Shown here one piece after another: positions 1-64,000 of a stretch of 64,000 nucleotides of DNA; position 1 is the stretch's first letter, and every line of letters begins with the position of its first letter. The notes beneath the pieces are model-generated. The model did no database searches. It had not been told where the DNA came from and was given only the letters and a program-made list of their open reading frames with translations. Location: NCBI GenBank assembly GCA_011391635.1, contig JAABQD010000001.1:1-64000 (forward strand). The letters run 5' to 3'. Source of the DNA: Sulfurimonas sp. Its GTDB lineage: Bacteria; Campylobacterota; Campylobacteria; Campylobacterales; Sulfurimonadaceae. Position numbers and translations under genes: made by a program.

Positions 1-124
1 TCAATCCTGCAGTGTATTGGTTTAACCAGTTTTGAAGTCCATCTGGCTCTGCTGCTCTGTTAAATGCTGCGAAATAAATCTTCGCTATCTCTTGTCTCGC
101 TGTGTCTAATGCGTCTAGTGCCAT
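1..124 (-). CDS. DUF4214-domain protein, N-terminal part (runs off the left edge)
   Basis: Too short for the ORF track. Reading the minus strand from ATG at 124 gives 41 codons without a stop to the window edge. The peptide contains IYFAAFNRAAEPDGLQNW, which matches the start of DUF4214 repeats (pattern FNRAPDxxGLxYW). In many bacteria such domains occur in large secreted, often calcium-binding or type I-secreted surface proteins; the rest of this protein is outside the window, so its size and role are unknown. A good ribosome site (AAGGA, about 8 bases upstream) supports the start. It lies just downstream of, and co-directional with, the two-component system, with its own promoter region between. 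Confidence 0.7.
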   Translation of the reverse strand, partial: MALDALDTARQEIAKIYFAAFNRAAEPDGLQNWLNQYTAGL

Positions 125-158
125 TTTTGTGTCCTTTTATTTAAGTCAATTGCAAAAT

Positions 159-190
159 GGTATAGGAAGAGTGTGATGAAGTGTGATGAA
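159..190 (-). promoter_or_regulatory. Candidate promoter with tandem 10-bp operator-like repeat
   Basis: On the plus strand GTGTGATGAA occurs twice back to back at 171-190 (minus strand TTCATCACAC twice). It lies just upstream of a weak -10-like TATACC (minus strand, 159-164) in front of the DUF4214 gene. OmpR-family regulators typically bind tandem direct repeats of about 10-11 bp, and such a regulator is encoded next door (296-982). The repeat is seen; that it is the regulator's site is inference. Confidence 0.4.
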
Positions 191-258
191 AGGAAAAGAA
201 ACTGAAATTTTGTTAATTATATTTTTAAATAATTACAAATATTTAAAAATATATATTT

Positions 259-268
259 CCACATGCCA
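259..268. repeat. Copy of the over-represented CCACATGCC word (intergenic)
   Basis: Exact core copy with flank TTTCCACATGCCA, between the response-regulator gene end and the DUF4214 gene. It is the leftmost of 38 exact copies that I count in this window. Confidence 0.8.
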
Positions 269-295
269 TGTGCTTGCTTTCTCAGAAGTGATGAA

Positions 296-982
296 TTATA
301 CTTTTAAACAATATCCTTTGCCATAAATATTTTCAAGATACATGTTTGGTATTTTTTTTCGTAGATGACTAATCTGAGCTTTTACAGAATCTTTTGATAT
401 TTCATCATCAAAGCTATTGTCCCATATATTGGCCATTATATCTTCAAAGGTTACGCAAGTTCCACGTTTTGACACCAAGAGAGAGATTAACTTTTGCTCT
501 TTTGGAGATAAATCTATTTCTCTTACATTAGAAATCCAAGTGCTGTTCTCAACAAAATATGTAGTGTCTGGACTCAGCTTAATACATTTGTTTGAAGTAA
601 AAATTAGTTCGGATGCAACTTTGTCAAGGGCTTGTTTTAAATCATAAGGTGCTACAGGTTTGATTAAATATCTACTCATATCAATCTCGGTCGCTTGGAG
701 TAATAACTCTTTTTCTGTATGCGCTGTCAGCATAATGATTCTTGTTCTTGTGTCTCTTTTTCTAATTTTTTGAGCAACTTCTAAGCCATTTACTTTTGGC
801 ATATTTATATCAAGTATTACAACATCGGGGAGATGTTGTTGATGCAGTTCAAGTGCTTCATGACCATCTGAAGCACAATACACTTTTTTAAAATATGTTT
901 CAAAATATTCAGCCATTTTTACTTGGACTTGACTCTCATCCTCTGCATAAAGAAGTGTAAACTCTTTTAAATACTCTCTCAT
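296..982 (-). CDS. Response regulator, OmpR/PhoB type
   Basis: 228 aa: receiver domain (about 8-120) followed by a winged-helix DNA-binding domain (about 130-228). Receiver hallmarks are visible: acidic pair in YAEDES near residue 14, phospho-acceptor Asp58 in VVILDINMP, switch Thr86 in IIMLTAH and Lys108 in YLIKPV. The output domain ends in the usual IRTVYGKGY-like hairpin (ENIYGKGYCL). The start ATG overlaps the stop of the kinase gene by 4 bases (ATGA) and has a GGAG site, so the two are translationally coupled partners. The likely targets are this operon and the neighbouring DUF4214 gene, but no target is proven by the sequence. Confidence 0.93.
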   Translation of the reverse strand: MREYLKEFTLLYAEDESQVQVKMAEYFETYFKKVYCASDGHEALELHQQHLPDVVILDINMPKVNGLEVAQKIRKRDTRTRIIMLTAHTEKELLLQATEIDMSRYLIKPVAPYDLKQALDKVASELIFTSNKCIKLSPDTTYFVENSTWISNVREIDLSPKEQKLISLLVSKRGTCVTFEDIMANIWDNSFDDEISKDSVKAQISHLRKKIPNMYLENIYGKGYCLKV

Positions 983-2370
983 AATAACTCCTTTTTCAAA
1001 GTAATAATAAATTTTGCACCTATTTTTGTGTTATACACTTTAATAAAACCATCCATATGTTCTTCAATAATCATTTTACAGATATAAAGCCCTAATCCAC
1101 TCCCACCATATTGATGTTTGGTTGAGTAGTAGGGTTCAAAGATACGATGAATATCGTCATCTGTGATTCCTCCACCATTATCTTCAACGATAATATTAAT
1201 GACTTCTGGATACTCTTGCACTGAAACAAAAATCTTTTTATCTTTAATATCACGCTGTTTTAACACATCTACTGCATTGCTTATTATGCTAATTACTACT
1301 TGAATCAACTCGTTTTTATAGACTGAAATACTTAGATTATCTGCTTTGTCAAAGCAGATTGTTATATCTTTACTCACACTGCTTACGAGACTGAATGAAT
1401 ACGCAACTATCTCATTAATGTCAACAGTTTCCATCTCTTTATCTTTGCGAAAAAAACTTCTAAAATCTTCTATTGTTTGAGACATGTGTGCTGTTAGATT
1501 TGTTGCTTCTAGTATATTATCTTCTAAGTAGCGTTCATCTAATTTTCCAAGTTCATAAGCACGGTCAATATTCATAAAAATTGCATTGATATTCATAAGT
1601 GGTTGACGCCACTGGTGTGCGATATTATCAATCATCTCTCCCATAGATTCAAGACGGCTTTTATGAGAAAGCTCTTTTTCCGATTTCATTCGTTTTTGAA
1701 GCTCTTCTTCCACTTTTTTGAGCATCTCTATCGTTGTGTTATTGATGAGTGCGACCTCATTTTTCCCACCCATAGGAACTATTTCGAGTTGAACTCCCGG
1801 TATATATAAACTTAATTTTTTTGTAAGGTCTTTAAGTGGCTTCATTGAAAGATAGATAACTATGGATAAAATGATTATAGACACTATAAACAGAAAAAAC
1901 ATACGAATCAAAAACAAGTTGTATTGATCGATAATTGTATATAAATACTTTGAATGTGTGTATTGGATTGTAATAAAACCAGAGTTGGCATTTAATAATC
2001 TGTCATACATTTCAACTTTTAAAGTGTAGAGATTATCTTTTGACAACTGCTTCGTATCATTTTCATTGCCTTGCTTTGCTTCATAAAATGGACGCATTGT
2101 ATTATCACTTAAAGTCACATGGATTATTTCAGGATGCGTTTCAAAAAGCTGTTTTATATCATTTTTATAACCGCTTTCAAGTCCTAAAGAGTGGTTAATA
2201 CTGATGATTGGTTCAACTGTTTTCGCAATGGAAGTAAATTTTTCATTTTCTAATATATATAGCTGTTTATTTACAGTATCGTAATTTTCAAAGCTAAAAG
2301 TAGCCATAAAAATCATCGTAACCAAAGTTATACTAAAAATAATTTTGAAAAAAAGTGATATATTTTTCAT
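979..2370 (-). CDS. Membrane sensor histidine kinase
   Basis: 463 aa. One N-terminal membrane helix (about 8-26), a periplasmic sensor region of about 125 residues, a second helix (about 156-176), then HisKA and HATPase_c domains. The phospho-acceptor is His252 in IAHQWRQPL, a form of the H-box common in Campylobacterota kinases. ATP-binding boxes are clear: DNGGG, and GSGLGLYICKMI. It overlaps the gene before it (2367) and the regulator after it (982) by 4 bases each, so the periplasmic protein, kinase and regulator are one translational unit. Ligand unknown; the upstream periplasmic protein is a natural candidate partner. Confidence 0.93.
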   Translation of the reverse strand: MKNISLFFKIIFSITLVTMIFMATFSFENYDTVNKQLYILENEKFTSIAKTVEPIISINHSLGLESGYKNDIKQLFETHPEIIHVTLSDNTMRPFYEAKQGNENDTKQLSKDNLYTLKVEMYDRLLNANSGFITIQYTHSKYLYTIIDQYNLFLIRMFFLFIVSIIILSIVIYLSMKPLKDLTKKLSLYIPGVQLEIVPMGGKNEVALINNTTIEMLKKVEEELQKRMKSEKELSHKSRLESMGEMIDNIAHQWRQPLMNINAIFMNIDRAYELGKLDERYLEDNILEATNLTAHMSQTIEDFRSFFRKDKEMETVDINEIVAYSFSLVSSVSKDITICFDKADNLSISVYKNELIQVVISIISNAVDVLKQRDIKDKKIFVSVQEYPEVINIIVEDNGGGITDDDIHRIFEPYYSTKHQYGGSGLGLYICKMIIEEHMDGFIKVYNTKIGAKFIITLKKELL

Positions 2371-2894
2371 TTGATTTTCGCTATTTTGTAGATTACATTA
2401 TCTAGAATTATGTTGCTTTGCTTTAAAGATTCGAGACTAATATAGGGAGAAACTTTATTGCTTATATACAGGCTCATTAAAGTTCCATAATCAAGATAAT
2501 TTTTATCATAAGAGAAGGTGATAAGAGAGTTTTCTTGTGCTGATTTATTTACACTCAGAACACTCTCTTTATCTCCTAAAAGTTGATAGTAAGCTGTTAC
2601 TGCCTCTGTTGCATCAAACTCTTTATACTCTTTTACTGTAATTTGAAACGGGTGTTCTTTTAAAGAAGGATAAAAACTAAGCATCTCTTCTTTGAGGCTG
2701 TTTGCAATTTTTATATCTTCTTCTGTATAGAGAATAATAACTTTGATAGCACCATTTACGAGTTTCTCATCTATTTTAGTATCAATAAGAAGTATTTTTG
2801 GAAATACTTTCGCATGAATACCAATTATCTCAGTATTGTAATTATCTGCAACTGCACTGAAAACAAGACAAAAGAGTAGTATCAAATATCTCAT
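2367..2894 (-). CDS. Small periplasmic protein, possibly YfiR-like (DUF4154)
   Basis: 175 aa with a signal peptide (MRYLILLFCLVFSAVAD). The remainder has an alternating pattern (FPKILLIDTKI, IKVIILYTEEDI) that resembles the YfiR/DUF4154 periplasmic fold, but I see no decisive motif, so the family call is tentative. It sits between a TonB-dependent receptor and a sensor kinase, overlapping the kinase start by 4 bases. The context suggests that it senses or relays a periplasmic signal to the kinase, such as a ligand brought in by the receptor. An alternative is a substrate-binding-like sensor subunit. Confidence 0.55.
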   Translation of the reverse strand: MRYLILLFCLVFSAVADNYNTEIIGIHAKVFPKILLIDTKIDEKLVNGAIKVIILYTEEDIKIANSLKEEMLSFYPSLKEHPFQITVKEYKEFDATEAVTAYYQLLGDKESVLSVNKSAQENSLITFSYDKNYLDYGTLMSLYISNKVSPYISLESLKQSNIILDNVIYKIAKIK

Positions 2895-2935
2895 GCAACA
2901 GCACTTCTATATTTAATAATACGATTTAAGCTCAT
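2891..2935 (-). CDS. Possible 14-codon leader peptide
   Basis: A short ORF (MSLNRIIKYRSAVA) begins with an ATG that has a better ribosome site (AAAGGA, about 6 bases upstream) than the following gene, and its stop overlaps the next start as ATGA. This is a typical arrangement for translational coupling of the downstream periplasmic protein. Only the ribosome site and overlap support it; it could simply be the landing site for ribosomes and not a functional peptide. Confidence 0.35.
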   Translation of the reverse strand: MSLNRIIKYRSAVA

Positions 2936-2994
2936 AACTCATTCCTTTCTAAGCAAATGATAACCAAAAAGCGTGACGAATAATAACAAAGTAC

Positions 2995-5076
2995 CTAAAA
3001 ATCATACTGTATATTTGCGTAAATTACTCTACCTTCTCTTTGCATTGGTGCTATGTTTGCCCCTAAAGATGGATAGTAGTATGTCGTATCGAGTAAATTT
3101 TTAACTATAAGCGATGTAGTAAAATCTTTTTTAACACGATAACGCAAAGTTGAATCTAAAAGCAGAACATCATCAATAGTACCGTTATATTTTGCTAACT
3201 CTTTTTTACCATAGTAGCGTGCAACATTGCTCCAGCTAACGGATGGAGTTATTGGATAAATATATGCGGCATGTGCAATAGATTGTGAAATATCTGGATT
3301 ATTGATTTCAATGTTCTCTCCCAAAGCTATATTCGTATATTTGTACTGAGTATAACTTGCATTGAGCATAAGCTTTGAGCGATTGTTAAATTCTTCTGAA
3401 TACTCCAATTCAACTCCATGACTATAACGCTCTTTGGAGTTGTTGTGATACATCAGCTGATTATCCAAACTAGCATCAATTGCATCTTTATAAATTGAGT
3501 AATATATATTTGCTCTAAGTATTTGATTGGAATGTGTATATACATAAGCTGCCTCAAAAGTATCTACACTCTCTGGCTTAAGCGAAGAATTTCCTACATA
3601 AATGTTTAAGTGATTTACAAAAAACGCTTCAGTATAAGATGGAGTACGATACGCTCTAGAATATATGAGTTTAAAAATATTTATATTATCTTCGGAGTAC
3701 ACCAATGCTCCACGCCAACTGAGCATTGAATCAAAAAATTCATAATCATCTAAGCGTATATTAAACGAAACATCTAAAGTTTCACTCGCTTGATATAATT
3801 CTTGAAAATAATAAGATTGTAGCAGTTGTCTATTGCTAGGCATGTTATAAAAACCTCTATCACCCTCAAGTGAAGTAAGTTTTGTTTCGTTTGCCCAATA
3901 AACTCCTAACATATAGGGGTCTTCAACACCTATTTTACTAATATTGTCAACATTGGTTGCATATTGATTTTTAGTCAAATCAACATATCCAGCGTAAGCA
4001 CCTACCTTCAATTTGTGTCTATCAAACTGCGTATTTTCAAGTGCGATTTCTGAATATGTAGTTTGCGTAGTGTTTTGTACATCAAAGTGAGGATTTGTTA
4101 AACCAACTGGGTTAGGCTCTATCTGATAGAAATAACTATTTACTCTATAGTCATTTAAAAGTGTTCCCAAATCAGCTTTTATTACGAAGTTGTCCGCTAA
4201 TTTAGACTCATAGGAGAGTTTTGCAGATCCTGTTTTGTACTCTGTATAGCCATCATCATTAAAATCTAAAAGGTTGTACTCACCATAATAATTTTGAGAG
4301 TGCTTTACAAAATAACGAGTAGTAAATGTCCATTCATCTTTATTTGCAATAAATCCAAAGCTTTTTTCTTGTAAACCTTCTAGTGACTCTTTTTCACGAC
4401 TAAAAGTATCATTCACTCCGTACATAGCAGGCAATGGAAATGGCAAAATTGACACTGGGGCACTAGGTGCATCTACAGTTCTGTCATGCTTTTTATAATA
4501 AGCATCCACGCCTATATTCCAATTATCAAGTTGTGTATGTAAAACTGCTGAACCTTTTTTGTAATTAAAACTTCCAGCTTCAAAATTCACACTATTGTTG
4601 GCACTTTTAATGCCTGACTTAGTAATGATATTAACAGCTCCAAGAAATGCACCTTGTCCGTAAATGGCAGATGCACCACCACGCAACACCTCAATACGCT
4701 CAATTAATTCAATAGGAAAATCAGCATAATAATTGTAACCAATATCTACACCATCAAGAAAATATTTCATTTTGATATAAACATAATTATTTGGCTCGCT
4801 TGCACCTCTAGTGATAACTCGATTATTGCCTGAGGTTGAAACAGTGGTCTCCATTCCTGGAATAAAGTCAAAAGCCTCATTCAGTGTTCTCACACCCAAA
4901 GCTTGTAAATCGTCACTGTAAAGTACAGTAAGCACCGATGGCTGGTGGTCTATATTTATATTTGTTTTTGTTGTAAAGTCAGTCATCTCTTTAAAAAGTG
5001 ATTCAAAATCATTTTTTTCTTGTGCAAAAAGAGTCAAAGATGTTAACACACTACATACGATAATACGATTCTTCAT
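2995..5076 (-). CDS. TonB-dependent outer-membrane receptor
   Basis: 693 aa, usual length for the family. Signal peptide (about 1-18), plug domain (about 45-155) with LNEAFDFIPGM and RIEVLRGGASAIYGQGA, then a 22-strand type barrel ending in a terminal aromatic residue (IQYDF). Such receptors import siderophores, cobalamin or metal chelates using TonB energy. The plug loop has no diagnostic substrate motif that I can name. The downstream genes are a small periplasmic protein, a sensor kinase and a response regulator on the same strand, so the receptor may report as well as import its ligand, or be the regulated target. Confidence 0.92.
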   Translation of the reverse strand: MKNRIIVCSVLTSLTLFAQEKNDFESLFKEMTDFTTKTNINIDHQPSVLTVLYSDDLQALGVRTLNEAFDFIPGMETTVSTSGNNRVITRGASEPNNYVYIKMKYFLDGVDIGYNYYADFPIELIERIEVLRGGASAIYGQGAFLGAVNIITKSGIKSANNSVNFEAGSFNYKKGSAVLHTQLDNWNIGVDAYYKKHDRTVDAPSAPVSILPFPLPAMYGVNDTFSREKESLEGLQEKSFGFIANKDEWTFTTRYFVKHSQNYYGEYNLLDFNDDGYTEYKTGSAKLSYESKLADNFVIKADLGTLLNDYRVNSYFYQIEPNPVGLTNPHFDVQNTTQTTYSEIALENTQFDRHKLKVGAYAGYVDLTKNQYATNVDNISKIGVEDPYMLGVYWANETKLTSLEGDRGFYNMPSNRQLLQSYYFQELYQASETLDVSFNIRLDDYEFFDSMLSWRGALVYSEDNINIFKLIYSRAYRTPSYTEAFFVNHLNIYVGNSSLKPESVDTFEAAYVYTHSNQILRANIYYSIYKDAIDASLDNQLMYHNNSKERYSHGVELEYSEEFNNRSKLMLNASYTQYKYTNIALGENIEINNPDISQSIAHAAYIYPITPSVSWSNVARYYGKKELAKYNGTIDDVLLLDSTLRYRVKKDFTTSLIVKNLLDTTYYYPSLGANIAPMQREGRVIYANIQYDF

Positions 5077-5128
5077 GATAATCCTGCTTGTAAAATGTGT
5101 TAGTGCTACGCTATCTTAGCGAATAATT

Positions 5129-6865
5129 TTATTTATTCAAAAATCCCATCGATTTTTCACTGTCAAAATTTGCATCTTTTTCTCTATTTATCTCTTCAAC
5201 AAAATCAGTAAGAGTAAAAATTGGTTTTTTTCGAACAGCTACTTTATAGGCTGTATTTTTGATAATGAGATTGATTTGTCCACCTGTGAGAGAGTATTTT
5301 GCCAAAGGAGCGGCATCAAAATCTTTCTCATAAGGTGCATCGATAGGCAACATTTTTTTCCACAGCTCTGCTCTTTGTGCTTCGTCTGGTTTTTTAAACT
5401 CTATCTTGTAGTTAAATCTTCTTGAAAAGGCTTTATCAATGTTTTCAAGCAAGTTTGTTGTGGCAATGAGCATTCCTTTAAACTTTTCTATCTGTTCTAA
5501 AAAGATATTTTGCATCTGGTTGTGCATTTGGTCGGCACTTGAGCTTATGCCACTTGAACGAGAACTTAAAAATTGGTCAGCTTCATTTAAAAGAAGGATA
5601 GGTTCTGACTTTGTTTTTTCACATAAGTCATAAAAGGTGTCAAAAATTTTACGCACATTTTTTTCACTCTCACCCACATACATAGATAAAATTTTGGAAC
5701 AATCAAATGCCAAAACCTGTCTTTTTAGCGATTTTGCAAGGGAATACGCTGTCATAGTTTTACCCGTTCCAGCCGCTCCATAAAAAATAATCCTTGCATC
5801 AATTCCACTCTTTTTATCTTTGACGCCCCACTCTACGAGACGATTGATAACTTCTTTATCCACTTGACGCATTAAATTTTCTAAGGTCTCTTCAGTTTTT
5901 TTGTTTAAAACTACATCAGAGAGAGAAGTTTCAGGCTCTATCAGCTCAAAAATATCTTGCTCATCCATAATTGCGTTGAGTTTGAGTTTACGCACTTTTT
6001 TATTTTTTTGTGGATGGATAATACTTTGAAGAACCTCATCGACAATATAAAAAGCTCTTGAAATACCACCAAAAGGGTTGAGCATCTCCTCATAATCAAT
6101 AATTCCAGAACTGATGAGATTCGAGCCATCTTCAAGAAGTGAGCGGTTTTTTATCCGCTCGTACTCATCAAACGAGATTAAATCTATGAGCGTATTCATC
6201 TCTCGAAGTGACGAATCTGTTGCACTGTACTCCTCACGAAGCAGTGCTATAAAAATTACCTGCTCATAATTCGTCATCTTTTTTTGCTTAAAAAATTTAT
6301 CCAAAATAAGACTCTCAGAAGTCTGTGCTATGCGGTCAACTATCCGTTTTTCCAAAAGTTTGAGTTTGTTTTGAAGTCTATCAATCCCGAGTGAGTGTTC
6401 ATGGGTACTTTGACGAATTACACTCATCTTTTGGTAGAGTTCAATGCGAAAAAATTGGTCTTGCAGATACTCCAAATGGTCGCCATAAGGTTTAATATCT
6501 GGCAAATCACTCTCCAAAGTTCCCTCTTGGAGAAGTTTCAAGAAAGAGGGTGTCAAACCTATGGCAGTGTTGAGAAGCTCCAGCGGAGTGACCTCAGACA
6601 TCTTCATCGGTGTGAAGCTTTGCTGATGCAACCATCCAAGTTCTAAGAGATTTTTTAGCTCTTTTAAATGACTTAAGTGTTTGTATTTATCAGTCGGGTA
6701 CAAATCTTGCAAAAGGTCTAAAATCAAAATGTCATCTTGACCTTCCACATATTTTTTGGCGAGATACTGAAGCATCAAAGCCTCATCACTGCTACATTTG
6801 AGATGTACAAAGATTTCAGACTCTTCAATCTTCTTTTGCGATAAAAAATTTACTAATGTTTTCAA
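5129..6865 (-). CDS. AAA+ ATPase (Cdc48/FtsH-like module, C-terminal)
   Basis: 578 aa. The N-terminal 330 residues are helical and show no domain that I recognise; the C-terminal half is an AAA+ module. Walker A is GAAGTGKT (363-370), followed by the pore-like MYVGESEKNVRKIF, a Walker B variant LLLNEADQF (about 424-432, Asn where Asp is usual), sensor 1 ATTN and an arginine-finger region FSRRF. The fold resembles ATPases that remodel or unfold proteins, but the partner is unknown. It begins 8 bases after the FadL gene and precedes the TonB receptor, all on the same strand. Confidence 0.85.
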   Translation of the reverse strand: MKTLVNFLSQKKIEESEIFVHLKCSSDEALMLQYLAKKYVEGQDDILILDLLQDLYPTDKYKHLSHLKELKNLLELGWLHQQSFTPMKMSEVTPLELLNTAIGLTPSFLKLLQEGTLESDLPDIKPYGDHLEYLQDQFFRIELYQKMSVIRQSTHEHSLGIDRLQNKLKLLEKRIVDRIAQTSESLILDKFFKQKKMTNYEQVIFIALLREEYSATDSSLREMNTLIDLISFDEYERIKNRSLLEDGSNLISSGIIDYEEMLNPFGGISRAFYIVDEVLQSIIHPQKNKKVRKLKLNAIMDEQDIFELIEPETSLSDVVLNKKTEETLENLMRQVDKEVINRLVEWGVKDKKSGIDARIIFYGAAGTGKTMTAYSLAKSLKRQVLAFDCSKILSMYVGESEKNVRKIFDTFYDLCEKTKSEPILLLNEADQFLSSRSSGISSSADQMHNQMQNIFLEQIEKFKGMLIATTNLLENIDKAFSRRFNYKIEFKKPDEAQRAELWKKMLPIDAPYEKDFDAAPLAKYSLTGGQINLIIKNTAYKVAVRKKPIFTLTDFVEEINREKDANFDSEKSMGFLNK

Positions 6866-6873
6866 AAATTTCC

Positions 6874-8091
6874 TTAAAATTTATACTCTAATCCAGCAGA
6901 GACAAGCAACACATTTGCGTTTGTAAACTCTCCTAAAATCGAGCTATTTGTGACACTGCGACTCTCTCTCATAGAGTAAAGTCCTGCCAATCCTACGCTT
7001 AGTTGTTCATCTATTTTATAACGCCCACCCAAAGAGAGTGACAGAGAGTTTGAATCAGGAAGCTCAAAGCTAAAAGTCTCTTCTGGCACAGGTGTTTCAT
7101 CGATAACTGCTCCCGCCATGAGTGTAAAAGCATCAAGCTCTTGCGTAATACCCAAACGATATACAGTTGTGTCCTTCCAATCTTTTGTCACGGGAGTTCC
7201 AAAGACGATGTTTGTTACAGGATTTACACTCCCGCTATAATCAAAATCGAGCTGGTTATATGCAGACCACATATTTTTTTCATAGACGACTTCAACCGTT
7301 GTCTGCGATGCAAATGTATAAGCAACTGCCGCACTTATCGTCGCTGGAATTGGGATAGTTACAGTTGAGCCACTCTGTGAAGTATAAAGTGCTCCTGCAC
7401 CGCCACCAAATCTATTTGTCATATCTCTAAACGAGAGTGTTGCATCGCCCTCTTCTGTGAGGTTTACCTGAGAGCGGTATGTCAAAGCTATATCGAGTGC
7501 CGATGTCGGTTTGTAACTCCAAGCGAGATTATAAGCATAATCAAGAGAACTACCACTCATATCACGCGAAGCTATCGGCGATGTGCTTTTAACAATTCCC
7601 TCAGATGAGATAATTCTAAATCCACATGCCAAGGCAGCTTTATCTCCGATAGGAATAGCGACACTTGGATTGATTTCTACGGTTTGAAGCGTAAACTCCT
7701 CTGCCGAATAGACCGCAGGAGCATCACTCCATCTTTTTGAGAGTCCAGCAGGAGATATGACACTCAAACCAACTCTTGCCTCACCCGCTTTGCCTGAGAC
7801 ATAATGCACAGAAGGAACAATAAACTTTTCATCTTTTGCGTCAATCTCCACACCTGTTGCTTTATAGTTTGGTGCATTCAAACCAATGTACATCAAATCC
7901 GCTTCAACTCTCTGAGCATCGCTCATAAATACCATATTTGCAGGATTATAATACGCTGCATCCGCTGAGTGATTTTGTGCAATATTTGCTGCACTCAAAG
8001 CTACCGCATTTAATGAAAGCTCAGGGATTTTATATCCACCTGCCATCAAAACAGACGCACTCATAAAAGACAATAAAACTATTTTTTTCAT
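6874..8091 (-). CDS. FadL-family outer-membrane hydrophobic-compound transporter
   Basis: 405 aa. Signal peptide (about 1-17, ending MAGG) followed by the N-terminal hatch seen in FadL/TodX (ELSLNAVALSAANIA, then YYNPANM), and a 14-strand type barrel ending in EYKF. The family passes long-chain fatty acids or aromatic hydrocarbons across the outer membrane by lateral diffusion. A copy of the CCACATGCC word lies in the gene (7622), where it encodes LACGF. It is next to a DNA-repair gene and an AAA+ gene, so the context does not name the substrate. Confidence 0.88.
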   Translation of the reverse strand: MKKIVLLSFMSASVLMAGGYKIPELSLNAVALSAANIAQNHSADAAYYNPANMVFMSDAQRVEADLMYIGLNAPNYKATGVEIDAKDEKFIVPSVHYVSGKAGEARVGLSVISPAGLSKRWSDAPAVYSAEEFTLQTVEINPSVAIPIGDKAALACGFRIISSEGIVKSTSPIASRDMSGSSLDYAYNLAWSYKPTSALDIALTYRSQVNLTEEGDATLSFRDMTNRFGGGAGALYTSQSGSTVTIPIPATISAAVAYTFASQTTVEVVYEKNMWSAYNQLDFDYSGSVNPVTNIVFGTPVTKDWKDTTVYRLGITQELDAFTLMAGAVIDETPVPEETFSFELPDSNSLSLSLGGRYKIDEQLSVGLAGLYSMRESRSVTNSSILGEFTNANVLLVSAGLEYKF

Positions 8092-8142
8092 ATAAAATTC
8101 TTCCCCTGATTTTTTTCTTTGCCCATACTACACAAGTGTAAC

Positions 8143-8991
8143 TTAATTTTCAAAAGAGTAGAGAAGTTTTATCTCATCACTCCAAAGTGTCTCATCAATC
8201 GTCTCAAGAATGAGTGGAATATCATTCATTCGTGTATCATTCATAATAAATCGAAATGCATCCAGTCCGATTTTGCCCTGTCCAAGAGAGTGGTGTCTAT
8301 CGACATGACTTCCTAAATCTGGCTTAGAATCGTTGATGTGCATTCCCATTAGATACTTAAAACCGACAATGTTTTCAAACTCTGCCCAAGTTTTGTCATA
8401 CGCCTCTCTCGTGCGGATATCATACCCTGCAGTAAACATATGGCATGTGTCAATGCAAACACCTACACGGGATTTGTCTTCGATTTTGTCTATGATTTGT
8501 GCGAGATGCTCAAACCTCCAGCCGAGGTTGCTTCCCTGACCTGCGGTGTTTTCAAGCACCAAACTCACTCCACTTGTTTTGTCCAAAGTAACATTCATCG
8601 CCTCAGCAATTTTACTTAAACACTCATCTTCGCTTATCTTTTTAAGATGGCTTCCCGGATGAAAGTTAAGTCTATCAAGCCCCAAAAGCTCACATCTTTG
8701 CACCTCATCCAAAAAAGCGTCCATAGATTTTTCTCTTGCCTCATCTTCTGGATGCCCTAGATTTATCAAATAGCTGTCATGTGGAAGTATATGTTTTGGC
8801 AAAATTCCGCTTATTTCTAAAGCTTTTTTAAACTTATCAATCGTCTCAGTATCAAGCGGTTTTGCGTTCCACTGTCTTTGATTTTTTGTAAAAAGTGCAA
8901 AAGCTTTTGCACCGATTGCCACGGCATTTGTCACTGCATTAAAAACTCCACCACTGGCACTGACGTGTGCTCCTACGAACTTATTGCTCAC
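8143..8991 (-). CDS. nfo: Endonuclease IV (AP endonuclease)
   Basis: 282 aa, full family length. It starts [11 protein letters not shown] and carries metal-site segments typical of Nfo: [38 protein letters not shown] and HHSLGQG. It cleaves DNA 5' to abasic sites during base-excision repair using a three-zinc centre. It lies 9 bases downstream of a small lipoprotein gene and upstream of fadL on the same strand. The TGGCATGTG sequence in the DTCHMF codons is one base off the window-wide repeat and is best explained by protein constraint. Confidence 0.97.
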
Positions 8992-9000
8992 TCTATTTCC

Positions 9001-9474
9001 TTACTCTGTATCTTTTATATTAAAAATAATATTGTTCTTTTTATCTTTAAACATTACGGCATGTGGAGTTACTTTGTAATTTATATCCACATACTTGTCT
9101 TTTATGTTTTGCTCAAATCCATCATTTGTTTTGACTCTATTTTTGCCACCATAAATCGGTGTACCTAAAAGTATATTTTGCAACACATCATCATCATAAA
9201 ATGTGCTCAAATAATCCTTGTTAAAACTCGCTTTGCTCATACACCCATCACTCACACAGATGAGATGATTGACGCTAATTTTTTCGATACATTTCCCAGC
9301 CATAAAGAGTTCTAGTTCGATTTTTTCATCACTGTTTCGGATGTAACCCGTATCTGCAAATTTTATTTTTGGTGATTTAATAATAAAAACTTTTGTTTGT
9401 GTTCGCTCATAAGTTTTCACACTACACGCACTAAAAAGAAGTGCAAAAGTGAGGTAAAGTGCTAGTTTTATCAT
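9001..9474 (-). CDS. Putative lipoprotein of unknown function
   Basis: 157 aa. The signal peptide ends in a lipobox (LLFSACS), so Cys17 is the probable lipidated residue. The mature part is polar and has no domain that I recognise. Two cysteines (CIEKISVNHLICVSDGC region) could form a disulphide. It overlaps the PIN-domain gene by 4 bases and is followed by nfo after 9 bases. A copy of the CCACATGCC word near the 3' end (9058) encodes TPHAV. Confidence 0.7.
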   Translation of the reverse strand: MIKLALYLTFALLFSACSVKTYERTQTKVFIIKSPKIKFADTGYIRNSDEKIELELFMAGKCIEKISVNHLICVSDGCMSKASFNKDYLSTFYDDDVLQNILLGTPIYGGKNRVKTNDGFEQNIKDKYVDINYKVTPHAVMFKDKKNNIIFNIKDTE

Positions 9475-9911
9475 CTGTTTTTTCCTTCTATCTCTTTTTT
9501 ATAAAAATCTTCACTGCTCATAAGAGTCAAATCATCGCTATAAAAATTTTTATCATTAGAGATAATAAGTTCGCAATTTTGTTTTTTCGCCAATACATAT
9601 TGCAAAGTGTCTTCAAAATCAGTGTACTTTGCGTTTTCTCTCATAAGCAAACAAGTTTTTTCAATCTCTTTATTTGAAAACTCTATCACTTTACAAAATT
9701 TGTTTATCTGCTCAATACTACTGAGTGCTTTTTGTTTATCTTTTTTTGAAAGAATGTAGTAGATTGTAGTTATGAGGTCACAGCTTGTGTACATTTTTAT
9801 CTGTTTATCTGCAAGATACACAAGAAGGGACAAACTTTTTTCATAAGTTACTCTTGCGTCGTCATTTGCATCGATAAAAATATTAGCATCCAAGAAAACA
9901 CTCTTATACAT
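9471..9911 (-). CDS. PIN-domain ribonuclease toxin (VapC-like)
   Basis: 146 aa, PIN fold. The acidic catalytic residues are in place: VFLDANIFIDAND at the N-terminus, an acidic residue in FEDTLQY, and ISNDKNF near the C-terminus. VapC-type toxins cleave RNA, often tRNA, when freed from their antitoxin. It overlaps the upstream ribbon-helix-helix gene by 8 bases, the standard antitoxin-toxin layout. It runs straight into a lipoprotein gene (4-base overlap), which is unusual and may mean the pair inserted upstream of an existing transcription unit. Confidence 0.85.
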   Translation of the reverse strand: MYKSVFLDANIFIDANDDARVTYEKSLSLLVYLADKQIKMYTSCDLITTIYYILSKKDKQKALSSIEQINKFCKVIEFSNKEIEKTCLLMRENAKYTDFEDTLQYVLAKKQNCELIISNDKNFYSDDLTLMSSEDFYKKEIEGKNR

Positions 9912-10137
9912 CCCAATTTGCCTTGACTTCTTGGATAGTTAAATCACCCCAAAGTCCAGAACCGCTTCCTGCAAACTGATAAATAGCCTCAAGTTTTTCC
10001 TCTTTAGAATACTCTTCATACTCTTGTTCTATAAGGTTTTTCACAACCTCAGTCTGCGTGATACCTTTTTGTTTCGCCATCTTTTCCAAATGTTCCGCTA
10101 TCTCTTCATCGAGTAAAAAATTTTTTCTAATTGTCAT
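9904..10137 (-). CDS. Ribbon-helix-helix antitoxin (CopG/VapB-like)
   Basis: 77 aa. The N-terminal 45 residues read as a CopG-type ribbon-helix-helix (IRKNFLLDEEIAEHLEKMAK, then GITQTEVVKNLIEQ); the acidic tail should wrap and inhibit the toxin. First gene of the pair, with an SD-like AAGGAG close to its ATG. Antitoxins of this type usually repress their own promoter, so the AT-rich stretch at 10138-10200 is the likely operator, though I see no clear palindrome. Confidence 0.82.
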   Translation of the reverse strand: MTIRKNFLLDEEIAEHLEKMAKQKGITQTEVVKNLIEQEYEEYSKEEKLEAIYQFAGSGSGLWGDLTIQEVKANWDV

Positions 10138-10228
10138 GTCATACTCCTTGATTGATGAGTATTATAGCATATATATTTTTTATACATATTTTCCAAAGAG
10201 TTCAGATATCAACTCAGCGAAAAAAAGA

Positions 10229-10415
10229 AAAAAATGTAACCGCCACCATTTACACCAAAAACATCATCGCACAGTTAGAACTTGATATCAAAAAGCACAA
10301 CACCAAAGAGCTTTACCGCATAGGAGCAAGTTTAAGAGATTTAGGCAAAGCATGGTTTGCTTTTTCTAAGTTTGAAATGGAGAGTTTTGATATTTTGAGT
10401 AGATTGGAAGGGTAA
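10229..10415 (+). pseudogene. 3' fragment of an unidentified gene
   Basis: The plus-strand ORF 10152-10415 has a composition break. Its first 25 codons look like random AT-rich sequence, while from about 10229 it reads like a real soluble protein end (ATIYTKNIIAQLELDIKK, then LRDLGKAWFAFSKF). No convincing start or ribosome site precedes the good part, so I read it as the remaining C-terminus of a gene whose 5' end was lost next to the toxin-antitoxin pair. It could alternatively be a small intact gene using the track's ATG. Confidence 0.4.
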
Positions 10416-10457
10416 TTTGAGCGAATTGTGAAATTTGAAACATAAAAAGGATGTCAA

Positions 10458-10566
10458 ATGAGTATTGAACAAATCAATATAAACAATTTATCTTATTTTA
10501 TATTTGATATTAGCACTAGTAATAATGCCAATAATTATGATAAAATACATTGATTTACAACATTAA
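10458..10566 (+). pseudogene. Short frameshifted membrane peptide remnant
   Basis: ATG at 10458 has a good AAGGA site and opens a 31-codon ORF (ends 10553). From about 10490 the +1 frame reads as a transmembrane helix (ILALVIMPIIMIKYI) and stops at 10566. One frameshift would join a start and a membrane helix, so this may be a decayed single-helix peptide gene upstream of the DUF6338 gene. Evidence is only frame behaviour and the ribosome site. Confidence 0.3.
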
Positions 10567-10582
10567 AACATAAAGAAAGACA

Positions 10583-11245
10583 TTGGAACTTAGTAAAGAA
10601 ATTCTAGATATTGTAGTAGTAATATTGCCTGGTCTATTTGCATTTGTAATTGCTGAAGCTTTAGCCCCTAATAAAGTTGAATTTAATAGATCTATTGTTT
10701 ACACAATTGCATTAAGTGCATTGTCTTTTTTAAGTGCTACTATTTTTTGGAAATTATATTATAAACTGTCATATCTATTAAAGTTCGGATACCCAATATC
10801 TAACATAGTATTTACTAATAATATATTTTCATTTCACTCTAATTTTTATTTCGCTTTACTTGTTTTTATGATTTCAATATTGCTAGGTTTTACCTTTGCT
10901 TGGGCTATTAATAATCATTTAATATATAAATTAATGAATAAACTTGGTGCATCTAATATGGCAAGTAAGCTGGAAGTATGGGATGATTTTTTTGCAACAC
11001 AAAGAGAAAATTCATTTGTTGTAGTAAGGGACATAAGCAATGACTTAATGTACTATGGGAATGTAAACTATTATTCTATTGGGACAGCAACTAAAATGAC
11101 TGCACTTCATTTAACAGACGTAGATGTATATACAAATAAAACAGCACAAAAACTCTATAATGTTAATGAATTATATTTACCATTTCATTCGGAAAGTATG
11201 ACGGTGGAATTTCCAAAAATTTTAAACTCACAACAAAGGAAATAA
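10583..11245 (+). CDS. DUF6338-like membrane protein
   Basis: 220 aa starting at TTG; an in-frame stop lies 12 bases upstream, so no longer form is possible. Three hydrophobic segments (about 10-28, 40-60, 90-112) are followed by a soluble tail of about 100 residues with VWDDFF, VVVRDISNDLMYYGNV and ELYLPFH patterns. I associate this layout (helices, W-x-x-F, then a small beta domain with G-x-V) with DUF6338; its function is unknown. The gene is AT-rich, lies in an accessory patch and is followed 1 base later by a tiny gene, suggesting a two-gene unit. Confidence 0.6.
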   Translation: MELSKEILDIVVVILPGLFAFVIAEALAPNKVEFNRSIVYTIALSALSFLSATIFWKLYYKLSYLLKFGYPISNIVFTNNIFSFHSNFYFALLVFMISILLGFTFAWAINNHLIYKLMNKLGASNMASKLEVWDDFFATQRENSFVVVRDISNDLMYYGNVNYYSIGTATKMTALHLTDVDVYTNKTAQKLYNVNELYLPFHSESMTVEFPKILNSQQRK

Positions 11246-11246
11246 A

Positions 11247-11402
11247 ATGAGTGATAAAAACAAAATAATTTCGAGTAATGAAAGTATGAGTAATGCATCG
11301 GCTAGTCAAAGGTCAAATACTCCAAATACAACAAAACCAATGCAAGCGAAACCAGCTTTTACTCCACCAGCACAAAGTGTAAAAAAAAGTTCAGAAAAAT
11401 AA
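11247..11402 (+). CDS. Small Ser/Asn/Pro-rich protein (51 aa)
   Basis: Too short for the ORF track. ATG at 11247 is 1 base after the DUF6338 stop, with AAAGGA 5 bases upstream. The 51 residues (begin MSDKNKIISSNES, end PAQSVKKSSEK) are polar and low-complexity, rich in Ser, Asn, Thr, Pro and Lys, so probably disordered. The close coupling suggests that it works with the membrane protein. No family is recognised. Confidence 0.6.
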   Translation: MSDKNKIISSNESMSNASASQRSNTPNTTKPMQAKPAFTPPAQSVKKSSEK

Positions 11403-11664
11403 ATATATGACTTTCTTTCTCGTTCCATTCTCTTTTGAGGTGGGATGCATACCAGAATATAATATACACCCATATGAATGAATATCCACCTCTCTAAAAA
11501 CAATCTAAATTTCAAGTTAGATTGCTGAAAGTCAACTTGTTACTTTCAGACAAATCCACATGCCAACATTTCCACAATATTTTTATTTCAATTTGCCAAG
11601 TTTTCAGCCTCGGCATGTGGAACTATGTATAATCCAAACTATGAAAACATAAAATGTGCGACAC
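11403..11664. other. Intergenic region with two copies of the repeat word
   Basis: It holds no convincing gene (the minus ORF at 11306-11515 is a shadow). It has a CCACATGCC copy at 11556-11564 and an opposite-facing copy at 11612-11620, about 47 bases apart. The second belongs to a truncated duplicate of the polymerase start region. Confidence 0.7.
11588..11650 (+). repeat. Copy 1 of the Y-family polymerase promoter/start region
   Basis: CAATTTGCCAAGTTTT, GGCATGTGGAA, TATAATCCAAAC and ATGAAAA occur in the same order and spacing as before the polymerase gene at 13655-13725. Here the start codon is followed by only two codons and a stop (ATG AAA ACA TAA). About 60 bp are clearly related. Confidence 0.75.
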
Positions 11665-11982
11665 CTATTGTTTTTTTGCTCTTTTTTGTGCTTTTGCCTT
11701 TGTAATCTCAGGGTCTTGATATTTACAGTTAAAAGTTCCAAATTCATCAGCACTTAGTAAATAGCCAGTAGCTCCATACAAGGTTATGAATGTGTAATTA
11801 TTTCCTTTTTTTCCAAACACTGCACATGTACCACTTTTTCTAAACTTATAAACTCCATCAATTGCAGTATCCATCGGGTGTTGTTCAAGTATATGATGCC
11901 CTAATTGCTCCAGCAATTCTTCAGGGATATTTCCCTTCTCTCTACGCTTTTTTACATGTTGTGTTAAGATTATTTTATTCAT
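11665..11982 (-). CDS. Small protein, possibly DUF4258/toxin-like
   Basis: 105 aa. The beginning (ILTQHVKKRREKGNIPEEL) resembles the start of DUF4258-type or related small toxin-like proteins (pattern lTxHaxxRxxxRgI), followed by a beta region (GTCAVFGKKGNNYTFITLYG) and a lysine-rich tail. No antitoxin gene is adjacent. It is a single-gene cassette between copies 1 and 2 of the polymerase start-region repeat, antisense to the polymerase. Function not recognised; the family link is weak. Confidence 0.5.
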   Translation of the reverse strand: MNKIILTQHVKKRREKGNIPEELLEQLGHHILEQHPMDTAIDGVYKFRKSGTCAVFGKKGNNYTFITLYGATGYLLSADEFGTFNCKYQDPEITKAKAQKRAKKQ

Positions 11983-11999
11983 CCTAATGTTTTATACCC

Positions 12000-12094
12000 G
12001 TTATTTTCATTGCAATTTACCAACTTCTTACCCTCGGCATGTGGAAAAATGTATAATCCAAACCATGAAAATAGATATAGATATCCCTTTATAC
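12000..12094 (+). repeat. Copy 2 of the polymerase promoter/start region
   Basis: GCAATTTACCAACTT, CTCGGCATGTGGAAAA, GTATAATCCAAACC and ATGAAAATAGATATAGATAT match the polymerase upstream region and its first seven codons (here MKIDIDI, polymerase MKIHIDID). The frame continues as an unrelated 40-codon ORF to 12184 that overlaps the ATPase gene end and is probably not a gene. Confidence 0.78.
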
Positions 12095-12125
12095 AATTAC
12101 CAAAATCTACCGAACCAAACACCCA

Positions 12126-12139
12126 TATTTTGTCTAAAC
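12126..12139. repeat. Left copy of a 14-bp direct repeat flanking the ATPase gene
   Basis: TATTTTGTCTAAAC here is identical to 13539-13552. The two copies bracket the ATPase gene, defining a unit of about 1.4 kb. Confidence 0.6.
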
Positions 12140-12146
12140 TTTTTTT

Positions 12147-13427
12147 CTAGTTGCCTAACAAGTATTTATAAAGTGGCACGATAAATATCTTTTTATCTTC
12201 TATTTCCATGGTTGTATCTTCATCTTCTGTCACAAGATAGGCACTTTTTAGTTTGAAGTATTCCATCGCTTCGAGGAGTCCGTCTATCTCTCTTTTTCTT
12301 GTTTTTTCATCCTCTATTTTGTAACTTACATTGACTAGTATCTCGCTATCATCTAGCTTGGCGTAGAAGTCCACTTCTTGGTTTTGTTTGAAATAGTAGA
12401 TATTTTTTGTCTTGGCTCTTAAGTGTAAAAACACAAGGTTTTCATAGAGTTTGCTTATATCTTTGTCTATGGCATAGTCATATATTTTTTTGAAGCCATT
12501 GTCTATGGCATAGACTTTTTTTGGATTTCGTTGCTCCTCTTTGATAGAGTTTCTATAAATCGGTACCGTAAAAAGTGCATAGGCATCTTCAAGATGTGAG
12601 ATGTATTGAAATAGTGTATCTTTGCTAAGTTTATAACCTTGCGATTTAAAATCATTGTAGAGTTTATTGAAGCTTATGAGTGTAGCGATGTTTGTGAAGC
12701 AGTATTTATTGAGGATTTTTAGAAGGCTTCTATTTGATATGTTGTATCTATCGACTATATCTTTATAAACTATAAGCTCAAGATAATCACTGAGTATCTT
12801 TCGGGCTATAGTTTTATCTTCGCCAATTGTCTCTGCAAATCCACCATCTTTGAGATAGTTTGAGAGGGAATTTTTGATAAAACTAAGGGATTTGGAAGAG
12901 TGAAGATTGACCTCAATATTTTGAAATCTCAAATACTCTTTAAATGAAAAAGGAAATACCTCATAGCTTATGGTTCTGCCTCGCAGACTTGTAGCAATCT
13001 CGGTTGAGAGCAGTTTGGCACTAGAGCCTGTGATAAATATCTGAAGATTCAAAGTATCATAAATTCTTCTAACATACACTTCCCACTGTGGCACAGCTTG
13101 TATCTCATCCAAAAACAGATAGACTTTTTCATCTCTTTTGGTAGGATAAAGCTCATAGTAACTTTCCAAAATCATGTCAAGATGAGAGAGTTCCAAAGGA
13201 TAGAGCCTGTCGTCTTCAAAGTTTATATAAATGATATTTTCTTTTAGAACTTTTTGTCTAAGAGTATTTATCATATCAAATAAAATAGAACTCTTTCCAC
13301 TTCGTCGCACCCCTATAAGTGAGACTATTTTTTTGCTATCAAGTGGTATGTTGTGTTCTCTTGGAAATATATCTTTTACTTGAGATTCTATAAAATCCGT
13401 AATGAGTTTTTTAAATATATCTTTCAT
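12147..13427 (-). CDS. AAA_14 / DUF4143 ATPase
   Basis: 426 aa. The N-terminal AAA domain has Walker A GVRRSGKSS (about 39-47), Walker B VYLFLDEIQ and FITGSSAKLL sensor, then the family segment RGRTISYEVFPFSFKEYL. The C-terminal DUF4143 part has a PD-(D/E)xK-like start (QEVDFYAK), but the expected acidic pair of the IEVK strand reads LVNVSYK, so nuclease activity is doubtful. These proteins are common, strain-variable genes of unclear role. The gene is bracketed by 14-bp direct repeats and by polymerase-start copies, and lies antisense to the polymerase gene, all signs of a recent insertion. Confidence 0.85.
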   Translation of the reverse strand: MKDIFKKLITDFIESQVKDIFPREHNIPLDSKKIVSLIGVRRSGKSSILFDMINTLRQKVLKENIIYINFEDDRLYPLELSHLDMILESYYELYPTKRDEKVYLFLDEIQAVPQWEVYVRRIYDTLNLQIFITGSSAKLLSTEIATSLRGRTISYEVFPFSFKEYLRFQNIEVNLHSSKSLSFIKNSLSNYLKDGGFAETIGEDKTIARKILSDYLELIVYKDIVDRYNISNRSLLKILNKYCFTNIATLISFNKLYNDFKSQGYKLSKDTLFQYISHLEDAYALFTVPIYRNSIKEEQRNPKKVYAIDNGFKKIYDYAIDKDISKLYENLVFLHLRAKTKNIYYFKQNQEVDFYAKLDDSEILVNVSYKIEDEKTRKREIDGLLEAMEYFKLKSAYLVTEDEDTTMEIEDKKIFIVPLYKYLLGN

Positions 13428-13538
13428 TTTTATCCTTTTGCATAGGGATGATTATAGTATTTTTCGTATCTATAGTCAAGGCTATAAACTTTCATTACTC
13501 TATTTTTAAAGCATTGTAATAATTAAACTTTATAGCCG

Positions 13539-13552
13539 TATTTTGTCTAAAC
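13539..13552. repeat. Right copy of the 14-bp direct repeat flanking the ATPase gene
   Basis: TATTTTGTCTAAAC, identical to 12126-12139; see the left copy. It may be a target-site duplication or the remnant of a duplicated segment. Confidence 0.6.
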
Positions 13553-13654
13553 ATTATTTATCTATTATTTGCATCATTTTTAAGTTCACAATGATGATTT
13601 ATCTAACAAAAATGAGTGCTAGACACTATGATGTAAAATAATAAATTGAAAAAT

Positions 13655-13735
13655 ACTTTTCAATTTGCCAAGTTTTTACTCTTGGCATGTGGAAATGAAT
13701 ATAATCCAAACCATGAAAATACATATAGATATAGA
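13655..13735 (+). promoter_or_regulatory. Polymerase promoter and start region (copy 3 of the repeat)
   Basis: It contains the CCACATGCC word (13684-13692, as GGCATGTGG) and TATAAT at 13700-13705. The start codon at 13713 is only 7 bases after the -10 box, so the transcript would begin at or next to the ATG (leaderless or nearly so). The same block is found at 11588 and 12000. Confidence 0.65.
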
Positions 13736-14987
13736 CTGTTTTTTTGTCTCTTGTGCAAGAATTGTTGACCCTTCTCTCGAATACAAACCCGTTGCTATTG
13801 GTGGCAGAAGTGATACACAGATTTTCAACAAAGAGGCTAAAAATCAGAGCATCAATTTAGAAAATTCTGGCTCTTTTGTGCCGACTTTTTTCAAAACTTA
13901 TGAAGAGAGTGATGATGATAGAGATGCTTTTAAAGATAGCGATGGACGCATTCGAGGGATTCTCACTACTTCAAGTTATGAAGCAAGAAAGTATGGTGTA
14001 AAAACTGCGATGAGCATCAAAGAAGCCCTGAGTTTGTGTCCGCAACTCATCATCAAAGCACCCAATATGTCACTCTACCAAAAACTCTCACATGAACTTC
14101 ATGCATTTTTACAAACGAAAATTCCGCTCATTGAACAGGCAAGTATTGATGAATTTTATGGGGATTTGAGCGGATGGATTGAGGAGGATGACATTCCTCA
14201 CTTTATCGATACTCTCCGCCATGAAATAAAAAAAGAGCTAAAACTCCCCGTCTCCATAGGTGCAGCAAACACACGCTACATTGCAAAACTGGCAACAACT
14301 TACGCCAAACCTTTTGGATGCAAAACCATCTATCCACATGCCGAGAATAGTTTTGTAAACCCTATAAAAGTAGATGCTTTTGCAGGAATCGGGCGAAGTA
14401 TGAGTGAGAAACTCAAATCTGCTCAAATCCATACTTTAGGCGATTTAAAAGCACGAAGAGGCACAGTTGAATCATGGGGAGCGTATGCAAAAGAGCTGTA
14501 TAAAAGAGTGAGCGGTCTGAGCGATGCCCCCATCCAAACCTCACACCAAAGAAAATCCATAGGAATATCTCGTACTTTTGACCCTCTGTATGAGAGAGCC
14601 GAACTGCGTCGAAGAGTGCATATATTGGCACGCCATCTCAGTTTTGCGATTTTAAAACTTGAAGTTATTCCAACAGTTTTTCATCTGAGCATAGACTATG
14701 AAATGAACCAAAAATCGCATAAAAATATCTCTCTTTGCGAAATATTTACAGAAAAAAAGTTTGACTCTTTGTGTCTGGCTCTTTTTAATGAAGCGGACAA
14801 TCAACGACGACTTTGTGTCATTCGGCTGGGCATAAACTGCTCAAGCTTCACAAGAGACTCCAAAAAAGAGCTTTCACTCATAGGATTTGCTGAGGAGCAA
14901 AAGATGAAAAAGCTGACAGACTCCTCTCAAAAACTAAAAGAGAAATATGGCATCGACACATTGAAATGGGGAAGTGAATTATGCTAG
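13713..14987 (+). CDS. Y-family translesion DNA polymerase (DinB/UmuC-like)
   Basis: 424 aa from ATG at 13713; the track's earlier ATG at 13665 is rejected because it places the promoter box inside the gene. Catalytic residues are visible: MKIHIDIDCFF (first Asp), SSYEARKYGVKTAMS, and ASIDEFYGDL with the SxDE pair. HhH-like and little-finger regions follow. About 50 extra residues lie between VAIGGR and RGILTTSSYEAR, longer than in DinB. The enzyme copies damaged DNA with low fidelity. A CCACATGCC copy in the gene (14334) encodes YPHAE. The next gene follows 9 bases later. Confidence 0.9.
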   Translation: MKIHIDIDCFFVSCARIVDPSLEYKPVAIGGRSDTQIFNKEAKNQSINLENSGSFVPTFFKTYEESDDDRDAFKDSDGRIRGILTTSSYEARKYGVKTAMSIKEALSLCPQLIIKAPNMSLYQKLSHELHAFLQTKIPLIEQASIDEFYGDLSGWIEEDDIPHFIDTLRHEIKKELKLPVSIGAANTRYIAKLATTYAKPFGCKTIYPHAENSFVNPIKVDAFAGIGRSMSEKLKSAQIHTLGDLKARRGTVESWGAYAKELYKRVSGLSDAPIQTSHQRKSIGISRTFDPLYERAELRRRVHILARHLSFAILKLEVIPTVFHLSIDYEMNQKSHKNISLCEIFTEKKFDSLCLALFNEADNQRRLCVIRLGINCSSFTRDSKKELSLIGFAEEQKMKKLTDSSQKLKEKYGIDTLKWGSELC

Positions 14988-14996
14988 AATCTCCAC

Positions 14997-15953
14997 ATGA
15001 CAAATAGCACACTCATCCATCAATTTCGCTCTTTTTATTTTAAAAATTATCCTGATGATATGGAGCTTCAGATAGAGTATTTTTCTGTCTTTGGCGGACT
15101 TGGTTGGCATGTGGATACGAGTAAGCCGATGAGAGAACTTATACAAGAACTCATTTTAAATCAATTTACACTCCTAAATGAAAAAATTGAGATGCTCACA
15201 ATGGGAAATAAAAACAATAAAAGATTGCTTAGAGCTTTAGCCATAGGAGATAGAAAAATATTTTCAGCTTTTAACAGAGCCAATCTCAACAATGCAAATG
15301 GTGGAACTGCCCTCAATTTTTTGCAAGAAAAGGGTCTCATTCAAATTGAATACTCAAGAGAAGAACCAGCCAGAAGTCTCAATCCTCGTGGTAAACTAAA
15401 AAGAGAAGTTGCACGGCACAGAATCTCACACAAAGTTCTTTTTGTGCATCCATTTATACGATTTTGGTTCTATTTTATAACACCCTTTGCCAAAGAGATA
15501 GAAGAAAAAAGTTTTGAAAATGCTCTTAAAAATTTTGAACTTAAACAAAACGGTTATACGAGTTTGGTTTTTGAGGAACTCTCAGAAGTTTTACTCAATT
15601 ATCATCTACGAGATTCACAGATTATCAGCTCTGGAAGTTACTGGGATGCCAAAATCGAGATAGATATCCTTACTATCACAAGTGATGAAAAAACTTATGT
15701 TGCGGAGTGTAAATGGACAAACCATATTGTCAACAAAAAAGAGCTTCATAAGTTACGCCAAAAATGTGAAACACTCGAGATAGAACCTACTCAAATCATT
15801 CTCTTCGCAAAACGGGGATTTTCGAAGGAGCTGGAGAGTATGCAAGGCAAAAACTTAGCACTCTACAGTGCAAAAGAGTTTGATGCACTTGTCAAACAAA
15901 GCTCCAAAGAGAGCTTACGAGACTACACGCAGAGCTGTATAGGCTTCTTGTAG
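14997..15953 (+). CDS. DUF234-type protein without an ATPase domain
   Basis: 318 aa. The C-terminal half has EIDILTITSDEKTYVAECKW, a PD-(D/E)xK nuclease-like strand pair typical of DUF234 in archaeal-type ATPases, but the usual N-terminal P-loop is absent. The N-terminal half is a winged-helix-like region (MRELIQELI, FNRANLNNANGGTALNFLQ). The role is unknown; stand-alone forms occur in Campylobacterota. It starts 9 bases after the polymerase gene, so they are probably co-transcribed, and its last 39 bases overlap the convergent J-domain gene. A CCACATGCC copy (15106) encodes GWHVD. Confidence 0.75.
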   Translation: MTNSTLIHQFRSFYFKNYPDDMELQIEYFSVFGGLGWHVDTSKPMRELIQELILNQFTLLNEKIEMLTMGNKNNKRLLRALAIGDRKIFSAFNRANLNNANGGTALNFLQEKGLIQIEYSREEPARSLNPRGKLKREVARHRISHKVLFVHPFIRFWFYFITPFAKEIEEKSFENALKNFELKQNGYTSLVFEELSEVLLNYHLRDSQIISSGSYWDAKIEIDILTITSDEKTYVAECKWTNHIVNKKELHKLRQKCETLEIEPTQIILFAKRGFSKELESMQGKNLALYSAKEFDALVKQSSKESLRDYTQSCIGFL

Positions 15954-16718
15954 AAGTTGAAACTTTTGCGTATAGTGCTGTACCATATGCGGTTTTTCAT
16001 TAAATATTTTATCTGGATGATACACTTTTGTTAATTTTTTATAGCTCTTCTTGAGTGCATCTTGACTCGCACCCACTGGACACTCTAGCACTGTATAAAA
16101 CTGCACCATCGCATCCTCTTCTTCATCCTTACACAAATCTCCAAAACTAAAACTTGCAAAATCTGAATAGAGCTTACTCATAAAGTGATTATCGTACGTA
16201 TATTGAATCTGATAGTGCAAAATATGTCGCTTGTTCAAAGCTCTCTCGAGCCTTGCTTTTGCTTTGTAATCAGAAACATCAATAACCAAAGATTGATCCG
16301 TGCCTCGCTCCACATAGACTTCAAGTTGAGAGCGGAGGTAATTAAGCACCCACATATTTGGCGAATCAAGTGAAATTAGCACCGTATCTTTATCATATGC
16401 ATAAAGATGCACCTTCACACTCTCAGGTTCTTCAAGTTTATCCAACTCTATTTTGATAGGTTGTGTGCCATATCTGAGCATAGAACGAAGAAAAAACTCA
16501 TGAGAAAAATCATGTGTCTTGGCATGAAAAGCACTCAGGGCATGTAAAAACTCTTCTCGAATCTCTTTAAGTGTTTCGTTTCTAAAAACGAGCACTGCTT
16601 TGGGTAAAAATAGCATACCACGAGAGTGATGATTTAAAAAATCTGTCATCCATTTCGCATTTAAAGTATCGAATCCCGTCGTGATAAGAATAAGATTATT
16701 GCGTAAAACAATGTTCAT
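15915..16718 (-). CDS. J-domain protein (C-terminal DnaJ domain)
   Basis: 267 aa. The first 190 residues have no fold that I recognise; the last 65 are a J domain with the HPD motif in TKVYHPDKIF and flanking helices (ASQDALKKSYKKL, QLLQEAYTAL). J domains stimulate Hsp70 ATPase, so this protein probably recruits DnaK to a specific client. A C-terminal J domain with a lineage-specific N-terminus is a known Campylobacterota arrangement. The 3' end overlaps the convergent DUF234 gene by 39 bases. Confidence 0.85.
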   Translation of the reverse strand: MNIVLRNNLILITTGFDTLNAKWMTDFLNHHSRGMLFLPKAVLVFRNETLKEIREEFLHALSAFHAKTHDFSHEFFLRSMLRYGTQPIKIELDKLEEPESVKVHLYAYDKDTVLISLDSPNMWVLNYLRSQLEVYVERGTDQSLVIDVSDYKAKARLERALNKRHILHYQIQYTYDNHFMSKLYSDFASFSFGDLCKDEEEDAMVQFYTVLECPVGASQDALKKSYKKLTKVYHPDKIFNEKPHMVQHYTQKFQLLQEAYTALRVVS

Positions 16719-16781
16719 ATCTCCTACCTTTTTTTGGATATTTTTAATTATTAAGCAATAAAAGTTCCATATTTGCTATTT

Positions 16782-16814
16782 CCACATGCCAAAATTTTAA
16801 CTCTTGGCATGTGG
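16782..16814. repeat. Inverted pair of the CCACATGCC word
   Basis: CCACATGCC at 16782-16790 and GGCATGTGG at 16806-16814 face each other across 15 bases; the extended arms (TTTCCACATGCCAA and TTGGCATGTGGAAA) can form a stem of 14 bp. It lies between the divergent J-domain gene and purF, so it is in neither gene's 3' end; a terminator role is therefore not obvious. Inverted pairs of this kind are typical of uptake-sequence words. Confidence 0.8.
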
Positions 16815-16879
16815 AAAGTTTCTTCCTTTACTTTTCCTATACAAATAAATATCATAAGTTTTATATAGGTTTGAGTGAG

Positions 16880-16885
16880 TATAAT
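16880..16885 (+). promoter_or_regulatory. -10 box of purF
   Basis: TATAAT preceded by T-rich sequence. It lies inside the longest purF ORF of the track and so argues for a later start. Confidence 0.65.
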
Positions 16886-16928
16886 TGCGAATTATTTTAC
16901 TTATCTATCTCTTCTAAGGATATACAAC

Positions 16929-18284
16929 TTGCTTGAAAATATGAATGAAAAGTGTGCGGTTGTCGGTATATTTGGTCACAAAGAAGCTTCTAAACTTGCT
17001 TACTTCTCTCTTCACGCTCTCCAACACCGTGGTCAAGAAGCAGCAGGAATAAGCTCTTCTGATGGGGTCAAACTTCATACAATCAAAAACCGTGGTTTGG
17101 TAATGCGAGTTTTTAATGAACAAAAGCTCAAAACACTCAGTGGAACAAGTGCCATAGGGCATACACGCTACTCTACTGCTGGGGATGATTCCATCCTCGA
17201 TGCACAGCCTGTTTTTGCAAGGTATGACTTAGGCGAGATGGCTATCGTTCACAATGGAAATCTCACAAACGCACAAGAAGTTCGTGAAGCACTTATCAAA
17301 AAAGGTGCAATTTTTCAAACATTTATGGATACTGAAAATCTTATCCACCTTATAGCAAAGAGTGAACAAGAAAAACTCATCGATAGAATTATAGATGCTG
17401 TGAACAGAATTGAAGGTGCTTTTTCATTAGTATTTTTAAGCAGAACTAAAATGTTTGCTATGCGTGACCGTCACGGTTTTCGTCCGCTCAGTCTTGGTCG
17501 CATTGCAAATGGCGGATATGTTGTAGCAAGTGAGACATGTGCATTTGATTTAATCGGTGCTACTTTTATTCGTGATGTTGAACCTGGTGAACTTCTGATT
17601 TTTGAAGAAGACAAAGCTCCTATTTCTATCAAAGTTTTTGAGCCAACTCCAAAAAGATGTATATTTGAATATGTCTATTTTGCAAGACCTGACTCGAAAG
17701 TATTTGGTCAAAGTGTCTATCAAATGAGAAAAAACATGGGTGCAGAACTTGCGAAAATCAAACCTGTTGAAGCAGATATGGTTATCCCTGTGCCAGATGG
17801 CGGCGTTCCAGCAGCTATTGGATATGCTCAAGCAAGTGGGATTCCTTATGAAATGGGAATTATGAGAAACCATTACATCGGCAGAACTTTCATAGAACCG
17901 ACGCAAGAGATGCGAGATTTGAAAGTAAAAATGAAACTCTCCCCAATGACTGATACTATCAAAGGTAAAAGAATCATTGTCATTGATGACTCTATTGTTC
18001 GTGGAACAACTTCAAGACGCATCGTTAAAATGCTCAAAGATGCAGGGGCAAGTGAAGTACATATGCGAATTTCAAGCCCTCCAACAACGGACCCATGTTT
18101 TTATGGAGTTGATACGCCAGATAAAGAGAAACTTATCGCTGCAAATATGAGCATAGATGAAATTTGTGAATTTATAGAAGCGGATTCCTTGGCATATCTT
18201 GACCCAGCTGCACTTCTAAGAAGCGTAAACAATACAACGAATGATTATTGTACAGCTTGTTTTACAGGCGAATACATAGTCTAA
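16929..18284 (+). CDS. purF: Amidophosphoribosyltransferase (PurF), Fe-S type
   Basis: First step of purine synthesis: PRPP plus glutamine to phosphoribosylamine. I choose TTG at 16929 because AAGGA lies 9 bases upstream and the promoter overlaps the track start; ATG at 16941 is the alternative. The protein would start with a short propeptide (MLENMNEK) before the nucleophilic Cys of CAVVGIFGH, which has to be cleaved as in Bacillus PurF. PRPP loop IIVIDDSIVRGTT is present. Cysteines at all four Fe-S positions of the Bacillus enzyme are visible (CIFEYVYFARP, DPCFYGVD, DYCTACFTG). The radical-SAM gene starts 1 base after the stop. Confidence 0.95.
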   Translation: MLENMNEKCAVVGIFGHKEASKLAYFSLHALQHRGQEAAGISSSDGVKLHTIKNRGLVMRVFNEQKLKTLSGTSAIGHTRYSTAGDDSILDAQPVFARYDLGEMAIVHNGNLTNAQEVREALIKKGAIFQTFMDTENLIHLIAKSEQEKLIDRIIDAVNRIEGAFSLVFLSRTKMFAMRDRHGFRPLSLGRIANGGYVVASETCAFDLIGATFIRDVEPGELLIFEEDKAPISIKVFEPTPKRCIFEYVYFARPDSKVFGQSVYQMRKNMGAELAKIKPVEADMVIPVPDGGVPAAIGYAQASGIPYEMGIMRNHYIGRTFIEPTQEMRDLKVKMKLSPMTDTIKGKRIIVIDDSIVRGTTSRRIVKMLKDAGASEVHMRISSPPTTDPCFYGVDTPDKEKLIAANMSIDEICEFIEADSLAYLDPAALLRSVNNTTNDYCTACFTGEYIV

Positions 18285-18285
18285 A

Positions 18286-19245
18286 ATGGAGCAAATCTAC
18301 ACTTATGGTAACTATCTTCGCAAAAAATATGGTTGCAAAGTTTACAAAGTAGGGATTAATATCTCTGGCTTTACCTGCCCAAACATAGATGGAACCGTGG
18401 CAAAAGGTGGATGTACCTTTTGTGAAAATGACTCTTTTAGTGCAAGTACCAATCAAGTCCAAGAACTCAAAGGTTTTTATCTCAACCTTCATTCAAAAGA
18501 AAATCCTTACTTAGAAAAGCAGTTACAACAACTCTCCATTCAATTTGATGCCATCAGCAAAAGACAAAAAGATGCCTATGGTGCAAAAAAATTTATTGTC
18601 TATTTCCAATCTTTTACAAATACTTACGCTCCCTTTGATACGCTCAAAGCTCTCTATGAAAAAGCTCTCTCATTTCCTGATGTTGTGGGTTTGAGTATCG
18701 GGACTCGCTCCGATAGCGTGACCGAGGAGACACTGGATTACCTTGCAAAGCTAAGCCGTGATAAAGAGATTTGGATAGAGTTTGGGATTCAATCCGTCTA
18801 TGATGCGACACTCAAAAAAATCAACCGTGGTCATGACAGTGCAAATCTCAAAGAGTGGATACAAAAAGCAAAAAAAAGAGGATTAAATGTTTGTGGACAT
18901 CTTATCTTTGGACTACCAAACGAGAGTAAAGAGATGATGCTTGAGACTGCCAAACAAGCCTATGATTGGGGAATTGACTCTGTAAAATACCATCCTTTGT
19001 ATGTTGTAAAACGAACTGCACTTGCAAATGACTTTGCTAATGGTACTTTTGTACCTATTGCTCAAGAGGAGTATTTGGATGTTTTAAGAGAAGCATTACA
19101 AATGAAACCTAAGCATGTCTCAGTGCAACGAGTCACTGCTGGAATTGATGACGCTTCTCTTTTAGCACCTCATTGGTGTAGAGATAAAAATACGCAGATT
19201 AGAAATATCAATCACGCTCTCAAAGGGGTAGGATTAAAATATTAA
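18286..19245 (+). CDS. Radical SAM protein, YhcC family
   Basis: 319 aa. The radical-SAM cysteines are Cys31, Cys43 and Cys46 (CPNIDGTVAKGGCTFC), the long spacing that is typical of the YhcC/TIGR01212 family. SAM-binding and TIM-barrel segments follow (SIGTRSDSV, EFGIQS, GHLIFGLPNES). The precise reaction of this family is not firmly established. The gene sits 1 base after purF, so it is translated from the same message. Confidence 0.88.
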   Translation: MEQIYTYGNYLRKKYGCKVYKVGINISGFTCPNIDGTVAKGGCTFCENDSFSASTNQVQELKGFYLNLHSKENPYLEKQLQQLSIQFDAISKRQKDAYGAKKFIVYFQSFTNTYAPFDTLKALYEKALSFPDVVGLSIGTRSDSVTEETLDYLAKLSRDKEIWIEFGIQSVYDATLKKINRGHDSANLKEWIQKAKKRGLNVCGHLIFGLPNESKEMMLETAKQAYDWGIDSVKYHPLYVVKRTALANDFANGTFVPIAQEEYLDVLREALQMKPKHVSVQRVTAGIDDASLLAPHWCRDKNTQIRNINHALKGVGLKY

Positions 19246-19247
19246 TT

Positions 19248-19256
19248 CCACATGCC
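19248..19256. repeat. CCACATGCC word between convergent genes
   Basis: TTCCACATGCCAAAAA in the 27-base gap between the convergent radical-SAM and DUF2393 genes. No partner copy and no terminator hairpin were seen here. Confidence 0.8.
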
Positions 19257-19272
19257 AAAAATTGTTGATTAA

Positions 19273-19788
19273 TTATTTACACGCTGCCTTAAGCGAAACA
19301 TTATAGTCTCTCTCATAGGTAAAAGGCTCTACAATAATTTTAAACTCTCTCGTCTCCCCAATTTTTATATCATTTTCATCGATTGACATCTTCATAATTG
19401 GCTTAAAAGTAAAGATAAAATCCTTCAACTCATTCCCTGTTGCCTTACAAATTTTTGCAGTTATTTTACAAGTTTGAAAATTGAATTGTGACTCATTACT
19501 CAGTGTACCTTTGACAACTACAGCCTCGGTAAAAACGAGTTTTTTTTCAGAAATCATTTGTGTATTGTTTTTGAAAAGATACTCATGCATTTTGATGTAG
19601 CCAAGAGTTGGAGCTAAAAAGAGGACAAGAAAGGAGAGTAATATCAAAAAGAGAGAGAATCCAACTCTCCTTCGTGCAAGAATTGCAAAAATGATAAAGA
19701 GTATAAAAAGGACAAAAGAGCTACCAAAAAGAATATAATCGTAAATAATCAACTCATGAATAAATGCAATTATTTTCTCTTTCATCAC
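19273..19788 (-). CDS. DUF2393 membrane protein
   Basis: 171 aa. Two membrane helices (about 19-37 and 43-63, with RRR between them) anchor a soluble beta-rich domain of about 100 residues (KGTLSNESQFNFQTCKI, KIGETREFKIIVEPF). This matches DUF2393, a Campylobacterota family of unknown role. The domain is probably periplasmic. It overlaps hisIE by 4 bases at its start and is last in the ilvE-SPFH-hisIE operon. Confidence 0.8.
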   Translation of the reverse strand: MMKEKIIAFIHELIIYDYILFGSSFVLFILFIIFAILARRRVGFSLFLILLSFLVLFLAPTLGYIKMHEYLFKNNTQMISEKKLVFTEAVVVKGTLSNESQFNFQTCKITAKICKATGNELKDFIFTFKPIMKMSIDENDIKIGETREFKIIVEPFTYERDYNVSLKAACK

Positions 19789-20465
19789 TTACTTCTTGAA
19801 TTTTTTTCAGCTATTCCGCTTATATCAAATCTTCGAGAAAGCTCTTGCTTGATTCTATCAGGTGATATGTTTTTACTAGCTAGTGCGACAAGCATGTGAT
19901 ATGTTAAATCCGCTGCTTCGTAAATCATCTCTGCTTCATCATTATCTTTGTATGCAAAACTAAACTCACCCGCCTCTTCGACAACTTTTTTCAAAATTGT
20001 ATTTTCACCTTTTGCAAAAAGCTTCGCTGTCCATGAAGATTCTGGGTCGGCGTGTTTACGCTCTTGAATGGTATGATAGAGTGTGTCTATAACGCCGTAC
20101 ATTGCTTCAGAGTTTACCTCTACTTGAGAGTTTATTTCACCACTCTCTAACTCAGTAAAAAAGCATGAGCGTCTGCCTGTGTGACAAGCCACTCCATTTT
20201 GTGTTACTTTGATAAGAAGTGTATCATTGTCACAGTCGATATGAAAAGAGTGAATTTCTTGTATATGTCCACTACTCTCGCCTTTTTTCCAAATGCGTTG
20301 TTTGGAGCGAGAAAAGTAGTGTGCTATTTTTGTAGAGAGTGATAGTTCAAGAGCTTCTTTATCCATATAAGCCATCATTAAAACTTCATTGGTTTGAACA
20401 TCTTGTACGATTACTGGCAGAAGCTCACACTTTTGCCAGTCTATTTTATCTATTATTTTTTGCAT
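19785..20465 (-). CDS. hisIE: Bifunctional HisIE (PR-AMP cyclohydrolase / PR-ATP pyrophosphatase)
   Basis: 226 aa, the normal fused length. The N-terminal cyclohydrolase domain has SRSKQRIWKKGESSGH, and the Zn-binding cysteines of DCDNDTLL and HTGRRSCFF. The C-terminal pyrophosphatase domain has KVVEEAGEF and EAADLTYHMLV acidic motifs. It carries out steps 2 and 3 of histidine synthesis. It lies 9 bases after the SPFH gene and overlaps the DUF2393 gene by 4. Confidence 0.96.
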   Translation of the reverse strand: MQKIIDKIDWQKCELLPVIVQDVQTNEVLMMAYMDKEALELSLSTKIAHYFSRSKQRIWKKGESSGHIQEIHSFHIDCDNDTLLIKVTQNGVACHTGRRSCFFTELESGEINSQVEVNSEAMYGVIDTLYHTIQERKHADPESSWTAKLFAKGENTILKKVVEEAGEFSFAYKDNDEAEMIYEAADLTYHMLVALASKNISPDRIKQELSRRFDISGIAEKNSRSK

Positions 20466-20474
20466 CTCTAATAC

Positions 20475-21569
20475 TTATTTTTCTGTCGTAGAAGTTCTTT
20501 GTTTTGCATCTTTCATGTCAACCCAAATATTTGGAGTTGAGCCACCAGGTGTTAAGAAAATTTTAGCATCTTTGTTTTCTCTGAGTGCATCATTAAACTT
20601 GCCTTGCACTTGCATCTGCTCTAACTGTAAGAGTTCAGAAGTCAAAGATTTTGAAATCAAATAGTTTGCTTTTGATTTTGCATCTGCTTCTATAGTCACA
20701 GCATCCGCAATACCTTGAGCTTCAATTCTAGCTTTTTGAGCCATACCCTCAGCCTCTGCAGCTCTTTGCAATGCTTCTTGTTTTGCTCTTTGTACCTCTT
20801 GTTCTGCTTTTTGAACTTGTTGTTTTGCTATTTGAACACTCTCAATTTGCTCTTTTACTTTTGTAGGTAATACAATTTCTCTGAGTTGTACAGATTGGAG
20901 TTCCGCAGGTGCATTTTGGAGTCCAGCAACACTATCTCTCACTCCAGCTTCAATCGCAACTGCAATTGTATTTCTCTGTTCTGGAAGTAATTCAGCATCA
21001 TATTTACCAACAACATTACGCACAACATCTCTCACAACTGGATTGATAATTTTATCTTCCCAGCTAAAGCCCCAATTAGAAATCGTTTGAGCTGCAAACT
21101 GAGAGTTCAATCTATACTGAACCGTAAGTTCAATTAAAACAGGAAGACCTCTTTTATCAAGAACAGTAATTGCAGGTTTTACAGCTATTCCAGCTGCTGC
21201 TCCTGTACCCACTTCAGTTTGTGCTGCATAATTAATAATACGGACTTTTGTATCTACAACATACACTTTTTGAATAATTGGCATAATAAAATGAAGCCCT
21301 GGAAGAAGTGCTTGGTCTTGGTATTTACCATTTGTACTTAAAATTCCTCTCTCACCCTCTTCGATTATCGTAAAAGGTTTTGATAAAAGCAAAAGTGCAA
21401 CCACTGCAACAATAAAATAAACAATACCCGCTTTAGCTCCACCAAAATTTAAATCTATCTTTGGCATTTGTGGCATGTTATTACCACCACCTGAACCACC
21501 TGTAGATTTTTTTTCAAATCCACTCTCACTTTTTTTCTTGTTAAAATAGTCGTTCATATCTGACGCCAT
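20475..21569 (-). CDS. SPFH/prohibitin-family membrane protein
   Basis: 364 aa. A Gly/Ser-rich cytoplasmic N-terminus (about 1-47) and one membrane helix (about 48-66) precede the SPFH domain (PFTIIEEGERGILSTNGKY, LLPGLHFIMPIIQKVYVVD), then a long coiled coil rich in QxAxxExxRAKQEA. The family forms large membrane rings like HflK/C or prohibitin that scaffold or restrain membrane proteases. It lies between ilvE and hisIE on one strand. Confidence 0.9.
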   Translation of the reverse strand: MASDMNDYFNKKKSESGFEKKSTGGSGGGNNMPQMPKIDLNFGGAKAGIVYFIVAVVALLLLSKPFTIIEEGERGILSTNGKYQDQALLPGLHFIMPIIQKVYVVDTKVRIINYAAQTEVGTGAAAGIAVKPAITVLDKRGLPVLIELTVQYRLNSQFAAQTISNWGFSWEDKIINPVVRDVVRNVVGKYDAELLPEQRNTIAVAIEAGVRDSVAGLQNAPAELQSVQLREIVLPTKVKEQIESVQIAKQQVQKAEQEVQRAKQEALQRAAEAEGMAQKARIEAQGIADAVTIEADAKSKANYLISKSLTSELLQLEQMQVQGKFNDALRENKDAKIFLTPGGSTPNIWVDMKDAKQRTSTTEK

Positions 21570-21604
21570 GTATATCCTTTAATTCTATAAAATTCTTCTT
21601 TTGC

Positions 21605-22525
21605 TTAATTTACATAAGTCAAATAGTGTTCATACTCTTTATTGCGTCCAAAAACGATATCAAAATAGAGTGCTTGCAGTTTTTCTGTCATTGCACCACG
21701 CGAACCACACCCGATTTCTCGTGCATCTACGATACGAACCGGAGTAATTTCTGCTGCCGTTCCTGTTAAAAATGCCTCATCCGCGATATAGACTTCTTCT
21801 CTTGTAATACGGCGACGCTCAACAGTGATACCAAGATTTTCAGCCATCTCTATGACTGTTTTTTGTGTGATAGACTCTAAAGAGTTATCATTTGGAGGTG
21901 TGATAAGTTTGCCATTTTTCACCATGAAAAAACTCGCTCCACTTGCTTCTGCCACATAACCTTGGTCATCAAGTAAAAGTGCTTCATCATATCCGCAATC
22001 TATCGCTTCATACTTTGCCATTTGAGAGTTCAAATAGTTTGCTGTTGCTTTCGCTTTACCCATATTCGAAGTGTTTGCAGGGCGTGTCATCGAAACAATT
22101 TTGAGTTTAATGCCCTTTTTCATTCCCTCTTCTCCAAGATATGCACCCCACTCCCAAGCAGCCACAACCGTCTCAACTGGAGCACCTTTATGGTACACGC
22201 CCATAACGCCATAACCCAAAAATGCCAAAGGACGTAAATAGACATTATCCCCTTGGAACTCATTTTTTCTAACGAGTTCAATTTGAGCAGCATTGAGTTC
22301 TTCAACACTGTATGGAATATCCATAAGAGTCATTTTTGCAGACTCTTTGAGTCTTACAGTGTGGTCATTAAGACGAAAAATCGCATACCCTTTTGCAGTT
22401 TTATATGCTTTTGTTCCTTCGATAACACCATTTCCATAGTGTAGTGTGTGTGAGAGTACATGTGTTTGAGCATCAAACCAATTCTTAAACTCGCCATTCA
22501 TCCAAATATATTTCGCAGCATCCAT
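21605..22525 (-). CDS. ilvE: Branched-chain amino acid aminotransferase
   Basis: 306 aa from ATG at 22525, which has GGAG about 6 bases upstream; the track's TTG at 22537 overlaps that site and is rejected. The beginning AAKYIWMNGEFKNW and SHTLHYGNGVIEG match IlvE. The PLP lysine is in KAKATANYLNS, and EASGASFF and GTAAEITPV complete the cofactor site. It performs the last step of valine, leucine and isoleucine synthesis; leuA is elsewhere in this window. It is first in an operon with SPFH, hisIE and DUF2393. Confidence 0.96.
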   Translation of the reverse strand: MDAAKYIWMNGEFKNWFDAQTHVLSHTLHYGNGVIEGTKAYKTAKGYAIFRLNDHTVRLKESAKMTLMDIPYSVEELNAAQIELVRKNEFQGDNVYLRPLAFLGYGVMGVYHKGAPVETVVAAWEWGAYLGEEGMKKGIKLKIVSMTRPANTSNMGKAKATANYLNSQMAKYEAIDCGYDEALLLDDQGYVAEASGASFFMVKNGKLITPPNDNSLESITQKTVIEMAENLGITVERRRITREEVYIADEAFLTGTAAEITPVRIVDAREIGCGSRGAMTEKLQALYFDIVFGRNKEYEHYLTYVN

Positions 22526-22657
22526 AAAAATCTCCAACCATTTATTGCATTTATAAAGTTGGGCATTTTATCTAAATTGATGTTTATAATGCATTAATAA
22601 ACACTCTTTTTAAAGCTTAAATTATTTTTTTTGTATTCGTTCTTAAGTAAAATTATA

Positions 22658-22663
22658 TATAAT
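22658..22663 (+). promoter_or_regulatory. -10 box of the desaturase gene
   Basis: TATAAT in the 172-base gap between ilvE and the desaturase, 34 bases before the TTG start. No CCACATGCC copy occurs in this gap. Confidence 0.6.
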
Positions 22664-22697
22664 TCATATCTTTGATTTTTAGGTAAAAGGATACAAC

Positions 22698-23867
22698 TTG
22701 ACACAAAGCTATGCAAGATACGAAGATATTGATAAAGACGAGCTTCAAGCAGATATAGAAAAAATAAAGGAGACCATTGGTACTCCAACCGAGGAAGATT
22801 TTAAACATCTTCTCAAATTAGAGCGATGGGGACGCACTTCTACTGGTCTTGGGTTTTTAATTCTTGTGTTGCTTAATTATTTTGAATTTGCACATGCCGA
22901 AATATCTTCACTTATGTTTTGGAGCATTGCTCTGGTCTCTGCCACACTCATAGGTGTTGGAAATGTTTCAAGATGGGCAAACACGACACACCCCATTCTC
23001 CATGGAGCGTACGACAAAGTTCCAAATATCCCTTACAAATACACAAAAGCTGGTTACTCAAGAGGAATCAATAGATATTTTCATTGGCTCGATTGGATTA
23101 AACCTGAGGCTTGGGAATATGAACATAATATTATGCACCACTATCATTTGGGCGAAGAGGATGACCCAGATAATGTTGAGCGAAATCTTCAATGGCTCAT
23201 CCAGTCCAAAACACCGATGTGGCTGAGATATCTTTTTGTTTACGCTTTTGCAGGAACTTGGAAATTTACATACTATGCCCCAAACACACTCCGCATACTT
23301 GAAAATAAAGAGCGACGCAAGAAAAAAGAGGAAGAGATACAAGATTACGCGTGGAGTCCTTTTAGTAAAAATGGTCTTGAACTGTGGAAAAATTACTACA
23401 TGCCTTACACAATTGTTAAGTTTGTTCTTATTCCATTTCTCTTTTTCCCTTTTGGTATGGAAGCAGTGTTCAATACATTTATTATTTTTGTCATGGCGGA
23501 ATACATAGCAAATCTTCACTCATTTTTAGTGATTGTACCAAATCACTCTGCTGAAGATATCTATATGTTTAACGAGCCTCATAAAAGTCAGGGTGAGTTT
23601 TATCTCAGACAGATTATGGGAAGCGTAAATTACAACACAGGTTCAGACCTTATAGATTTTGCACATGGCTGGTTAAACTACCAAGTAGAGCACCACCTTT
23701 TTCCAAACTTGCCACTTTCTCAGTACCAAAAAATGCAACCAATTGTAAAAGAGGTTTGTAAAAAACATAACTTAGAATACCGTCAAGAAAGTGTTTTTAA
23801 AAGAGCATACATGACTATAGAACTTATGGTAGGGAATGCAAAACTTCTTCGAGTAGATGGGATTTAA
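22698..23867 (+). CDS. Membrane fatty acid desaturase
   Basis: 389 aa from TTG with AAAGG about 7 bases upstream. The di-iron His boxes are present: HPILHG, EHNIMHHYHLGEEDD and QVEHHLFP, the last of the QxxHH type seen in front-end desaturases; no cytochrome b5 domain is fused. Four hydrophobic segments (for example FLILVLLNYFEF and FVLIPFLFFPFG) agree with the family. The enzyme probably inserts a cis double bond into acyl lipids using O2, so it acts only when oxygen is present. The lipid substrate cannot be read from the sequence. It stands alone, with a strong intergenic repeat region after it. Confidence 0.9.
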   Translation: MTQSYARYEDIDKDELQADIEKIKETIGTPTEEDFKHLLKLERWGRTSTGLGFLILVLLNYFEFAHAEISSLMFWSIALVSATLIGVGNVSRWANTTHPILHGAYDKVPNIPYKYTKAGYSRGINRYFHWLDWIKPEAWEYEHNIMHHYHLGEEDDPDNVERNLQWLIQSKTPMWLRYLFVYAFAGTWKFTYYAPNTLRILENKERRKKKEEEIQDYAWSPFSKNGLELWKNYYMPYTIVKFVLIPFLFFPFGMEAVFNTFIIFVMAEYIANLHSFLVIVPNHSAEDIYMFNEPHKSQGEFYLRQIMGSVNYNTGSDLIDFAHGWLNYQVEHHLFPNLPLSQYQKMQPIVKEVCKKHNLEYRQESVFKRAYMTIELMVGNAKLLRVDGI

Positions 23868-23900
23868 CTCCCTCTACACTCTCTTAAACTTCTCTCACTT

Positions 23901-23933
23901 CCACATGCCAAAACGTTTCAATTTCCACATGCA
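23901..23933. repeat. Direct pair of the CCACATGCC word (second copy imperfect)
   Basis: CCACATGCC at 23901 and a one-base variant CCACATGCA at 23925, same orientation, both preceded by TT. Just downstream of the desaturase gene. Confidence 0.7.
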
Positions 23934-23949
23934 AAACTCTACTCACTAC

Positions 23950-24060
23950 AAACTTAAATTCCATCGTTCTCAATGCCCTCATTGGGAATGCATACATCAA
24001 TAACAACGCACACAAAAACAATTAACAAACACTCCCACACTGGAGCTTAGGAGCGAGAAA
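23950..24060. repeat. Two decayed palindromic repeats
   Basis: GTTCTCAATGCCCTCATTGGGAA (stem of about 9 with one mismatch) and ACTCCCACACTGGAGCTTAGGAG resemble degraded versions of the GTTCCCACGCTGGAGCGTGGGAA-like palindromes that I recall as dispersed repeats in many Proteobacteria. They share no sequence with the CCACATGCC word. The hairpin potential is seen; the family link is from memory. Confidence 0.4.
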
Positions 24061-24139
24061 AAACTTTATTCACTATTAAATTTCAAGGAAAGAAACTGTA
24101 TAAAAATGTTTTTATTTTTTGTAATTCTGCAATCATCTT

Positions 24140-24172
24140 GGCATGTGGAAATTGAAAAGCTTTGGCATGTGG
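24140..24172. repeat. Direct pair of the CCACATGCC word
   Basis: GGCATGTGG at 24140 and 24164, same orientation, 24 bases start to start, each followed by A-rich bases. Opposite orientation to the pair at 23901-23933. The rest of the 444-base gap 23868-24311 holds no gene. Confidence 0.8.
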
Positions 24173-24190
24173 ATATTATAGGAGTGCAAA

Positions 24191-24214
24191 TATAAAGCCT
24201 AAAGAGGCTTTATA
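24191..24214. terminator. Hairpin after the desaturase gene
   Basis: TATAAAGCC and GGCTTTATA form a 9-bp stem with a 6-base loop. It is not followed by a clear T run, so a terminator function is uncertain. Confidence 0.4.
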
Positions 24215-24260
24215 TAAACAGGGGAATGAATGAATTTTAAACTTTTAGACTTCTAACTTT

Positions 24261-24288
24261 ATGCTCAATCACATAGAGAATTGAGCAT
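24261..24288 (-). terminator. Candidate terminator of the porin gene
   Basis: ATGCTCAAT and ATTGAGCAT form a 9-bp stem with a 10-base loop, 24 bases after the porin stop codon in its reading direction. The T tract is weak. Confidence 0.45.
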
Positions 24289-24311
24289 ATTTTCAACTTA
24301 TTTCGTGTTGC

Positions 24312-25631
24312 TTACCATTTTACTTCAGTAGTTAACATGTAAACATTTTTAGAGTGACCTGTATCAGAACCATCAGCATATGTAGCTGATTTAGCAACTG
24401 TATACTGTTCATCAATGAATTTACCTGAACCGATGAAAGTTACATTTTTATTAAGTTTATACGCTAAACCTGCGATTGTTTTCTTACCTTTTACGCTTGA
24501 ACTCATATCTGAACCATTTACTAAACTATCATCCATTGTGTAGTTATCGTATCTTCCAATAATTGTCCAATCTTTGAATGGACGAATCTCACCATTGACT
24601 GAGAAACCTGTGTAATCTCTATTACCCCAATCTGTTACTGCACCATCTTGAGCATCATCTGTTGCTTTGAAATATTGTGCTGCTACTAAGAATAACGGTT
24701 GATTATAAACAGTATGAAGACCATAAAACTTACGGTCATACTCGCCTTTTAATGCACTTGTACTTACTTGATCTAATGCTGCTTTATCATCTTTGTGGTT
24801 TTTAGACATTAAACCATAAGTTGAAACATGTAAATAAGTATCTTTTGAAAGATCATTTTTACCAACTTTTGTGCCATCACCCAAGATGTGACCTGTTAAA
24901 CGCCACTCAAGAGATACATCTCCACTGTTTTCTTGGTTTGCTGCTTCTTTATCTGCATGGTAACCTTCACCATTAAACATACCAACTTCAGAACTGAAGT
25001 ATTGAGTTTTAGTTTTGAGGTTAAATCCTAAATCCGCAGAGTTTACAAGATCTACACCAGCTTCTGTTGCAGTTCCTTTTTCTTCAAGGAAAACTTTATT
25101 AAATGAACGGTAGAACCAACCATTATGTTCTTCATAGTCAATCCATGGACGGTGAACGATACCGATTTCTACACCCGTTGCTGGAAGCACTTTATCCATA
25201 TAAAGGTATGCATATTTTATGAAAGCATTTGCATAACTTGTATCAGAAGCAAGTTCTTTTGTTGCATCCAATGTTACACGAAAGTAATCTTTCTCATTCA
25301 TAAATGCTTTTACTTGTACATAGTTTCGACGCATCTCAAAACCTGTTGAAGTTGCCGCATATTTTGATTGATCTCCACCATTTGCTAAAGTTTGTGTTGT
25401 ATCAGTTGTAGGAGTAGCCGATGTTAAACCAAAATAGTGTGTACCACTAAATTCAAGTTTTGGTACTTTTGAAAATACTGAAGACTCTTTACTCACAACT
25501 TCTGTACGACCTTCAGCAGGTGTAGTAAATACTTGACCATTTTTGTCAGAGTATAACTTTACATCACTTGCAGATGTAGCAACTGTACCGATTGTTAAAG
25601 CAGCTAAAGCTGATAAAACGATTTTATTCAT
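24312..25631 (-). CDS. Outer-membrane porin
   Basis: 439 aa. Signal peptide (about 1-21, ending ATSASD), then a mature protein built of alternating amphipathic strands with aromatic turns (FEMRRNYVQVKAFM, VEIGIVHRPWIDYE, WTIIGRYDNYTM) and ending in TTEVKW with a terminal aromatic, as in 16-stranded porins. A phosphate-selective-porin-like (OprP/O) relation is possible, but specificity is not readable. It has its own promoter (TATACT at 25660-25665) and SD (AAGGAAA), consistent with strong expression. It is divergent from glnA. Confidence 0.85.
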   Translation of the reverse strand: MNKIVLSALAALTIGTVATSASDVKLYSDKNGQVFTTPAEGRTEVVSKESSVFSKVPKLEFSGTHYFGLTSATPTTDTTQTLANGGDQSKYAATSTGFEMRRNYVQVKAFMNEKDYFRVTLDATKELASDTSYANAFIKYAYLYMDKVLPATGVEIGIVHRPWIDYEEHNGWFYRSFNKVFLEEKGTATEAGVDLVNSADLGFNLKTKTQYFSSEVGMFNGEGYHADKEAANQENSGDVSLEWRLTGHILGDGTKVGKNDLSKDTYLHVSTYGLMSKNHKDDKAALDQVSTSALKGEYDRKFYGLHTVYNQPLFLVAAQYFKATDDAQDGAVTDWGNRDYTGFSVNGEIRPFKDWTIIGRYDNYTMDDSLVNGSDMSSSVKGKKTIAGLAYKLNKNVTFIGSGKFIDEQYTVAKSATYADGSDTGHSKNVYMLTTEVKW

Positions 25632-25659
25632 TTTTGATTTCCTTGTTTTGTTTGGCGAA

Positions 25660-25665
25660 AGTATA
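25660..25665 (-). promoter_or_regulatory. -10 box of the porin gene
   Basis: TATACT on the minus strand, 28 bases before the ATG, with the AAGGAAA ribosome site between. Confidence 0.5.
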
Positions 25666-25845
25666 AGGGAGTTCGATTACAAGAAGATTACATTCAAGTA
25701 GCAAAAAAAGCTCTTTTTTGTTCTATTTATTATTCATTACTCTTTCTATGATTACGGATATTTCATCACTATAACTTTACGAAACAATATTACAAGATGG
25801 TTATTTTTTAATCACTATAAATTAATTTATTGAAAAAAAATCAGC

Positions 25846-25851
25846 TATACT
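25846..25851 (+). promoter_or_regulatory. -10 box of glnA
   Basis: TATACT 29 bases before the glnA ATG, followed by the strong ribosome site TAGGAG. The 249-base gap to the porin gene is very AT-rich and has no clear NtrC or sigma-54 (GG-N10-GC) element that I can see. Confidence 0.5.
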
Positions 25852-25880
25852 AATGTGAGATTTAATTTAGGAGAAAATAA

Positions 25881-27311
25881 ATGGGAAAATTTGTTAACAG
25901 CGTAGAAGAGTTCTTTACTTTTTGTGAAGACAATGATGTTCAGTTTGTAGATCTTCGTTTTACAGACATTAAAGGTACATGGCACCATGTTACATACCGT
26001 ATGAGTGCTGTAAATGCTGGGAACTTAGAAGGTGGTTTTCCATTTGATGGCTCTTCAATCGATGCATGGCAACCAATCAACAAATCGGATATGCTTTTAA
26101 AAGCAGATGCAACAACTGCTTTTATGGATCCTTTTACTGCTGATCCAACTGTTATCTTATTTTGTGATGTTTATGACATTTACAAAAATCAAGCATATGA
26201 AAGATGCCCTCGTTCAATCGCTAAAGCAGCACTTAAACATGCTGAATCTTTAGGTATTGCTGATGCTGCATACTTTGGTCCTGAAAATGAATTTTTTGTT
26301 TTTGACAATGTAACATTTATTGATAATATCAATGAAGCAGGATATAAAGTAGATACAGAAGAGGGTGGATGGAATTCAAACACTAACTATCCTGATTCAT
26401 ACAACAATGGTCACCGTCCAGGAACAAAGGGTGGTTACTTCCCAGTAGCTCCAACTGATTCTGGTGTAGATATGAGAGCTGAGATGATGCAAATTTTAGA
26501 GCAAGTTGGTCTTGAAGTTGTTCTTGGTCACCACGAAGTTGCTCAAGGGCAACATGAAATCGGTATCGTTTTCTCTGACATCATTGGTGCAGCAGACAAT
26601 GTTCAGAAATACAAGTATGTTGTAAAAATGGTAGCTCACCTCAATGGTAAAACTGCTACATTTATGCCTAAACCAATGTTTGGTGATAATGGTAACGGTA
26701 TGCATGTACACCAATCACTATGGAAAGATGGTAAAAACCTTTTCTACAAACAAGGAAATTATGCAAACATTTCTGAAATGGGTCTTCACTATGTTGGCGG
26801 TATTTTTAAACACGCAAGAGCTGTTGCAGCGTTTACAAATCCTACAACAAACTCATACAAAAGATTACTTCCTGGGTTTGAAGCACCAAGCGTTCTAACT
26901 TACTCTATGCAAAACCGTTCAGCATCTTGCCGTATTCCTTATGGTGCTGGTGAAAAAGCTACAAGAATTGAGATGAGATTCCCAGATTCTACTGCTTGTC
27001 CTTACCTTGCATTTGCTACTATGATGATGGCTGGACTTGATGGTATTATCAACAAAGAGATTCCAATTGGTCCAATGGATGAAGATTTATATGAATTATC
27101 ACTTGATGAAATTCGTGAAAAAGGTATTCCTCAAATGCCTCACACACTTCGTGGTTCACTAGAAGCACTTGTGCGTGATAATGCCTTCTTAAAACCTGTA
27201 TTTACTGATGAATTCCTAGAGTCATACAGACACTACAGATTTGAGAGAGATGTATGGCCAGATGAAGGTCGTCCAACTGCATACGAGTTTAAAACTACTT
27301 ACCAGTGCTAA
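25881..27311 (+). CDS. glnA: Glutamine synthetase type I
   Basis: 476 aa dodecameric GSI; it makes glutamine from glutamate, ammonia and ATP. Signature segments: [21 protein letters not shown] (metal Glu), [22 protein letters not shown] and [15 protein letters not shown] Tyr in DEDLYELS lies where GlnE adenylylates beta-type GSI, so regulation by adenylylation is possible. A strong hairpin terminator follows 15 bases after the stop, so it is monocistronic. Confidence 0.97.
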
Positions 27312-27325
27312 TCTTTTTATAACTT

Positions 27326-27353
27326 ATTTTTCCCGCTTGTTTGCGGGAAAAAT
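27326..27353 (+). terminator. Terminator of glnA
   Basis: ATTTTTCCCGC and GCGGGAAAAAT form an 11-bp stem with a 6-base loop; A and T tracts on both sides allow function in both directions. Confidence 0.8.
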
Positions 27354-27369
27354 CAACTCTTCACAATTT

Positions 27370-27378
27370 CCACATGCC
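27370..27378. repeat. CCACATGCC word upstream of the orphan kinase
   Basis: TTTCCACATGCCACAA, intergenic, 37 bases upstream of the -10 box of the next gene. Confidence 0.8.
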
Positions 27379-27406
27379 ACAATTTTTTAAATACCACTTT
27401 TTTCGC

Positions 27407-27412
27407 TATAAT
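27407..27412 (+). promoter_or_regulatory. -10 box of the cytoplasmic kinase gene
   Basis: TATAAT preceded by a T-rich stretch, 42 bases before the ATG. Confidence 0.6.
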
Positions 27413-27454
27413 AATTTGAACTATCTATAATCTAACTAAGAGATGATATAAGAG

Positions 27455-28360
27455 ATGCCACAAAAAATCATAGATGAAACTATTGAACTCTCTCAAAATA
27501 GTAGTAAAGAATTACAAGAGCATATCCTCTCCCTTATCGATTTATACAACGAACAAAAAAAACTCAACGAAAAACTAAGCAAAGAGAATAACTTTTTTTT
27601 AAAAACTTTAGATAAAAGAAATACTCTTATTCACTCACAAGACACAAAAAAAGACAAACTTATAGAACAGCAATCCAGACTCGCTGCGATGGGTGAGATG
27701 ATAGATTCTATAGCTCATCAATGGAGACAGCCTCTCAACGCTATTAGTTTAGCTATGGAGATACTCCAAGATGATTACAATACGAAAGGCTCTATTACAA
27801 AAGAGCATATGCAAGAAGCGAATGAGACAGTAAGCCTACAAATAGAACACATGATAAGCACACTCCATGAATTTAGAAATTTTTTGAGACCTTCTACAAA
27901 AAATGAAAATTTTTCTCTAAGTAGTGTAGTTGAAAATGTTCAAGTATTGATGAAAGATGAACTTATCTCTCAAAATATCAATCTCACAATAGAAATCGAT
28001 GATACAATCAAAATCCATGGCAATAAAAATGAATTCAAACATCTCTTTATCAATCTCATCAATAATGCAATCGATGCCTTTAATGAAAAAGAGATAAAAA
28101 AAAGAGATATCTCTATTCGATGCTACAAAAAAGCCAATCGCATAGTAATAGAAATAGAGGATAATGCAGGTGGCGTTCCTGAGAGTGTCATTAGCACTCT
28201 CTTTGATGCCAATGTAACTACAAAGAAAAATGGCAAAGGAACAGGTATCGGTCTTTATATGAGTGCTAAAATTGTCAAGAAAAACAGTGGCACAATCGAA
28301 GTACACAACTCTGATATGGGTGCTTTTTTTACAATAGTCTTACAACACGCAACTATTTAA
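27455..28360 (+). CDS. Cytoplasmic orphan histidine kinase
   Basis: 301 aa, no membrane helix and no recognisable sensor domain. The first 75 residues are a coiled coil (LYNEQKKLNEKLSKENNF). HisKA follows with the acceptor His in SIAHQWRQPLNAI (about residue 89), then HATPase_c with NNAIDAF, DNAGG and GKGTGIGLYMS. No response regulator is adjacent, so it must signal to one encoded elsewhere. It lies alone between glnA and leuA; proximity to glnA hints at nitrogen control, but nothing in the protein shows it. Confidence 0.9.
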   Translation: MPQKIIDETIELSQNSSKELQEHILSLIDLYNEQKKLNEKLSKENNFFLKTLDKRNTLIHSQDTKKDKLIEQQSRLAAMGEMIDSIAHQWRQPLNAISLAMEILQDDYNTKGSITKEHMQEANETVSLQIEHMISTLHEFRNFLRPSTKNENFSLSSVVENVQVLMKDELISQNINLTIEIDDTIKIHGNKNEFKHLFINLINNAIDAFNEKEIKKRDISIRCYKKANRIVIEIEDNAGGVPESVISTLFDANVTTKKNGKGTGIGLYMSAKIVKKNSGTIEVHNSDMGAFFTIVLQHATI

Positions 28361-28393
28361 TAATCAAAATCATTTCTGTAATTTTAAATTTGA

Positions 28394-28399
28394 TATAAT
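28394..28399 (+). promoter_or_regulatory. -10 box of leuA
   Basis: TATAAT in the 98-base gap, 60 bases before the leuA ATG. I see no leader peptide with leucine codons or an attenuator hairpin. Confidence 0.55.
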
Positions 28400-28458
28400 T
28401 CCATTTATGATAGGTATGTAAGAGTGCTCTATCAAATTTCAAGTTTAAAGGATTCACT

Positions 28459-30117
28459 ATGAATCAATCAATCCAAGGTAAATATAAGCCTTACCCTCAA
28501 ATAGATTTGCCAAACCGTGTTTGGCCAACAAAAACAATAACACATGCTCCAGCATGGTGTAGTGTTGATTTAAGAGATGGAAATCAAGCTCTTATCAACC
28601 CTATGAATATGGAAAAAAAACTTGAACTTTTTGCACTCTTACTCAAACTAGGTTTTAAAGAGATAGAGGTTGGATTTCCATCCGCTTCAAAAGTAGAATT
28701 TGATTTCTTGCGTCGCCTTGTCGATGATAAGCTTATTCCAGATGATGTAACGATTCAAGTTTTGGTTCAAGCGAGAGAGCATCTTATCGCAAAAACATTT
28801 GAAGCACTCCAAGGTGTTAAAAAAGCAACTGTTCATTTATACAACTCAACCTCAGTGGCACAAAGAAAAATAGTTTTTGGTATGTCCAAAGAAGAGATTA
28901 TCACTCTTGCACTCGAAGGTGTCGATTTGGTCAAAAAGTATGAAAAAGGGCATGAAGGGGAAATTTTCTTAGAGTATTCACCGGAGAGTTTTACAGGAAC
29001 TGAACTTGAATTTGCAGTACAAATTTCTAATGCGGTTACTGCAAGATGGGGGATTTCATCCGAAAGAAAGGTCATTATCAATTTACCAGCAACAGTAGAG
29101 ATGGCGACACCCAATGTTTATGCAGACCAGATAGAGTGGATGGCAAGACACTTAGACAACCGTGAAAATGTTATCATCTCTACACATACGCATAATGATA
29201 GAGGGACTTCAATTGCAGCTACTGAGTTGGCTCTTTTAGCAGGAGCAGACAGAGTGGAGGGAACGCTTTTAAGTAACGGAGAGAGAACAGGAAATGTGGA
29301 CATCATCACACTCGCACTCAACATGACGACGCAAGGTGTGGATTCCAAACTAAACTTTACAGATATAAACGAAGTTTTAGAGATTGTTGAGAGATGTACA
29401 GAGTTGCCAACGCACCCTCGCCATCCTTATGTTGGCGAATTGGTTTACACAGCATTTTCAGGTTCACATCAAGATGCTATCAACAAAGGTCTTGCATACC
29501 AAAAAAACAAAGAGGATAATTTTTGGGAAGTTCCCTATTTACCAATTGATCCTACTGATTTGGGACGCACTTATGAGAGTATTATTCGTATCAACTCACA
29601 ATCAGGAAAAGGTGGAGTTGCTTATATTTTGGAGAAAAATTATGGATATCAGTTGCCAAAAACTATGCATCCAGAAATTGGTCGTGCAGTTCAAGCTGTA
29701 ACAGATGAAAAAGGACGAGAGTTAGAAGCTGGAGAAATTTTAAAAATATTTGAAGAGAACTACTTCAATATGCAAAAACATCTCTCTTTGATTGATATTA
29801 CACTTTCTTCTGGCAAAAAAATCTCTACTTGTACTTTGATTTATGAGTACAACGGTAAAACAATTACAGCCAATGGAGAGGGAAATGGTCCAATCGATGC
29901 TTGTAAAAATGCACTTATGAAAGATTACAAAAACGAGTTTACAATTAACTCCTATTTTGAACACTCTCGCGGTGACAAAAGCTCAGCAGAAGCTGTAGCT
30001 TATATCGAAATTCAAAGCAAAAATATACTCTCTTGCTTTGGTGTAGGCATAGATAACGATATTACAACAGCTTCTATAAAAGCTCTCTTTTCTGCATTAA
30101 ACAGAACTTTTCACTAA
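28459..30117 (+). CDS. leuA: 2-isopropylmalate synthase
   Basis: 552 aa, the longer LeuA form with a C-terminal LeuA dimer (allosteric) domain. The catalytic barrel has WCSVDLRDGNQAL, the EVGFPSASKVEFDF loop, STHTHNDRGTS (metal HxH) and NGERTGNVDI. It commits 2-oxoisovalerate and acetyl-CoA to leucine synthesis; the C-terminal domain (about 430-552) mediates leucine feedback. Monocistronic by its promoter and following terminator. Confidence 0.96.
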   Translation: MNQSIQGKYKPYPQIDLPNRVWPTKTITHAPAWCSVDLRDGNQALINPMNMEKKLELFALLLKLGFKEIEVGFPSASKVEFDFLRRLVDDKLIPDDVTIQVLVQAREHLIAKTFEALQGVKKATVHLYNSTSVAQRKIVFGMSKEEIITLALEGVDLVKKYEKGHEGEIFLEYSPESFTGTELEFAVQISNAVTARWGISSERKVIINLPATVEMATPNVYADQIEWMARHLDNRENVIISTHTHNDRGTSIAATELALLAGADRVEGTLLSNGERTGNVDIITLALNMTTQGVDSKLNFTDINEVLEIVERCTELPTHPRHPYVGELVYTAFSGSHQDAINKGLAYQKNKEDNFWEVPYLPIDPTDLGRTYESIIRINSQSGKGGVAYILEKNYGYQLPKTMHPEIGRAVQAVTDEKGRELEAGEILKIFEENYFNMQKHLSLIDITLSSGKKISTCTLIYEYNGKTITANGEGNGPIDACKNALMKDYKNEFTINSYFEHSRGDKSSAEAVAYIEIQSKNILSCFGVGIDNDITTASIKALFSALNRTFH

Positions 30118-30124
30118 AAATTTA

Positions 30125-30151
30125 GGCAAAAGGAACTTTTCTCCTTTTGCC
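30125..30151 (+). terminator. Terminator of leuA
   Basis: GGCAAAAGGA and TCCTTTTGCC form a 10-bp stem with a 7-base loop, 8 bases after the stop codon. Confidence 0.8.
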
Positions 30152-30252
30152 TTCAAAAATAACACCGTAAATATTTATATAATGTTATTATTTGTTTCTT
30201 TTTCAAGCATACTTTTAAGATTGTTTTTAGCAAAAATGATTTGAATTATTAG

Positions 30253-30258
30253 TATAAT
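30253..30258 (+). promoter_or_regulatory. -10 box before the small acidic protein gene
   Basis: TATAAT 41 bases upstream of the ATG at 30299. Confidence 0.55.
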
Positions 30259-30298
30259 TTCACTCCAAATATTGAAATAAAGTTTATAGAGGTAAAAA

Positions 30299-30541
30299 AT
30301 GACACTTCAAGACCTTCGATTTGCACTTGAATTAGGGTGTGTAATGGATCAAGATATTGAATATTTAGTTGAGTTTAGTAAAAAAAATGGCATAGATGTT
30401 ACGACTATGGACGATGAACTCGTAAAACTAGGATATGATAGAATACTTGAAAGCCAACTTGAAGATTATGATGATGACGAAGATGAAGATTATGGATATG
30501 TTGAAAAATTTCGACACAAATCCAAATTCTATGAGGATTAA
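30299..30541 (+). CDS. Small acidic conserved protein
   Basis: 80 aa with AGAGG ribosome site. The N-terminal 55 residues look like a small helical domain (LQDLRFALELGCVMDQDIEYL); the C-terminal part has a very acidic run (DYDDDEDEDYG) followed by a basic end (KFRHKSKF). I do not recognise a family. It starts an apparent two-gene unit with the SnoaL-like gene 2 bases later. Confidence 0.65.
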   Translation: MTLQDLRFALELGCVMDQDIEYLVEFSKKNGIDVTTMDDELVKLGYDRILESQLEDYDDDEDEDYGYVEKFRHKSKFYED

Positions 30542-30543
30542 AA

Positions 30544-30945
30544 TTGATATCAAATAAAAGTTTAGTTGCCAAATACTATGAAATGTGGAACTCCCATGAC
30601 TTGAATCAGGCAGACATTATTTTCAGCCCAGAGTTACGCTTTCGTGGTTCTATTGGCGTAGAAACTGTTGGGATAGAAGAATTTAAAGAGTATGCAAACA
30701 TAATTTTAACTGCTTTTCCAAATCTGTATCATGCGACTGAAATAGTCATAGGGGAAGGTTCTCAAGTTGCTGTGTATGTTACATATACTGCAACACACAA
30801 AGGCAAACTTCTTGAGTATGAAGCAACAAACAATAGAATTAACTATTCAGGTGCTTCATTTTTTACAATCAAAGATGAGAAAATAACAGATATAAAAGTT
30901 TTAGGCGATAGATACGCTCTTTACAACCAAATAAAGCCTCTTTAA
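30544..30945 (+). CDS. SnoaL/NTF2-like protein
   Basis: 133 aa beginning at TTG, with GAGGA upstream; no closer ATG is in frame. Pattern of the SnoaL-like ester-cyclase fold: YYEMWNSHDLNQADIIFSP, then FKEYANIILTAFPNLYH, and a beta sheet ending in KITDIKVLGDRYALYNQI. Members bind small hydrophobic ligands; many are not enzymes. The substrate is unknown. Confidence 0.72.
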   Translation: MISNKSLVAKYYEMWNSHDLNQADIIFSPELRFRGSIGVETVGIEEFKEYANIILTAFPNLYHATEIVIGEGSQVAVYVTYTATHKGKLLEYEATNNRINYSGASFFTIKDEKITDIKVLGDRYALYNQIKPL

Positions 30946-30951
30946 CCTCTT

Positions 30952-30977
30952 AAGATGACACTTCTAAGTGTCATCTT
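30952..30977. terminator. Bidirectional terminator
   Basis: AAGATGACACTT and AAGTGTCATCTT form a 12-bp perfect stem with a 2-base core loop, between the converging SnoaL-like and PBP1A genes. Confidence 0.8.
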
Positions 30978-30995
30978 CCTCTCTATTTATTAAAA

Positions 30996-32990
30996 TTAAA
31001 AAACAAGTTGCTCTTCTGCATTTGGTGTCGCTTCTGTTCGAGGTGGTTTAGATGTATCACTAAAATACTCTTTTTGTCCCCCAATATCCACTGCAATAAT
31101 TCCCTCTGGCATATCAAACTTTCTTGGCATCTGTGGATACATTTTTAATGCTTTTTCATAGTATCTCGAAAAAGCAGGTCCTGCAATTCTTCCTCCAGTT
31201 TCTAGGCGTTGCATTGGGGTATTATCATCATTTCCAAACCAAACAATAGTCTCTAGGCTAGGAGAATACCCCGCAAACCAGCCATCAATATTATTATTCG
31301 TTGTTCCTGTTTTACCTGCTATTTCTATGCCTTCTACTTTAGCTTTTGTCCCTGTTCCTCTTTCAACTACATCTTTGAGAATATTTGTCATCAAATAAGC
31401 TTGAGCAGGAGATGTGATGGTGCGGTGTTTTTCCTCTTTTTGAAAAATTATATTTGTATCTTTCTCAACAGAAGCAATCAAATTGACCTCTACTTGTTCT
31501 CCACTGTTTGCAAAAGAGCTATAAAATTTTGCAAGTTCAAGTGGAGACAGAGAAATCGTTCCAAGTGATACAGACATATTTTCTGGTATATCTTGCATCC
31601 CAAACTTTTTCAACTCTCTCAAAAGTGTATCAAGCCCTAAATCATTCACAAGATTAATAGTTGCAAGATTGCTTGAATGCACGAGAGCCTCTCGTAAACT
31701 TACTATCCCTTTATAATTATGTGCATAATTGCTCGGTTGCCATTTTTGTTGCTCCCCATCTTTTTGATAGGTATATGTTTTTGCCACATCTGCCAGTTCC
31801 GTTGCACCTGAGTAGCCTAAATCAATAGCTACCTGATAAATAAAGGGTTTGAAAGCGGATCCTGGTTGGCGTTTTCCTTGCGTTGCACGATTAAATGAAC
31901 TCTGCTTATAATCAACACTTCCTACTAGAGCAAGGACATCGCCATTTTTTGGATCTATACTCACTAACGCTCCATTCAAAACAGATGTATTAAGGTCAGT
32001 GAGATTTGGAGCTACTTTTCGTTTTTTTGCTGAATTTATTTCATTTTCTTTAATTGCATCTATTCTTTGAACAGCTTCATCATAAGCGAGTTTAAGTGAC
32101 TCTTCTGCTGCCTTTTGAAGTCGTAAATCAATCGTTGTATATATTTTATATCCGCCTGTTCTTATATCTTTGATTCCTTGGTCTGTCAATCTTCGTACAA
32201 TTTCATCTACCACAAAAGGTGCCATATTCTGTGTAAGCGTATCATCATACACTTTTGGATTTTCTGCTGTTGCTTGTTTATATGTTCCTTCATCAATCCA
32301 TCCGAGTGAGTACATTCTTGAGATTACACGGTTGGCTCTACCCATCGAAATTTCATAATTTTTTGTAGGTGCATAAGAGCTAGGTGCTTTTGGAAGACCT
32401 ACTAATATCGCCATCTCTTTGAGTGTTAAATCAGAAAGTTCCTTATGAAAATAGCCATCTGCTGCTGTTTTAATGCCATAGTAGGAGTGTCCAAAATAAA
32501 TTTCATTTAAATATCTCTCTAAAATTTCCTCTTTTGTAAGAGCTGCTTCGAGTATGACCGAATAGATAAGTTCTTTGACTTTTCTTGATATTTTTTTCTC
32601 TCGTGTTAAGAGTTTGTTTTTGACAAGTTGCTGTGTAATTGTACTCGCACCCTCGACCATTTTTCCAGCTTCGATATCTTTGATAATTGCACGAAAGATA
32701 GCATCAATATTGACACCTTGATGCTCAAAAAAAGTTGTATCTTCAATCGCTAAAAGTGCTTCAATTACTCTAGGTGGTATTTCACTAAATGGAGCGTAGT
32801 ATCGATGCTCCTCATCAAAAATATTTGCGATTTTTTCGCCATTTTTATCATAGACTCTTGTCGTAACCGAAGGATGATAATCGACCAAAGAGCTTACATC
32901 GTAATCAAATACTTTGAGATAAAAGCCAATAATCACAAAAGGAGATAACAGTCCTAACATAAAAAGTGTAAAAAATATCTGTTTTTTCAT
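30996..32990 (-). CDS. Class A penicillin-binding protein 1A
   Basis: 664 aa. N-terminal membrane anchor (about 5-25), GT51 glycosyltransferase with EDTTFFEHQGVN and the STITQQLVKN motif, then a transpeptidase with SxxK in PGSAFKPF, SxN in HSSNLAT and KTG in AGKTGTTNN. It polymerises and cross-links peptidoglycan in the periplasm. It is last in the operon alaS to PBP1A and overlaps the ABC ATPase gene by 4 bases, a link with no obvious functional logic. Confidence 0.95.
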   Translation of the reverse strand: MKKQIFFTLFMLGLLSPFVIIGFYLKVFDYDVSSLVDYHPSVTTRVYDKNGEKIANIFDEEHRYYAPFSEIPPRVIEALLAIEDTTFFEHQGVNIDAIFRAIIKDIEAGKMVEGASTITQQLVKNKLLTREKKISRKVKELIYSVILEAALTKEEILERYLNEIYFGHSYYGIKTAADGYFHKELSDLTLKEMAILVGLPKAPSSYAPTKNYEISMGRANRVISRMYSLGWIDEGTYKQATAENPKVYDDTLTQNMAPFVVDEIVRRLTDQGIKDIRTGGYKIYTTIDLRLQKAAEESLKLAYDEAVQRIDAIKENEINSAKKRKVAPNLTDLNTSVLNGALVSIDPKNGDVLALVGSVDYKQSSFNRATQGKRQPGSAFKPFIYQVAIDLGYSGATELADVAKTYTYQKDGEQQKWQPSNYAHNYKGIVSLREALVHSSNLATINLVNDLGLDTLLRELKKFGMQDIPENMSVSLGTISLSPLELAKFYSSFANSGEQVEVNLIASVEKDTNIIFQKEEKHRTITSPAQAYLMTNILKDVVERGTGTKAKVEGIEIAGKTGTTNNNIDGWFAGYSPSLETIVWFGNDDNTPMQRLETGGRIAGPAFSRYYEKALKMYPQMPRKFDMPEGIIAVDIGGQKEYFSDTSKPPRTEATPNAEEQLVF

Positions 32991-33676
32991 TCTCTAAATT
33001 TCCTATTTGCAAAATTTGCTTCAATTAATGTTTTTGTATAGTTGGCATGTGGATTTTCTAAAACACTCTGCATCGGACCACTTTCCACTACTTTGCCCTC
33101 TTTAATAACACAGATATCTTGACATAAACTCGATGCAGCAATGATATCATGGGTAACAAATAAAATTCTAAAATCAAACTCTTTTTGTAATTTTTTTAAA
33201 AGTTCCAAAATCAAAACTCTCGTCTCAAAATCTAATGCTGTTGTAGGCTCATCAAGTAATAATAGCTTAGGTTTAGATTCTAGTGCCATTGCTATTATCA
33301 CTCTTTGAAGCTGTCCGCCAGAGAGTTCTGGTGAAAATCTTTCCAGTAGTTCTAACTCAAGCCCAACCTTCGCAAAAAGTTCTTCTACATTTTGCGAAGA
33401 GGTAAAAAACTGCTTTTTTATCTTTGTTAAGGGAGAGAGTGCTGTAAAAGGGTTTTGAGGAACAAAAGAGAGTGTCTTCCCCGCTTTTAATTCAAAATCA
33501 CTCTCAACTTCTAACTCCAAATCCATATTACTAGGCAACATTTCCAAAAGTGCTTTGAGTGTGAGACTTTTACCACTTCCACTCTGCCCTACCAGTGCTA
33601 AAGAGGAGCGGATAGAAAAAGCTATATCGACTAAAGTTCTCTCATGATGTCTAATAGATAGTTTTTGGATTTTCAT
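32987..33676 (-). CDS. ABC transporter ATP-binding protein (Dpp/Opp-like)
   Basis: 229 aa. Walker A GQSGSGKS, Q loop SFVPQNPFTAL, signature ELSGGQLQRV, Walker B LLLLDEPTTALD and the H-switch VTHD. The segment ENPHANYTKTL matches the NPxxPYT region of peptide/nickel ATPases, and its codons contain a CCACATGCC copy (33044). No permease or binding protein is adjacent, so partners lie elsewhere or were lost. It overlaps the PBP gene by 4 bases. Confidence 0.88.
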   Translation of the reverse strand: MKIQKLSIRHHERTLVDIAFSIRSSLALVGQSGSGKSLTLKALLEMLPSNMDLELEVESDFELKAGKTLSFVPQNPFTALSPLTKIKKQFFTSSQNVEELFAKVGLELELLERFSPELSGGQLQRVIIAMALESKPKLLLLDEPTTALDFETRVLILELLKKLQKEFDFRILFVTHDIIAASSLCQDICVIKEGKVVESGPMQSVLENPHANYTKTLIEANFANRKFRE

Positions 33677-33679
33677 TGC

Positions 33680-34780
33680 TTATTTTATCATAATCGTAGA
33701 GATTTTTTGACACAAGACTCTCAACTCATCACTACTTTGCCCTACTCTTGCTATCACTCGAATGATAGCTTTTGGCACTGTAGGTTGGCGAATCGCTCCA
33801 ATTGCAAATCCATTTTCATATAACTCTCGCTTCATTTCTATCACTTTTTTATTGTCATCTATCAATATTGGAGCAATGAGTGCGTCCATCTTTATCCCCA
33901 ACTCTTCATAGATGATTTTTTGGCGAAGTTTAATTTCTGTTTTTAACTCCTCTTTGTTTTGAACTATATATTTCAAAGAGTTGTGTGCCAAAAGTGTGTC
34001 ATACAAAGAGAGAGAAGTTGCATAGATGATAGGCTTTGCACGGTTTATAAGATACTCTACAATATGCTCTGAAGCCAAAATAAACGCTCCAAAACTTCCA
34101 TACGCTTTTCCCAAAGTTCCCATTTTTATATGATTTGGCTGTATTTTTATGTTGTAAAAATCATATACACCCATCAAATTATCCCCGATAACTCCACTGC
34201 TATGAGCTTCATCCACAATCAAAACTGTATCATCTCTCTTACAAATCTCAAAAACATCTGGATTTACAATATCTCCATCCATCGAGTAGATTCCCTCGAC
34301 TGCAACAATCTTTCTTTTGGCATGTGGAAACTTTAAAAAGAGATTTTTAAGTTCTTGCATATCATTATGTGCAAAGAAGTGAACTTCCACATGCCGAAGG
34401 TTGGATGCTAAAACTCCTGAAGCGTGGTACTTCTCATCCATAAAAAGAGCATCTCCCTTTCGCACAAGTGCTTCGATGAGTGCAATATTTGCATTAAATC
34501 CGCTTCCCAAAATCACTCCCTCTTCAAAACCATTTGCCTCACACAAAGCCCTCTCAAAATCTTGATGAATTTGATGGTAACCATTGACTAAAAGCGAAGC
34601 TTTGGAGCTGTGAAGCGGGAGTTGTGAGAGTTCTTGGCATGTGGAAGTGTGAAGCTCTTTGTTGTGCGATAGTCCCAAATAATCATTGGAAGCAAAATCT
34701 AAGATGTCGTTATTTACAACTTCTCTTGTTCTGTATCTTCCCGCTCGTTTGAGAGCTTTTAACTCTTTTGCGTAGAGCAC
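33680..34780 (-). CDS. bioF: 8-amino-7-oxononanoate synthase-like PLP enzyme
   Basis: 366 aa of the alpha-oxoamine synthase family. DFASNDYLGLS at the start, VDEAHSSGVIG, and the PLP lysine in KMGTLGKAYGSFGAF. BioF condenses pimeloyl thioester and alanine in biotin synthesis; the 2-amino-3-ketobutyrate ligase branch is the alternative, but length and motifs favour BioF. No other bio gene is nearby. Three CCACATGCC copies (34319, 34387, 34636) lie in this gene and encode FPHAK, LRHVEV and TSTCQEL. Confidence 0.85.
   Translation of the reverse strand: MLYAKELKALKRAGRYRTREVVNNDILDFASNDYLGLSHNKELHTSTCQELSQLPLHSSKASLLVNGYHQIHQDFERALCEANGFEEGVILGSGFNANIALIEALVRKGDALFMDEKYHASGVLASNLRHVEVHFFAHNDMQELKNLFLKFPHAKRKIVAVEGIYSMDGDIVNPDVFEICKRDDTVLIVDEAHSSGVIGDNLMGVYDFYNIKIQPNHIKMGTLGKAYGSFGAFILASEHIVEYLINRAKPIIYATSLSLYDTLLAHNSLKYIVQNKEELKTEIKLRQKIIYEELGIKMDALIAPILIDDNKKVIEMKRELYENGFAIGAIRQPTVPKAIIRVIARVGQSSDELRVLCQKISTIMIK
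34319..34644. repeat. Three CCACATGCC copies inside bioF
   Basis: Cores at 34319-34327 (GGCATGTGG), 34387-34395 (CCACATGCC) and 34636-34644 (GGCATGTGG), in alternating orientation and read in different frames of the protein. Confidence 0.85.
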
Positions 34781-35331
34781 TACGAAAACCTTTTTAACAC
34801 TTCTACGCTCAGACCCATCGCGGTACTCTCATACCCTTGCACCTCTTTTATGTAGCGTTTGCAAAAGCCCTCAACCATACAAGCCCCTGCTTTTCCACGC
34901 CACTCGCCACTCTTTAAATAACTCTCTAAATCATCCATATCAAACGCATGAAAAATATAATCCGTTGTTGAGATATCGATGAGTTTGAGTTTAGGACTTT
35001 GGTATATCATGCAAGTAATTATGCTTGTGACATTTCCACTTTGCGTCATCAAAATATTGCGTGCATCACTCTCACACTTTGCTTTTCTGAGGATGTGTCC
35101 TTGTGAAGTCACAACGGTATCGGCGACTAAAAGTGGATAATCTTGATAACCAAAAGCTTTTACATTCGCTTCATATTTTCCAAGTGTTGCTTGATAAACA
35201 AAGTTCTTTGGGCATGTGGAGATAATACTCTCTTCATCAAAATCAACACTTTGCTGAAGAAATTTTATGCCCGCTTCATTTAAGAGCATGGCACGGGTTT
35301 GGGAGGAGGAGGCTAATCGAATCATTTTCAA
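34780..35331 (-). CDS. maf: Maf-like nucleotide pyrophosphatase
   Basis: 183 aa. Opens with IRLASSSQTRAMLLNEAG and has the Maf acidic loop LLVADTVVTSQG and the C-terminal GKAGACMVEG segment. Maf proteins hydrolyse non-canonical or modified nucleoside triphosphates (housecleaning). The stop codon overlaps the bioF start by one base, and the gene follows the small membrane protein by 3 bases. A CCACATGCC copy (35211) encodes STCPKN. Confidence 0.88.
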   Translation of the reverse strand: MKMIRLASSSQTRAMLLNEAGIKFLQQSVDFDEESIISTCPKNFVYQATLGKYEANVKAFGYQDYPLLVADTVVTSQGHILRKAKCESDARNILMTQSGNVTSIITCMIYQSPKLKLIDISTTDYIFHAFDMDDLESYLKSGEWRGKAGACMVEGFCKRYIKEVQGYESTAMGLSVEVLKRFS

Positions 35332-35334
35332 AGC

Positions 35335-35817
35335 CTAAAAGCTGTTGGAGAGAAAAGTTCCTAAAAATATTGCGATAATACCAAGAACTATATTTACAGG
35401 AACCATAAATTTTCCGATAAGTTCGAGTGAAAATTTCGCACCGACCATATCTCCCTCGTTAATAAGTTTCACCGCTCTGTTTCTTCTTAAAATCATCACA
35501 GTAAGGTTAATAAACATCAGTGTCCAAATCCCCTCTTTAGCGTACCCTAAAGTGGCAAATTCACTGCTAGAAATCGCATACCCTTTAACCATAAAAATTG
35601 CCGTAACAAGTAAAATAATCGTAAATGGAGCGACGATGCAAAAGAGTCGCTTGAGTGCATGAGCAATGCGTTCTAACCTTTTTATAGGGGACTCGATTTC
35701 CATAAATGAGGCGTGTGCCGCAAAGCGTAATGCTATCATCCCGCCGACCCAAACTACAGCACTGATGACATGCAAAAAAATGATAATAGTTTTATATTCG
35801 ACGAAAAACTCTTGCAT
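35335..35817 (-). CDS. CopD-like integral membrane protein
   Basis: 160 aa with four membrane helices. The first contains HVISAVVWVGGMIALRF, a His/Trp pattern like the CopD and related haem- or copper-associated membrane families; a second His follows in RIAHALKRLF. This suggests possible haem or metal ligation, but the function is not known. The start overlaps the alaS stop by 1 base. Confidence 0.65.
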   Translation of the reverse strand: MQEFFVEYKTIIIFLHVISAVVWVGGMIALRFAAHASFMEIESPIKRLERIAHALKRLFCIVAPFTIILLVTAIFMVKGYAISSSEFATLGYAKEGIWTLMFINLTVMILRRNRAVKLINEGDMVGAKFSLELIGKFMVPVNIVLGIIAIFLGTFLSNSF

Positions 35818-38366
35818 TAACCAAGAACCTTTGTGATGTACTTGAGTGCTTCAACTTTTGCTTCTTCGACTTTTGTGACATCTTTGCCACCTGCTTGTGC
35901 AAAGTCAGGGCGACCGCCACCGCCACCGCCAAGGATTGGAGCAATATTTTTAATCCAATCTCCAGCTTTTGCGTCTGAGCCTTTGACACCCGCAGCCAAC
36001 ATCACTTTGTCCCCTTTTACTTGAAAAAGCATCACGCAGAGTGACTCATGTTGGTTTTTAAGTTCATCAATTTTTTCTTTGATATCGCCTGTTGCAAGTT
36101 CATCCACAATCACAGCTATGCCGTTGATCATATCTGCTTTTATCTCTACTTTTGCAGAGTGTTGTGCTTCTTGAAGTTCCTCTTTCAACTCTTTTACATT
36201 TGATTTAAGTCTTGCAATCCCTGCTAAAATATCTAAGTTTTTCACATCCGATTGAACCTGTTGCATAAGCGTTCTTTGCTCTGTAAAATAGTTGTATGCT
36301 GCATGACCGCAAACTGCTTCGATTCGGCGAACTCCGGCACTTACTCCACTCTCTTTTGTGATGATAAATGAGCCGATGTTTGCGGAATTTTGGACATGCA
36401 CACCGCCACAAAATTCAACACTTGTATCTGCAAAACTTACAACGCGTACTTCATCGCCATACTTTTCGCCAAACTGTGCTTTTGCACCGCTTTTTTTAGC
36501 CTCTTCGATGTTCATAACTTCTGTTTTAGCTTGTAAGCCTCTTGAGACTTCATAATTTACTTTTGCCTCAATTGCTTCAAGCTCGGCATGTGTAAGTGCT
36601 TTTGGATGAGAAAAATCAAATCGAAGTCTATCTGCTTCAACAAGTGAACCCGCCTGAGAAATATGGTCTCCCAAAACATCAAAAAGTACCGCGTGTAAAA
36701 GGTGAGTTGCTGAGTGGTGTTTTGTGATTTCATTTCTGCTTATATCCACAATCGCTTCAACAACATTTCCCACTTTTATCTCTTTTGTTACTGAGATTTG
36801 AGACATATTCAGACCGAAGAATTTTTTAGTATCATGCACTTTTGCTAAAAATTCCAGTTCACCGCTATCACCGCATTGTCCGCCGCTTTGTGCATAAAAT
36901 GGGGTAATATCTAAAAGCACCCAACCATTCATTCCCGCAGACAACTTCTCAACATTATGGTAGTTTTCATCGAGTAAAGCTAGAACTTCAACCGAATGTT
37001 CCGTGTGCTCATAACCGATAAATGTGTTTTCACCAAATCTTTCTAAAAGCTGTTTAAAGTCTCCATGAACTGCATCATCTCCACTTCCCTTCCAAGCCGC
37101 CTTTGCCCGTGTTCTTTGCTCTAACATTAGCTCTTCAAACTTCGCACTGTCAAGTTCTAAATGCTTCTCTTTGAGCATATCTTCCGTCAAATCGAGTGGA
37201 AAACCGAAAGTGTCGTAGAGTTTAAAAGCCACTTCTCCACTAAAAATATTTTTTGTGTTTTTTAACTCTTCATTAAAAAGTTCAATTCCAGACGCAATAG
37301 TCTTAAAAAATCTTGCCTCTTCAAGTTCGATTTGCTCTTTGACAACTTCTGCTTTTTGTGCCAAATAGTCATACTCTTTGCCCATAATTGCGACAACAGT
37401 ATCGACTAGTTTGTACATAAATGGCTCACTAAATCCAAGTAAATATCCATGTCTTACACCACGGCGAAGAATACGACGAAGAACATATCCACGCCCCTCG
37501 TTTGAGAAGTTTACACCCTGAGCAAGAAGAAAAAGTGCTGTTCGAATGTGGTCTGCGATTACACGAAAAGATGCACCGCTAGAGTAAACATACTCTTTGC
37601 CAATAAGTTTTTCCACATGCTGGATGATTGGCATAAACAAAGATGAACCATAATTGCTTGTTACACCTTCGCTGATTGCTACAACTCTCTCAAGCCCCAT
37701 ACCTGTATCGATAGAAGGTTTTGGAAGAGGTGTGAGTGTACCATCTGCACTTCGCTCATACTGCATAAATACAAGGTTCCAAATCTCTAAAAATCTGTCG
37801 CCCTCGCCGCCCATATAATCCTCAGCTCCTGAAAAAGCCTCTGCACCTTGGTCAAAGAAGATTTCACTACATGGTCCGCATGGTCCTGTATCGCCCATCT
37901 GCCAGAAATTATCAGCATCGCCTAGACGCATAATGCGTTCTTTGCTTACATGTTTGAGCCAAAGAAGTTCTGCTTCATCATCGCTCTCATGTACTGTTAC
38001 CCAAAGTTTTTCAACTGGAAATTTAAGAACCTCAGTAATAAATTCCCAAGCATAATCAATCGCCTCTTCTTTGAAGTAGTTGCCAAAACTGAAGTTGCCA
38101 AGCATCTCAAAGAAAGTGTGGTGACGCGCTGTGTGACCAACATTCTCTAAGTCATTGTGTTTACCACCCGCACGAATACATGTCTGGCAAGAAGTCGCCC
38201 GAGGATTCTCTGGAACTGGAATTTCGCCAGTAAAAATTGACTTAAAAGGCACCATTCCTGCGTTATTAAAAAGCAAAGTTGCATCATCTGGAACAAGCGG
38301 AGCACTTGCAATTCTATCGTGGTTTTTTGATTCAAAAAATTTTAAAAATTCTTCTCTAATATCCAT
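35817..38366 (-). CDS. alaS: Alanyl-tRNA synthetase
   Basis: 849 aa from ATG at 38366 ([11 protein letters not shown], the usual family beginning); the track start 15 bases earlier adds MKRNT and lies close to the promoter, so I reject it. Class II core: [30 protein letters not shown]. The editing domain has [11 protein letters not shown] and FCGGVHV, the zinc-dependent site that removes Ser or Gly. The C-terminal DHHA1-like domain includes [15 protein letters not shown]. First gene of a six-gene operon that ends with PBP1A. Confidence 0.97.
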
Positions 38367-38395
38367 CGTGTTTCTCTTCATATAAAAATTGCGCG

Positions 38396-38401
38396 ATTAT
38401 A
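38396..38401 (-). promoter_or_regulatory. -10 box of the alaS operon
   Basis: TATAAT on the minus strand (ATTATA on plus), 29 bases before the chosen ATG. Confidence 0.6.
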
Positions 38402-38449
38402 CCTAAAAAAGGCACTTATCCCACTTAGTGTAAAATATTTTTTTAATTT

Positions 38450-39865
38450 TTAACAAATCACAACACTCTTGATTTCACTCATCTCTTCGATGGCAAAGCG
38501 TGGACCTTCTCGACCTATACCGCTGAGTTTCAGACCGCCATAAGGCTGAATATCAAAACGCAGAGTTGGCATGTCGTTGATGACTATGCCACCTGCATCT
38601 AGCTCTGAAATTGCTTTTTTTGTAAGTGCTAAATCATTTGTAAAAACTGAAAATTGTAAGCCATAAGGGGAGTTATTCATCCGTGGAAGTGCATCTTCAA
38701 AACTCTCTACTTTTACTAAAGAAACTATGGGTGCAAATACCTCTTCGCATACGATTGCCATATCATCTGTGACATTTGCCATCACGCAAGGATGAAACAT
38801 TCTGCCCTCGCGGTGAGGCTCTAAAAGTGCGACTGCCCCCTCATGTATGGCAGATTCAACCCAGCCCATTGCGCGAATCGCCGCTGCATCGTCAATAAGT
38901 GGTCCCATAAAAGTAGTATCATCATAAGGAGAACCTACAACCAGTTTTTTTGTCTCTTCTGCCATGAGAGAAGCAAAAGTATCATAAATATCTTGATGCA
39001 CATAGATGCGTTGCAGGGAAATACAAACCTGCCCGGAGTTTACAAATGCACCCAAAGCACAACGAGCAGCGGCATGTGGAAGGTCTGCACTCTTGTCTAT
39101 AAAAGTCGCTGCATTACCGCCAAGCTCTAAACTTACCTTTTTTATCCCTGCACTTTTGGCGATAATCGCCCCCACGGGAACACTTCCCGTAAAACTTATC
39201 ACACGGGGAATGTCGCTTGTAACCAAAGCACTTCCAACCTCCGCATCACCATACACTACACTTAGAGCATTTGGCACGGCATGTGGACTTTCAACGAAGA
39301 GTTTTGCAAATTTATACGCAGTAAGTGGAGCTTCTGGAGTTGGCTTGAGAACAACCGCATTTCCAGCCACAAGTGCGGGTGCTAATTTATGGGCGATAAG
39401 ATTGAGCGGAAAGTTAAAAGGTGTAATCGCAACCACAACTCCAGCAGGCTCACGGGTAAAATAAGCGATAGTTTTTTTACCGCTGTTCATGGCATCTGTG
39501 TTGATAGTTTCGCCATGCATGGTTCGCATCGTCTCAGCAGATAAAGTCACAGTCTCTATACATCTATCAACTTCGATTCTTGAATATGTAATGGGTTTGC
39601 CCACTTCATCGGTAATCGTTTTTGCGATATCCTCTTTATTCTCTTGTAACTTTTGTGCCACATCTAAAAGCCAATTGCATCTTTGTGCAAGCGTTGATTT
39701 CTTAGTTGCACATGCCGCTTCTTTGGCAATGAGCAAAGCTTTTTTTGCATCTTCAGCATCACAAATTGGGGCAAAAGAGACAACTTCTCCACTATAAGGG
39801 CTTTTTCTTTGACTTAAATTTTCTTTTGTCGCTTCTGTTGAGCCAAAAAATATTTTTGCTTGCAT
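38450..39865 (-). CDS. NAD(P)-dependent aldehyde dehydrogenase
   Basis: 471 aa from ATG at 39865 (MQAKIFFGSTEA), which has AAGGAAA upstream; the track start runs back into the cyclase gene. Catalytic Cys in NSGQVCISLQR, Glu in SLELGGNAA, and cofactor region FTGSVPVG. The family oxidises aldehydes to acids; similarity in PFNFPLNLIAHKLAPAL is to the succinate-semialdehyde/lactaldehyde group. It follows the signalling operon by 13 bases, perhaps a read-through passenger. CCACATGCC copies at 39071 and 39278 encode LPHAA and SPHAV. Confidence 0.92.
   Translation of the reverse strand: MQAKIFFGSTEATKENLSQRKSPYSGEVVSFAPICDAEDAKKALLIAKEAACATKKSTLAQRCNWLLDVAQKLQENKEDIAKTITDEVGKPITYSRIEVDRCIETVTLSAETMRTMHGETINTDAMNSGKKTIAYFTREPAGVVVAITPFNFPLNLIAHKLAPALVAGNAVVLKPTPEAPLTAYKFAKLFVESPHAVPNALSVVYGDAEVGSALVTSDIPRVISFTGSVPVGAIIAKSAGIKKVSLELGGNAATFIDKSADLPHAAARCALGAFVNSGQVCISLQRIYVHQDIYDTFASLMAEETKKLVVGSPYDDTTFMGPLIDDAAAIRAMGWVESAIHEGAVALLEPHREGRMFHPCVMANVTDDMAIVCEEVFAPIVSLVKVESFEDALPRMNNSPYGLQFSVFTNDLALTKKAISELDAGGIVINDMPTLRFDIQPYGGLKLSGIGREGPRFAIEEMSEIKSVVIC
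39071..39286. repeat. Two CCACATGCC copies inside the aldehyde dehydrogenase gene
   Basis: Cores at 39071-39079 and 39278-39286, same orientation; both use the codon frame that spells PHA. Confidence 0.85.
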
Positions 39866-39878
39866 TGTAAGATTTCCT

Positions 39879-42017
39879 TTATTTCGTTTTAAACTCGAAA
39901 ACACCATCGAATTCTATTATATTTTCTTCCAAAAGGTGTGTGCATCTCTCTGAATAAAGTTCATACAGAGGCTTTTTATAGGTTTCATAAAGCGTATCAA
40001 ATATCTCTTTGGATTTTTTAAATTCTGCATTTAAGTAAAAATTATGTGCTTTATAATAGACTTCAAGTTCTATTTGCTTTTGCTCATCTGCTTCGCCTAA
40101 AGATAACACTTCATAAATTTCTACGGGTTCAGCTTTACCTTTTACACGCACTTTATCTAAGAGTTGCATCACATAAGAGTCTTTTAATTTTGCTTTTGTA
40201 AATTCCGAAATTATAAGTCTTACTTTATAGGGTTTACACAAACCCTCAAGACGTGATGCAAGATTTACAGCATCGCCAATGATAGTGTAATCAGAACGCC
40301 CCAAAGAACCTATTTCTCCAACAATGACACTTCCAGTATTTATACCAATCCCATAATCCACATCAAAACCAAAATCTTTTTTTATTTTTTTATTTAAAAA
40401 GTCTCTCTGTGCTATCTGTTCAAGTGCCGTTTTTACTGCTTCATCCGCATGATTTGCAACTGCCAAAGGTGCATTCCAGTACGCCATAATTGCATCGCCT
40501 ATAAACTTATCAATCGTCCCTTGATGCTTCTCAACAGAAACAACCATAGCGTTCATATAAAAGTTTAAAAAATCTGTCACTCTTTTTGGCGAGTGAAGCT
40601 CTTCTGAGATAGTGGTAAAACCTCGTATGTCAGAGAAATAGATACTTACCTCCACCTCTTTAGAAGTAAAATTTGTCGCATCAGGGTTGGCTAGTAAATC
40701 ATCCATAACCTGCTTCGATACTTTTTTTGAGAAGCTATTTTTTACCATCATTTTTTGGCGATATTCAAAGATATAATTGACACCTAACATCCCAATAAGC
40801 GACAAAATCATAGAAAAAAGTGGGAAAACAGTGTTGATAATAATATATTCATGAAAAAGTAAATAGGAGTTAAAATATAAAAGAGACGCAAATGAAAAAG
40901 GATAAACAACGACAAGCAATAACATGGATAATCGTGAATAGAGCATCACAACCACAAAAACAATACAGAGTATCATCAAAATATCTATGAGTTCAATAGT
41001 GGATGGCTTTTGTAACATATCTTGATTGATAAGATTATCAATCACATTGGCATGAATTTCCACTCCAGCTATAACACTCTCCATCGGAGTTGAACGAAGG
41101 TCCATAAGTCCGTATGCCGAAGTACCTACAAGAGCAATTTTACCCTCAATAGATGCTTTATCAAATTTGTTATTGAAAATATCTACTGCTGAAATATATT
41201 CGTAACTTTTAGCCGACCCTCGAAAGTTGATATGAACTCTTCCAAATCTGTCTGTAGGAATAGTTACAGAACCTAGCTGTACGCTCTCTACCCCTGATTC
41301 ACCATACGAAATAACGACCTTTTGAGCATCACTCATAATACGGTAGAGTTCAAAAGCCAAAGAGGGATAAAGCATCTCATCATACTTAATCATGAGCGGA
41401 ACACTTCTGATAATCCCAGCTTCATCGGGAATATTATTCATAAAACCACTTGAATATCCTGATTTTTGAATACTTTCAAGATTTGTTAACACTCCCTTGG
41501 CATGTGGAAAAAATTCTATCTCTTGTTTGTTTTTTTCGACAAATATTACTGGAACTGTAGGAGCATCTTTGGTATTATTCTTATCAAAATCAAAAACATA
41601 GCCCAAAATAGCAGGGGTTGAGGCTATGGTCTCTGAGAGTATCGCATCATAATCTGGCAAACCCTCTCTTTGTATATTCCACTCTTTGGCAAATTTTTGA
41701 GGAGAGGTTTTATCCGCCTCACTAAAAACAATATCAAGCCCGATAATGCCAACACCACTCTCTTGTAAATTGGTCAAAATCTTTGCAAATTTATCTCTCT
41801 CCCACGGCCACTGACCAAGCTCTTTGATACTTTTTTCATCGATATCTATGATTACAATCGTATCGCTTACTTTCTCAGTGCCTCGGAAATTGAAGTATAA
41901 ATCTCGTACACGATTATCGATCGATTCAAAGTAACTTGGTAAAAAGAGATAAGAAGTTGTGAGGAGCAATGAGATAAATACAAAGAGAAGGAAGAGAACT
42001 TTGTATTTATCTTTCAT
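39879..42017 (-). CDS. CHASE2-domain adenylate cyclase
   Basis: 712 aa. One membrane helix (about 7-26), periplasmic CHASE2 sensor (about 30-335), three helices (about 345-415), then a class III cyclase domain (about 455-640). Catalytic residues are complete: metal Asp463 (FSDIRGFT) and Asp508 (FIGDAIMAYWN), Lys504 and Asp576 at the base-specifying positions, Asn585 and Arg589 in VNLASRLEG. The Lys/Asp pair predicts ATP and so cAMP as product. It starts 2 bases after fecR. A CCACATGCC copy (41499) encodes FPHAKG in the sensor. Confidence 0.93.
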   Translation of the reverse strand: MKDKYKVLFLLFVFISLLLTTSYLFLPSYFESIDNRVRDLYFNFRGTEKVSDTIVIIDIDEKSIKELGQWPWERDKFAKILTNLQESGVGIIGLDIVFSEADKTSPQKFAKEWNIQREGLPDYDAILSETIASTPAILGYVFDFDKNNTKDAPTVPVIFVEKNKQEIEFFPHAKGVLTNLESIQKSGYSSGFMNNIPDEAGIIRSVPLMIKYDEMLYPSLAFELYRIMSDAQKVVISYGESGVESVQLGSVTIPTDRFGRVHINFRGSAKSYEYISAVDIFNNKFDKASIEGKIALVGTSAYGLMDLRSTPMESVIAGVEIHANVIDNLINQDMLQKPSTIELIDILMILCIVFVVVMLYSRLSMLLLVVVYPFSFASLLYFNSYLLFHEYIIINTVFPLFSMILSLIGMLGVNYIFEYRQKMMVKNSFSKKVSKQVMDDLLANPDATNFTSKEVEVSIYFSDIRGFTTISEELHSPKRVTDFLNFYMNAMVVSVEKHQGTIDKFIGDAIMAYWNAPLAVANHADEAVKTALEQIAQRDFLNKKIKKDFGFDVDYGIGINTGSVIVGEIGSLGRSDYTIIGDAVNLASRLEGLCKPYKVRLIISEFTKAKLKDSYVMQLLDKVRVKGKAEPVEIYEVLSLGEADEQKQIELEVYYKAHNFYLNAEFKKSKEIFDTLYETYKKPLYELYSERCTHLLEENIIEFDGVFEFKTK

Positions 42018-42019
42018 GG

Positions 42020-43108
42020 CTAGATTCCATAGCTGCCATATGGAGATTGATTTGGGCTAGTAGGGTTACTTGGAGTGGTTGGAGTTGCTGCGGCAGCAGC
42101 AGCGGCTGCAGCTGCAGCTTCTGCGGCAATTCTCGCGGCTTCTGCAGCTGCGGCTTCTGCGGCAATTCTCGCGGCTTCTGCGGCTGCGGCTTCTGCGGCA
42201 ATTCTCGCGGCTTCTGCGGCTGCGGCTTCTGCGGCAATTCTCGCGGCTTCTGCAGCTGCGGCTTCTGCGGAAATTCTCGCGGCTTCTGCAGTAATTCTCG
42301 CGGCTTCTATTTCTTCAATTTTATTCACAATATTCACCTGCGTAGCATCTGTCGTGTGCTTTGTTATATCTTTTACATCTAAATCAAATTTTTCAACTCT
42401 CGTTGTATCTATTTGAGTTTTAGCATCAGTTGTAGTAAGTAATTCGGTTGATTCCTTAACTTGTTTTGATTCCTTCTCTTTTTGATTTTCTATGCTACTA
42501 AAATTATCATCTTTCATTTTACCAAGCTCTGCAGGAGTAAACTTCATAGGTTCACTTCGTTTTCCATCTGGAGAAACTACAACATAAAAACCTTGTGTCA
42601 CAGTCGAGAGTTCACCTCTGATACTTACACTAATCGCTCCAAAAGTACAATAAACTCTACTACTTCCATCTAGCTCGGCAATAATTGTAAAGTTTGTTCC
42701 ACGAATACCAATCGTTGCTGTTTTAGTTTGGACACTAAATTTATCGGGTGCTATTTTGCCTATTTTACCAGTTATTGTTCGCATCGCACCATTTACAAGT
42801 CCAAATTTTGCAGTAGGTTCTTTGCTCTCTTCGTAAAGGTATTCATTGATAGAAAAATTACTATTTTTACCAATTGTTATCGTCGTGTCATCATCAAATA
42901 CGACTTGTACTTTAGTTGCATCTTTGGTCGTAATACTATCTTTTTCATTCAGTTTTGCACCAAGCGTTGCTTCTATCTCTTGAGTATCACGGAGTATGGA
43001 TGCACTTCCTTGTAAAGCAGTAATAGCACCAACGCTCTTCGCAAATGCAACCGAACTTAGCAACAACAAAGTTATAATAATTGTATTAAATATTTTCATA
43101 ATAGACAT
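42020..43108 (-). CDS. FecR-domain protein with Ala-rich repeat tail
   Basis: 362 aa. Signal peptide (about 1-23), FecR domain (about 30-150; KLNEKDSITTKDATKVQVVF, IGIRGTNFTI), a polar linker, then a long helix-forming tail of 12-residue repeats (ARIAAEAAAAEA) and a Pro/Thr/Ser-rich end. Periplasmic FecR proteins of this type commonly accompany CHASE2 sensors. The tail may span the periplasm as a rigid helix. The gene lies 1 base after the TPR/barrel gene and 2 before the cyclase. Confidence 0.88.
   Translation of the reverse strand: MSIMKIFNTIIITLLLLSSVAFAKSVGAITALQGSASILRDTQEIEATLGAKLNEKDSITTKDATKVQVVFDDDTTITIGKNSNFSINEYLYEESKEPTAKFGLVNGAMRTITGKIGKIAPDKFSVQTKTATIGIRGTNFTIIAELDGSSRVYCTFGAISVSIRGELSTVTQGFYVVVSPDGKRSEPMKFTPAELGKMKDDNFSSIENQKEKESKQVKESTELLTTTDAKTQIDTTRVEKFDLDVKDITKHTTDATQVNIVNKIEEIEAARITAEAARISAEAAAAEAARIAAEAAAAEAARIAAEAAAAEAARIAAEAAAAEAARIAAEAAAAAAAAAAATPTTPSNPTSPNQSPYGSYGI
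42122..42305. repeat. 36-bp tandem repeat in the FecR gene
   Basis: The unit anchor AATTCTCGCGGCTTCTG recurs at 42128, 42164, 42200, 42236 and 42272 (period 36), then at 42293 (a 21-base step). The units are nearly identical, so copy number probably varies between strains. The many ORFs on both strands here are repeat shadows. Confidence 0.9.
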
Positions 43109-43109
43109 C

Positions 43110-44411
43110 CTAAAAAGATTGTACTACACCGGCAGAAACCGTGTATTTTTCATAACTAAAAACATTTTGATTCGAATCAACTCTGTCATAATTTGTTTTG
43201 AGTTTAATACGCAAGGTTTCCATGACTTTTGCACTCACACTCGCTCCAATACTTTTACTTGTATCCTCTCTTGTTGCATCAAAGAGTGTACTGTAATCAT
43301 CATATTTTCTTTGTCTGATTTGAGCATAAAGTTCACCGCCATAAGTAGGTGTAAACTGATTCGCATAGATTGCATCTAACTTATACTCTTTATAATCCAC
43401 ATCAATTCTTGTACCATGCTCTTTTTTCTCTTGAATACCAGTTGCATTGACTTGAACATACGAACGAGGAGAGAGAATATTTTGTAGTCCATAAGATAGT
43501 TCATAGTGCTTTGCATCTAAATCAGATTGAGCTGATTGTTGAAACTTCTTTGTTTGATATTTAAGATAAGCACTACTTCGCAAAGTGTTTGTATGTTCAT
43601 ACTCAACTCTTGGCATTAAAGAGAGAGTTTGTAGATAGTTTTTATTTGCTAAAGTCATAGTATCTGCACCAAGTGCCAGTTCAGCTGTATATTTTGTATA
43701 TTTATAAAGAAGGCTTGGCATATACACAAAATATTTTGTATCGTATGCACTCTCTTTTTGATAAGTGTTCAAATATGCTGTTGCTCTATTTTTTATGGCA
43801 AAACCATTTGCGTCACCGATATCATAAATATTCACTATATCTGCTAGAACTTGAAGTGCACTATCTGATTTTTTTTCTGGTGTTGCGTATTGTGTATTTG
43901 CAATAGTATAACTATCATCCATCGGACCTGAATTAATATTTGAATCATAAAGCATATCTAAAGCAACAGTCAAATAGGTAAAAGATTTTTCTTGAACCTT
44001 AGTTACCTTTGAGAGATACAACTCAATATTTTTTCGTACATTCTCAGGAATCATCGGATTTGCCAAAACCTCTTTAAAGGAGAGTTCTGCATCTTCATAC
44101 ATCTTGAGCATAAAATAAGTTCTTGCTTTTTCTAGCTTATTTCTAAGATTTGTAGAATCAAGCATCTCAACTCTCTCAAAAGCTGCAAGAGCATTCTCAT
44201 AATGCCCTGTTTCATAGGCAGATACACCGAGACTAAAGTTCAAATTTGCATCTGAAAGCTTCGTCATATAAAGCTTAGAAAAGAGTTCATAAGCCTTTTG
44301 ATACTCTTTTGCTTTATACGCATCAACCGCTTGTGCATGTGTGGCTTCTATATCCATCGCCAAAATATGCAAAGGCAATAACAATATTATAAGAACAAAA
44401 ACTTTTTTCAT
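43110..44411 (-). CDS. TPR protein with C-terminal outer-membrane barrel
   Basis: 433 aa. Signal peptide (about 1-18), TPR-like helices (about 20-135; AYKAKEYQKAYELFSKLY, YETGHYENALAAFERVE), then about 290 residues of beta strands (LRIKLKTNYDRVD) ending in SAGVVQSF, a terminal-Phe barrel signature. The layout recalls outer-membrane proteins that export or modify surface proteins. Next to FecR and CHASE2 genes it is probably the outer-membrane end of this trans-envelope signalling unit. Confidence 0.78.
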   Translation of the reverse strand: MKKVFVLIILLLPLHILAMDIEATHAQAVDAYKAKEYQKAYELFSKLYMTKLSDANLNFSLGVSAYETGHYENALAAFERVEMLDSTNLRNKLEKARTYFMLKMYEDAELSFKEVLANPMIPENVRKNIELYLSKVTKVQEKSFTYLTVALDMLYDSNINSGPMDDSYTIANTQYATPEKKSDSALQVLADIVNIYDIGDANGFAIKNRATAYLNTYQKESAYDTKYFVYMPSLLYKYTKYTAELALGADTMTLANKNYLQTLSLMPRVEYEHTNTLRSSAYLKYQTKKFQQSAQSDLDAKHYELSYGLQNILSPRSYVQVNATGIQEKKEHGTRIDVDYKEYKLDAIYANQFTPTYGGELYAQIRQRKYDDYSTLFDATREDTSKSIGASVSAKVMETLRIKLKTNYDRVDSNQNVFSYEKYTVSAGVVQSF

Positions 44412-44429
44412 TGAAACACTCTCCTCTAT

Positions 44430-46148
44430 TTAGATATCTATTTGTTCAGGCTTAAAACACTGCTTAGCAAATCGCAAATGTATATTCTGATCATAAAAAA
44501 ACTGAACTAAATCAGCATCCAACTCCCCATCTTTCACCATAAAATTGATAATTTTTATGATTTCACTCATCGTTTTTGCCCCTTTATAAGGTCGATCTGA
44601 AGCTGAAAGTGCTTCAAATATATCAGCTAGTGCTAAAATTCTAGACTCTAATGACAATTCATCTGCTTTTAAACCTTTTGGATATCCTTTGCCATTGAGT
44701 TTTTCATGATGCCCTCCAGCGATACTTGGTACGCGTTTTAAATGTTTAGGAAAAGGGAGTGCATCAAGCATTTCATTGCTCACTCTTGCATGATCTCGCA
44801 TAATTACAAGTTCTTCTTCTGTAAGAGTTCCTTTTCTTATGCATAAATTATTCACTTCAAAATCACTCAATAAATTTTGCTCCACTCCACTCATTTTCAC
44901 TCTTCTTTGTGCAATCTTTTTGACTCGTTGAATATGTTCATCTGTCATAAATTCCACACCCACATTGGAGATGATTAAAAAAACTAGCTCATCTTCGAGT
45001 ACATCTATCTCTTCATTTAATTTATCTTCAAGCAGTTGAATCTCACTCAAAGAAGCCCCTGATCCGATAAGTTGAATCTTTTTGTTGAGCATTTCAATAG
45101 TTAATTCTTGTTTATACACTATAAACTTAACTCTTATCACATCAATCATATCGTAAATTGTTTCGAGCTTTGTTGCTTTGTCCATAACATGCGATGGTGT
45201 AGTAATCTTCCCAACATCATGCATAAGTGCTGAAATTCTAATCTCATCTATCTCTTGTTTTGTATAATGCACATCTGCATATTTACCTGTTGTCGCTTTG
45301 TTTAACGCTTTTGCTATTTTTAAAGATATACTTGCAACTTTATTGACATGCCCACCAGTGTGAGGTGATTTTTGGTCAACTGCAAAAGCGATACTTTTGA
45401 TAAATGACTCTAAAAGTTCTTTTAAATCTTTAATCATTTTTGCATTTGTGATAGCAACCGCAGCTTGAGATGCCAAAGAGAGTAGTAATCTTTCATCTTC
45501 ATTGGTAAAACTTATTACATTATTCTCGCAATCGCGAGCATTTAAAAGTTGTACAACTCCAATAACCTCTTTACGAGAATTTATCATTGGAATAACTAAC
45601 ATAGATTTTGAGCGAAAACCGGTACTTTCATCAAACTTTCTTGTTCCACTAAAATTAAAACCTTCCGCGTCATAAACATCTTGAAAATTTAATACTTTTG
45701 CGGTTAATGCACAATGTGCTGCAACCATTTCGTGATTTTGGGAGCCATCTTCAAGATAGAGAGGTACTGCTGGCCATGGAATTTCTTCACCATGAACACC
45801 CATATGGATTCCAAGTGAATCTGTTTCTACAATTTTAAAAACAAGCAACTCCTCATTTTCACTCATAATATAAAGTGTTCCACCATCTGAATTTGTAAAA
45901 AGTTTACTTTTTGAGATGATTTCTCCTAAGAGATGCTCAAGATTTGTTTCTATAGAGAGAAGCATACCTATGTCATTGAGATGATCAATCTGATCTGTTT
46001 TTTTCTCACAAAATGTTTTAATAGTTTCCACTATTAGATTTTCTGCTGTCTGCTTATTTTCATTAGGCTCTTTTGAGAGGTTATGAAGCTTATTTGCCAC
46101 ATGGGAAAGAAATCTATTTATCTCTTTATTTTTTGAATGAATCTGCAT
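44430..46148 (-). CDS. GAF and HD-GYP domain protein (predicted c-di-GMP phosphodiesterase)
   Basis: 572 aa. GAF domain (about 60-235) then HD-GYP (about 250-550). His310-Asp311 in LMHDVGK and HHEKLNGKGYP (480-490) give the metal site and the GYP loop, so c-di-GMP hydrolysis is predicted. About 110 residues, partly coiled coil (SLSEIQLLEDKLNEEIDVLE), separate the HD from the HHE motif, more than usual. GAF domains can bind cyclic nucleotides, and an adenylate cyclase and a cAMP-type phosphodiesterase are in the same operon; the link between the two messengers is inference. Confidence 0.88.
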   Translation of the reverse strand: MQIHSKNKEINRFLSHVANKLHNLSKEPNENKQTAENLIVETIKTFCEKKTDQIDHLNDIGMLLSIETNLEHLLGEIISKSKLFTNSDGGTLYIMSENEELLVFKIVETDSLGIHMGVHGEEIPWPAVPLYLEDGSQNHEMVAAHCALTAKVLNFQDVYDAEGFNFSGTRKFDESTGFRSKSMLVIPMINSRKEVIGVVQLLNARDCENNVISFTNEDERLLLSLASQAAVAITNAKMIKDLKELLESFIKSIAFAVDQKSPHTGGHVNKVASISLKIAKALNKATTGKYADVHYTKQEIDEIRISALMHDVGKITTPSHVMDKATKLETIYDMIDVIRVKFIVYKQELTIEMLNKKIQLIGSGASLSEIQLLEDKLNEEIDVLEDELVFLIISNVGVEFMTDEHIQRVKKIAQRRVKMSGVEQNLLSDFEVNNLCIRKGTLTEEELVIMRDHARVSNEMLDALPFPKHLKRVPSIAGGHHEKLNGKGYPKGLKADELSLESRILALADIFEALSASDRPYKGAKTMSEIIKIINFMVKDGELDADLVQFFYDQNIHLRFAKQCFKPEQIDI

Positions 46149-46151
46149 AAT

Positions 46152-46910
46152 CTATCCTATCTCAACTTCAACATTATCATCTAAAATAATCACTCTCTCA
46201 TATAAACCTATCGTTTTAAGTTCATCTATTATAGCATCTATGTACTCATACTTAATATGGTTAATGTATATTTGAATATCATCTCTTTGGAGTGCTTTTA
46301 ACTCATCTTGTAATAATATTGGCGTCAAATGCTTACTCAAAACAGCCAAACGATTAAAAGCAGAGGGAAAAGAAACTTCAATAACTAACTGTTTTAAACT
46401 CTTGTTTTTATTTAAAAAATCCCATGTGTGGTAACAAAGGAATGTATCCGAGGTAAATACCATAGCATTATTAATCACAAACCCACAGCTCCCAAAAGTA
46501 TGAAAATTTGGATAAGGTTGCAATCTGAAGTTGCCTATAGTATATTCTTGAAAATACTCCAAACTATGAAAAATTATTGCATTTGCACTCTTATTCATAA
46601 GTGGTATCTTTGAGAAATCTGGCCAGATTTTATTATTAAAGATATTCTCTTTTAAAATATCAATCACCTCTTGTGTCGCAAAAACATGGAGCGGTTTTTC
46701 CATTCTTGAGTAAAAAGTATCAATCGCAGTCGGCAAATCCACAATATGATCAAAGTGAGCATGCGTCAACACTACATTCTCTAACTTTAAAAAATCATTC
46801 CCCAGACTCTGAATTAAATTTCCAGCATCAATGACACTTTTTTCATCCAGCAAATAGGAACTGAGTTGAGAATTTTGAGTTTTAGAACCAAATGCACCTA
46901 AGATTTTCAT
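46152..46910 (-). CDS. Class II cyclic-nucleotide phosphodiesterase-like metallohydrolase
   Basis: 252 aa metallo-beta-lactamase fold with HxHxDH in LTHAHFDHI (His50, His52, Asp54, His55), later metal ligands in SDTFLCYH and INHIKYEY. Length, the early GAFGSKTQNSQLSSYLL and the lack of RNase Z features fit class II 3',5'-cyclic nucleotide phosphodiesterases (CpdP type). It is the first gene of the operon holding an adenylate cyclase 4 kb downstream, so degradation of cAMP is a reasonable role. RNase Z-like or other hydrolases remain possible. Confidence 0.72.
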   Translation of the reverse strand: MKILGAFGSKTQNSQLSSYLLDEKSVIDAGNLIQSLGNDFLKLENVVLTHAHFDHIVDLPTAIDTFYSRMEKPLHVFATQEVIDILKENIFNNKIWPDFSKIPLMNKSANAIIFHSLEYFQEYTIGNFRLQPYPNFHTFGSCGFVINNAMVFTSDTFLCYHTWDFLNKNKSLKQLVIEVSFPSAFNRLAVLSKHLTPILLQDELKALQRDDIQIYINHIKYEYIDAIIDELKTIGLYERVIILDDNVEVEIG

Positions 46911-46978
46911 TTATAACTCCAATAAATCATACCTCAATAGTAACATTATTTTTAAAAAAATAAAATAATAATACCTAA

Positions 46979-47285
46979 AGAGTTATATTTTCCACATGCC
47001 AAATTTTTTCAGATGTAATGATAATTGCGTCAAAAGTGAAATCACAATCAATAGAGTTTTTATTCATGTAAATTTGTGCGGTTTTGATAATTTTTGAGAG
47101 TTTCGAGCGGGTGATGTTTTGGATAGCACTCTCATAATCTTCGCCACTCTTTACCTCGACAAAGTGAAGAACTTCCTCTTTTACAGCGATGATGTCTATC
47201 TCTCCAAAACGGCTGTAAAAATTTCTCTCTATAACTATAAAACCTTTGTCATAAAGAAATCCACATGCCAACTCTTCGGCTAGAT
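46979..47285 (-). pseudogene. Truncated duplicate of yraN (5' end missing)
   Basis: 307 bp match the intact yraN at 49639-49945. The last 205 bp (47081-47285) are identical to 49741-49945, and the first 100 bp carry about 14 differences. The first 11 codons of yraN are absent, because the match stops at GGCTAGAT and unrelated sequence follows. The track ORF starts at a TTG inside the remnant and is unlikely to be expressed as a working protein. It lies between the phosphodiesterase gene and the GH3 gene. CCACATGCC copies sit at 46992 and 47261. Confidence 0.85.
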
Positions 47286-47332
47286 GCTATGCATTTAAAA
47301 TTAAATCCCATCATTCATAATTTATTTTAATG

Positions 47333-47338
47333 TATAAT
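47333..47338 (+). promoter_or_regulatory. -10 box of the GH3 gene
   Basis: TATAAT 28 bases before the ATG, with AGAAGGA as the ribosome site, so the inserted gene brings its own promoter. Confidence 0.6.
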
Positions 47339-47365
47339 ATGTGAAATTTAGAAGGATTTTACTAT

Positions 47366-49597
47366 ATGAAAATAATTATAATTTTAGTCTTAATATGTTT
47401 AAGCCTATTCTCTTTAAGCTCTGATGAAAGTTTAACCAAAGAAGAAAAACAACAAATTGATAGTTATATTGACACCTCACCATTGGAGAATTTAATAGGA
47501 CAAGTTTTTATGATAGGTATAAAAACAGATTTTAAAAATTATCAAAACTCAGATGAAATCAAAAGTCTTTTAAAAGAAAATTCATTTGGTTCTGTTATGT
47601 TGAATTCATATAATTATTATGATCCTAGTAGTGATGATGATTACATGCATATAGATAATATAATCAGTTTTAATAATTTTCTTCAAGATAATGCACAAAG
47701 AAGTCCAGTTGCTCTGCCATTATTATTAGCTGTTGATTTTGAAACACCAAAATTTTCATCTATTAAAAAAGGATTAGAACTCCCTATTCCGCCGTTAACT
47801 TTATCTTGCTCCCAAGATTCAAAAATACTTAAAACATCTGGACTATTAAATGGATTACAGCTTTCTAAAATTGGTATTAACCTTTTGCTTGGTCCAACCC
47901 TTGATATTAGTAATGTAAATCAATCAGCATCAAAATCTTTGTTATTAAATAGACCTTTTGCTGGAAATAAACAAGGAGTTATAAATTCATCTAGCAACTT
48001 TATCTCAGGTTTGCTAGAAAGTAAAATAGCATTTTTTATTAAACATTTGCCTGGACATGGCTCTGTTGAGTCTAATCCACACGATAAAGAAATTCCTTGT
48101 TATACGGGTGGTCCTACAGAGTTTGAAAATGACATGCGACCATTTACTGAATTTTTGAAATATTCCGATGGAATGATGACATCACATATCGTGTTACCTG
48201 CAATTAATGGACTAGAAAAGGAATTTGTTACTTTTTCAAAAATATTTATAGATAAATATGTAAAGAAAATTGAAAATAATCAAGACAAAATTCTTATTAC
48301 TGACGATTTAAGTTCTATGGGAGCTATTACTAAATATATGGAAATTAATAATATGTCCTTGTCAAAAGTTGCTATAAAAGCTTTTGATGCGGGTCACGAT
48401 ATTTTATTGTTTTCACATACAGATGAGTCAAATGGGAAAAACCCGAATCTAAATACTTATGAAGATATTATTAAGATAAAAAAAGATTTATATGAACATA
48501 TAAAAGCGAACAATAATGAAATTAGGCTAAAACACTCCATAAAAAAAGTACTCTATTTAAAAGCTCATATACATAAGAGTAAAGGTGGGTCTATTAGTGA
48601 ACTATTTACAAAAACAGAGAGAAAAACATCTTTCTGGAGAGTTAGTGATAATTCTGAACAAATATTTCGTTCAATAAATGATACACTCAGTAAAGTTATG
48701 GAGATTAAAGACAGTTCTACATTTTCTTATGAAGCTATAAAAAAAGCATCTACCCTAATTCATAGTATAGACAATATTAAAAAATTTAACAGCATAACTC
48801 CTAATGAAACTATTGCAACTTACTGCGATGATGAGTTTACTGAAAAGTTTAAAGGGTTTTTAGAAGGAAAAACAAGCAAAATTAATTTTATAAAAAAAGA
48901 AACATTTGGTAAAACAAAAGAGCAACTTATACAGCAAATTCAAGACTCTGATTTGACTATATTTTTCGTAGTAGATGAGGATGACAGAAATCTTTTGGAT
49001 TATATAAGAATTAAAGATACTAAGAGTCTTCGATTAAATGAGAAAATTATAGTTTTTGTACTTGCCGCACCAACAATATTACAAAATGAAAGTCTTAATC
49101 ATTTTCAAATCATATCTCTATCGACAAACCATCCTAAATCATTAAAAGTAATTCAAGAGCTTTTAACTGATGACATTCATCCAATAGATATTAAAAATTT
49201 TCCAATAAAAATTGGTAGTAATGGTGGATATCACTCTCTTGATAATGTTACTTGGGTAAAAAAAGCAGATTTTATTAGTAATAAAGACGACAATATAAGT
49301 AGTAGCTTAAACAAAGATGAAAGCTCTAGCTTCAATTATTCCAATATCATGTCATTTGCCTACATTGTTTTTCAAACTCTGCTACTCTCTGCTTATTTTT
49401 ATCATTTTAAAGAAAAAGAAGGTACTAAAAAGTTTTTTAATTTTCGTAGTAATAATATAGTTTTAGCCGTTATAATACCCAATGTTTTAGCAATTATATT
49501 CATATATTTTTTTAATAAAGAAATTCATGATAATCAAACAACAACATATGTTTTAGATAGTTCAAAAAAATATATAAACAAAAAGATAGATGAATAA
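47366..49597 (+). CDS. GH3 glycosidase-like protein with C-terminal membrane helices
   Basis: 743 aa. Signal peptide (about 1-18), GH3 barrel (about 35-400) with KHLPGHGSVESNPHD, MMTSHIVLPAI and the nucleophile motif ITDDLSSMGAI, as in NagZ-like beta-N-acetylglucosaminidases. The Asp of the NagZ DSH dyad is not conserved (SNPH). After a region of about 270 residues of no known fold come two membrane helices (about 660-680 and 695-715). A periplasmic, membrane-anchored enzyme acting on peptidoglycan or glycans is likely. Markedly AT-rich, on the plus strand among minus genes, and bracketed by yraN copies: a recent arrival. Confidence 0.82.
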   Translation: MKIIIILVLICLSLFSLSSDESLTKEEKQQIDSYIDTSPLENLIGQVFMIGIKTDFKNYQNSDEIKSLLKENSFGSVMLNSYNYYDPSSDDDYMHIDNIISFNNFLQDNAQRSPVALPLLLAVDFETPKFSSIKKGLELPIPPLTLSCSQDSKILKTSGLLNGLQLSKIGINLLLGPTLDISNVNQSASKSLLLNRPFAGNKQGVINSSSNFISGLLESKIAFFIKHLPGHGSVESNPHDKEIPCYTGGPTEFENDMRPFTEFLKYSDGMMTSHIVLPAINGLEKEFVTFSKIFIDKYVKKIENNQDKILITDDLSSMGAITKYMEINNMSLSKVAIKAFDAGHDILLFSHTDESNGKNPNLNTYEDIIKIKKDLYEHIKANNNEIRLKHSIKKVLYLKAHIHKSKGGSISELFTKTERKTSFWRVSDNSEQIFRSINDTLSKVMEIKDSSTFSYEAIKKASTLIHSIDNIKKFNSITPNETIATYCDDEFTEKFKGFLEGKTSKINFIKKETFGKTKEQLIQQIQDSDLTIFFVVDEDDRNLLDYIRIKDTKSLRLNEKIIVFVLAAPTILQNESLNHFQIISLSTNHPKSLKVIQELLTDDIHPIDIKNFPIKIGSNGGYHSLDNVTWVKKADFISNKDDNISSSLNKDESSSFNYSNIMSFAYIVFQTLLLSAYFYHFKEKEGTKKFFNFRSNNIVLAVIIPNVLAIIFIYFFNKEIHDNQTTTYVLDSSKKYINKKIDE

Positions 49598-49634
49598 AAT
49601 GTTGAGTATCAAGCGACACATAAAATAGATAACT

Positions 49635-49964
49635 TCAGAGAGTTATATTTTCCACATGCCAGATTTTTTGAGGTGTAACGATAATTGCATCAAAAGTAAA
49701 ATCACAATCCAAAGAATTTTTGCTCATATAGATTTGTGCAGTTTTGATAATTTTTGAGAGTTTCGAGCGGGTGATGTTTTGGATAGCACTCTCATAATCT
49801 TCGCCACTCTTTACCTCGACAAAGTGAAGAACTTCCTCTTTTACAGCGATGATGTCTATCTCTCCAAAACGGCTGTAAAAATTTCTCTCTATAACTATAA
49901 AACCTTTGTCATAAAGAAATCCACATGCCAACTCTTCGGCTAGATTTCCCTTGGCTCTGCTCAT
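49635..49964 (-). CDS. yraN: UPF0102 protein YraN, intact copy
   Basis: 109 aa, PD-(D/E)xK-like family. The nuclease-like motif is visible: RFGEIDIIAVKEEVLHFVEVK (Asp, then ExK). The biochemical role is unsettled; it has been suggested to process DNA. It starts 1 base after the formate dehydrogenase stop. A truncated copy lies 2.7 kb to the left. CCACATGCC copies near both ends (49652 and 49921) encode IWHVEN and LACGFL. Confidence 0.9.
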   Translation of the reverse strand: MSRAKGNLAEELACGFLYDKGFIVIERNFYSRFGEIDIIAVKEEVLHFVEVKSGEDYESAIQNITRSKLSKIIKTAQIYMSKNSLDCDFTFDAIIVTPQKIWHVENITL

Positions 49965-49965
49965 G

Positions 49966-52035
49966 TTAGATATTTATCACTTCAACTTTTATGGACTTAA
50001 ATGCAGCTGTTAAAATCAGCTCATCACACTTATCGCCAAAGAGATTATTTATCTTTGACTTCGCATGATGGAAGGTACAAAAGAGCGTTTGTGGCTGGAC
50101 TTTGTCTGTAAATTTTACCGTGAGTGGATTCGTCTCTCCAAACTCAGTTTTGAGGATAACTTTTTCGCTCACAAAATCCGCCGCATCGCCCTCATACACG
50201 AGTAAAATATCCTCATCATAACGGCTATTTAACTTCTCGCTCTCTTTGGTTTGTGCCGCGTTGTTGTAGTGTGCCAAAGTTCTACCGGTTGTGAGATGGT
50301 AACCTGTGAGAGTTTTAGCGATTATCTCTTGCACCATGCCACGGAGTTTATATTGGTGGTAATGAAACTCACCCAAGCCATCTTCAGTTCTAAAATCGAG
50401 TTGATGCAAAATCGGTGTATCTTCGGTATGCACTGGCCATTGAAGCCCTCGTATGCGATGTCGCTCAAGACGAACATAACTCGCACCGCTGAAACGGCGG
50501 TATGCTACCTCTCGAACCTCATCCCAAATTTCGTTTGAGTTTTTATACTCTGCTGTTCCGCCCATTTTATTATCAAGCATCTGCAAAACTTCCCAATCAT
50601 CAGGCAAGTCGGATTGCACAAGCGGTTGTGAGAGGTGAAGGCGACGCATTGCGTTTATATAAACACCCGTTTTTTCATACGCTGATTTTACACCAACCAC
50701 AATATCCGCTTTTTGTGCAACATCTGTCATAAAAAGCTCTTGCACAAAAATGAGCTCCAAATTCTCTATGGCTCTCTCGATTTTGTTAAGATTTGGGTGG
50801 ATGTGCGTTATATCTTCGCCGATGTTTAGGAGTGCTTTGACACGCCCCTCTAACATCTCTTCAACAAGCTGAGGCGTCATCAAACCGACCTCTTTTGGCT
50901 CCTGATAATCAGGTGCGTAGTAGGGAAGCATTCCCATGTCACAAGTTCCCTGCACATTGTTTTGTCCACGAAGTGGCATAAGTCCAGCTCCACTTTTTCC
51001 TATATTGCCCGTCATAAGTGCCAAATGTGTGATTGCCATAACTGCATAGGAACCATCAAGATGCTCAGTAATACCAAGTCCCCAAAAAATCATAGACTTT
51101 TTGAGTGCGTATTCACGGGCAATTTTTGGAATCATTTTTGATAAGCTTTGATACCCTTCGATATTTTCAAAATACTTTGGATTCGCATAGGGGTCGTTTA
51201 AAATCTTCTCTTTAAATGCATCAAACCCTTTGGTTCTCTCTCGTAAGAAATTTTCATGGTACAACTCTTCATCTATGATGACATATGCGAGCATATTTAA
51301 GACCAATAAATTTGCTTCATGGGGCATAATCGCCTTATATTTTGCAAAACGGTGGAGTTTAATTTCACGCACATCAAAAACCGCCAAATTATCATGCTCA
51401 CGAGCAACATCCAAAATACGGTTTGCAATAATAGGGTGTGCTTCAGTTGTGTTTGAGCCAATCACAATCATAAATTCGCAGTTGTAAATATCGTTGTAAG
51501 GATTCGTTGCCGCACCCTCGCCGATGGTGGTTCGCATCCCTTTGAGGCTTGGGGAGTGACAAACTCTCGCACAATTATCGACATGGGGAGAGTTCAGGGT
51601 GTGACGGGTAAATTTTTGAAAAAGGTAAGAGCTCTCGCATGAGGTTCTTGCCCCACCGATAGAGCAGACGCTTTTGCGACCATACTTCTCTTGAACCTCT
51701 TTAAGTTTCATAGCCGCCGCAGTTGTTACGGAGTCGAGGTCTGTTTCAAACCAGATGTCGTCATAATTTTTAAGAGAGTGGGCTATCGCATCTTTTATCG
51801 AAGGATTTTTTTCTAAAAAGCTTTTTTTGATTCGGGGAATTCGAAGGCGATTTGGCGATGTAACAAAATCAAAGCCGTATTTGCCTTTGATACAAAGCTT
51901 TCCTTGCGAGACTACGCCATCTTGGTGTGCAAAAATATTCACAATTTTATTTTCTTCTACATTGACATTTGCGGCAATGTCACATCCAACGCCACAATAT
52001 GTACAAACGCTATCGATAACCTTCAAATTTTCCAT
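49966..52035 (-). CDS. Formate dehydrogenase-like molybdopterin oxidoreductase, Cys form
   Basis: 689 aa. An N-terminal 4Fe-4S motif (CTYCGVGCDI, then GKLCIKG) and Mo-bis-MGD domains. The Mo ligand is Cys in NCARVCHSPSLKG, where E. coli FdhF has selenocysteine; no UGA is used here. MGD-binding segments LRGQNNVQGTCDMG and MTGNIGKSG are present. It oxidises formate (or reduces CO2) with an unknown partner; no electron-transfer subunit, membrane subunit or FdhD is adjacent. It lacks a Tat signal, so it is cytoplasmic. Followed 1 base later by yraN. Confidence 0.9.
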   Translation of the reverse strand: MENLKVIDSVCTYCGVGCDIAANVNVEENKIVNIFAHQDGVVSQGKLCIKGKYGFDFVTSPNRLRIPRIKKSFLEKNPSIKDAIAHSLKNYDDIWFETDLDSVTTAAAMKLKEVQEKYGRKSVCSIGGARTSCESSYLFQKFTRHTLNSPHVDNCARVCHSPSLKGMRTTIGEGAATNPYNDIYNCEFMIVIGSNTTEAHPIIANRILDVAREHDNLAVFDVREIKLHRFAKYKAIMPHEANLLVLNMLAYVIIDEELYHENFLRERTKGFDAFKEKILNDPYANPKYFENIEGYQSLSKMIPKIAREYALKKSMIFWGLGITEHLDGSYAVMAITHLALMTGNIGKSGAGLMPLRGQNNVQGTCDMGMLPYYAPDYQEPKEVGLMTPQLVEEMLEGRVKALLNIGEDITHIHPNLNKIERAIENLELIFVQELFMTDVAQKADIVVGVKSAYEKTGVYINAMRRLHLSQPLVQSDLPDDWEVLQMLDNKMGGTAEYKNSNEIWDEVREVAYRRFSGASYVRLERHRIRGLQWPVHTEDTPILHQLDFRTEDGLGEFHYHQYKLRGMVQEIIAKTLTGYHLTTGRTLAHYNNAAQTKESEKLNSRYDEDILLVYEGDAADFVSEKVILKTEFGETNPLTVKFTDKVQPQTLFCTFHHAKSKINNLFGDKCDELILTAAFKSIKVEVINI

Positions 52036-52123
52036 AAAATACCCACAAATTTTTAATTCGTAGAGTTTACAATCATCTCTCTTAAAAAGTTTGGAAGTGA
52101 GCTTGAGGAGAAAATGATTAAAG

Positions 52124-53779
52124 CTAAACTAAGCTCTTTTTTATAGCCTCCGCCACACGAAATGCGTTGGCGTAAATCGTCCATGTGTAGGGAACGCTCC
52201 CGCCTGTAGGCATAAATGAGGCGTCTGTGACATAAAGGTTGTCCAGCTCATGAGCTTTACAGTTTTTATCCAGCACTGAGGTTTTGGGATTGTCACCAAA
52301 TCTGCATCCACCTGCAACCAAATTGGGTGGCGGTGCGGAAGATATACTATATCCGATATCCTCTGCACCCATCTCTTTGAGTACCTCAACGCCTTTTTGT
52401 GCAAGATACTCACCCACTTCTAAATCATTTGGATGCCCAAAGAGATTTATCACACCAACTGGCATGTGGAACTTATCTTTTATCTCTTCATCGACGCTTA
52501 CAAAGCAGTTGTCATTTGGAAGCCAATCGTTAAAAACCTCAAATGTAAGCACTCTTGAAGTGGTGAGTTGTTTATGAATTTTTTTCTTCAGGGCTTCGCC
52601 CCAGAGGATATTTCCCACCTCATCATAAAACTCTCTTTTGACTCTTGGAATGATATTTTGATGCTCAAACAAGAAGTCGATTGTCCCACCTTTTTGTTTT
52701 GTGCCAGATACTTCATACTCGTACCACTGTTGCAAAGAACGGTTAAAAAACAGTCCCGTTTGCATGAGCTCTTTTTGTTGTACCTCCGATAAATTCTCAA
52801 ACGAAAATCGTCCAGAACCGCTTCCTCCAGCAGAAAACAGAAGATTTTTGCCGACTTGATTGGAGTTGTTTGCGATGCCATTTGGAAAGTGACTATTTTT
52901 GGAATTGAGCAGCAGACGAGAACTCTCTATGGCTTGAGCGGCTACCACAAAAATTTTTGCCTCTATTGTCTGTGAAGTGAGATTTTTGTCGTAGTAGTAT
53001 GCTTTTGTAATCTTTTTTGCATCACTCTCTAAGTTATACACAAAAGCTTCACTCACAATTTTGGCATCGCATATTTCTAGCAGTGCCGCTCTTGCACTCC
53101 CTTTTGCACCTGTTGCACAGCCATAACTTCCACAAAAGTTTGAGTAGGAACAACCATTTCGACCATTGTTGGCATGTGGAAGTATCGCTCTTGGAGTTGG
53201 AAGAGTCTCATAATTTAATCTTCCACATGCCGAGTCAAACCATTTGGTGACACTATTTTCTCTGAGTTTGGCATGTGGAAAGTTTGGAGTGCTTCTTGGC
53301 TCTAAAAATGTATGTTTGACAACTTCGCCCGAGACTCCAATAATTCGCTCCACTTTTTCGTAGTACGGCTCTAACTCTTCGTAGCTGATAGCCCAGTCAG
53401 CGATATTTGCACCCTCTTTTGCCCCATAAATAGAGAGGAGTCTGAAATCATTTGGTTTCATACGGTGAAAATATCCGCTCATTAGATTCGTCGAACCGCC
53501 GACCATCGAACCATTCCAAAAGCTCCAATTTTCTTCGCTTCCCACATGCCGACTGATTGAGCCATCTTGGGCTATTTCATTGATAATATGCCCTTCATCC
53601 GCTAAATTTGGAGTGAAGAGTTCACGCCGACACACCGCTAGCTCATCTTTGTTAAAATCCTCATCTCTGTAATATTTGCCTTTTTCAAGGACGATTACAC
53701 GAAATCCTGCACAGCTCAGCTCATACGCCACGGGTGCGCCACCCGCTCCGCTTCCGATAACGCAAACATCGTACATCAT
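52124..53779 (-). CDS. GMC-family oxidoreductase
   Basis: 551 aa from ATG at 53779, which has GAGG upstream; the track start 48 bases earlier lies inside the preceding gene. FAD-binding DVCVIGSGAGGAPVAYEL, then GGSTNLMSGYFHRM and the C-terminal TDASFMPTGGSVPYTWTIYANA with the GMC active-site region. It pairs with the gluconate 2-dehydrogenase subunit 3-like protein whose stop overlaps this start by 4 bases, so it probably acts as a membrane-side polyol or sugar-acid dehydrogenase. The partner cytochrome c is not present here. Five CCACATGCC copies fall in this gene. Confidence 0.88.
   Translation of the reverse strand: MMYDVCVIGSGAGGAPVAYELSCAGFRVIVLEKGKYYRDEDFNKDELAVCRRELFTPNLADEGHIINEIAQDGSISRHVGSEENWSFWNGSMVGGSTNLMSGYFHRMKPNDFRLLSIYGAKEGANIADWAISYEELEPYYEKVERIIGVSGEVVKHTFLEPRSTPNFPHAKLRENSVTKWFDSACGRLNYETLPTPRAILPHANNGRNGCSYSNFCGSYGCATGAKGSARAALLEICDAKIVSEAFVYNLESDAKKITKAYYYDKNLTSQTIEAKIFVVAAQAIESSRLLLNSKNSHFPNGIANNSNQVGKNLLFSAGGSGSGRFSFENLSEVQQKELMQTGLFFNRSLQQWYEYEVSGTKQKGGTIDFLFEHQNIIPRVKREFYDEVGNILWGEALKKKIHKQLTTSRVLTFEVFNDWLPNDNCFVSVDEEIKDKFHMPVGVINLFGHPNDLEVGEYLAQKGVEVLKEMGAEDIGYSISSAPPPNLVAGGCRFGDNPKTSVLDKNCKAHELDNLYVTDASFMPTGGSVPYTWTIYANAFRVAEAIKKSLV
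53171..53550. repeat. Cluster of four CCACATGCC copies inside the GMC gene
   Basis: Cores at 53171 (GGCATGTGG), 53223 (CCACATGCC), 53270 (GGCATGTGG) and 53542 (CCACATGCC), alternating in orientation; another lies at 52461. They encode LPHANN, SACGR, FPHAKL and SRHVGS. Confidence 0.88.
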
Positions 53780-54267
53780 AAATACGCCTCTTTTGGGCGA
53801 GGAAATCCTGCCTCGAAGCCCAGCCATTTTGCTGTGGCGGAGTTTGGATTTACGCCATAAATTTGGTCGCTAAGCGTCGCCTCCATGATAAATGTGAGCA
53901 TTTTATTTATCCATCGCTCACCCCATTTCTGCTTAGAAATGCTTAGAAGAACAGTTTGTCGCTCATCTTCCAAGAGGTGAACATACATTTTTTTGTGAAG
54001 TAATAGTGCCTCTTCGTTGAGCCACTGCACCCCATTTCTCAAAAAACTTTTTTCTTGGTTAGCAACTTTTGAATGGTTGAAGATGAGGGTTAAGTACGCT
54101 TCTGTGTTTACGCCCAATTTCTTGGCATGTGGAAAAAGATCCTCTTGCACAAGGGCTATAGTTTGCATAGGTGAGACTGCTCCGACAATATTTGATTTAT
54201 AAAAAATCAAAATACCTGCACTCAAAAATGCACCCTTTAGAAAGGTTCTACGAGAAATCGCTCTCAC
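53776..54267 (-). CDS. Gluconate 2-dehydrogenase subunit 3-like protein (Tat signal)
   Basis: 163 aa. A twin-arginine signal (SRRTFLKGAFLSAGILIFY) followed by the small helical domain of subunit 3 proteins, which chaperone or complete a GMC dehydrogenase on the periplasmic side. The 4-base overlap with the GMC gene supports a pair. The Tat signal could carry the GMC partner, which has no signal of its own, across the membrane. A CCACATGCC copy (54124) encodes FPHAKK. Confidence 0.85.
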   Translation of the reverse strand: MRAISRRTFLKGAFLSAGILIFYKSNIVGAVSPMQTIALVQEDLFPHAKKLGVNTEAYLTLIFNHSKVANQEKSFLRNGVQWLNEEALLLHKKMYVHLLEDERQTVLLSISKQKWGERWINKMLTFIMEATLSDQIYGVNPNSATAKWLGFEAGFPRPKEAYL

Positions 54268-54271
54268 TTAT

Positions 54272-54964
54272 TTATTTTGCTCCACCACATTTGCCACTTT
54301 CGCATTTTCCACTTTCACATTTAGCACTTTTGAGCTCTTTAGTTTGAATCTCTGGCTTATAAAATGCTAACTGATAAGTAGCGAGTGAAACAGTAGCGAT
54401 AAAGAGGAAAATAATCGTTTTTTGAAGGGATGAAATTTTTTGAATCTCATCTTTTTCTCGTATCTCACACACTCCACCAGGGCAAAGTTTTGGGTTTTCT
54501 TTGTAGATAATGTTGAAAATTTTACACCCTACACAGATTCCAAAAGCTGCCTCAGAAAAAAGGAGTAAGAGACAAAGAAGACAGATAAAGATTTTAATCG
54601 GCGTCATCACATTAAAAACTACGATGAGAAAAAACATGATGATGGCAAGATACAAACCAATAAACCACGCCCATCTTTTTTGCGGTGCTGCGACATACTC
54701 TGGTATCTGATTTTGCACCATGACGCGTCCTAAAAGCAGACTCGGAGCAAACTTGGGATTGATAAAAATTCGGATGATAAAATCTATCATAAATACCGTT
54801 ACGAATATTTGCGTAAAGATAAATTCATGTAAAAGATAGGAGTTCATAAATGATGTCACTGCAAACAAAAAGAGGATTCCAGCTCCAGCTCTTGCTTCGC
54901 GTTCGTTTAGAACTCTCACATCGTAAGGTTCTACGATTTCGCCAAAATAGATATATTTACTCAC
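54272..54964 (-). CDS. DUF4395 membrane protein with Cys-rich GKCG tail
   Basis: 230 aa. Four to five membrane helices with DUF4395 features (a CxxC in FGICVGCKIFN, and LCPGGVCE). The C-terminus repeats KCESGKCESGKCGG, an unusual Cys-rich tail that could bind copper or another soft metal. It overlaps the small GKCG protein gene by 4 bases. The same motif in both genes suggests that they act on one metal or on each other. The role is not known. Confidence 0.78.
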   Translation of the reverse strand: MSKYIYFGEIVEPYDVRVLNEREARAGAGILFLFAVTSFMNSYLLHEFIFTQIFVTVFMIDFIIRIFINPKFAPSLLLGRVMVQNQIPEYVAAPQKRWAWFIGLYLAIIMFFLIVVFNVMTPIKIFICLLCLLLLFSEAAFGICVGCKIFNIIYKENPKLCPGGVCEIREKDEIQKISSLQKTIIFLFIATVSLATYQLAFYKPEIQTKELKSAKCESGKCESGKCGGAK

Positions 54965-55152
54965 TTTTGGCTCTTTTTCGTTGTGTTTGTATCTTGAGGA
55001 AGCGTTTTATTTGCATCATCTGGTTCCATCATCATAGCACTTCCACATTTTCCATCACCGCATTTCATACCTGAAGCAGTTGCGTTTGTGATACTCAGAA
55101 AAATGAGTAAAACCGAAGTTGTAAGTAAAGAGAGCAATGTAAAATTTTTCAT
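54961..55152 (-). CDS. Small secreted GKCG-motif protein (metallophore-precursor-like)
   Basis: 63 aa from ATG at 55152, with AAGGA about 6 bases upstream; the track's TTG start lies in that ribosome site. Signal peptide (about 1-26), then SGMKCGDGKCGSAMMMEP and a Thr/Asn-rich tail. Spaced KCG motifs are like the EGKCG cores of HvfA/bufferin-type RiPP precursors, whose cysteines are modified by MNIO enzymes to bind copper. No MNIO gene is in this window, so the protein may be unmodified or use an enzyme elsewhere. The family call is inference. Confidence 0.65.
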   Translation of the reverse strand: MKNFTLLSLLTTSVLLIFLSITNATASGMKCGDGKCGSAMMMEPDDANKTLPQDTNTTKKSQK

Positions 55153-55213
55153 GAACAATCCTTTTCTTGTAAGCTAAAGAGATTGTAGCGAATTAGTAGA
55201 AATGAAAATTCTA

Positions 55214-55945
55214 TTATTTTTTAAGATTGATTATCTTTTCACTCAAAAAATTTGGAAGTGCATTGAGAAGTCGGATAATAAGATAAAATCGAAGTGGGAA
55301 AGCATAAAATCTCTTCTCTTTTTCAATTGCATCATAAATTCTTTGTGTGCCTTCTTGTGTACTTAAGAGAAATGGCATGTGGAAATGATTTTTGTCCGTC
55401 ATCTCACTTTTTATAAATCCTGGAAGGATATTGATTACTTTGATTCCATCTTTTTTATATTTGTAGCGAATCCCCTCTGCATAGGCATTCAAAGCTCTTT
55501 TGGAGGAGCTATAAACTTTTGAGGTAGGCATAGAGATAAGTGACGCCAAGGAGGAGATAAAAACAATTTTTCCGCTTTTTTGTGCTTTAAATTGTGGTAA
55601 TAAAACTTCTAAAATCGCATGATTGGAGAGTACATTCACATCGTACAATCTTTTGAAATCTTCTATGGTTGCAATATTGCCAGAGTGTCCGAGTGAAATT
55701 CCAGCATTTAGGATAACCATATCTAAATTTTGAATTTCTCTCATTTTTGATTGAAGCAGTGCGAAATCAGTCACATCAACAACAATAGTCGTAACACTTT
55801 TGGCATGTGGAAGTAACTCAGATTGGAGCTTTTGAAGTTTTTGTTCACGCCTTGCAAGTAAAATAAGTTCGTTGTCGGCGTTGGCATAACGCCTTGACAA
55901 CTCTTCGCCTATGCCACTACTCGCACCCGTGATTAAGATTTTCAC
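55214..55945 (-). CDS. Short-chain dehydrogenase/reductase
   Basis: 243 aa Rossmann-fold SDR: cofactor loop TGASSGIGEEL, LNAGIS, catalytic Ser and YxxxK in FISSLASLISMPTSKVYSSSKRAL, and a C-terminal hydrophobic segment. Substrate unknown. It lies 5 bases after hom on the same strand. CCACATGCC copies at 55374 and 55802 encode FHMPF and LPHAKS. Confidence 0.9.
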   Translation of the reverse strand: MKILITGASSGIGEELSRRYANADNELILLARREQKLQKLQSELLPHAKSVTTIVVDVTDFALLQSKMREIQNLDMVILNAGISLGHSGNIATIEDFKRLYDVNVLSNHAILEVLLPQFKAQKSGKIVFISSLASLISMPTSKVYSSSKRALNAYAEGIRYKYKKDGIKVINILPGFIKSEMTDKNHFHMPFLLSTQEGTQRIYDAIEKEKRFYAFPLRFYLIIRLLNALPNFLSEKIINLKK

Positions 55946-55950
55946 CGTTT

Positions 55951-57210
55951 TTACACTATCCTAATCATCACAGGAGTAAAGTTTACAAAATCAAGTGCAG
56001 CGATTTGCTGTATCATCGCCTGAATATCTTTTTCTATAGAGGTGTGTGTTGCAATGAGTAGGTTTGCCGAATTTTCTGAACATGGGCGTTGTAACATTGT
56101 TGCAATGGAGATGTTATTATCTTCAAAGATTTTTGTAATTCGTGCCAAAACACCTGCTTTGTCTGAGACATTGATTCTAAGGTAATATTTTGATTTGATA
56201 TTGTCTGTAGATTTGAGTGTGAGTTTACCCTCAAGCGGTTTGTCAAAGCCGAGCATCGGTCTGCTTTTGCCACTTCTTGCTATGTCGATGATGTTTGCTA
56301 CAACTGCGGAAGCCGTAGCATTTCCACCCGCTCCTGCACCGTAGTAGAGAGTTTCACCCACTTTGTCGCCCACTACAGAAATACCGTTCATTACACCATC
56401 AATTTTTGCAATCATTTGTGTTTGAGGAACAAGACACGCATGAACTCTAAGTTCAACTTCATTGCCATCTTTTTTTGCGATACCTAAAAGTTTAATCGCG
56501 TATCCAAACTCTTTTGCAAACATGATATCAAACTGAGAGATATTTTGGATGCCCTCGATGAGAATATCTTCTGGTTTTGCATCAATTCCATAGGCGATAC
56601 TCGCTAAAATAAGAAGTTTATGTGCCGCATCAAATCCACCTACATCAAAGGTCGGGTCAGCTTCTGCATAACCCAACTCTTGTGCTTCTTTGAGGATAAC
56701 ATCATACGCGACGCCCTCGTTTGTCATCTTCGTCATCATATAGTTACAAGTACCGTTCATGATGCCCATAATGGATTCGATGTGGTTCGCTGAGAGTCCA
56801 TCGCGAAGAGCATTGATGATAGGAATACCACCTGCTACACTCGCTTCATACTCAAAAGGGATATCTTTTGCCATATCTTGAAGTTCGTAACGGTGGTAAG
56901 CTAAGAGTGCTTTGTTGGCTGTTACAACCGCTTTTTTGTTTGCAAGTGCTTTTTTGACAACAACAAAAGCTTCATCCACACCACCCATAAGTTCAACAAC
57001 AATATCAATTTCAGGGTCATTTAAAACATCATCTACATTGTCTGTAAGAACAATATCCAAATCCCTCTTTTTTGAAAGATTTTTAACCACTCCACTTTTT
57101 ACAACGATATCCACTCCAGCACGAGCAGAAATTACACTGGCATTCTCTTTTAAAATCTGTACTACACTCGTTCCAACTGTTCCAACGCCTATAATTCCTA
57201 CTTTTATCAT
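55951..57210 (-). CDS. hom: Homoserine dehydrogenase
   Basis: 419 aa. NAD(P)-binding GVGTVGTSVVQIL, catalytic region with EASVAGGIPII and GIMNGTCNYM, AEADPTFDVGG, and a C-terminal ACT domain (about 345-419, VSDKAGVLARITKIF) for threonine-type feedback. It reduces aspartate semialdehyde to homoserine for threonine and methionine. It follows the aminotransferase by 9 bases. Confidence 0.96.
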   Translation of the reverse strand: MIKVGIIGVGTVGTSVVQILKENASVISARAGVDIVVKSGVVKNLSKKRDLDIVLTDNVDDVLNDPEIDIVVELMGGVDEAFVVVKKALANKKAVVTANKALLAYHRYELQDMAKDIPFEYEASVAGGIPIINALRDGLSANHIESIMGIMNGTCNYMMTKMTNEGVAYDVILKEAQELGYAEADPTFDVGGFDAAHKLLILASIAYGIDAKPEDILIEGIQNISQFDIMFAKEFGYAIKLLGIAKKDGNEVELRVHACLVPQTQMIAKIDGVMNGISVVGDKVGETLYYGAGAGGNATASAVVANIIDIARSGKSRPMLGFDKPLEGKLTLKSTDNIKSKYYLRINVSDKAGVLARITKIFEDNNISIATMLQRPCSENSANLLIATHTSIEKDIQAMIQQIAALDFVNFTPVMIRIV

Positions 57211-57219
57211 TGTATATTC

Positions 57220-58449
57220 CTACTTAGCTTCGTCTTTTTTTTCTTCAAACTGCTTTAAAAACTCTTTGATATTTCTTGCAGCTTGACGGATACGGTTGTC
57301 GTTTTCGATGAGTGCGATACGCACATATCCCTCGCCATATTCACCAAATCCAATCCCAGGAGCCACTGCTACTTGAGCCTCTTTGAGAAGTTTTTTAGAG
57401 AATTCAAATGAGCCTAAATGTGCAGCACACTCTGGTATTTTTGCCCAAACAAACATACTCGCTTGATTTTTTCGTATCGGCCAACCAGCACGATTAAATG
57501 CGTTGAGCAAAATATCTTGGCGGTGTTCATATTTTTGTGTAATATCTTTAACACACTGCTGATCTCCATTAAGAGCAACTGTTGCAGCAACTTGAATAGG
57601 TGTAAACATCCCATAATCAAGCCATGATTTAATTTTTTGAAGTGCACCAATGAGTTTTTTATTTCCTACGAAGAAACCAACTCTCCATCCTGCCATATTG
57701 TAACTTTTTGAAAGTGTAAAACTCTCAACAGCCACATCTTTTGCACCCTCTACACTCATGATGGAAGGTGTCACATAATCACCAAAAGTGATATCGCCAT
57801 ACGCAATATCCGAGATGACATAAAATCGCTCTTTTTTAGCCATAGCAACAAGTTTTACATAAAACTCTTGTGTTACAGTTGCCGTCGTTGGATTGTGAGG
57901 AAAATTGACCAAAACATACTTCGGTCTTGGACTTGTTTCTTTAAAAACTCGTGTCAAATCTTTAAAAAACTGATCCTCATCCACTTTATAGTCTTCATCA
58001 AAAGTCAAACCAAACTTCACAACATTTCCACCTGCTAAAATAAAAGCATAAGAGTGAATTGGGTAGGTAGGATCAGGAACGACTGTCGTATCTCCTGGAT
58101 TTGTAATAGCATATGCAAGGTGAGCATACCCCTCTTTTGAGCCTATCGTTACTACACATTCACTCATTGGATCTAAATCACAATCGTAGCGTCGTTTATA
58201 CCAACCAGCAATAGCAAGTAAAAGTTTTGGAATACCTTTAGAAGCTGAATAGCCATGCGTTTTTGTTTTTTGAGCAGATTCAATCAACTTTTGACGAATA
58301 TGTTTGGGTGTATCGCCATCAGGATTTCCCATCGAAAAATCGATAACATCCGCTCCAGCTCTTCGCTCAGCCATTTTCAGTTCATTGACCTCTGCAAATA
58401 CATACTTTGGAAGTCTTTTTATTCTATCAAATTCTATTTCGTCAAACAT
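57220..58449 (-). CDS. Fold-type I PLP aminotransferase (AlaC / LL-DAP-aminotransferase-like)
   Basis: 409 aa. PLP sites: IDFSMGNPDGDTP, NFPHNPTTATV and the Schiff-base lysine in FTLSKSYNMAGWRVGFF. The order next to hom is one I recall in Campylobacter, where the gene is an uncharacterised aminotransferase. Its substrate could be alanine-glutamate or an intermediate of lysine/threonine synthesis. The hairpin AGAGCC/GGCTCT at 58467-58483 just upstream separates it from the preceding gene. Confidence 0.88.
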   Translation of the reverse strand: MFDEIEFDRIKRLPKYVFAEVNELKMAERRAGADVIDFSMGNPDGDTPKHIRQKLIESAQKTKTHGYSASKGIPKLLLAIAGWYKRRYDCDLDPMSECVVTIGSKEGYAHLAYAITNPGDTTVVPDPTYPIHSYAFILAGGNVVKFGLTFDEDYKVDEDQFFKDLTRVFKETSPRPKYVLVNFPHNPTTATVTQEFYVKLVAMAKKERFYVISDIAYGDITFGDYVTPSIMSVEGAKDVAVESFTLSKSYNMAGWRVGFFVGNKKLIGALQKIKSWLDYGMFTPIQVAATVALNGDQQCVKDITQKYEHRQDILLNAFNRAGWPIRKNQASMFVWAKIPECAAHLGSFEFSKKLLKEAQVAVAPGIGFGEYGEGYVRIALIENDNRIRQAARNIKEFLKQFEEKKDEAK

Positions 58450-58466
58450 GTTCAGTCCTGATTGTT

Positions 58467-58483
58467 AGAGCCAAAAAGGCTCT
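58467..58483 (-). terminator. Weak hairpin between operon parts
   Basis: AGAGCC and GGCTCT with a loop of five A (plus strand). No T run follows on the minus strand, so terminator function is doubtful. Confidence 0.3.
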
Positions 58484-58543
58484 TAAAATATGAATGATAT
58501 TCTAGCGAAAAATGTTTAGAATTAAGTAATAACCTCGTAGAGA

Positions 58544-59374
58544 TTAATTAGGAGAAAGGAGTAGATTTTCTTTCAAATTTTTAAGTGAGTAGATATCAGA
58601 AATTTTAAGATACCGTGTGTTATGTGGTATTTCTAATGTAAAGTTTGTTGTTTTTTCATCTTGTTTTATTGCTTTAATAAAATTTAAAGATGTATCATAA
58701 CAAGCGATGTAGGGATACCAATTATTCTTTGAAGGACTACTGATTTTTAAATTTTTAATATTTGAAACGTCGAGCCAATGTGCATACAATGAGCGTTTCA
58801 ATTCTATTTCTGTGCCTGATTTGAGGACATTAACATCTAAATTTCCATTCGATATATCTACTGTATATTCCCAATCAGTTGGCGAATTTTTTTGTATATC
58901 TGTAATCCTGCTTCCGCTTTTTAGCAACTCTTTTTGAAGGATAACTGGATCTGTCGCATATTCAGAATTAAGAACAATACTCCATCTAAACTCAGAACTA
59001 CTCAAGGTTGATTCTGTCGTTACATATCGATAATACCCTATATTCCCAAGGGCATCACCAAGAGTTTTTACAAAAAACAGAGGTGAACCTACTGTTTTAA
59101 AAGTGAGTTTTAACTCTTGAGGTTTGTTAAAAAATAGGTTTAATAATCCATTATCTTTAAGGGTTTGAGCAACTTTTACAACATCTACTCTATTTTGTAT
59201 ATAAAAATTTGAGTGTGGTGTAAAGATAATATCGATAAATGCCTTATTCTGCTGATATGCACTCTCTTTTATAAATGTTTTTATTTTTTGTGTCAAGAGG
59301 GAATCATCTGGCTTCATATCATCTGCAATTGCAAATGTAGAAACAAGCAGAAAAAAGAGAACTGTTTTTACCAT
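58544..59374 (-). CDS. Periplasmic protein of unknown function
   Basis: 276 aa with a signal peptide (about 1-17, FAIADD). The mature part is mixed alpha/beta with no known motif; DFT-like segments WDVTVD and LDVSNIKNLKISSPS suggest a beta-sandwich. The gene overlaps the next upstream gene by 7 bases. The pair probably works at the inner-membrane/periplasm interface. I recall homologs in the same place in Campylobacter genomes as hypotheticals. Confidence 0.7.
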   Translation of the reverse strand: MVKTVLFFLLVSTFAIADDMKPDDSLLTQKIKTFIKESAYQQNKAFIDIIFTPHSNFYIQNRVDVVKVAQTLKDNGLLNLFFNKPQELKLTFKTVGSPLFFVKTLGDALGNIGYYRYVTTESTLSSSEFRWSIVLNSEYATDPVILQKELLKSGSRITDIQKNSPTDWEYTVDISNGNLDVNVLKSGTEIELKRSLYAHWLDVSNIKNLKISSPSKNNWYPYIACYDTSLNFIKAIKQDEKTTNFTLEIPHNTRYLKISDIYSLKNLKENLLLSPN

Positions 59375-60225
59375 TTTTTATCTTTGTTAAGTTTCATAAA
59401 CTCTTCTATATTGATGGCACTAAAATTACCATCTACATATTTAAATCGCATATTTTGTTGTGAAGAGAACTCTTGTGTTTTTCCATTCACCTCTATGGTT
59501 ATACTGCCATGCCCAAACAAAAAAAGCCAATTATGCGTTGCATCTATCTCAAATTTTTCTACTTCAAGATTTTTTGTATATTTTTTACTTGAGTTTATAT
59601 CGATATAACCCATCCAAACTTTTGCTTTTGGTAAAACAGTAAGAGATTTACTCTCGCTAGGAGCTTCTTTTTTATGAGTTTCTATTTTTGTAACTTCACT
59701 ATTTAGAGAGCTGTTTTGTTCTGTACTATTGTTTTCATGCACCATGGCAACTGTTTGATTTGTCTCATTCGATTCATTTGAATCATTATTATCTTTTTCA
59801 TTCATAGGTTCAAGAGTTTTTTGAACGTTTTCTATGATTGTATTATCAATCTGTTGTTCAGATGCATTTTCATTCATGGATGGCGTTACTTTGAAATAAA
59901 GATATGCACCTGCCAATAAAGCAACTAAAAGAATATAAAACAGAGCATTACTATTTTTCTTTTTTGCATGAGCAAAAACCGTATTGTTGACATGACGACT
60001 TTTATCTTCATTATTTTTAAAAAAAGTCAATCCTTTCTCTTTTAACTCATTCAAATCGACATCATACTCTCTCTCTAAAATAGAGATAAATCCCAAAAAA
60101 TGAATCTTATTTAAACCATCAAAACTCTCATGTAAAATTGCTTGTACATGTTCTCTTGCGATGTGCGTTCTCTCATGAATTTTTTGAGCACCTATCTCTT
60201 TTAATCGCTCAAGTCCATAGCTCAT
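59368..60225 (-). CDS. Single-pass membrane protein of unknown function, RodZ-like layout
   Basis: 285 aa. Cytoplasmic N-terminal helical domain (about 1-75; THIAREHVQAILHESFD, ISILEREYDVDL), one membrane helix (about 95-112, LFYILLVALLAGAYLYF), a low-complexity Asn/Glu/Ser linker, and a C-terminal beta domain (about 205-280; WLFLFGHGSITIEVNG). The topology is like RodZ, but I see no clear HTH. It overlaps the TrmH gene by 4 bases and the periplasmic protein gene by 7. Confidence 0.7.
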   Translation of the reverse strand: MSYGLERLKEIGAQKIHERTHIAREHVQAILHESFDGLNKIHFLGFISILEREYDVDLNELKEKGLTFFKNNEDKSRHVNNTVFAHAKKKNSNALFYILLVALLAGAYLYFKVTPSMNENASEQQIDNTIIENVQKTLEPMNEKDNNDSNESNETNQTVAMVHENNSTEQNSSLNSEVTKIETHKKEAPSESKSLTVLPKAKVWMGYIDINSSKKYTKNLEVEKFEIDATHNWLFLFGHGSITIEVNGKTQEFSSQQNMRFKYVDGNFSAINIEEFMKLNKDKKW

Positions 60226-60902
60226 ATTCTCATCCTATCCATTAAAATAGCTCCTGCCACACTTACATTGAGCGAGTCAAATTCGTGTGACATTTTTATA
60301 CTTACCACTTCATCTAGTTTTGAAAGCACTCTGGCGGTGAGTCCCTCTCCTTCGCTACCCAAAACTAAAACTCTTTTGTGTTTGAGTGCAACATCTCTTA
60401 TATCTGTTCCACCCATATCTGCACCATAAATTGTAAAACCTGATGTTTTTAAATCATTTAACACATCGTGTATATTATGCTCAACAGCCAAAGGCATATC
60501 AAATAAAGCACCCGTACTTGTTCTTAAAATTGGTTCAAGATTGAGATTTTTGATTCCACATGCCACAATGCCATCGACACCCAGAGCGTAAGCACTTCTC
60601 ACAATTGCACCGATGTTTCCAACATCCGTTAAACCTGAGAGTATAAGAATAAAATCCTTATTCAAAAAAGAGCTAAAAGAGTGTAACTCATAATCATCTA
60701 CTTCTGCTAAAAAGCCTTGATGATTTGCATTCTTACACATTTTTTGTGCAGCTTCTTGAGGGATTCTCTTCACCTCAAAACCGAACTTCATAAGCCTAGA
60801 ATACTCTTTTTTATCGAGTTCTTTTGCAAGATACAAAGTTTTTATCTTGTTTGGGTATTTGTCAATGACATAATATATTGGTTGTTTTGCATAAATTAAC
60901 AT
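60222..60902 (-). CDS. rlmB: TrmH-family RNA 2'-O-methyltransferase
   Basis: 226 aa SPOUT methylase with an N-terminal substrate-binding part. Motif 1 GLTDVGNIGAIVRSA, motif 2 VLVLGSEGEGL and motif 3 VSIKMSHEFDSLNVSVAGAIL form the trefoil knot. It most likely methylates 23S rRNA G2251 (RlmB), although other TrmH targets are possible. A CCACATGCC copy (60556) encodes VACGIK. Confidence 0.85.
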   Translation of the reverse strand: MLIYAKQPIYYVIDKYPNKIKTLYLAKELDKKEYSRLMKFGFEVKRIPQEAAQKMCKNANHQGFLAEVDDYELHSFSSFLNKDFILILSGLTDVGNIGAIVRSAYALGVDGIVACGIKNLNLEPILRTSTGALFDMPLAVEHNIHDVLNDLKTSGFTIYGADMGGTDIRDVALKHKRVLVLGSEGEGLTARVLSKLDEVVSIKMSHEFDSLNVSVAGAILMDRMRI

Positions 60903-60932
60903 GGTAGTATTCTAGCCTAAAATTTCTAATTT

Positions 60933-61748
60933 TTACAATTGTAAAAGTCTTTGATAAAGAACTTTTGTATTTTCGCCTGTAATTTTACTGATAAGTTTGG
61001 CTTGAACTTTTTTTGGCAAGTCCAGCTCTAAGATATCACTTTGGGTAATTGCACCTGCTGATTGTGTCGCATGTGCTTCAATCACAACAACCCATTCGCC
61101 TTTATAGTTTCCAGAGAGTGCTTCCAAAATTTCTTTTGCAGTTCCTCTGACATATTTTTGAAACTTTTTACTCAGCTCTTTTGCCAAAAATATTTTTCTG
61201 CTTGTATCCTCTTTGTCTATCTCCAAAAGAAGCTTTTCTAATCGATGCGGTGATTCATATAAAACAGTTGTATAACCATTGTACAAAGCCTCTTGGAGTC
61301 CAGAGCTTCTTGAACTTCCTTTGTGGTCTAAAAAACCTAAAAAAAGCATTTTTGTTTCACAAAAGCCACTCGCTACAAACGCTGTCAAAACTGCATTTGC
61401 ACCAGGAAGAACATCATATTTTATACCATTATCAATGCAATAACTTACCAAACTCTGTCCAGGATCACTGATTCCAGGCATACCAGCATCACTTGCATAG
61501 ATGACATTTTTTTCAAAAAAGGAAGGTTCTAACTGGGCAATAAACTCTGCTTCATTATGAGAGTGTAAAGAAATAAACTGCTGATTCTCTCTTGAAATAA
61601 GATTGTATCGCTCTTTTAAAATATTTATGAGTTTTTTTGTAACGCGAGTATCTTCGCAAAGAAGTATTTCGGCTTCACTTAAAGCTGTCATAGCTCTAAG
61701 CGATATATCGCCAATGTTTCCTATCGGTGTAGGAACGAGACAAAGCAA
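60933..61748 (-). CDS. rsmI: 16S rRNA 2'-O-ribose C1402 methyltransferase
   Basis: 271 aa tetrapyrrole-methylase-fold enzyme. LVPTPIGNIGDISLRA, LLCEDTRVTKKL, YASDAGMPGISDPG and GFLDHKGSSRS all match RsmI. It modifies C1402 of 16S rRNA in the decoding centre. It lies 13 bases after rpmE in a ribosome-related operon. Confidence 0.95.
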   Translation of the reverse strand: MLCLVPTPIGNIGDISLRAMTALSEAEILLCEDTRVTKKLINILKERYNLISRENQQFISLHSHNEAEFIAQLEPSFFEKNVIYASDAGMPGISDPGQSLVSYCIDNGIKYDVLPGANAVLTAFVASGFCETKMLFLGFLDHKGSSRSSGLQEALYNGYTTVLYESPHRLEKLLLEIDKEDTSRKIFLAKELSKKFQKYVRGTAKEILEALSGNYKGEWVVVIEAHATQSAGAITQSDILELDLPKKVQAKLISKITGENTKVLYQRLLQL

Positions 61749-61761
61749 GAAAAATCTCGCC

Positions 61762-61962
61762 TTATGCCATATTGTAACGTTTTTTGAACTTATCGATACG
61801 ACCTGCTGTATCTACCATTCTTTCACTTCCTGTAAAAAATGGGTGACACTCATTACAGATATCAATTCTAAGTTCGCTTTTTTGACTTTTAGTCTCAAAA
61901 GTATTTCCACATGCACATGAAACTGTACAAGTTACTAAAGTTGGGTGAAGATCTTTTTTCAT
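61762..61962 (-). CDS. rpmE: Ribosomal protein L31 (zinc-type)
   Basis: 66 aa. CxxC-type zinc cysteines in [10 protein letters not shown] and [10 protein letters not shown], and KRYNMA end. It binds at the subunit bridge of the large subunit. A near copy of the repeat word (CCACATGCA) falls in the Cys codons. It has a 5' leader with a hairpin (62013-62034), suggesting control at the RNA level. Confidence 0.95.
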
Positions 61963-62012
61963 TTTTTTGCCTTTTGATACGCGTCTTGAGTACGCACATC
62001 TATATATTTTTT

Positions 62013-62034
62013 AAATCCGTATGGGTGCGGATTT
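62013..62034 (-). promoter_or_regulatory. Candidate rpmE leader hairpin
   Basis: AAATCCG and CGGATTT form a 7-bp stem with an 8-base loop. A -10-like TACAAT (minus strand, 62045-62050) would start the message just before it, leaving an RNA leader of about 76 bases before rpmE. L31 mRNA leaders with autoregulation are known in other phyla. Confidence 0.4.
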
Positions 62035-62086
62035 TAAGGGTGCAATTGTATCTAAATATATCTAAATTTATCTTAAGTGTAAAAGT

Positions 62087-62770
62087 TTATAACAAAATTT
62101 TACTAGCAACCGCCACAACAGCACTCTCAGAGCGAAGAACCATTGGCGTATCAAGAGAGAAAACTTCCAAAGAGGATAATAACTCTTTTTCTGCTTTGGA
62201 AAAGCCACCTTCACAACCGATGAGAACGGTCTCAAAATCAACACTCTTTTGCAAAACATTATCGCAAAAATCGAAAATCTTGGCATGTGGAAACTCTTTG
62301 ATAAAATCTTTGACATTTTTATAAGTATCAAACTCTATCAAAGTGCTTCTTCCACACTGCTGCATGGAAGCTTCCAAAATTCTCTCAAATCTTTTAAAAT
62401 CAAGTTTGAAGTTCTTTTGGCTTCTATCGCACCCTATAAAAGAGATTTTTTCAACTCCTATCTCGGATAAGAAAGGCAAAACTTTTTCAATAGATTTTGC
62501 ATCGATTATACACCAAGCCACATGCAAACTTTTTTTACTTTTAACTTCATTACTAGAAGAAGCAATAAGTTCAACCACCAAACTTCTAGTATCAATTGTC
62601 ACAATTTTATAGGTATGGAGCATCGAAAGGTCTAATTTTGTTCTAAAGTTTATCGTATCACCCAACTCATGTCTGCGAACTTTTACAAGGTATTTGTATA
62701 TCTCCCCATCGATTTTAAACGAAGAGTTCCCAGCATCTTCATGCAAAATGTAGATCAAAGAAGCATCCAC
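62087..62770 (-). CDS. rsmE: 16S rRNA m3U1498 methyltransferase
   Basis: 227 aa SPOUT enzyme. N-terminal PUA-like part (YLVKVRRHELGDTINF) and C-terminal knot with AWCIIDAKSIEKVLPFLSE, FIGCDRSQKNF, EASMQQCGRS, IGCEGGFSKAE and VLRSESAVVAVAS. It overlaps the next upstream gene by 16 bases. A CCACATGCC copy (62282) encodes FPHAKI. Confidence 0.95.
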   Translation of the reverse strand: MDASLIYILHEDAGNSSFKIDGEIYKYLVKVRRHELGDTINFRTKLDLSMLHTYKIVTIDTRSLVVELIASSSNEVKSKKSLHVAWCIIDAKSIEKVLPFLSEIGVEKISFIGCDRSQKNFKLDFKRFERILEASMQQCGRSTLIEFDTYKNVKDFIKEFPHAKIFDFCDNVLQKSVDFETVLIGCEGGFSKAEKELLSSLEVFSLDTPMVLRSESAVVAVASKILL

Positions 62771-63162
62771 GCCGATATAGCTAAAGTTACAAAAAATTCT
62801 ACATACAAGATTTTTAAGCCTAAGGCTTTATAAGTCGTAAGTGCATCTTCTTTGCTGATATCTAAATGCTTCAACTTTTTATATCTTGTCAGCTCCAAAA
62901 ATATCAAAGCTACACCAAAGAGTATCATGATGATGTTCTCTATACTAAAATCAAGATGTTTTGCAGCCATCATTACAACTCCAGTAAAAAGAATAACCGC
63001 TATCATAGTGGCACTCATAGGCATAAAAATTCGCACTCTTTTTGCATAACTACGAATCTCTCTTGCACCAAAAAGCATCACAAGATTCACCAAAATTACC
63101 GCCAAAATCCCCATAACACCTAAGTTGTGTGTTACAATACTCATATCATACATTTCATTCAT
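62755..63162 (-). CDS. Conserved four-helix membrane protein
   Basis: 135 aa, four membrane helices (about 13-32, 45-65, 72-90, 113-133) with a His (THNLGVMG) and the basic segment REIRSYAKRVRIF. No family recognised by motif. It starts the rsmE-containing operon and overlaps rsmE by 16 bases. Confidence 0.7.
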   Translation of the reverse strand: MNEMYDMSIVTHNLGVMGILAVILVNLVMLFGAREIRSYAKRVRIFMPMSATMIAVILFTGVVMMAAKHLDFSIENIIMILFGVALIFLELTRYKKLKHLDISKEDALTTYKALGLKILYVEFFVTLAISAWMLL

Positions 63163-63620
63163 AATAGCCCTGTTTTGTGTAGTTTATAGATTTAAGCTTA
63201 AAAAAGATAGTCTCAAAAGTAGTCTCTAATTATTTTTTTGGTTCTCTGCTAAGATTAAACAATTCTTGAAATTCTTGAACTGTATATTAGCTTTTTATCT
63301 AATGTTGTAACTTTTAACTTAACTTTTTCCAAATTTTTTTTGATAAATTAAATCTATTTATTGCAGTAGATTGAGTAATCTCAAACATTTTTATCCAATG
63401 CAAAATTTTTGTAATTATACATAAAATAAAATTTAATATAGCGGAGTAGTTGCCTAATCTCTTTGTTGAATATGTAATCCGGCTACACAGTTGTTTTATA
63501 TAAGAACACTTATTGCATAATTTTGGTTCAACTTGAATTAGCGTCTTCAAGGAATGAAAATGTATTGCAAATCAGCAATCTTACTGTAAAATCAGTTCTA
63601 AAAATAAAGAGAGGTAGAAA
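63163..63620. other. Intergenic region without a recognised gene
   Basis: 458 AT-rich bases between divergently oriented genes. It has no CCACATGCC copy, no clear hairpin and no tRNA. The minus ORF at 63314-63550 (78 codons, Leu/Ile/Lys-rich) has no supporting motif; it may be the remnant of something mobile, but nothing proves it. Confidence 0.55.
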
Positions 63621-64000
63621 ATGATGTTTAAGCTCATACTGATTTTTTTACTATTTACTTCTTTACTTATAGCAAGGAGCTTTAACTTTAGCGAAATTCG
63701 TTACAGCGATGCTATCGGGCGTTCTTTTGAGTTTCATGGGAAAATCACATTTGCACATGACGCTCTTTTGATAAACTATAATAATGACGAAAAAATATTA
63801 GACTATCAAAATGGTGTACTTGTTTATATGGAAAATATGAAACAAGTCGAAATAAGCCAAGAGCAAAAACAGGAAATTATTCAATATTTCGAAATTATAA
63901 TGATGCTTTATAAGGGTGAGAATGCCTCTCTTTTGAACGAATTTGAGATTGAAAAAACAGACAATTTAAGCATTTTGAAACCAAAAGGTTCTCTCAAAAA
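63621..64000 (+). CDS. LolA-like outer-membrane lipoprotein carrier homolog, N-terminal part
   Basis: Not in the ORF track because it runs off the right edge; 126 codons are open from ATG at 63621 with GAGGT upstream. Signal peptide (MMFKLILIFLLFTSLLIA), then the LolA-type strand pattern GKITFAHDALLINYNNDEKI and DYQNGVLVYMENMKQVE. LolA-like proteins carry lipids or lipoproteins across the periplasm. The C-terminus is outside the window. Confidence 0.68.
   Translation, partial: MMFKLILIFLLFTSLLIARSFNFSEIRYSDAIGRSFEFHGKITFAHDALLINYNNDEKILDYQNGVLVYMENMKQVEISQEQKQEIIQYFEIIMMLYKGENASLLNEFEIEKTDNLSILKPKGSLK

Follow-up and report, generated by a model that had tools for sequence, protein, structure and literature searches.

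How a GH3 gene came to lie between two copies of yraN is the question raised by this locus, which is part of the window, the stretch of 64,000 nucleotides of Sulfurimonas DNA analysed here. Duplications that flank inserted genes have previously been taken as signs of some unknown means of mobility. In the present case, recombination with foreign DNA of homologous sequence is indicated by a mosaic pattern between the two copies and by there being only one unnatural junction, a reading that can be tested wherever both copies can be compared with relatives.

The duplicated yraN gene

The two yraN copies align without gaps over 307 bp (46979-47285 and 49639-49945) and flank an AT-rich GH3 gene that is convergent to them (Table 1). 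They are the sole yraN copies of the source genome, a draft of 2.35 Mb in 84 contigs. The alignment bears out the truncated and the intact copy that the first-pass annotation had placed here. It had also described the duplicated part as lacking the first 11 codons of yraN, but only the first 19 nt are missing; the larger figure arose because the ORF finder starts at a TTG and so loses those codons. The left copy has no ATG start, and a stop just upstream of the junction closes its reading frame. It is probably a pseudogene.

Table 1. Features of the yraN-GH3 locus and its neighbourhood (positions within the window)
Feature	Position	Strand	Description
ALDH (aldehyde dehydrogenase)	38450..39907	-	usual downstream neighbour of yraN in Sulfurimonas; named from sequence resemblance
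CHASE2-cyclase / FecR / TPR-SlipAM / GAF-HD / MBL phosphodiesterase module	39879..46910	-	in the yraN-ALDH slot; common to the window and G141
5'-truncated yraN copy	46979..47285	-	equivalent to CDS nt 20-326; own stop TAG at 46975-46977
Diverged 3' block, left copy	46979..47080	-	holds all 14 mismatches to the right copy
Identical block	47081..47285	-	205 bp, same as 49741-49945; near 47081, boundary left by a recombination crossover or by conversion
Sole unnatural junction	47285..47286		yraN broken at CDS nt 20, followed by AT-rich GH3 upstream sequence
Acquired GH3 gene	47366..49597	+	743 aa; signal-like N-terminus; NagZ-like GH3 domain at about 41-365; hydrophobic segment near 693-720
Intact yraN	49635..49964	-	109 aa, UPF0102/YraN family; stop TGA, same in four close relatives
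FDH (formate dehydrogenase-like molybdopterin oxidoreductase)	49966..52035	-	conserved upstream neighbour of yraN; named from sequence resemblance

The GH3 gene

As annotated at first pass, the copies enclose a single AT-rich gene on the opposite strand, a convergent ORF of 743 aa with a GH3 domain (PF00933, 3.6e-29). Its GC content is 27%, compared with 36% for the window. The protein carries a motif of the KHxPGH type (KHLPGH at residue 226) and an Asp in DDL at 313, as NagZ-like beta-N-acetylglucosaminidases of family GH3 do, and its best match among solved structures is 6k5j. Against the NagZ equivalog of NCBIfam (PRK05337), it scores 73 bits, below the cut-off of 207 bits. For the C-terminal half (residues 400-743; window 48563-49594), neither Pfam nor NCBIfam gave a family match. 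No full-length relative was found in 397 genomes from the phylum, the best matches covering only the NagZ-like domain at about 25-32% identity, and neither a broader scan of genome contigs nor one of viral contigs returned a relative. Judged by its sequence, the GH3 gene is a foreign-looking, AT-rich orphan that was presumably acquired.

The variable slot between yraN and ALDH

The usual gene order in Sulfurimonas is FDH-yraN-(variable)-ALDH-alaS. Of 44 loci, 17 have a gap of 3-77 bp between yraN and ALDH, and 27 have one of 315-7238 bp. In G141 (L085:8708-9793), a gene for a 361-aa ATPase (ATPase_2) takes the place of the truncated yraN and GH3 and, like GH3, runs opposite to yraN. The slot of G092 (L056:8728-12906) is filled by a type IIG-like restriction-modification (R-M) gene together with a specificity-like gene and a member of the RhuM family. 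With the cargo varying between none, an ATPase and R-M genes, and with the module from the cyclase to MBL being shared, the yraN-ALDH interval is a variable slot; GH3 is therefore one of several cargos and did not enter an empty locus.

The first-pass annotation had expected relatives without the GH3 gene to show one yraN and a clean junction. A single yraN was found in nearly all of them: in all 80 named loci and in 90 of the 91 other genomes of the genus with a match. The remaining genome, G019, shows two matches, placed at the ends of separate contigs. G118 and G156 have clean yraN-ALDH junctions free of cargo.

The nearest relatives of the window are metagenome-assembled genomes, the closest in the sampled stretches being G141, with 82-94% in the main matches. 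The FDH gene of G141 (L085:6275-8344) stands out against every close relative by its divergence (about 79%) and looks like a replacement. A switch in relatedness across yraN, from G141-like on the left to G156-like on the right, had been considered as an import boundary and was dropped, since the FDH gene of G141 is itself the outlier.

Mosaic structure and junctions

The left and right copies differ at 14 positions, all of them within the 102 bp at the 3' end (13.7%), and the other 205 bp are identical. The probability of such clustering by chance is about 1e-7. This rules out a duplication with even drift afterwards. In the 102-bp block, there are 14 differences between left and right, 16 between left and G141, 12 between right and G118, and 13 between right and G156; measured against the four nearest species, either copy shows 12-16. 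The divergence between the copies is thus at the between-species level. In the 205-bp block, 27-33 of 205 positions separate the window from the four nearest species.

At the mismatch sites, both copies have changes of their own. By mean DNA distance, the left block is somewhat farther from the relatives than the right block, which could reflect the decay of an older copy. A tree of the 102-bp block does not resolve (AU p 0.29 for a grouping of left and right). Either one of the two 102-bp blocks is foreign, or an old duplicate has been partly homogenised by gene conversion.

An insertion with long target duplication should leave two sharp, unnatural insert borders, and only the one at 47285 was found. 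The DNA upstream of GH3 that begins there had no match in four close relatives, in a search run without a positive control. At the 3' end, both yraN copies terminate naturally, with different stops (TAG for the left copy, TGA for the right one), and the TGA of the right copy recurs in G141, G118, G092 and G156. No breakpoint lies at the left edge of the repeat, because weak homology between the copies runs on to 46960/49620 and each has its own stop; the relatives match the right copy beyond this edge. The insert holds no ORF of at least 80 aa apart from GH3 and yraN, and a search for terminal inverted repeats within it returned only AT-rich chance matches. With neither a transposase gene nor such repeats in the insert, the earlier statement that no transposase is needed stands.

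Origin of the duplication

The account held here, with slightly better than even confidence, is a recent recombination with DNA of another Sulfurimonas, in which one end would have recombined by homology within yraN and the other would have been joined illegitimately. The event would be recent because 205 bp are without any change. The donor DNA would have come from another Sulfurimonas species in which GH3 adjoined the 3' end of its own yraN; no donor with GH3 beside yraN was found. It would have paired by homology with a resident yraN and crossed over near 47081/49741, giving a right copy with a donor 3' end and a resident 5' end continuous with FDH. The other donor end, upstream of GH3, would have been joined without homology to a resident yraN at CDS nt 20, probably on a sister chromosome or via a joined intermediate, and the resident copy left on the side of MBL would be truncated. 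As this joint would lie beyond the crossover, part of yraN would be duplicated. The model can yield a duplication only if two recipient copies, or else an intermediate, took part.

The identity switch inside yraN near 47081 is the pattern expected of a crossover at a homologous anchor, and the break inside yraN at 47285|47286 is a candidate for the illegitimate joint. On this model, we infer that the foreign 102-bp block is that of the right copy. One-sided events of this kind, termed homology-facilitated illegitimate recombination, are documented in transformable bacteria (PMC5361080), as are transformation-made duplications that bridge sister chromatids (PMC3784515). Uptake by natural transformation, possibly aided by the uptake-like word CCACATGCC in yraN, is plausible. 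The genome encodes a ComEC-like protein as well as several that resemble type IV pilins.

The first-pass proposal of an insertion with long target duplication holds in part: the foreign gene, the partial duplication of yraN and the relatives with a single yraN are as it described or expected, but the 102-bp block has diverged to the species level, and the repeat is broken at its 47285 edge only. In its strict form, the proposal is unsupported because it predicts two recipient-derived copies and a break at each inner end of the repeat. It would have to assume that the 3' ends diverged after the duplication, with gene conversion keeping the 5' 205 bp identical. The structure does resemble the Helicobacter cases (PMC3874152, PMC1643837), and the left block is farther from the relatives, as a decaying copy would be. 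However, 14% divergence would make the duplication about as old as the split from the relatives, which are without it; the right, functional block also has changes of its own, and no break is seen at the inner 3' edge. This course of events is accordingly considered unlikely.

Somewhat less probable again is a donor that already carried yraN'-GH3-yraN and from which a crossover inside yraN' imported the whole arrangement, so that only the left 3' block would be resident and everything rightward would come from the donor. The mosaic would then require legitimate crossovers only, at least at this step, but the duplication is merely shifted to an unseen donor, and no such arrangement occurs among the 135 genomes of the genus. 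The closeness of FDH to G156 and G118 is unusable as support, because the FDH of G141 is an outlier. The roles may also be exchanged, with GH3 as the resident cargo and the MBL-side DNA, including the 3' end of the left yraN, as the incoming part. Being symmetric to the main model, this fits the mosaic equally well, and the right block is slightly closer to other relatives. Yet the module from CHASE2 to MBL is common to G141 at background identity and so looks inherited, and it is GH3 that is the AT-rich orphan; an exchange of roles is therefore given only a small chance. Least credible is a chimera, assembled from two strains of one metagenome. An exact repeat of 205 bp in a genome left in 84 draft contigs, with metagenome-assembled nearest relatives, could raise this suspicion. 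The contig, however, is 290 kb long, and the joint between yraN' and GH3 is a novel junction within a gene, which would not arise simply from homologous strains being collapsed.

A putative DNA uptake sequence

The word CCACATGCC occurs 1,393 times in the genome (697 and 696 copies on the two strands), as opposed to three times (2 and 1) for the reversed control, and 38 times in the window, where 0.15 copies are expected. Examples in the window lie at 259, 7622, 11556, 46992 and 60556. An exact word so strongly overrepresented on either strand is a hallmark of DNA uptake sequences, and on this ground CCACATGCC looks like one; in the limited literature collection searched, no paper describes it, as judged by title and abstract. 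On contig C1, to which the following counts apply, the word is preceded by T and usually followed by A, one-mismatch variants are few, and many copies form close inverted pairs. There, 27% of the copies are not wholly inside predicted ORFs, which cover 92% of the DNA. Known uptake sequences have the same appearance.

Among Sulfurimonas genomes, only some have the word in abundance (up to 1,427 copies), and the extended 11-mer TCCACATGCCA has at most seven copies in each of 248 other genomes sampled from the order. At orthologous places, G141 retains the word in 12 of 13 cases. G156, G118 and G092 (L084, L055, L056) are mostly without it there, some places holding near variants such as CTACATGCC or CCGCATGCC.

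Each yraN copy carries the word near both ends, as first annotated (46992 and 47261; 49652 and 49921). From this, it had been suggested that word-bearing incoming DNA paired at the site. The sites may indeed have helped uptake, but a role in pairing is unsupported. Both yraN sites also occur in relatives without the insertion. Their presence in several such relatives makes them ancestral, so they do not mark the event.

A wider hypothesis is tentatively put forward, as one that may well prove wrong: TCCACATGCCA may be an undescribed, putative uptake sequence of a Sulfurimonas clade, the word-bearing 3' end of yraN may serve as a transformation anchor beside the cargo slot, and recombination inside yraN may bring in foreign genes by exchange, at times with a duplicated remnant left behind, as at this locus. 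Should the word prove functional, the setting of a variable slot amid a word-packed genome would link gene acquisition in Campylobacterota to natural transformation.

Comparison with known systems

Insertion with long target duplication is known for R-M genes of Helicobacter pylori (Nobusato et al. 2000, as reported in PMC3874152 and PMC1643837). To the extent that these reports describe it, the likeness lies in a foreign gene that sits, without a transposase, between directly repeated stretches of resident DNA about 100 bp long or longer. In contrast, the cargo here is a glycosidase and not an R-M gene, and the copies are a mosaic, one block having diverged to the species level, with only one unnatural junction.

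The word shares with the uptake sequences of Neisseriaceae and Pasteurellaceae (PMC7811141, PMC3630211) its shortness, its hundreds to thousands of copies and its presence on both strands. Here, it moreover shows enrichment in the DNA outside ORFs and a tendency to form close inverted pairs. It is, however, another word, in Sulfurimonas of the Campylobacterota, and the resemblance is one of sequence.

Homology-facilitated illegitimate recombination has been invoked for the T6SS cargo arrays of Vibrio (PMC5361080). One homologous anchor, one illegitimate joint and a remnant of the resident gene beside the new gene would be common to both cases. The present case, reconstructed from one draft genome, differs in that the joint would lie beyond the crossover, so that DNA is duplicated. 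Such duplication is a feature of transformation-generated merodiploids (PMC3784515). These are about 100-900 kb in size and repeat-mediated, whereas the yraN duplication spans about 0.3 kb and has one joint without visible homology; in merodiploids, incoming DNA that bridges two chromatids produces a tandem duplication with a hybrid repeat sequence, as it would have done here.
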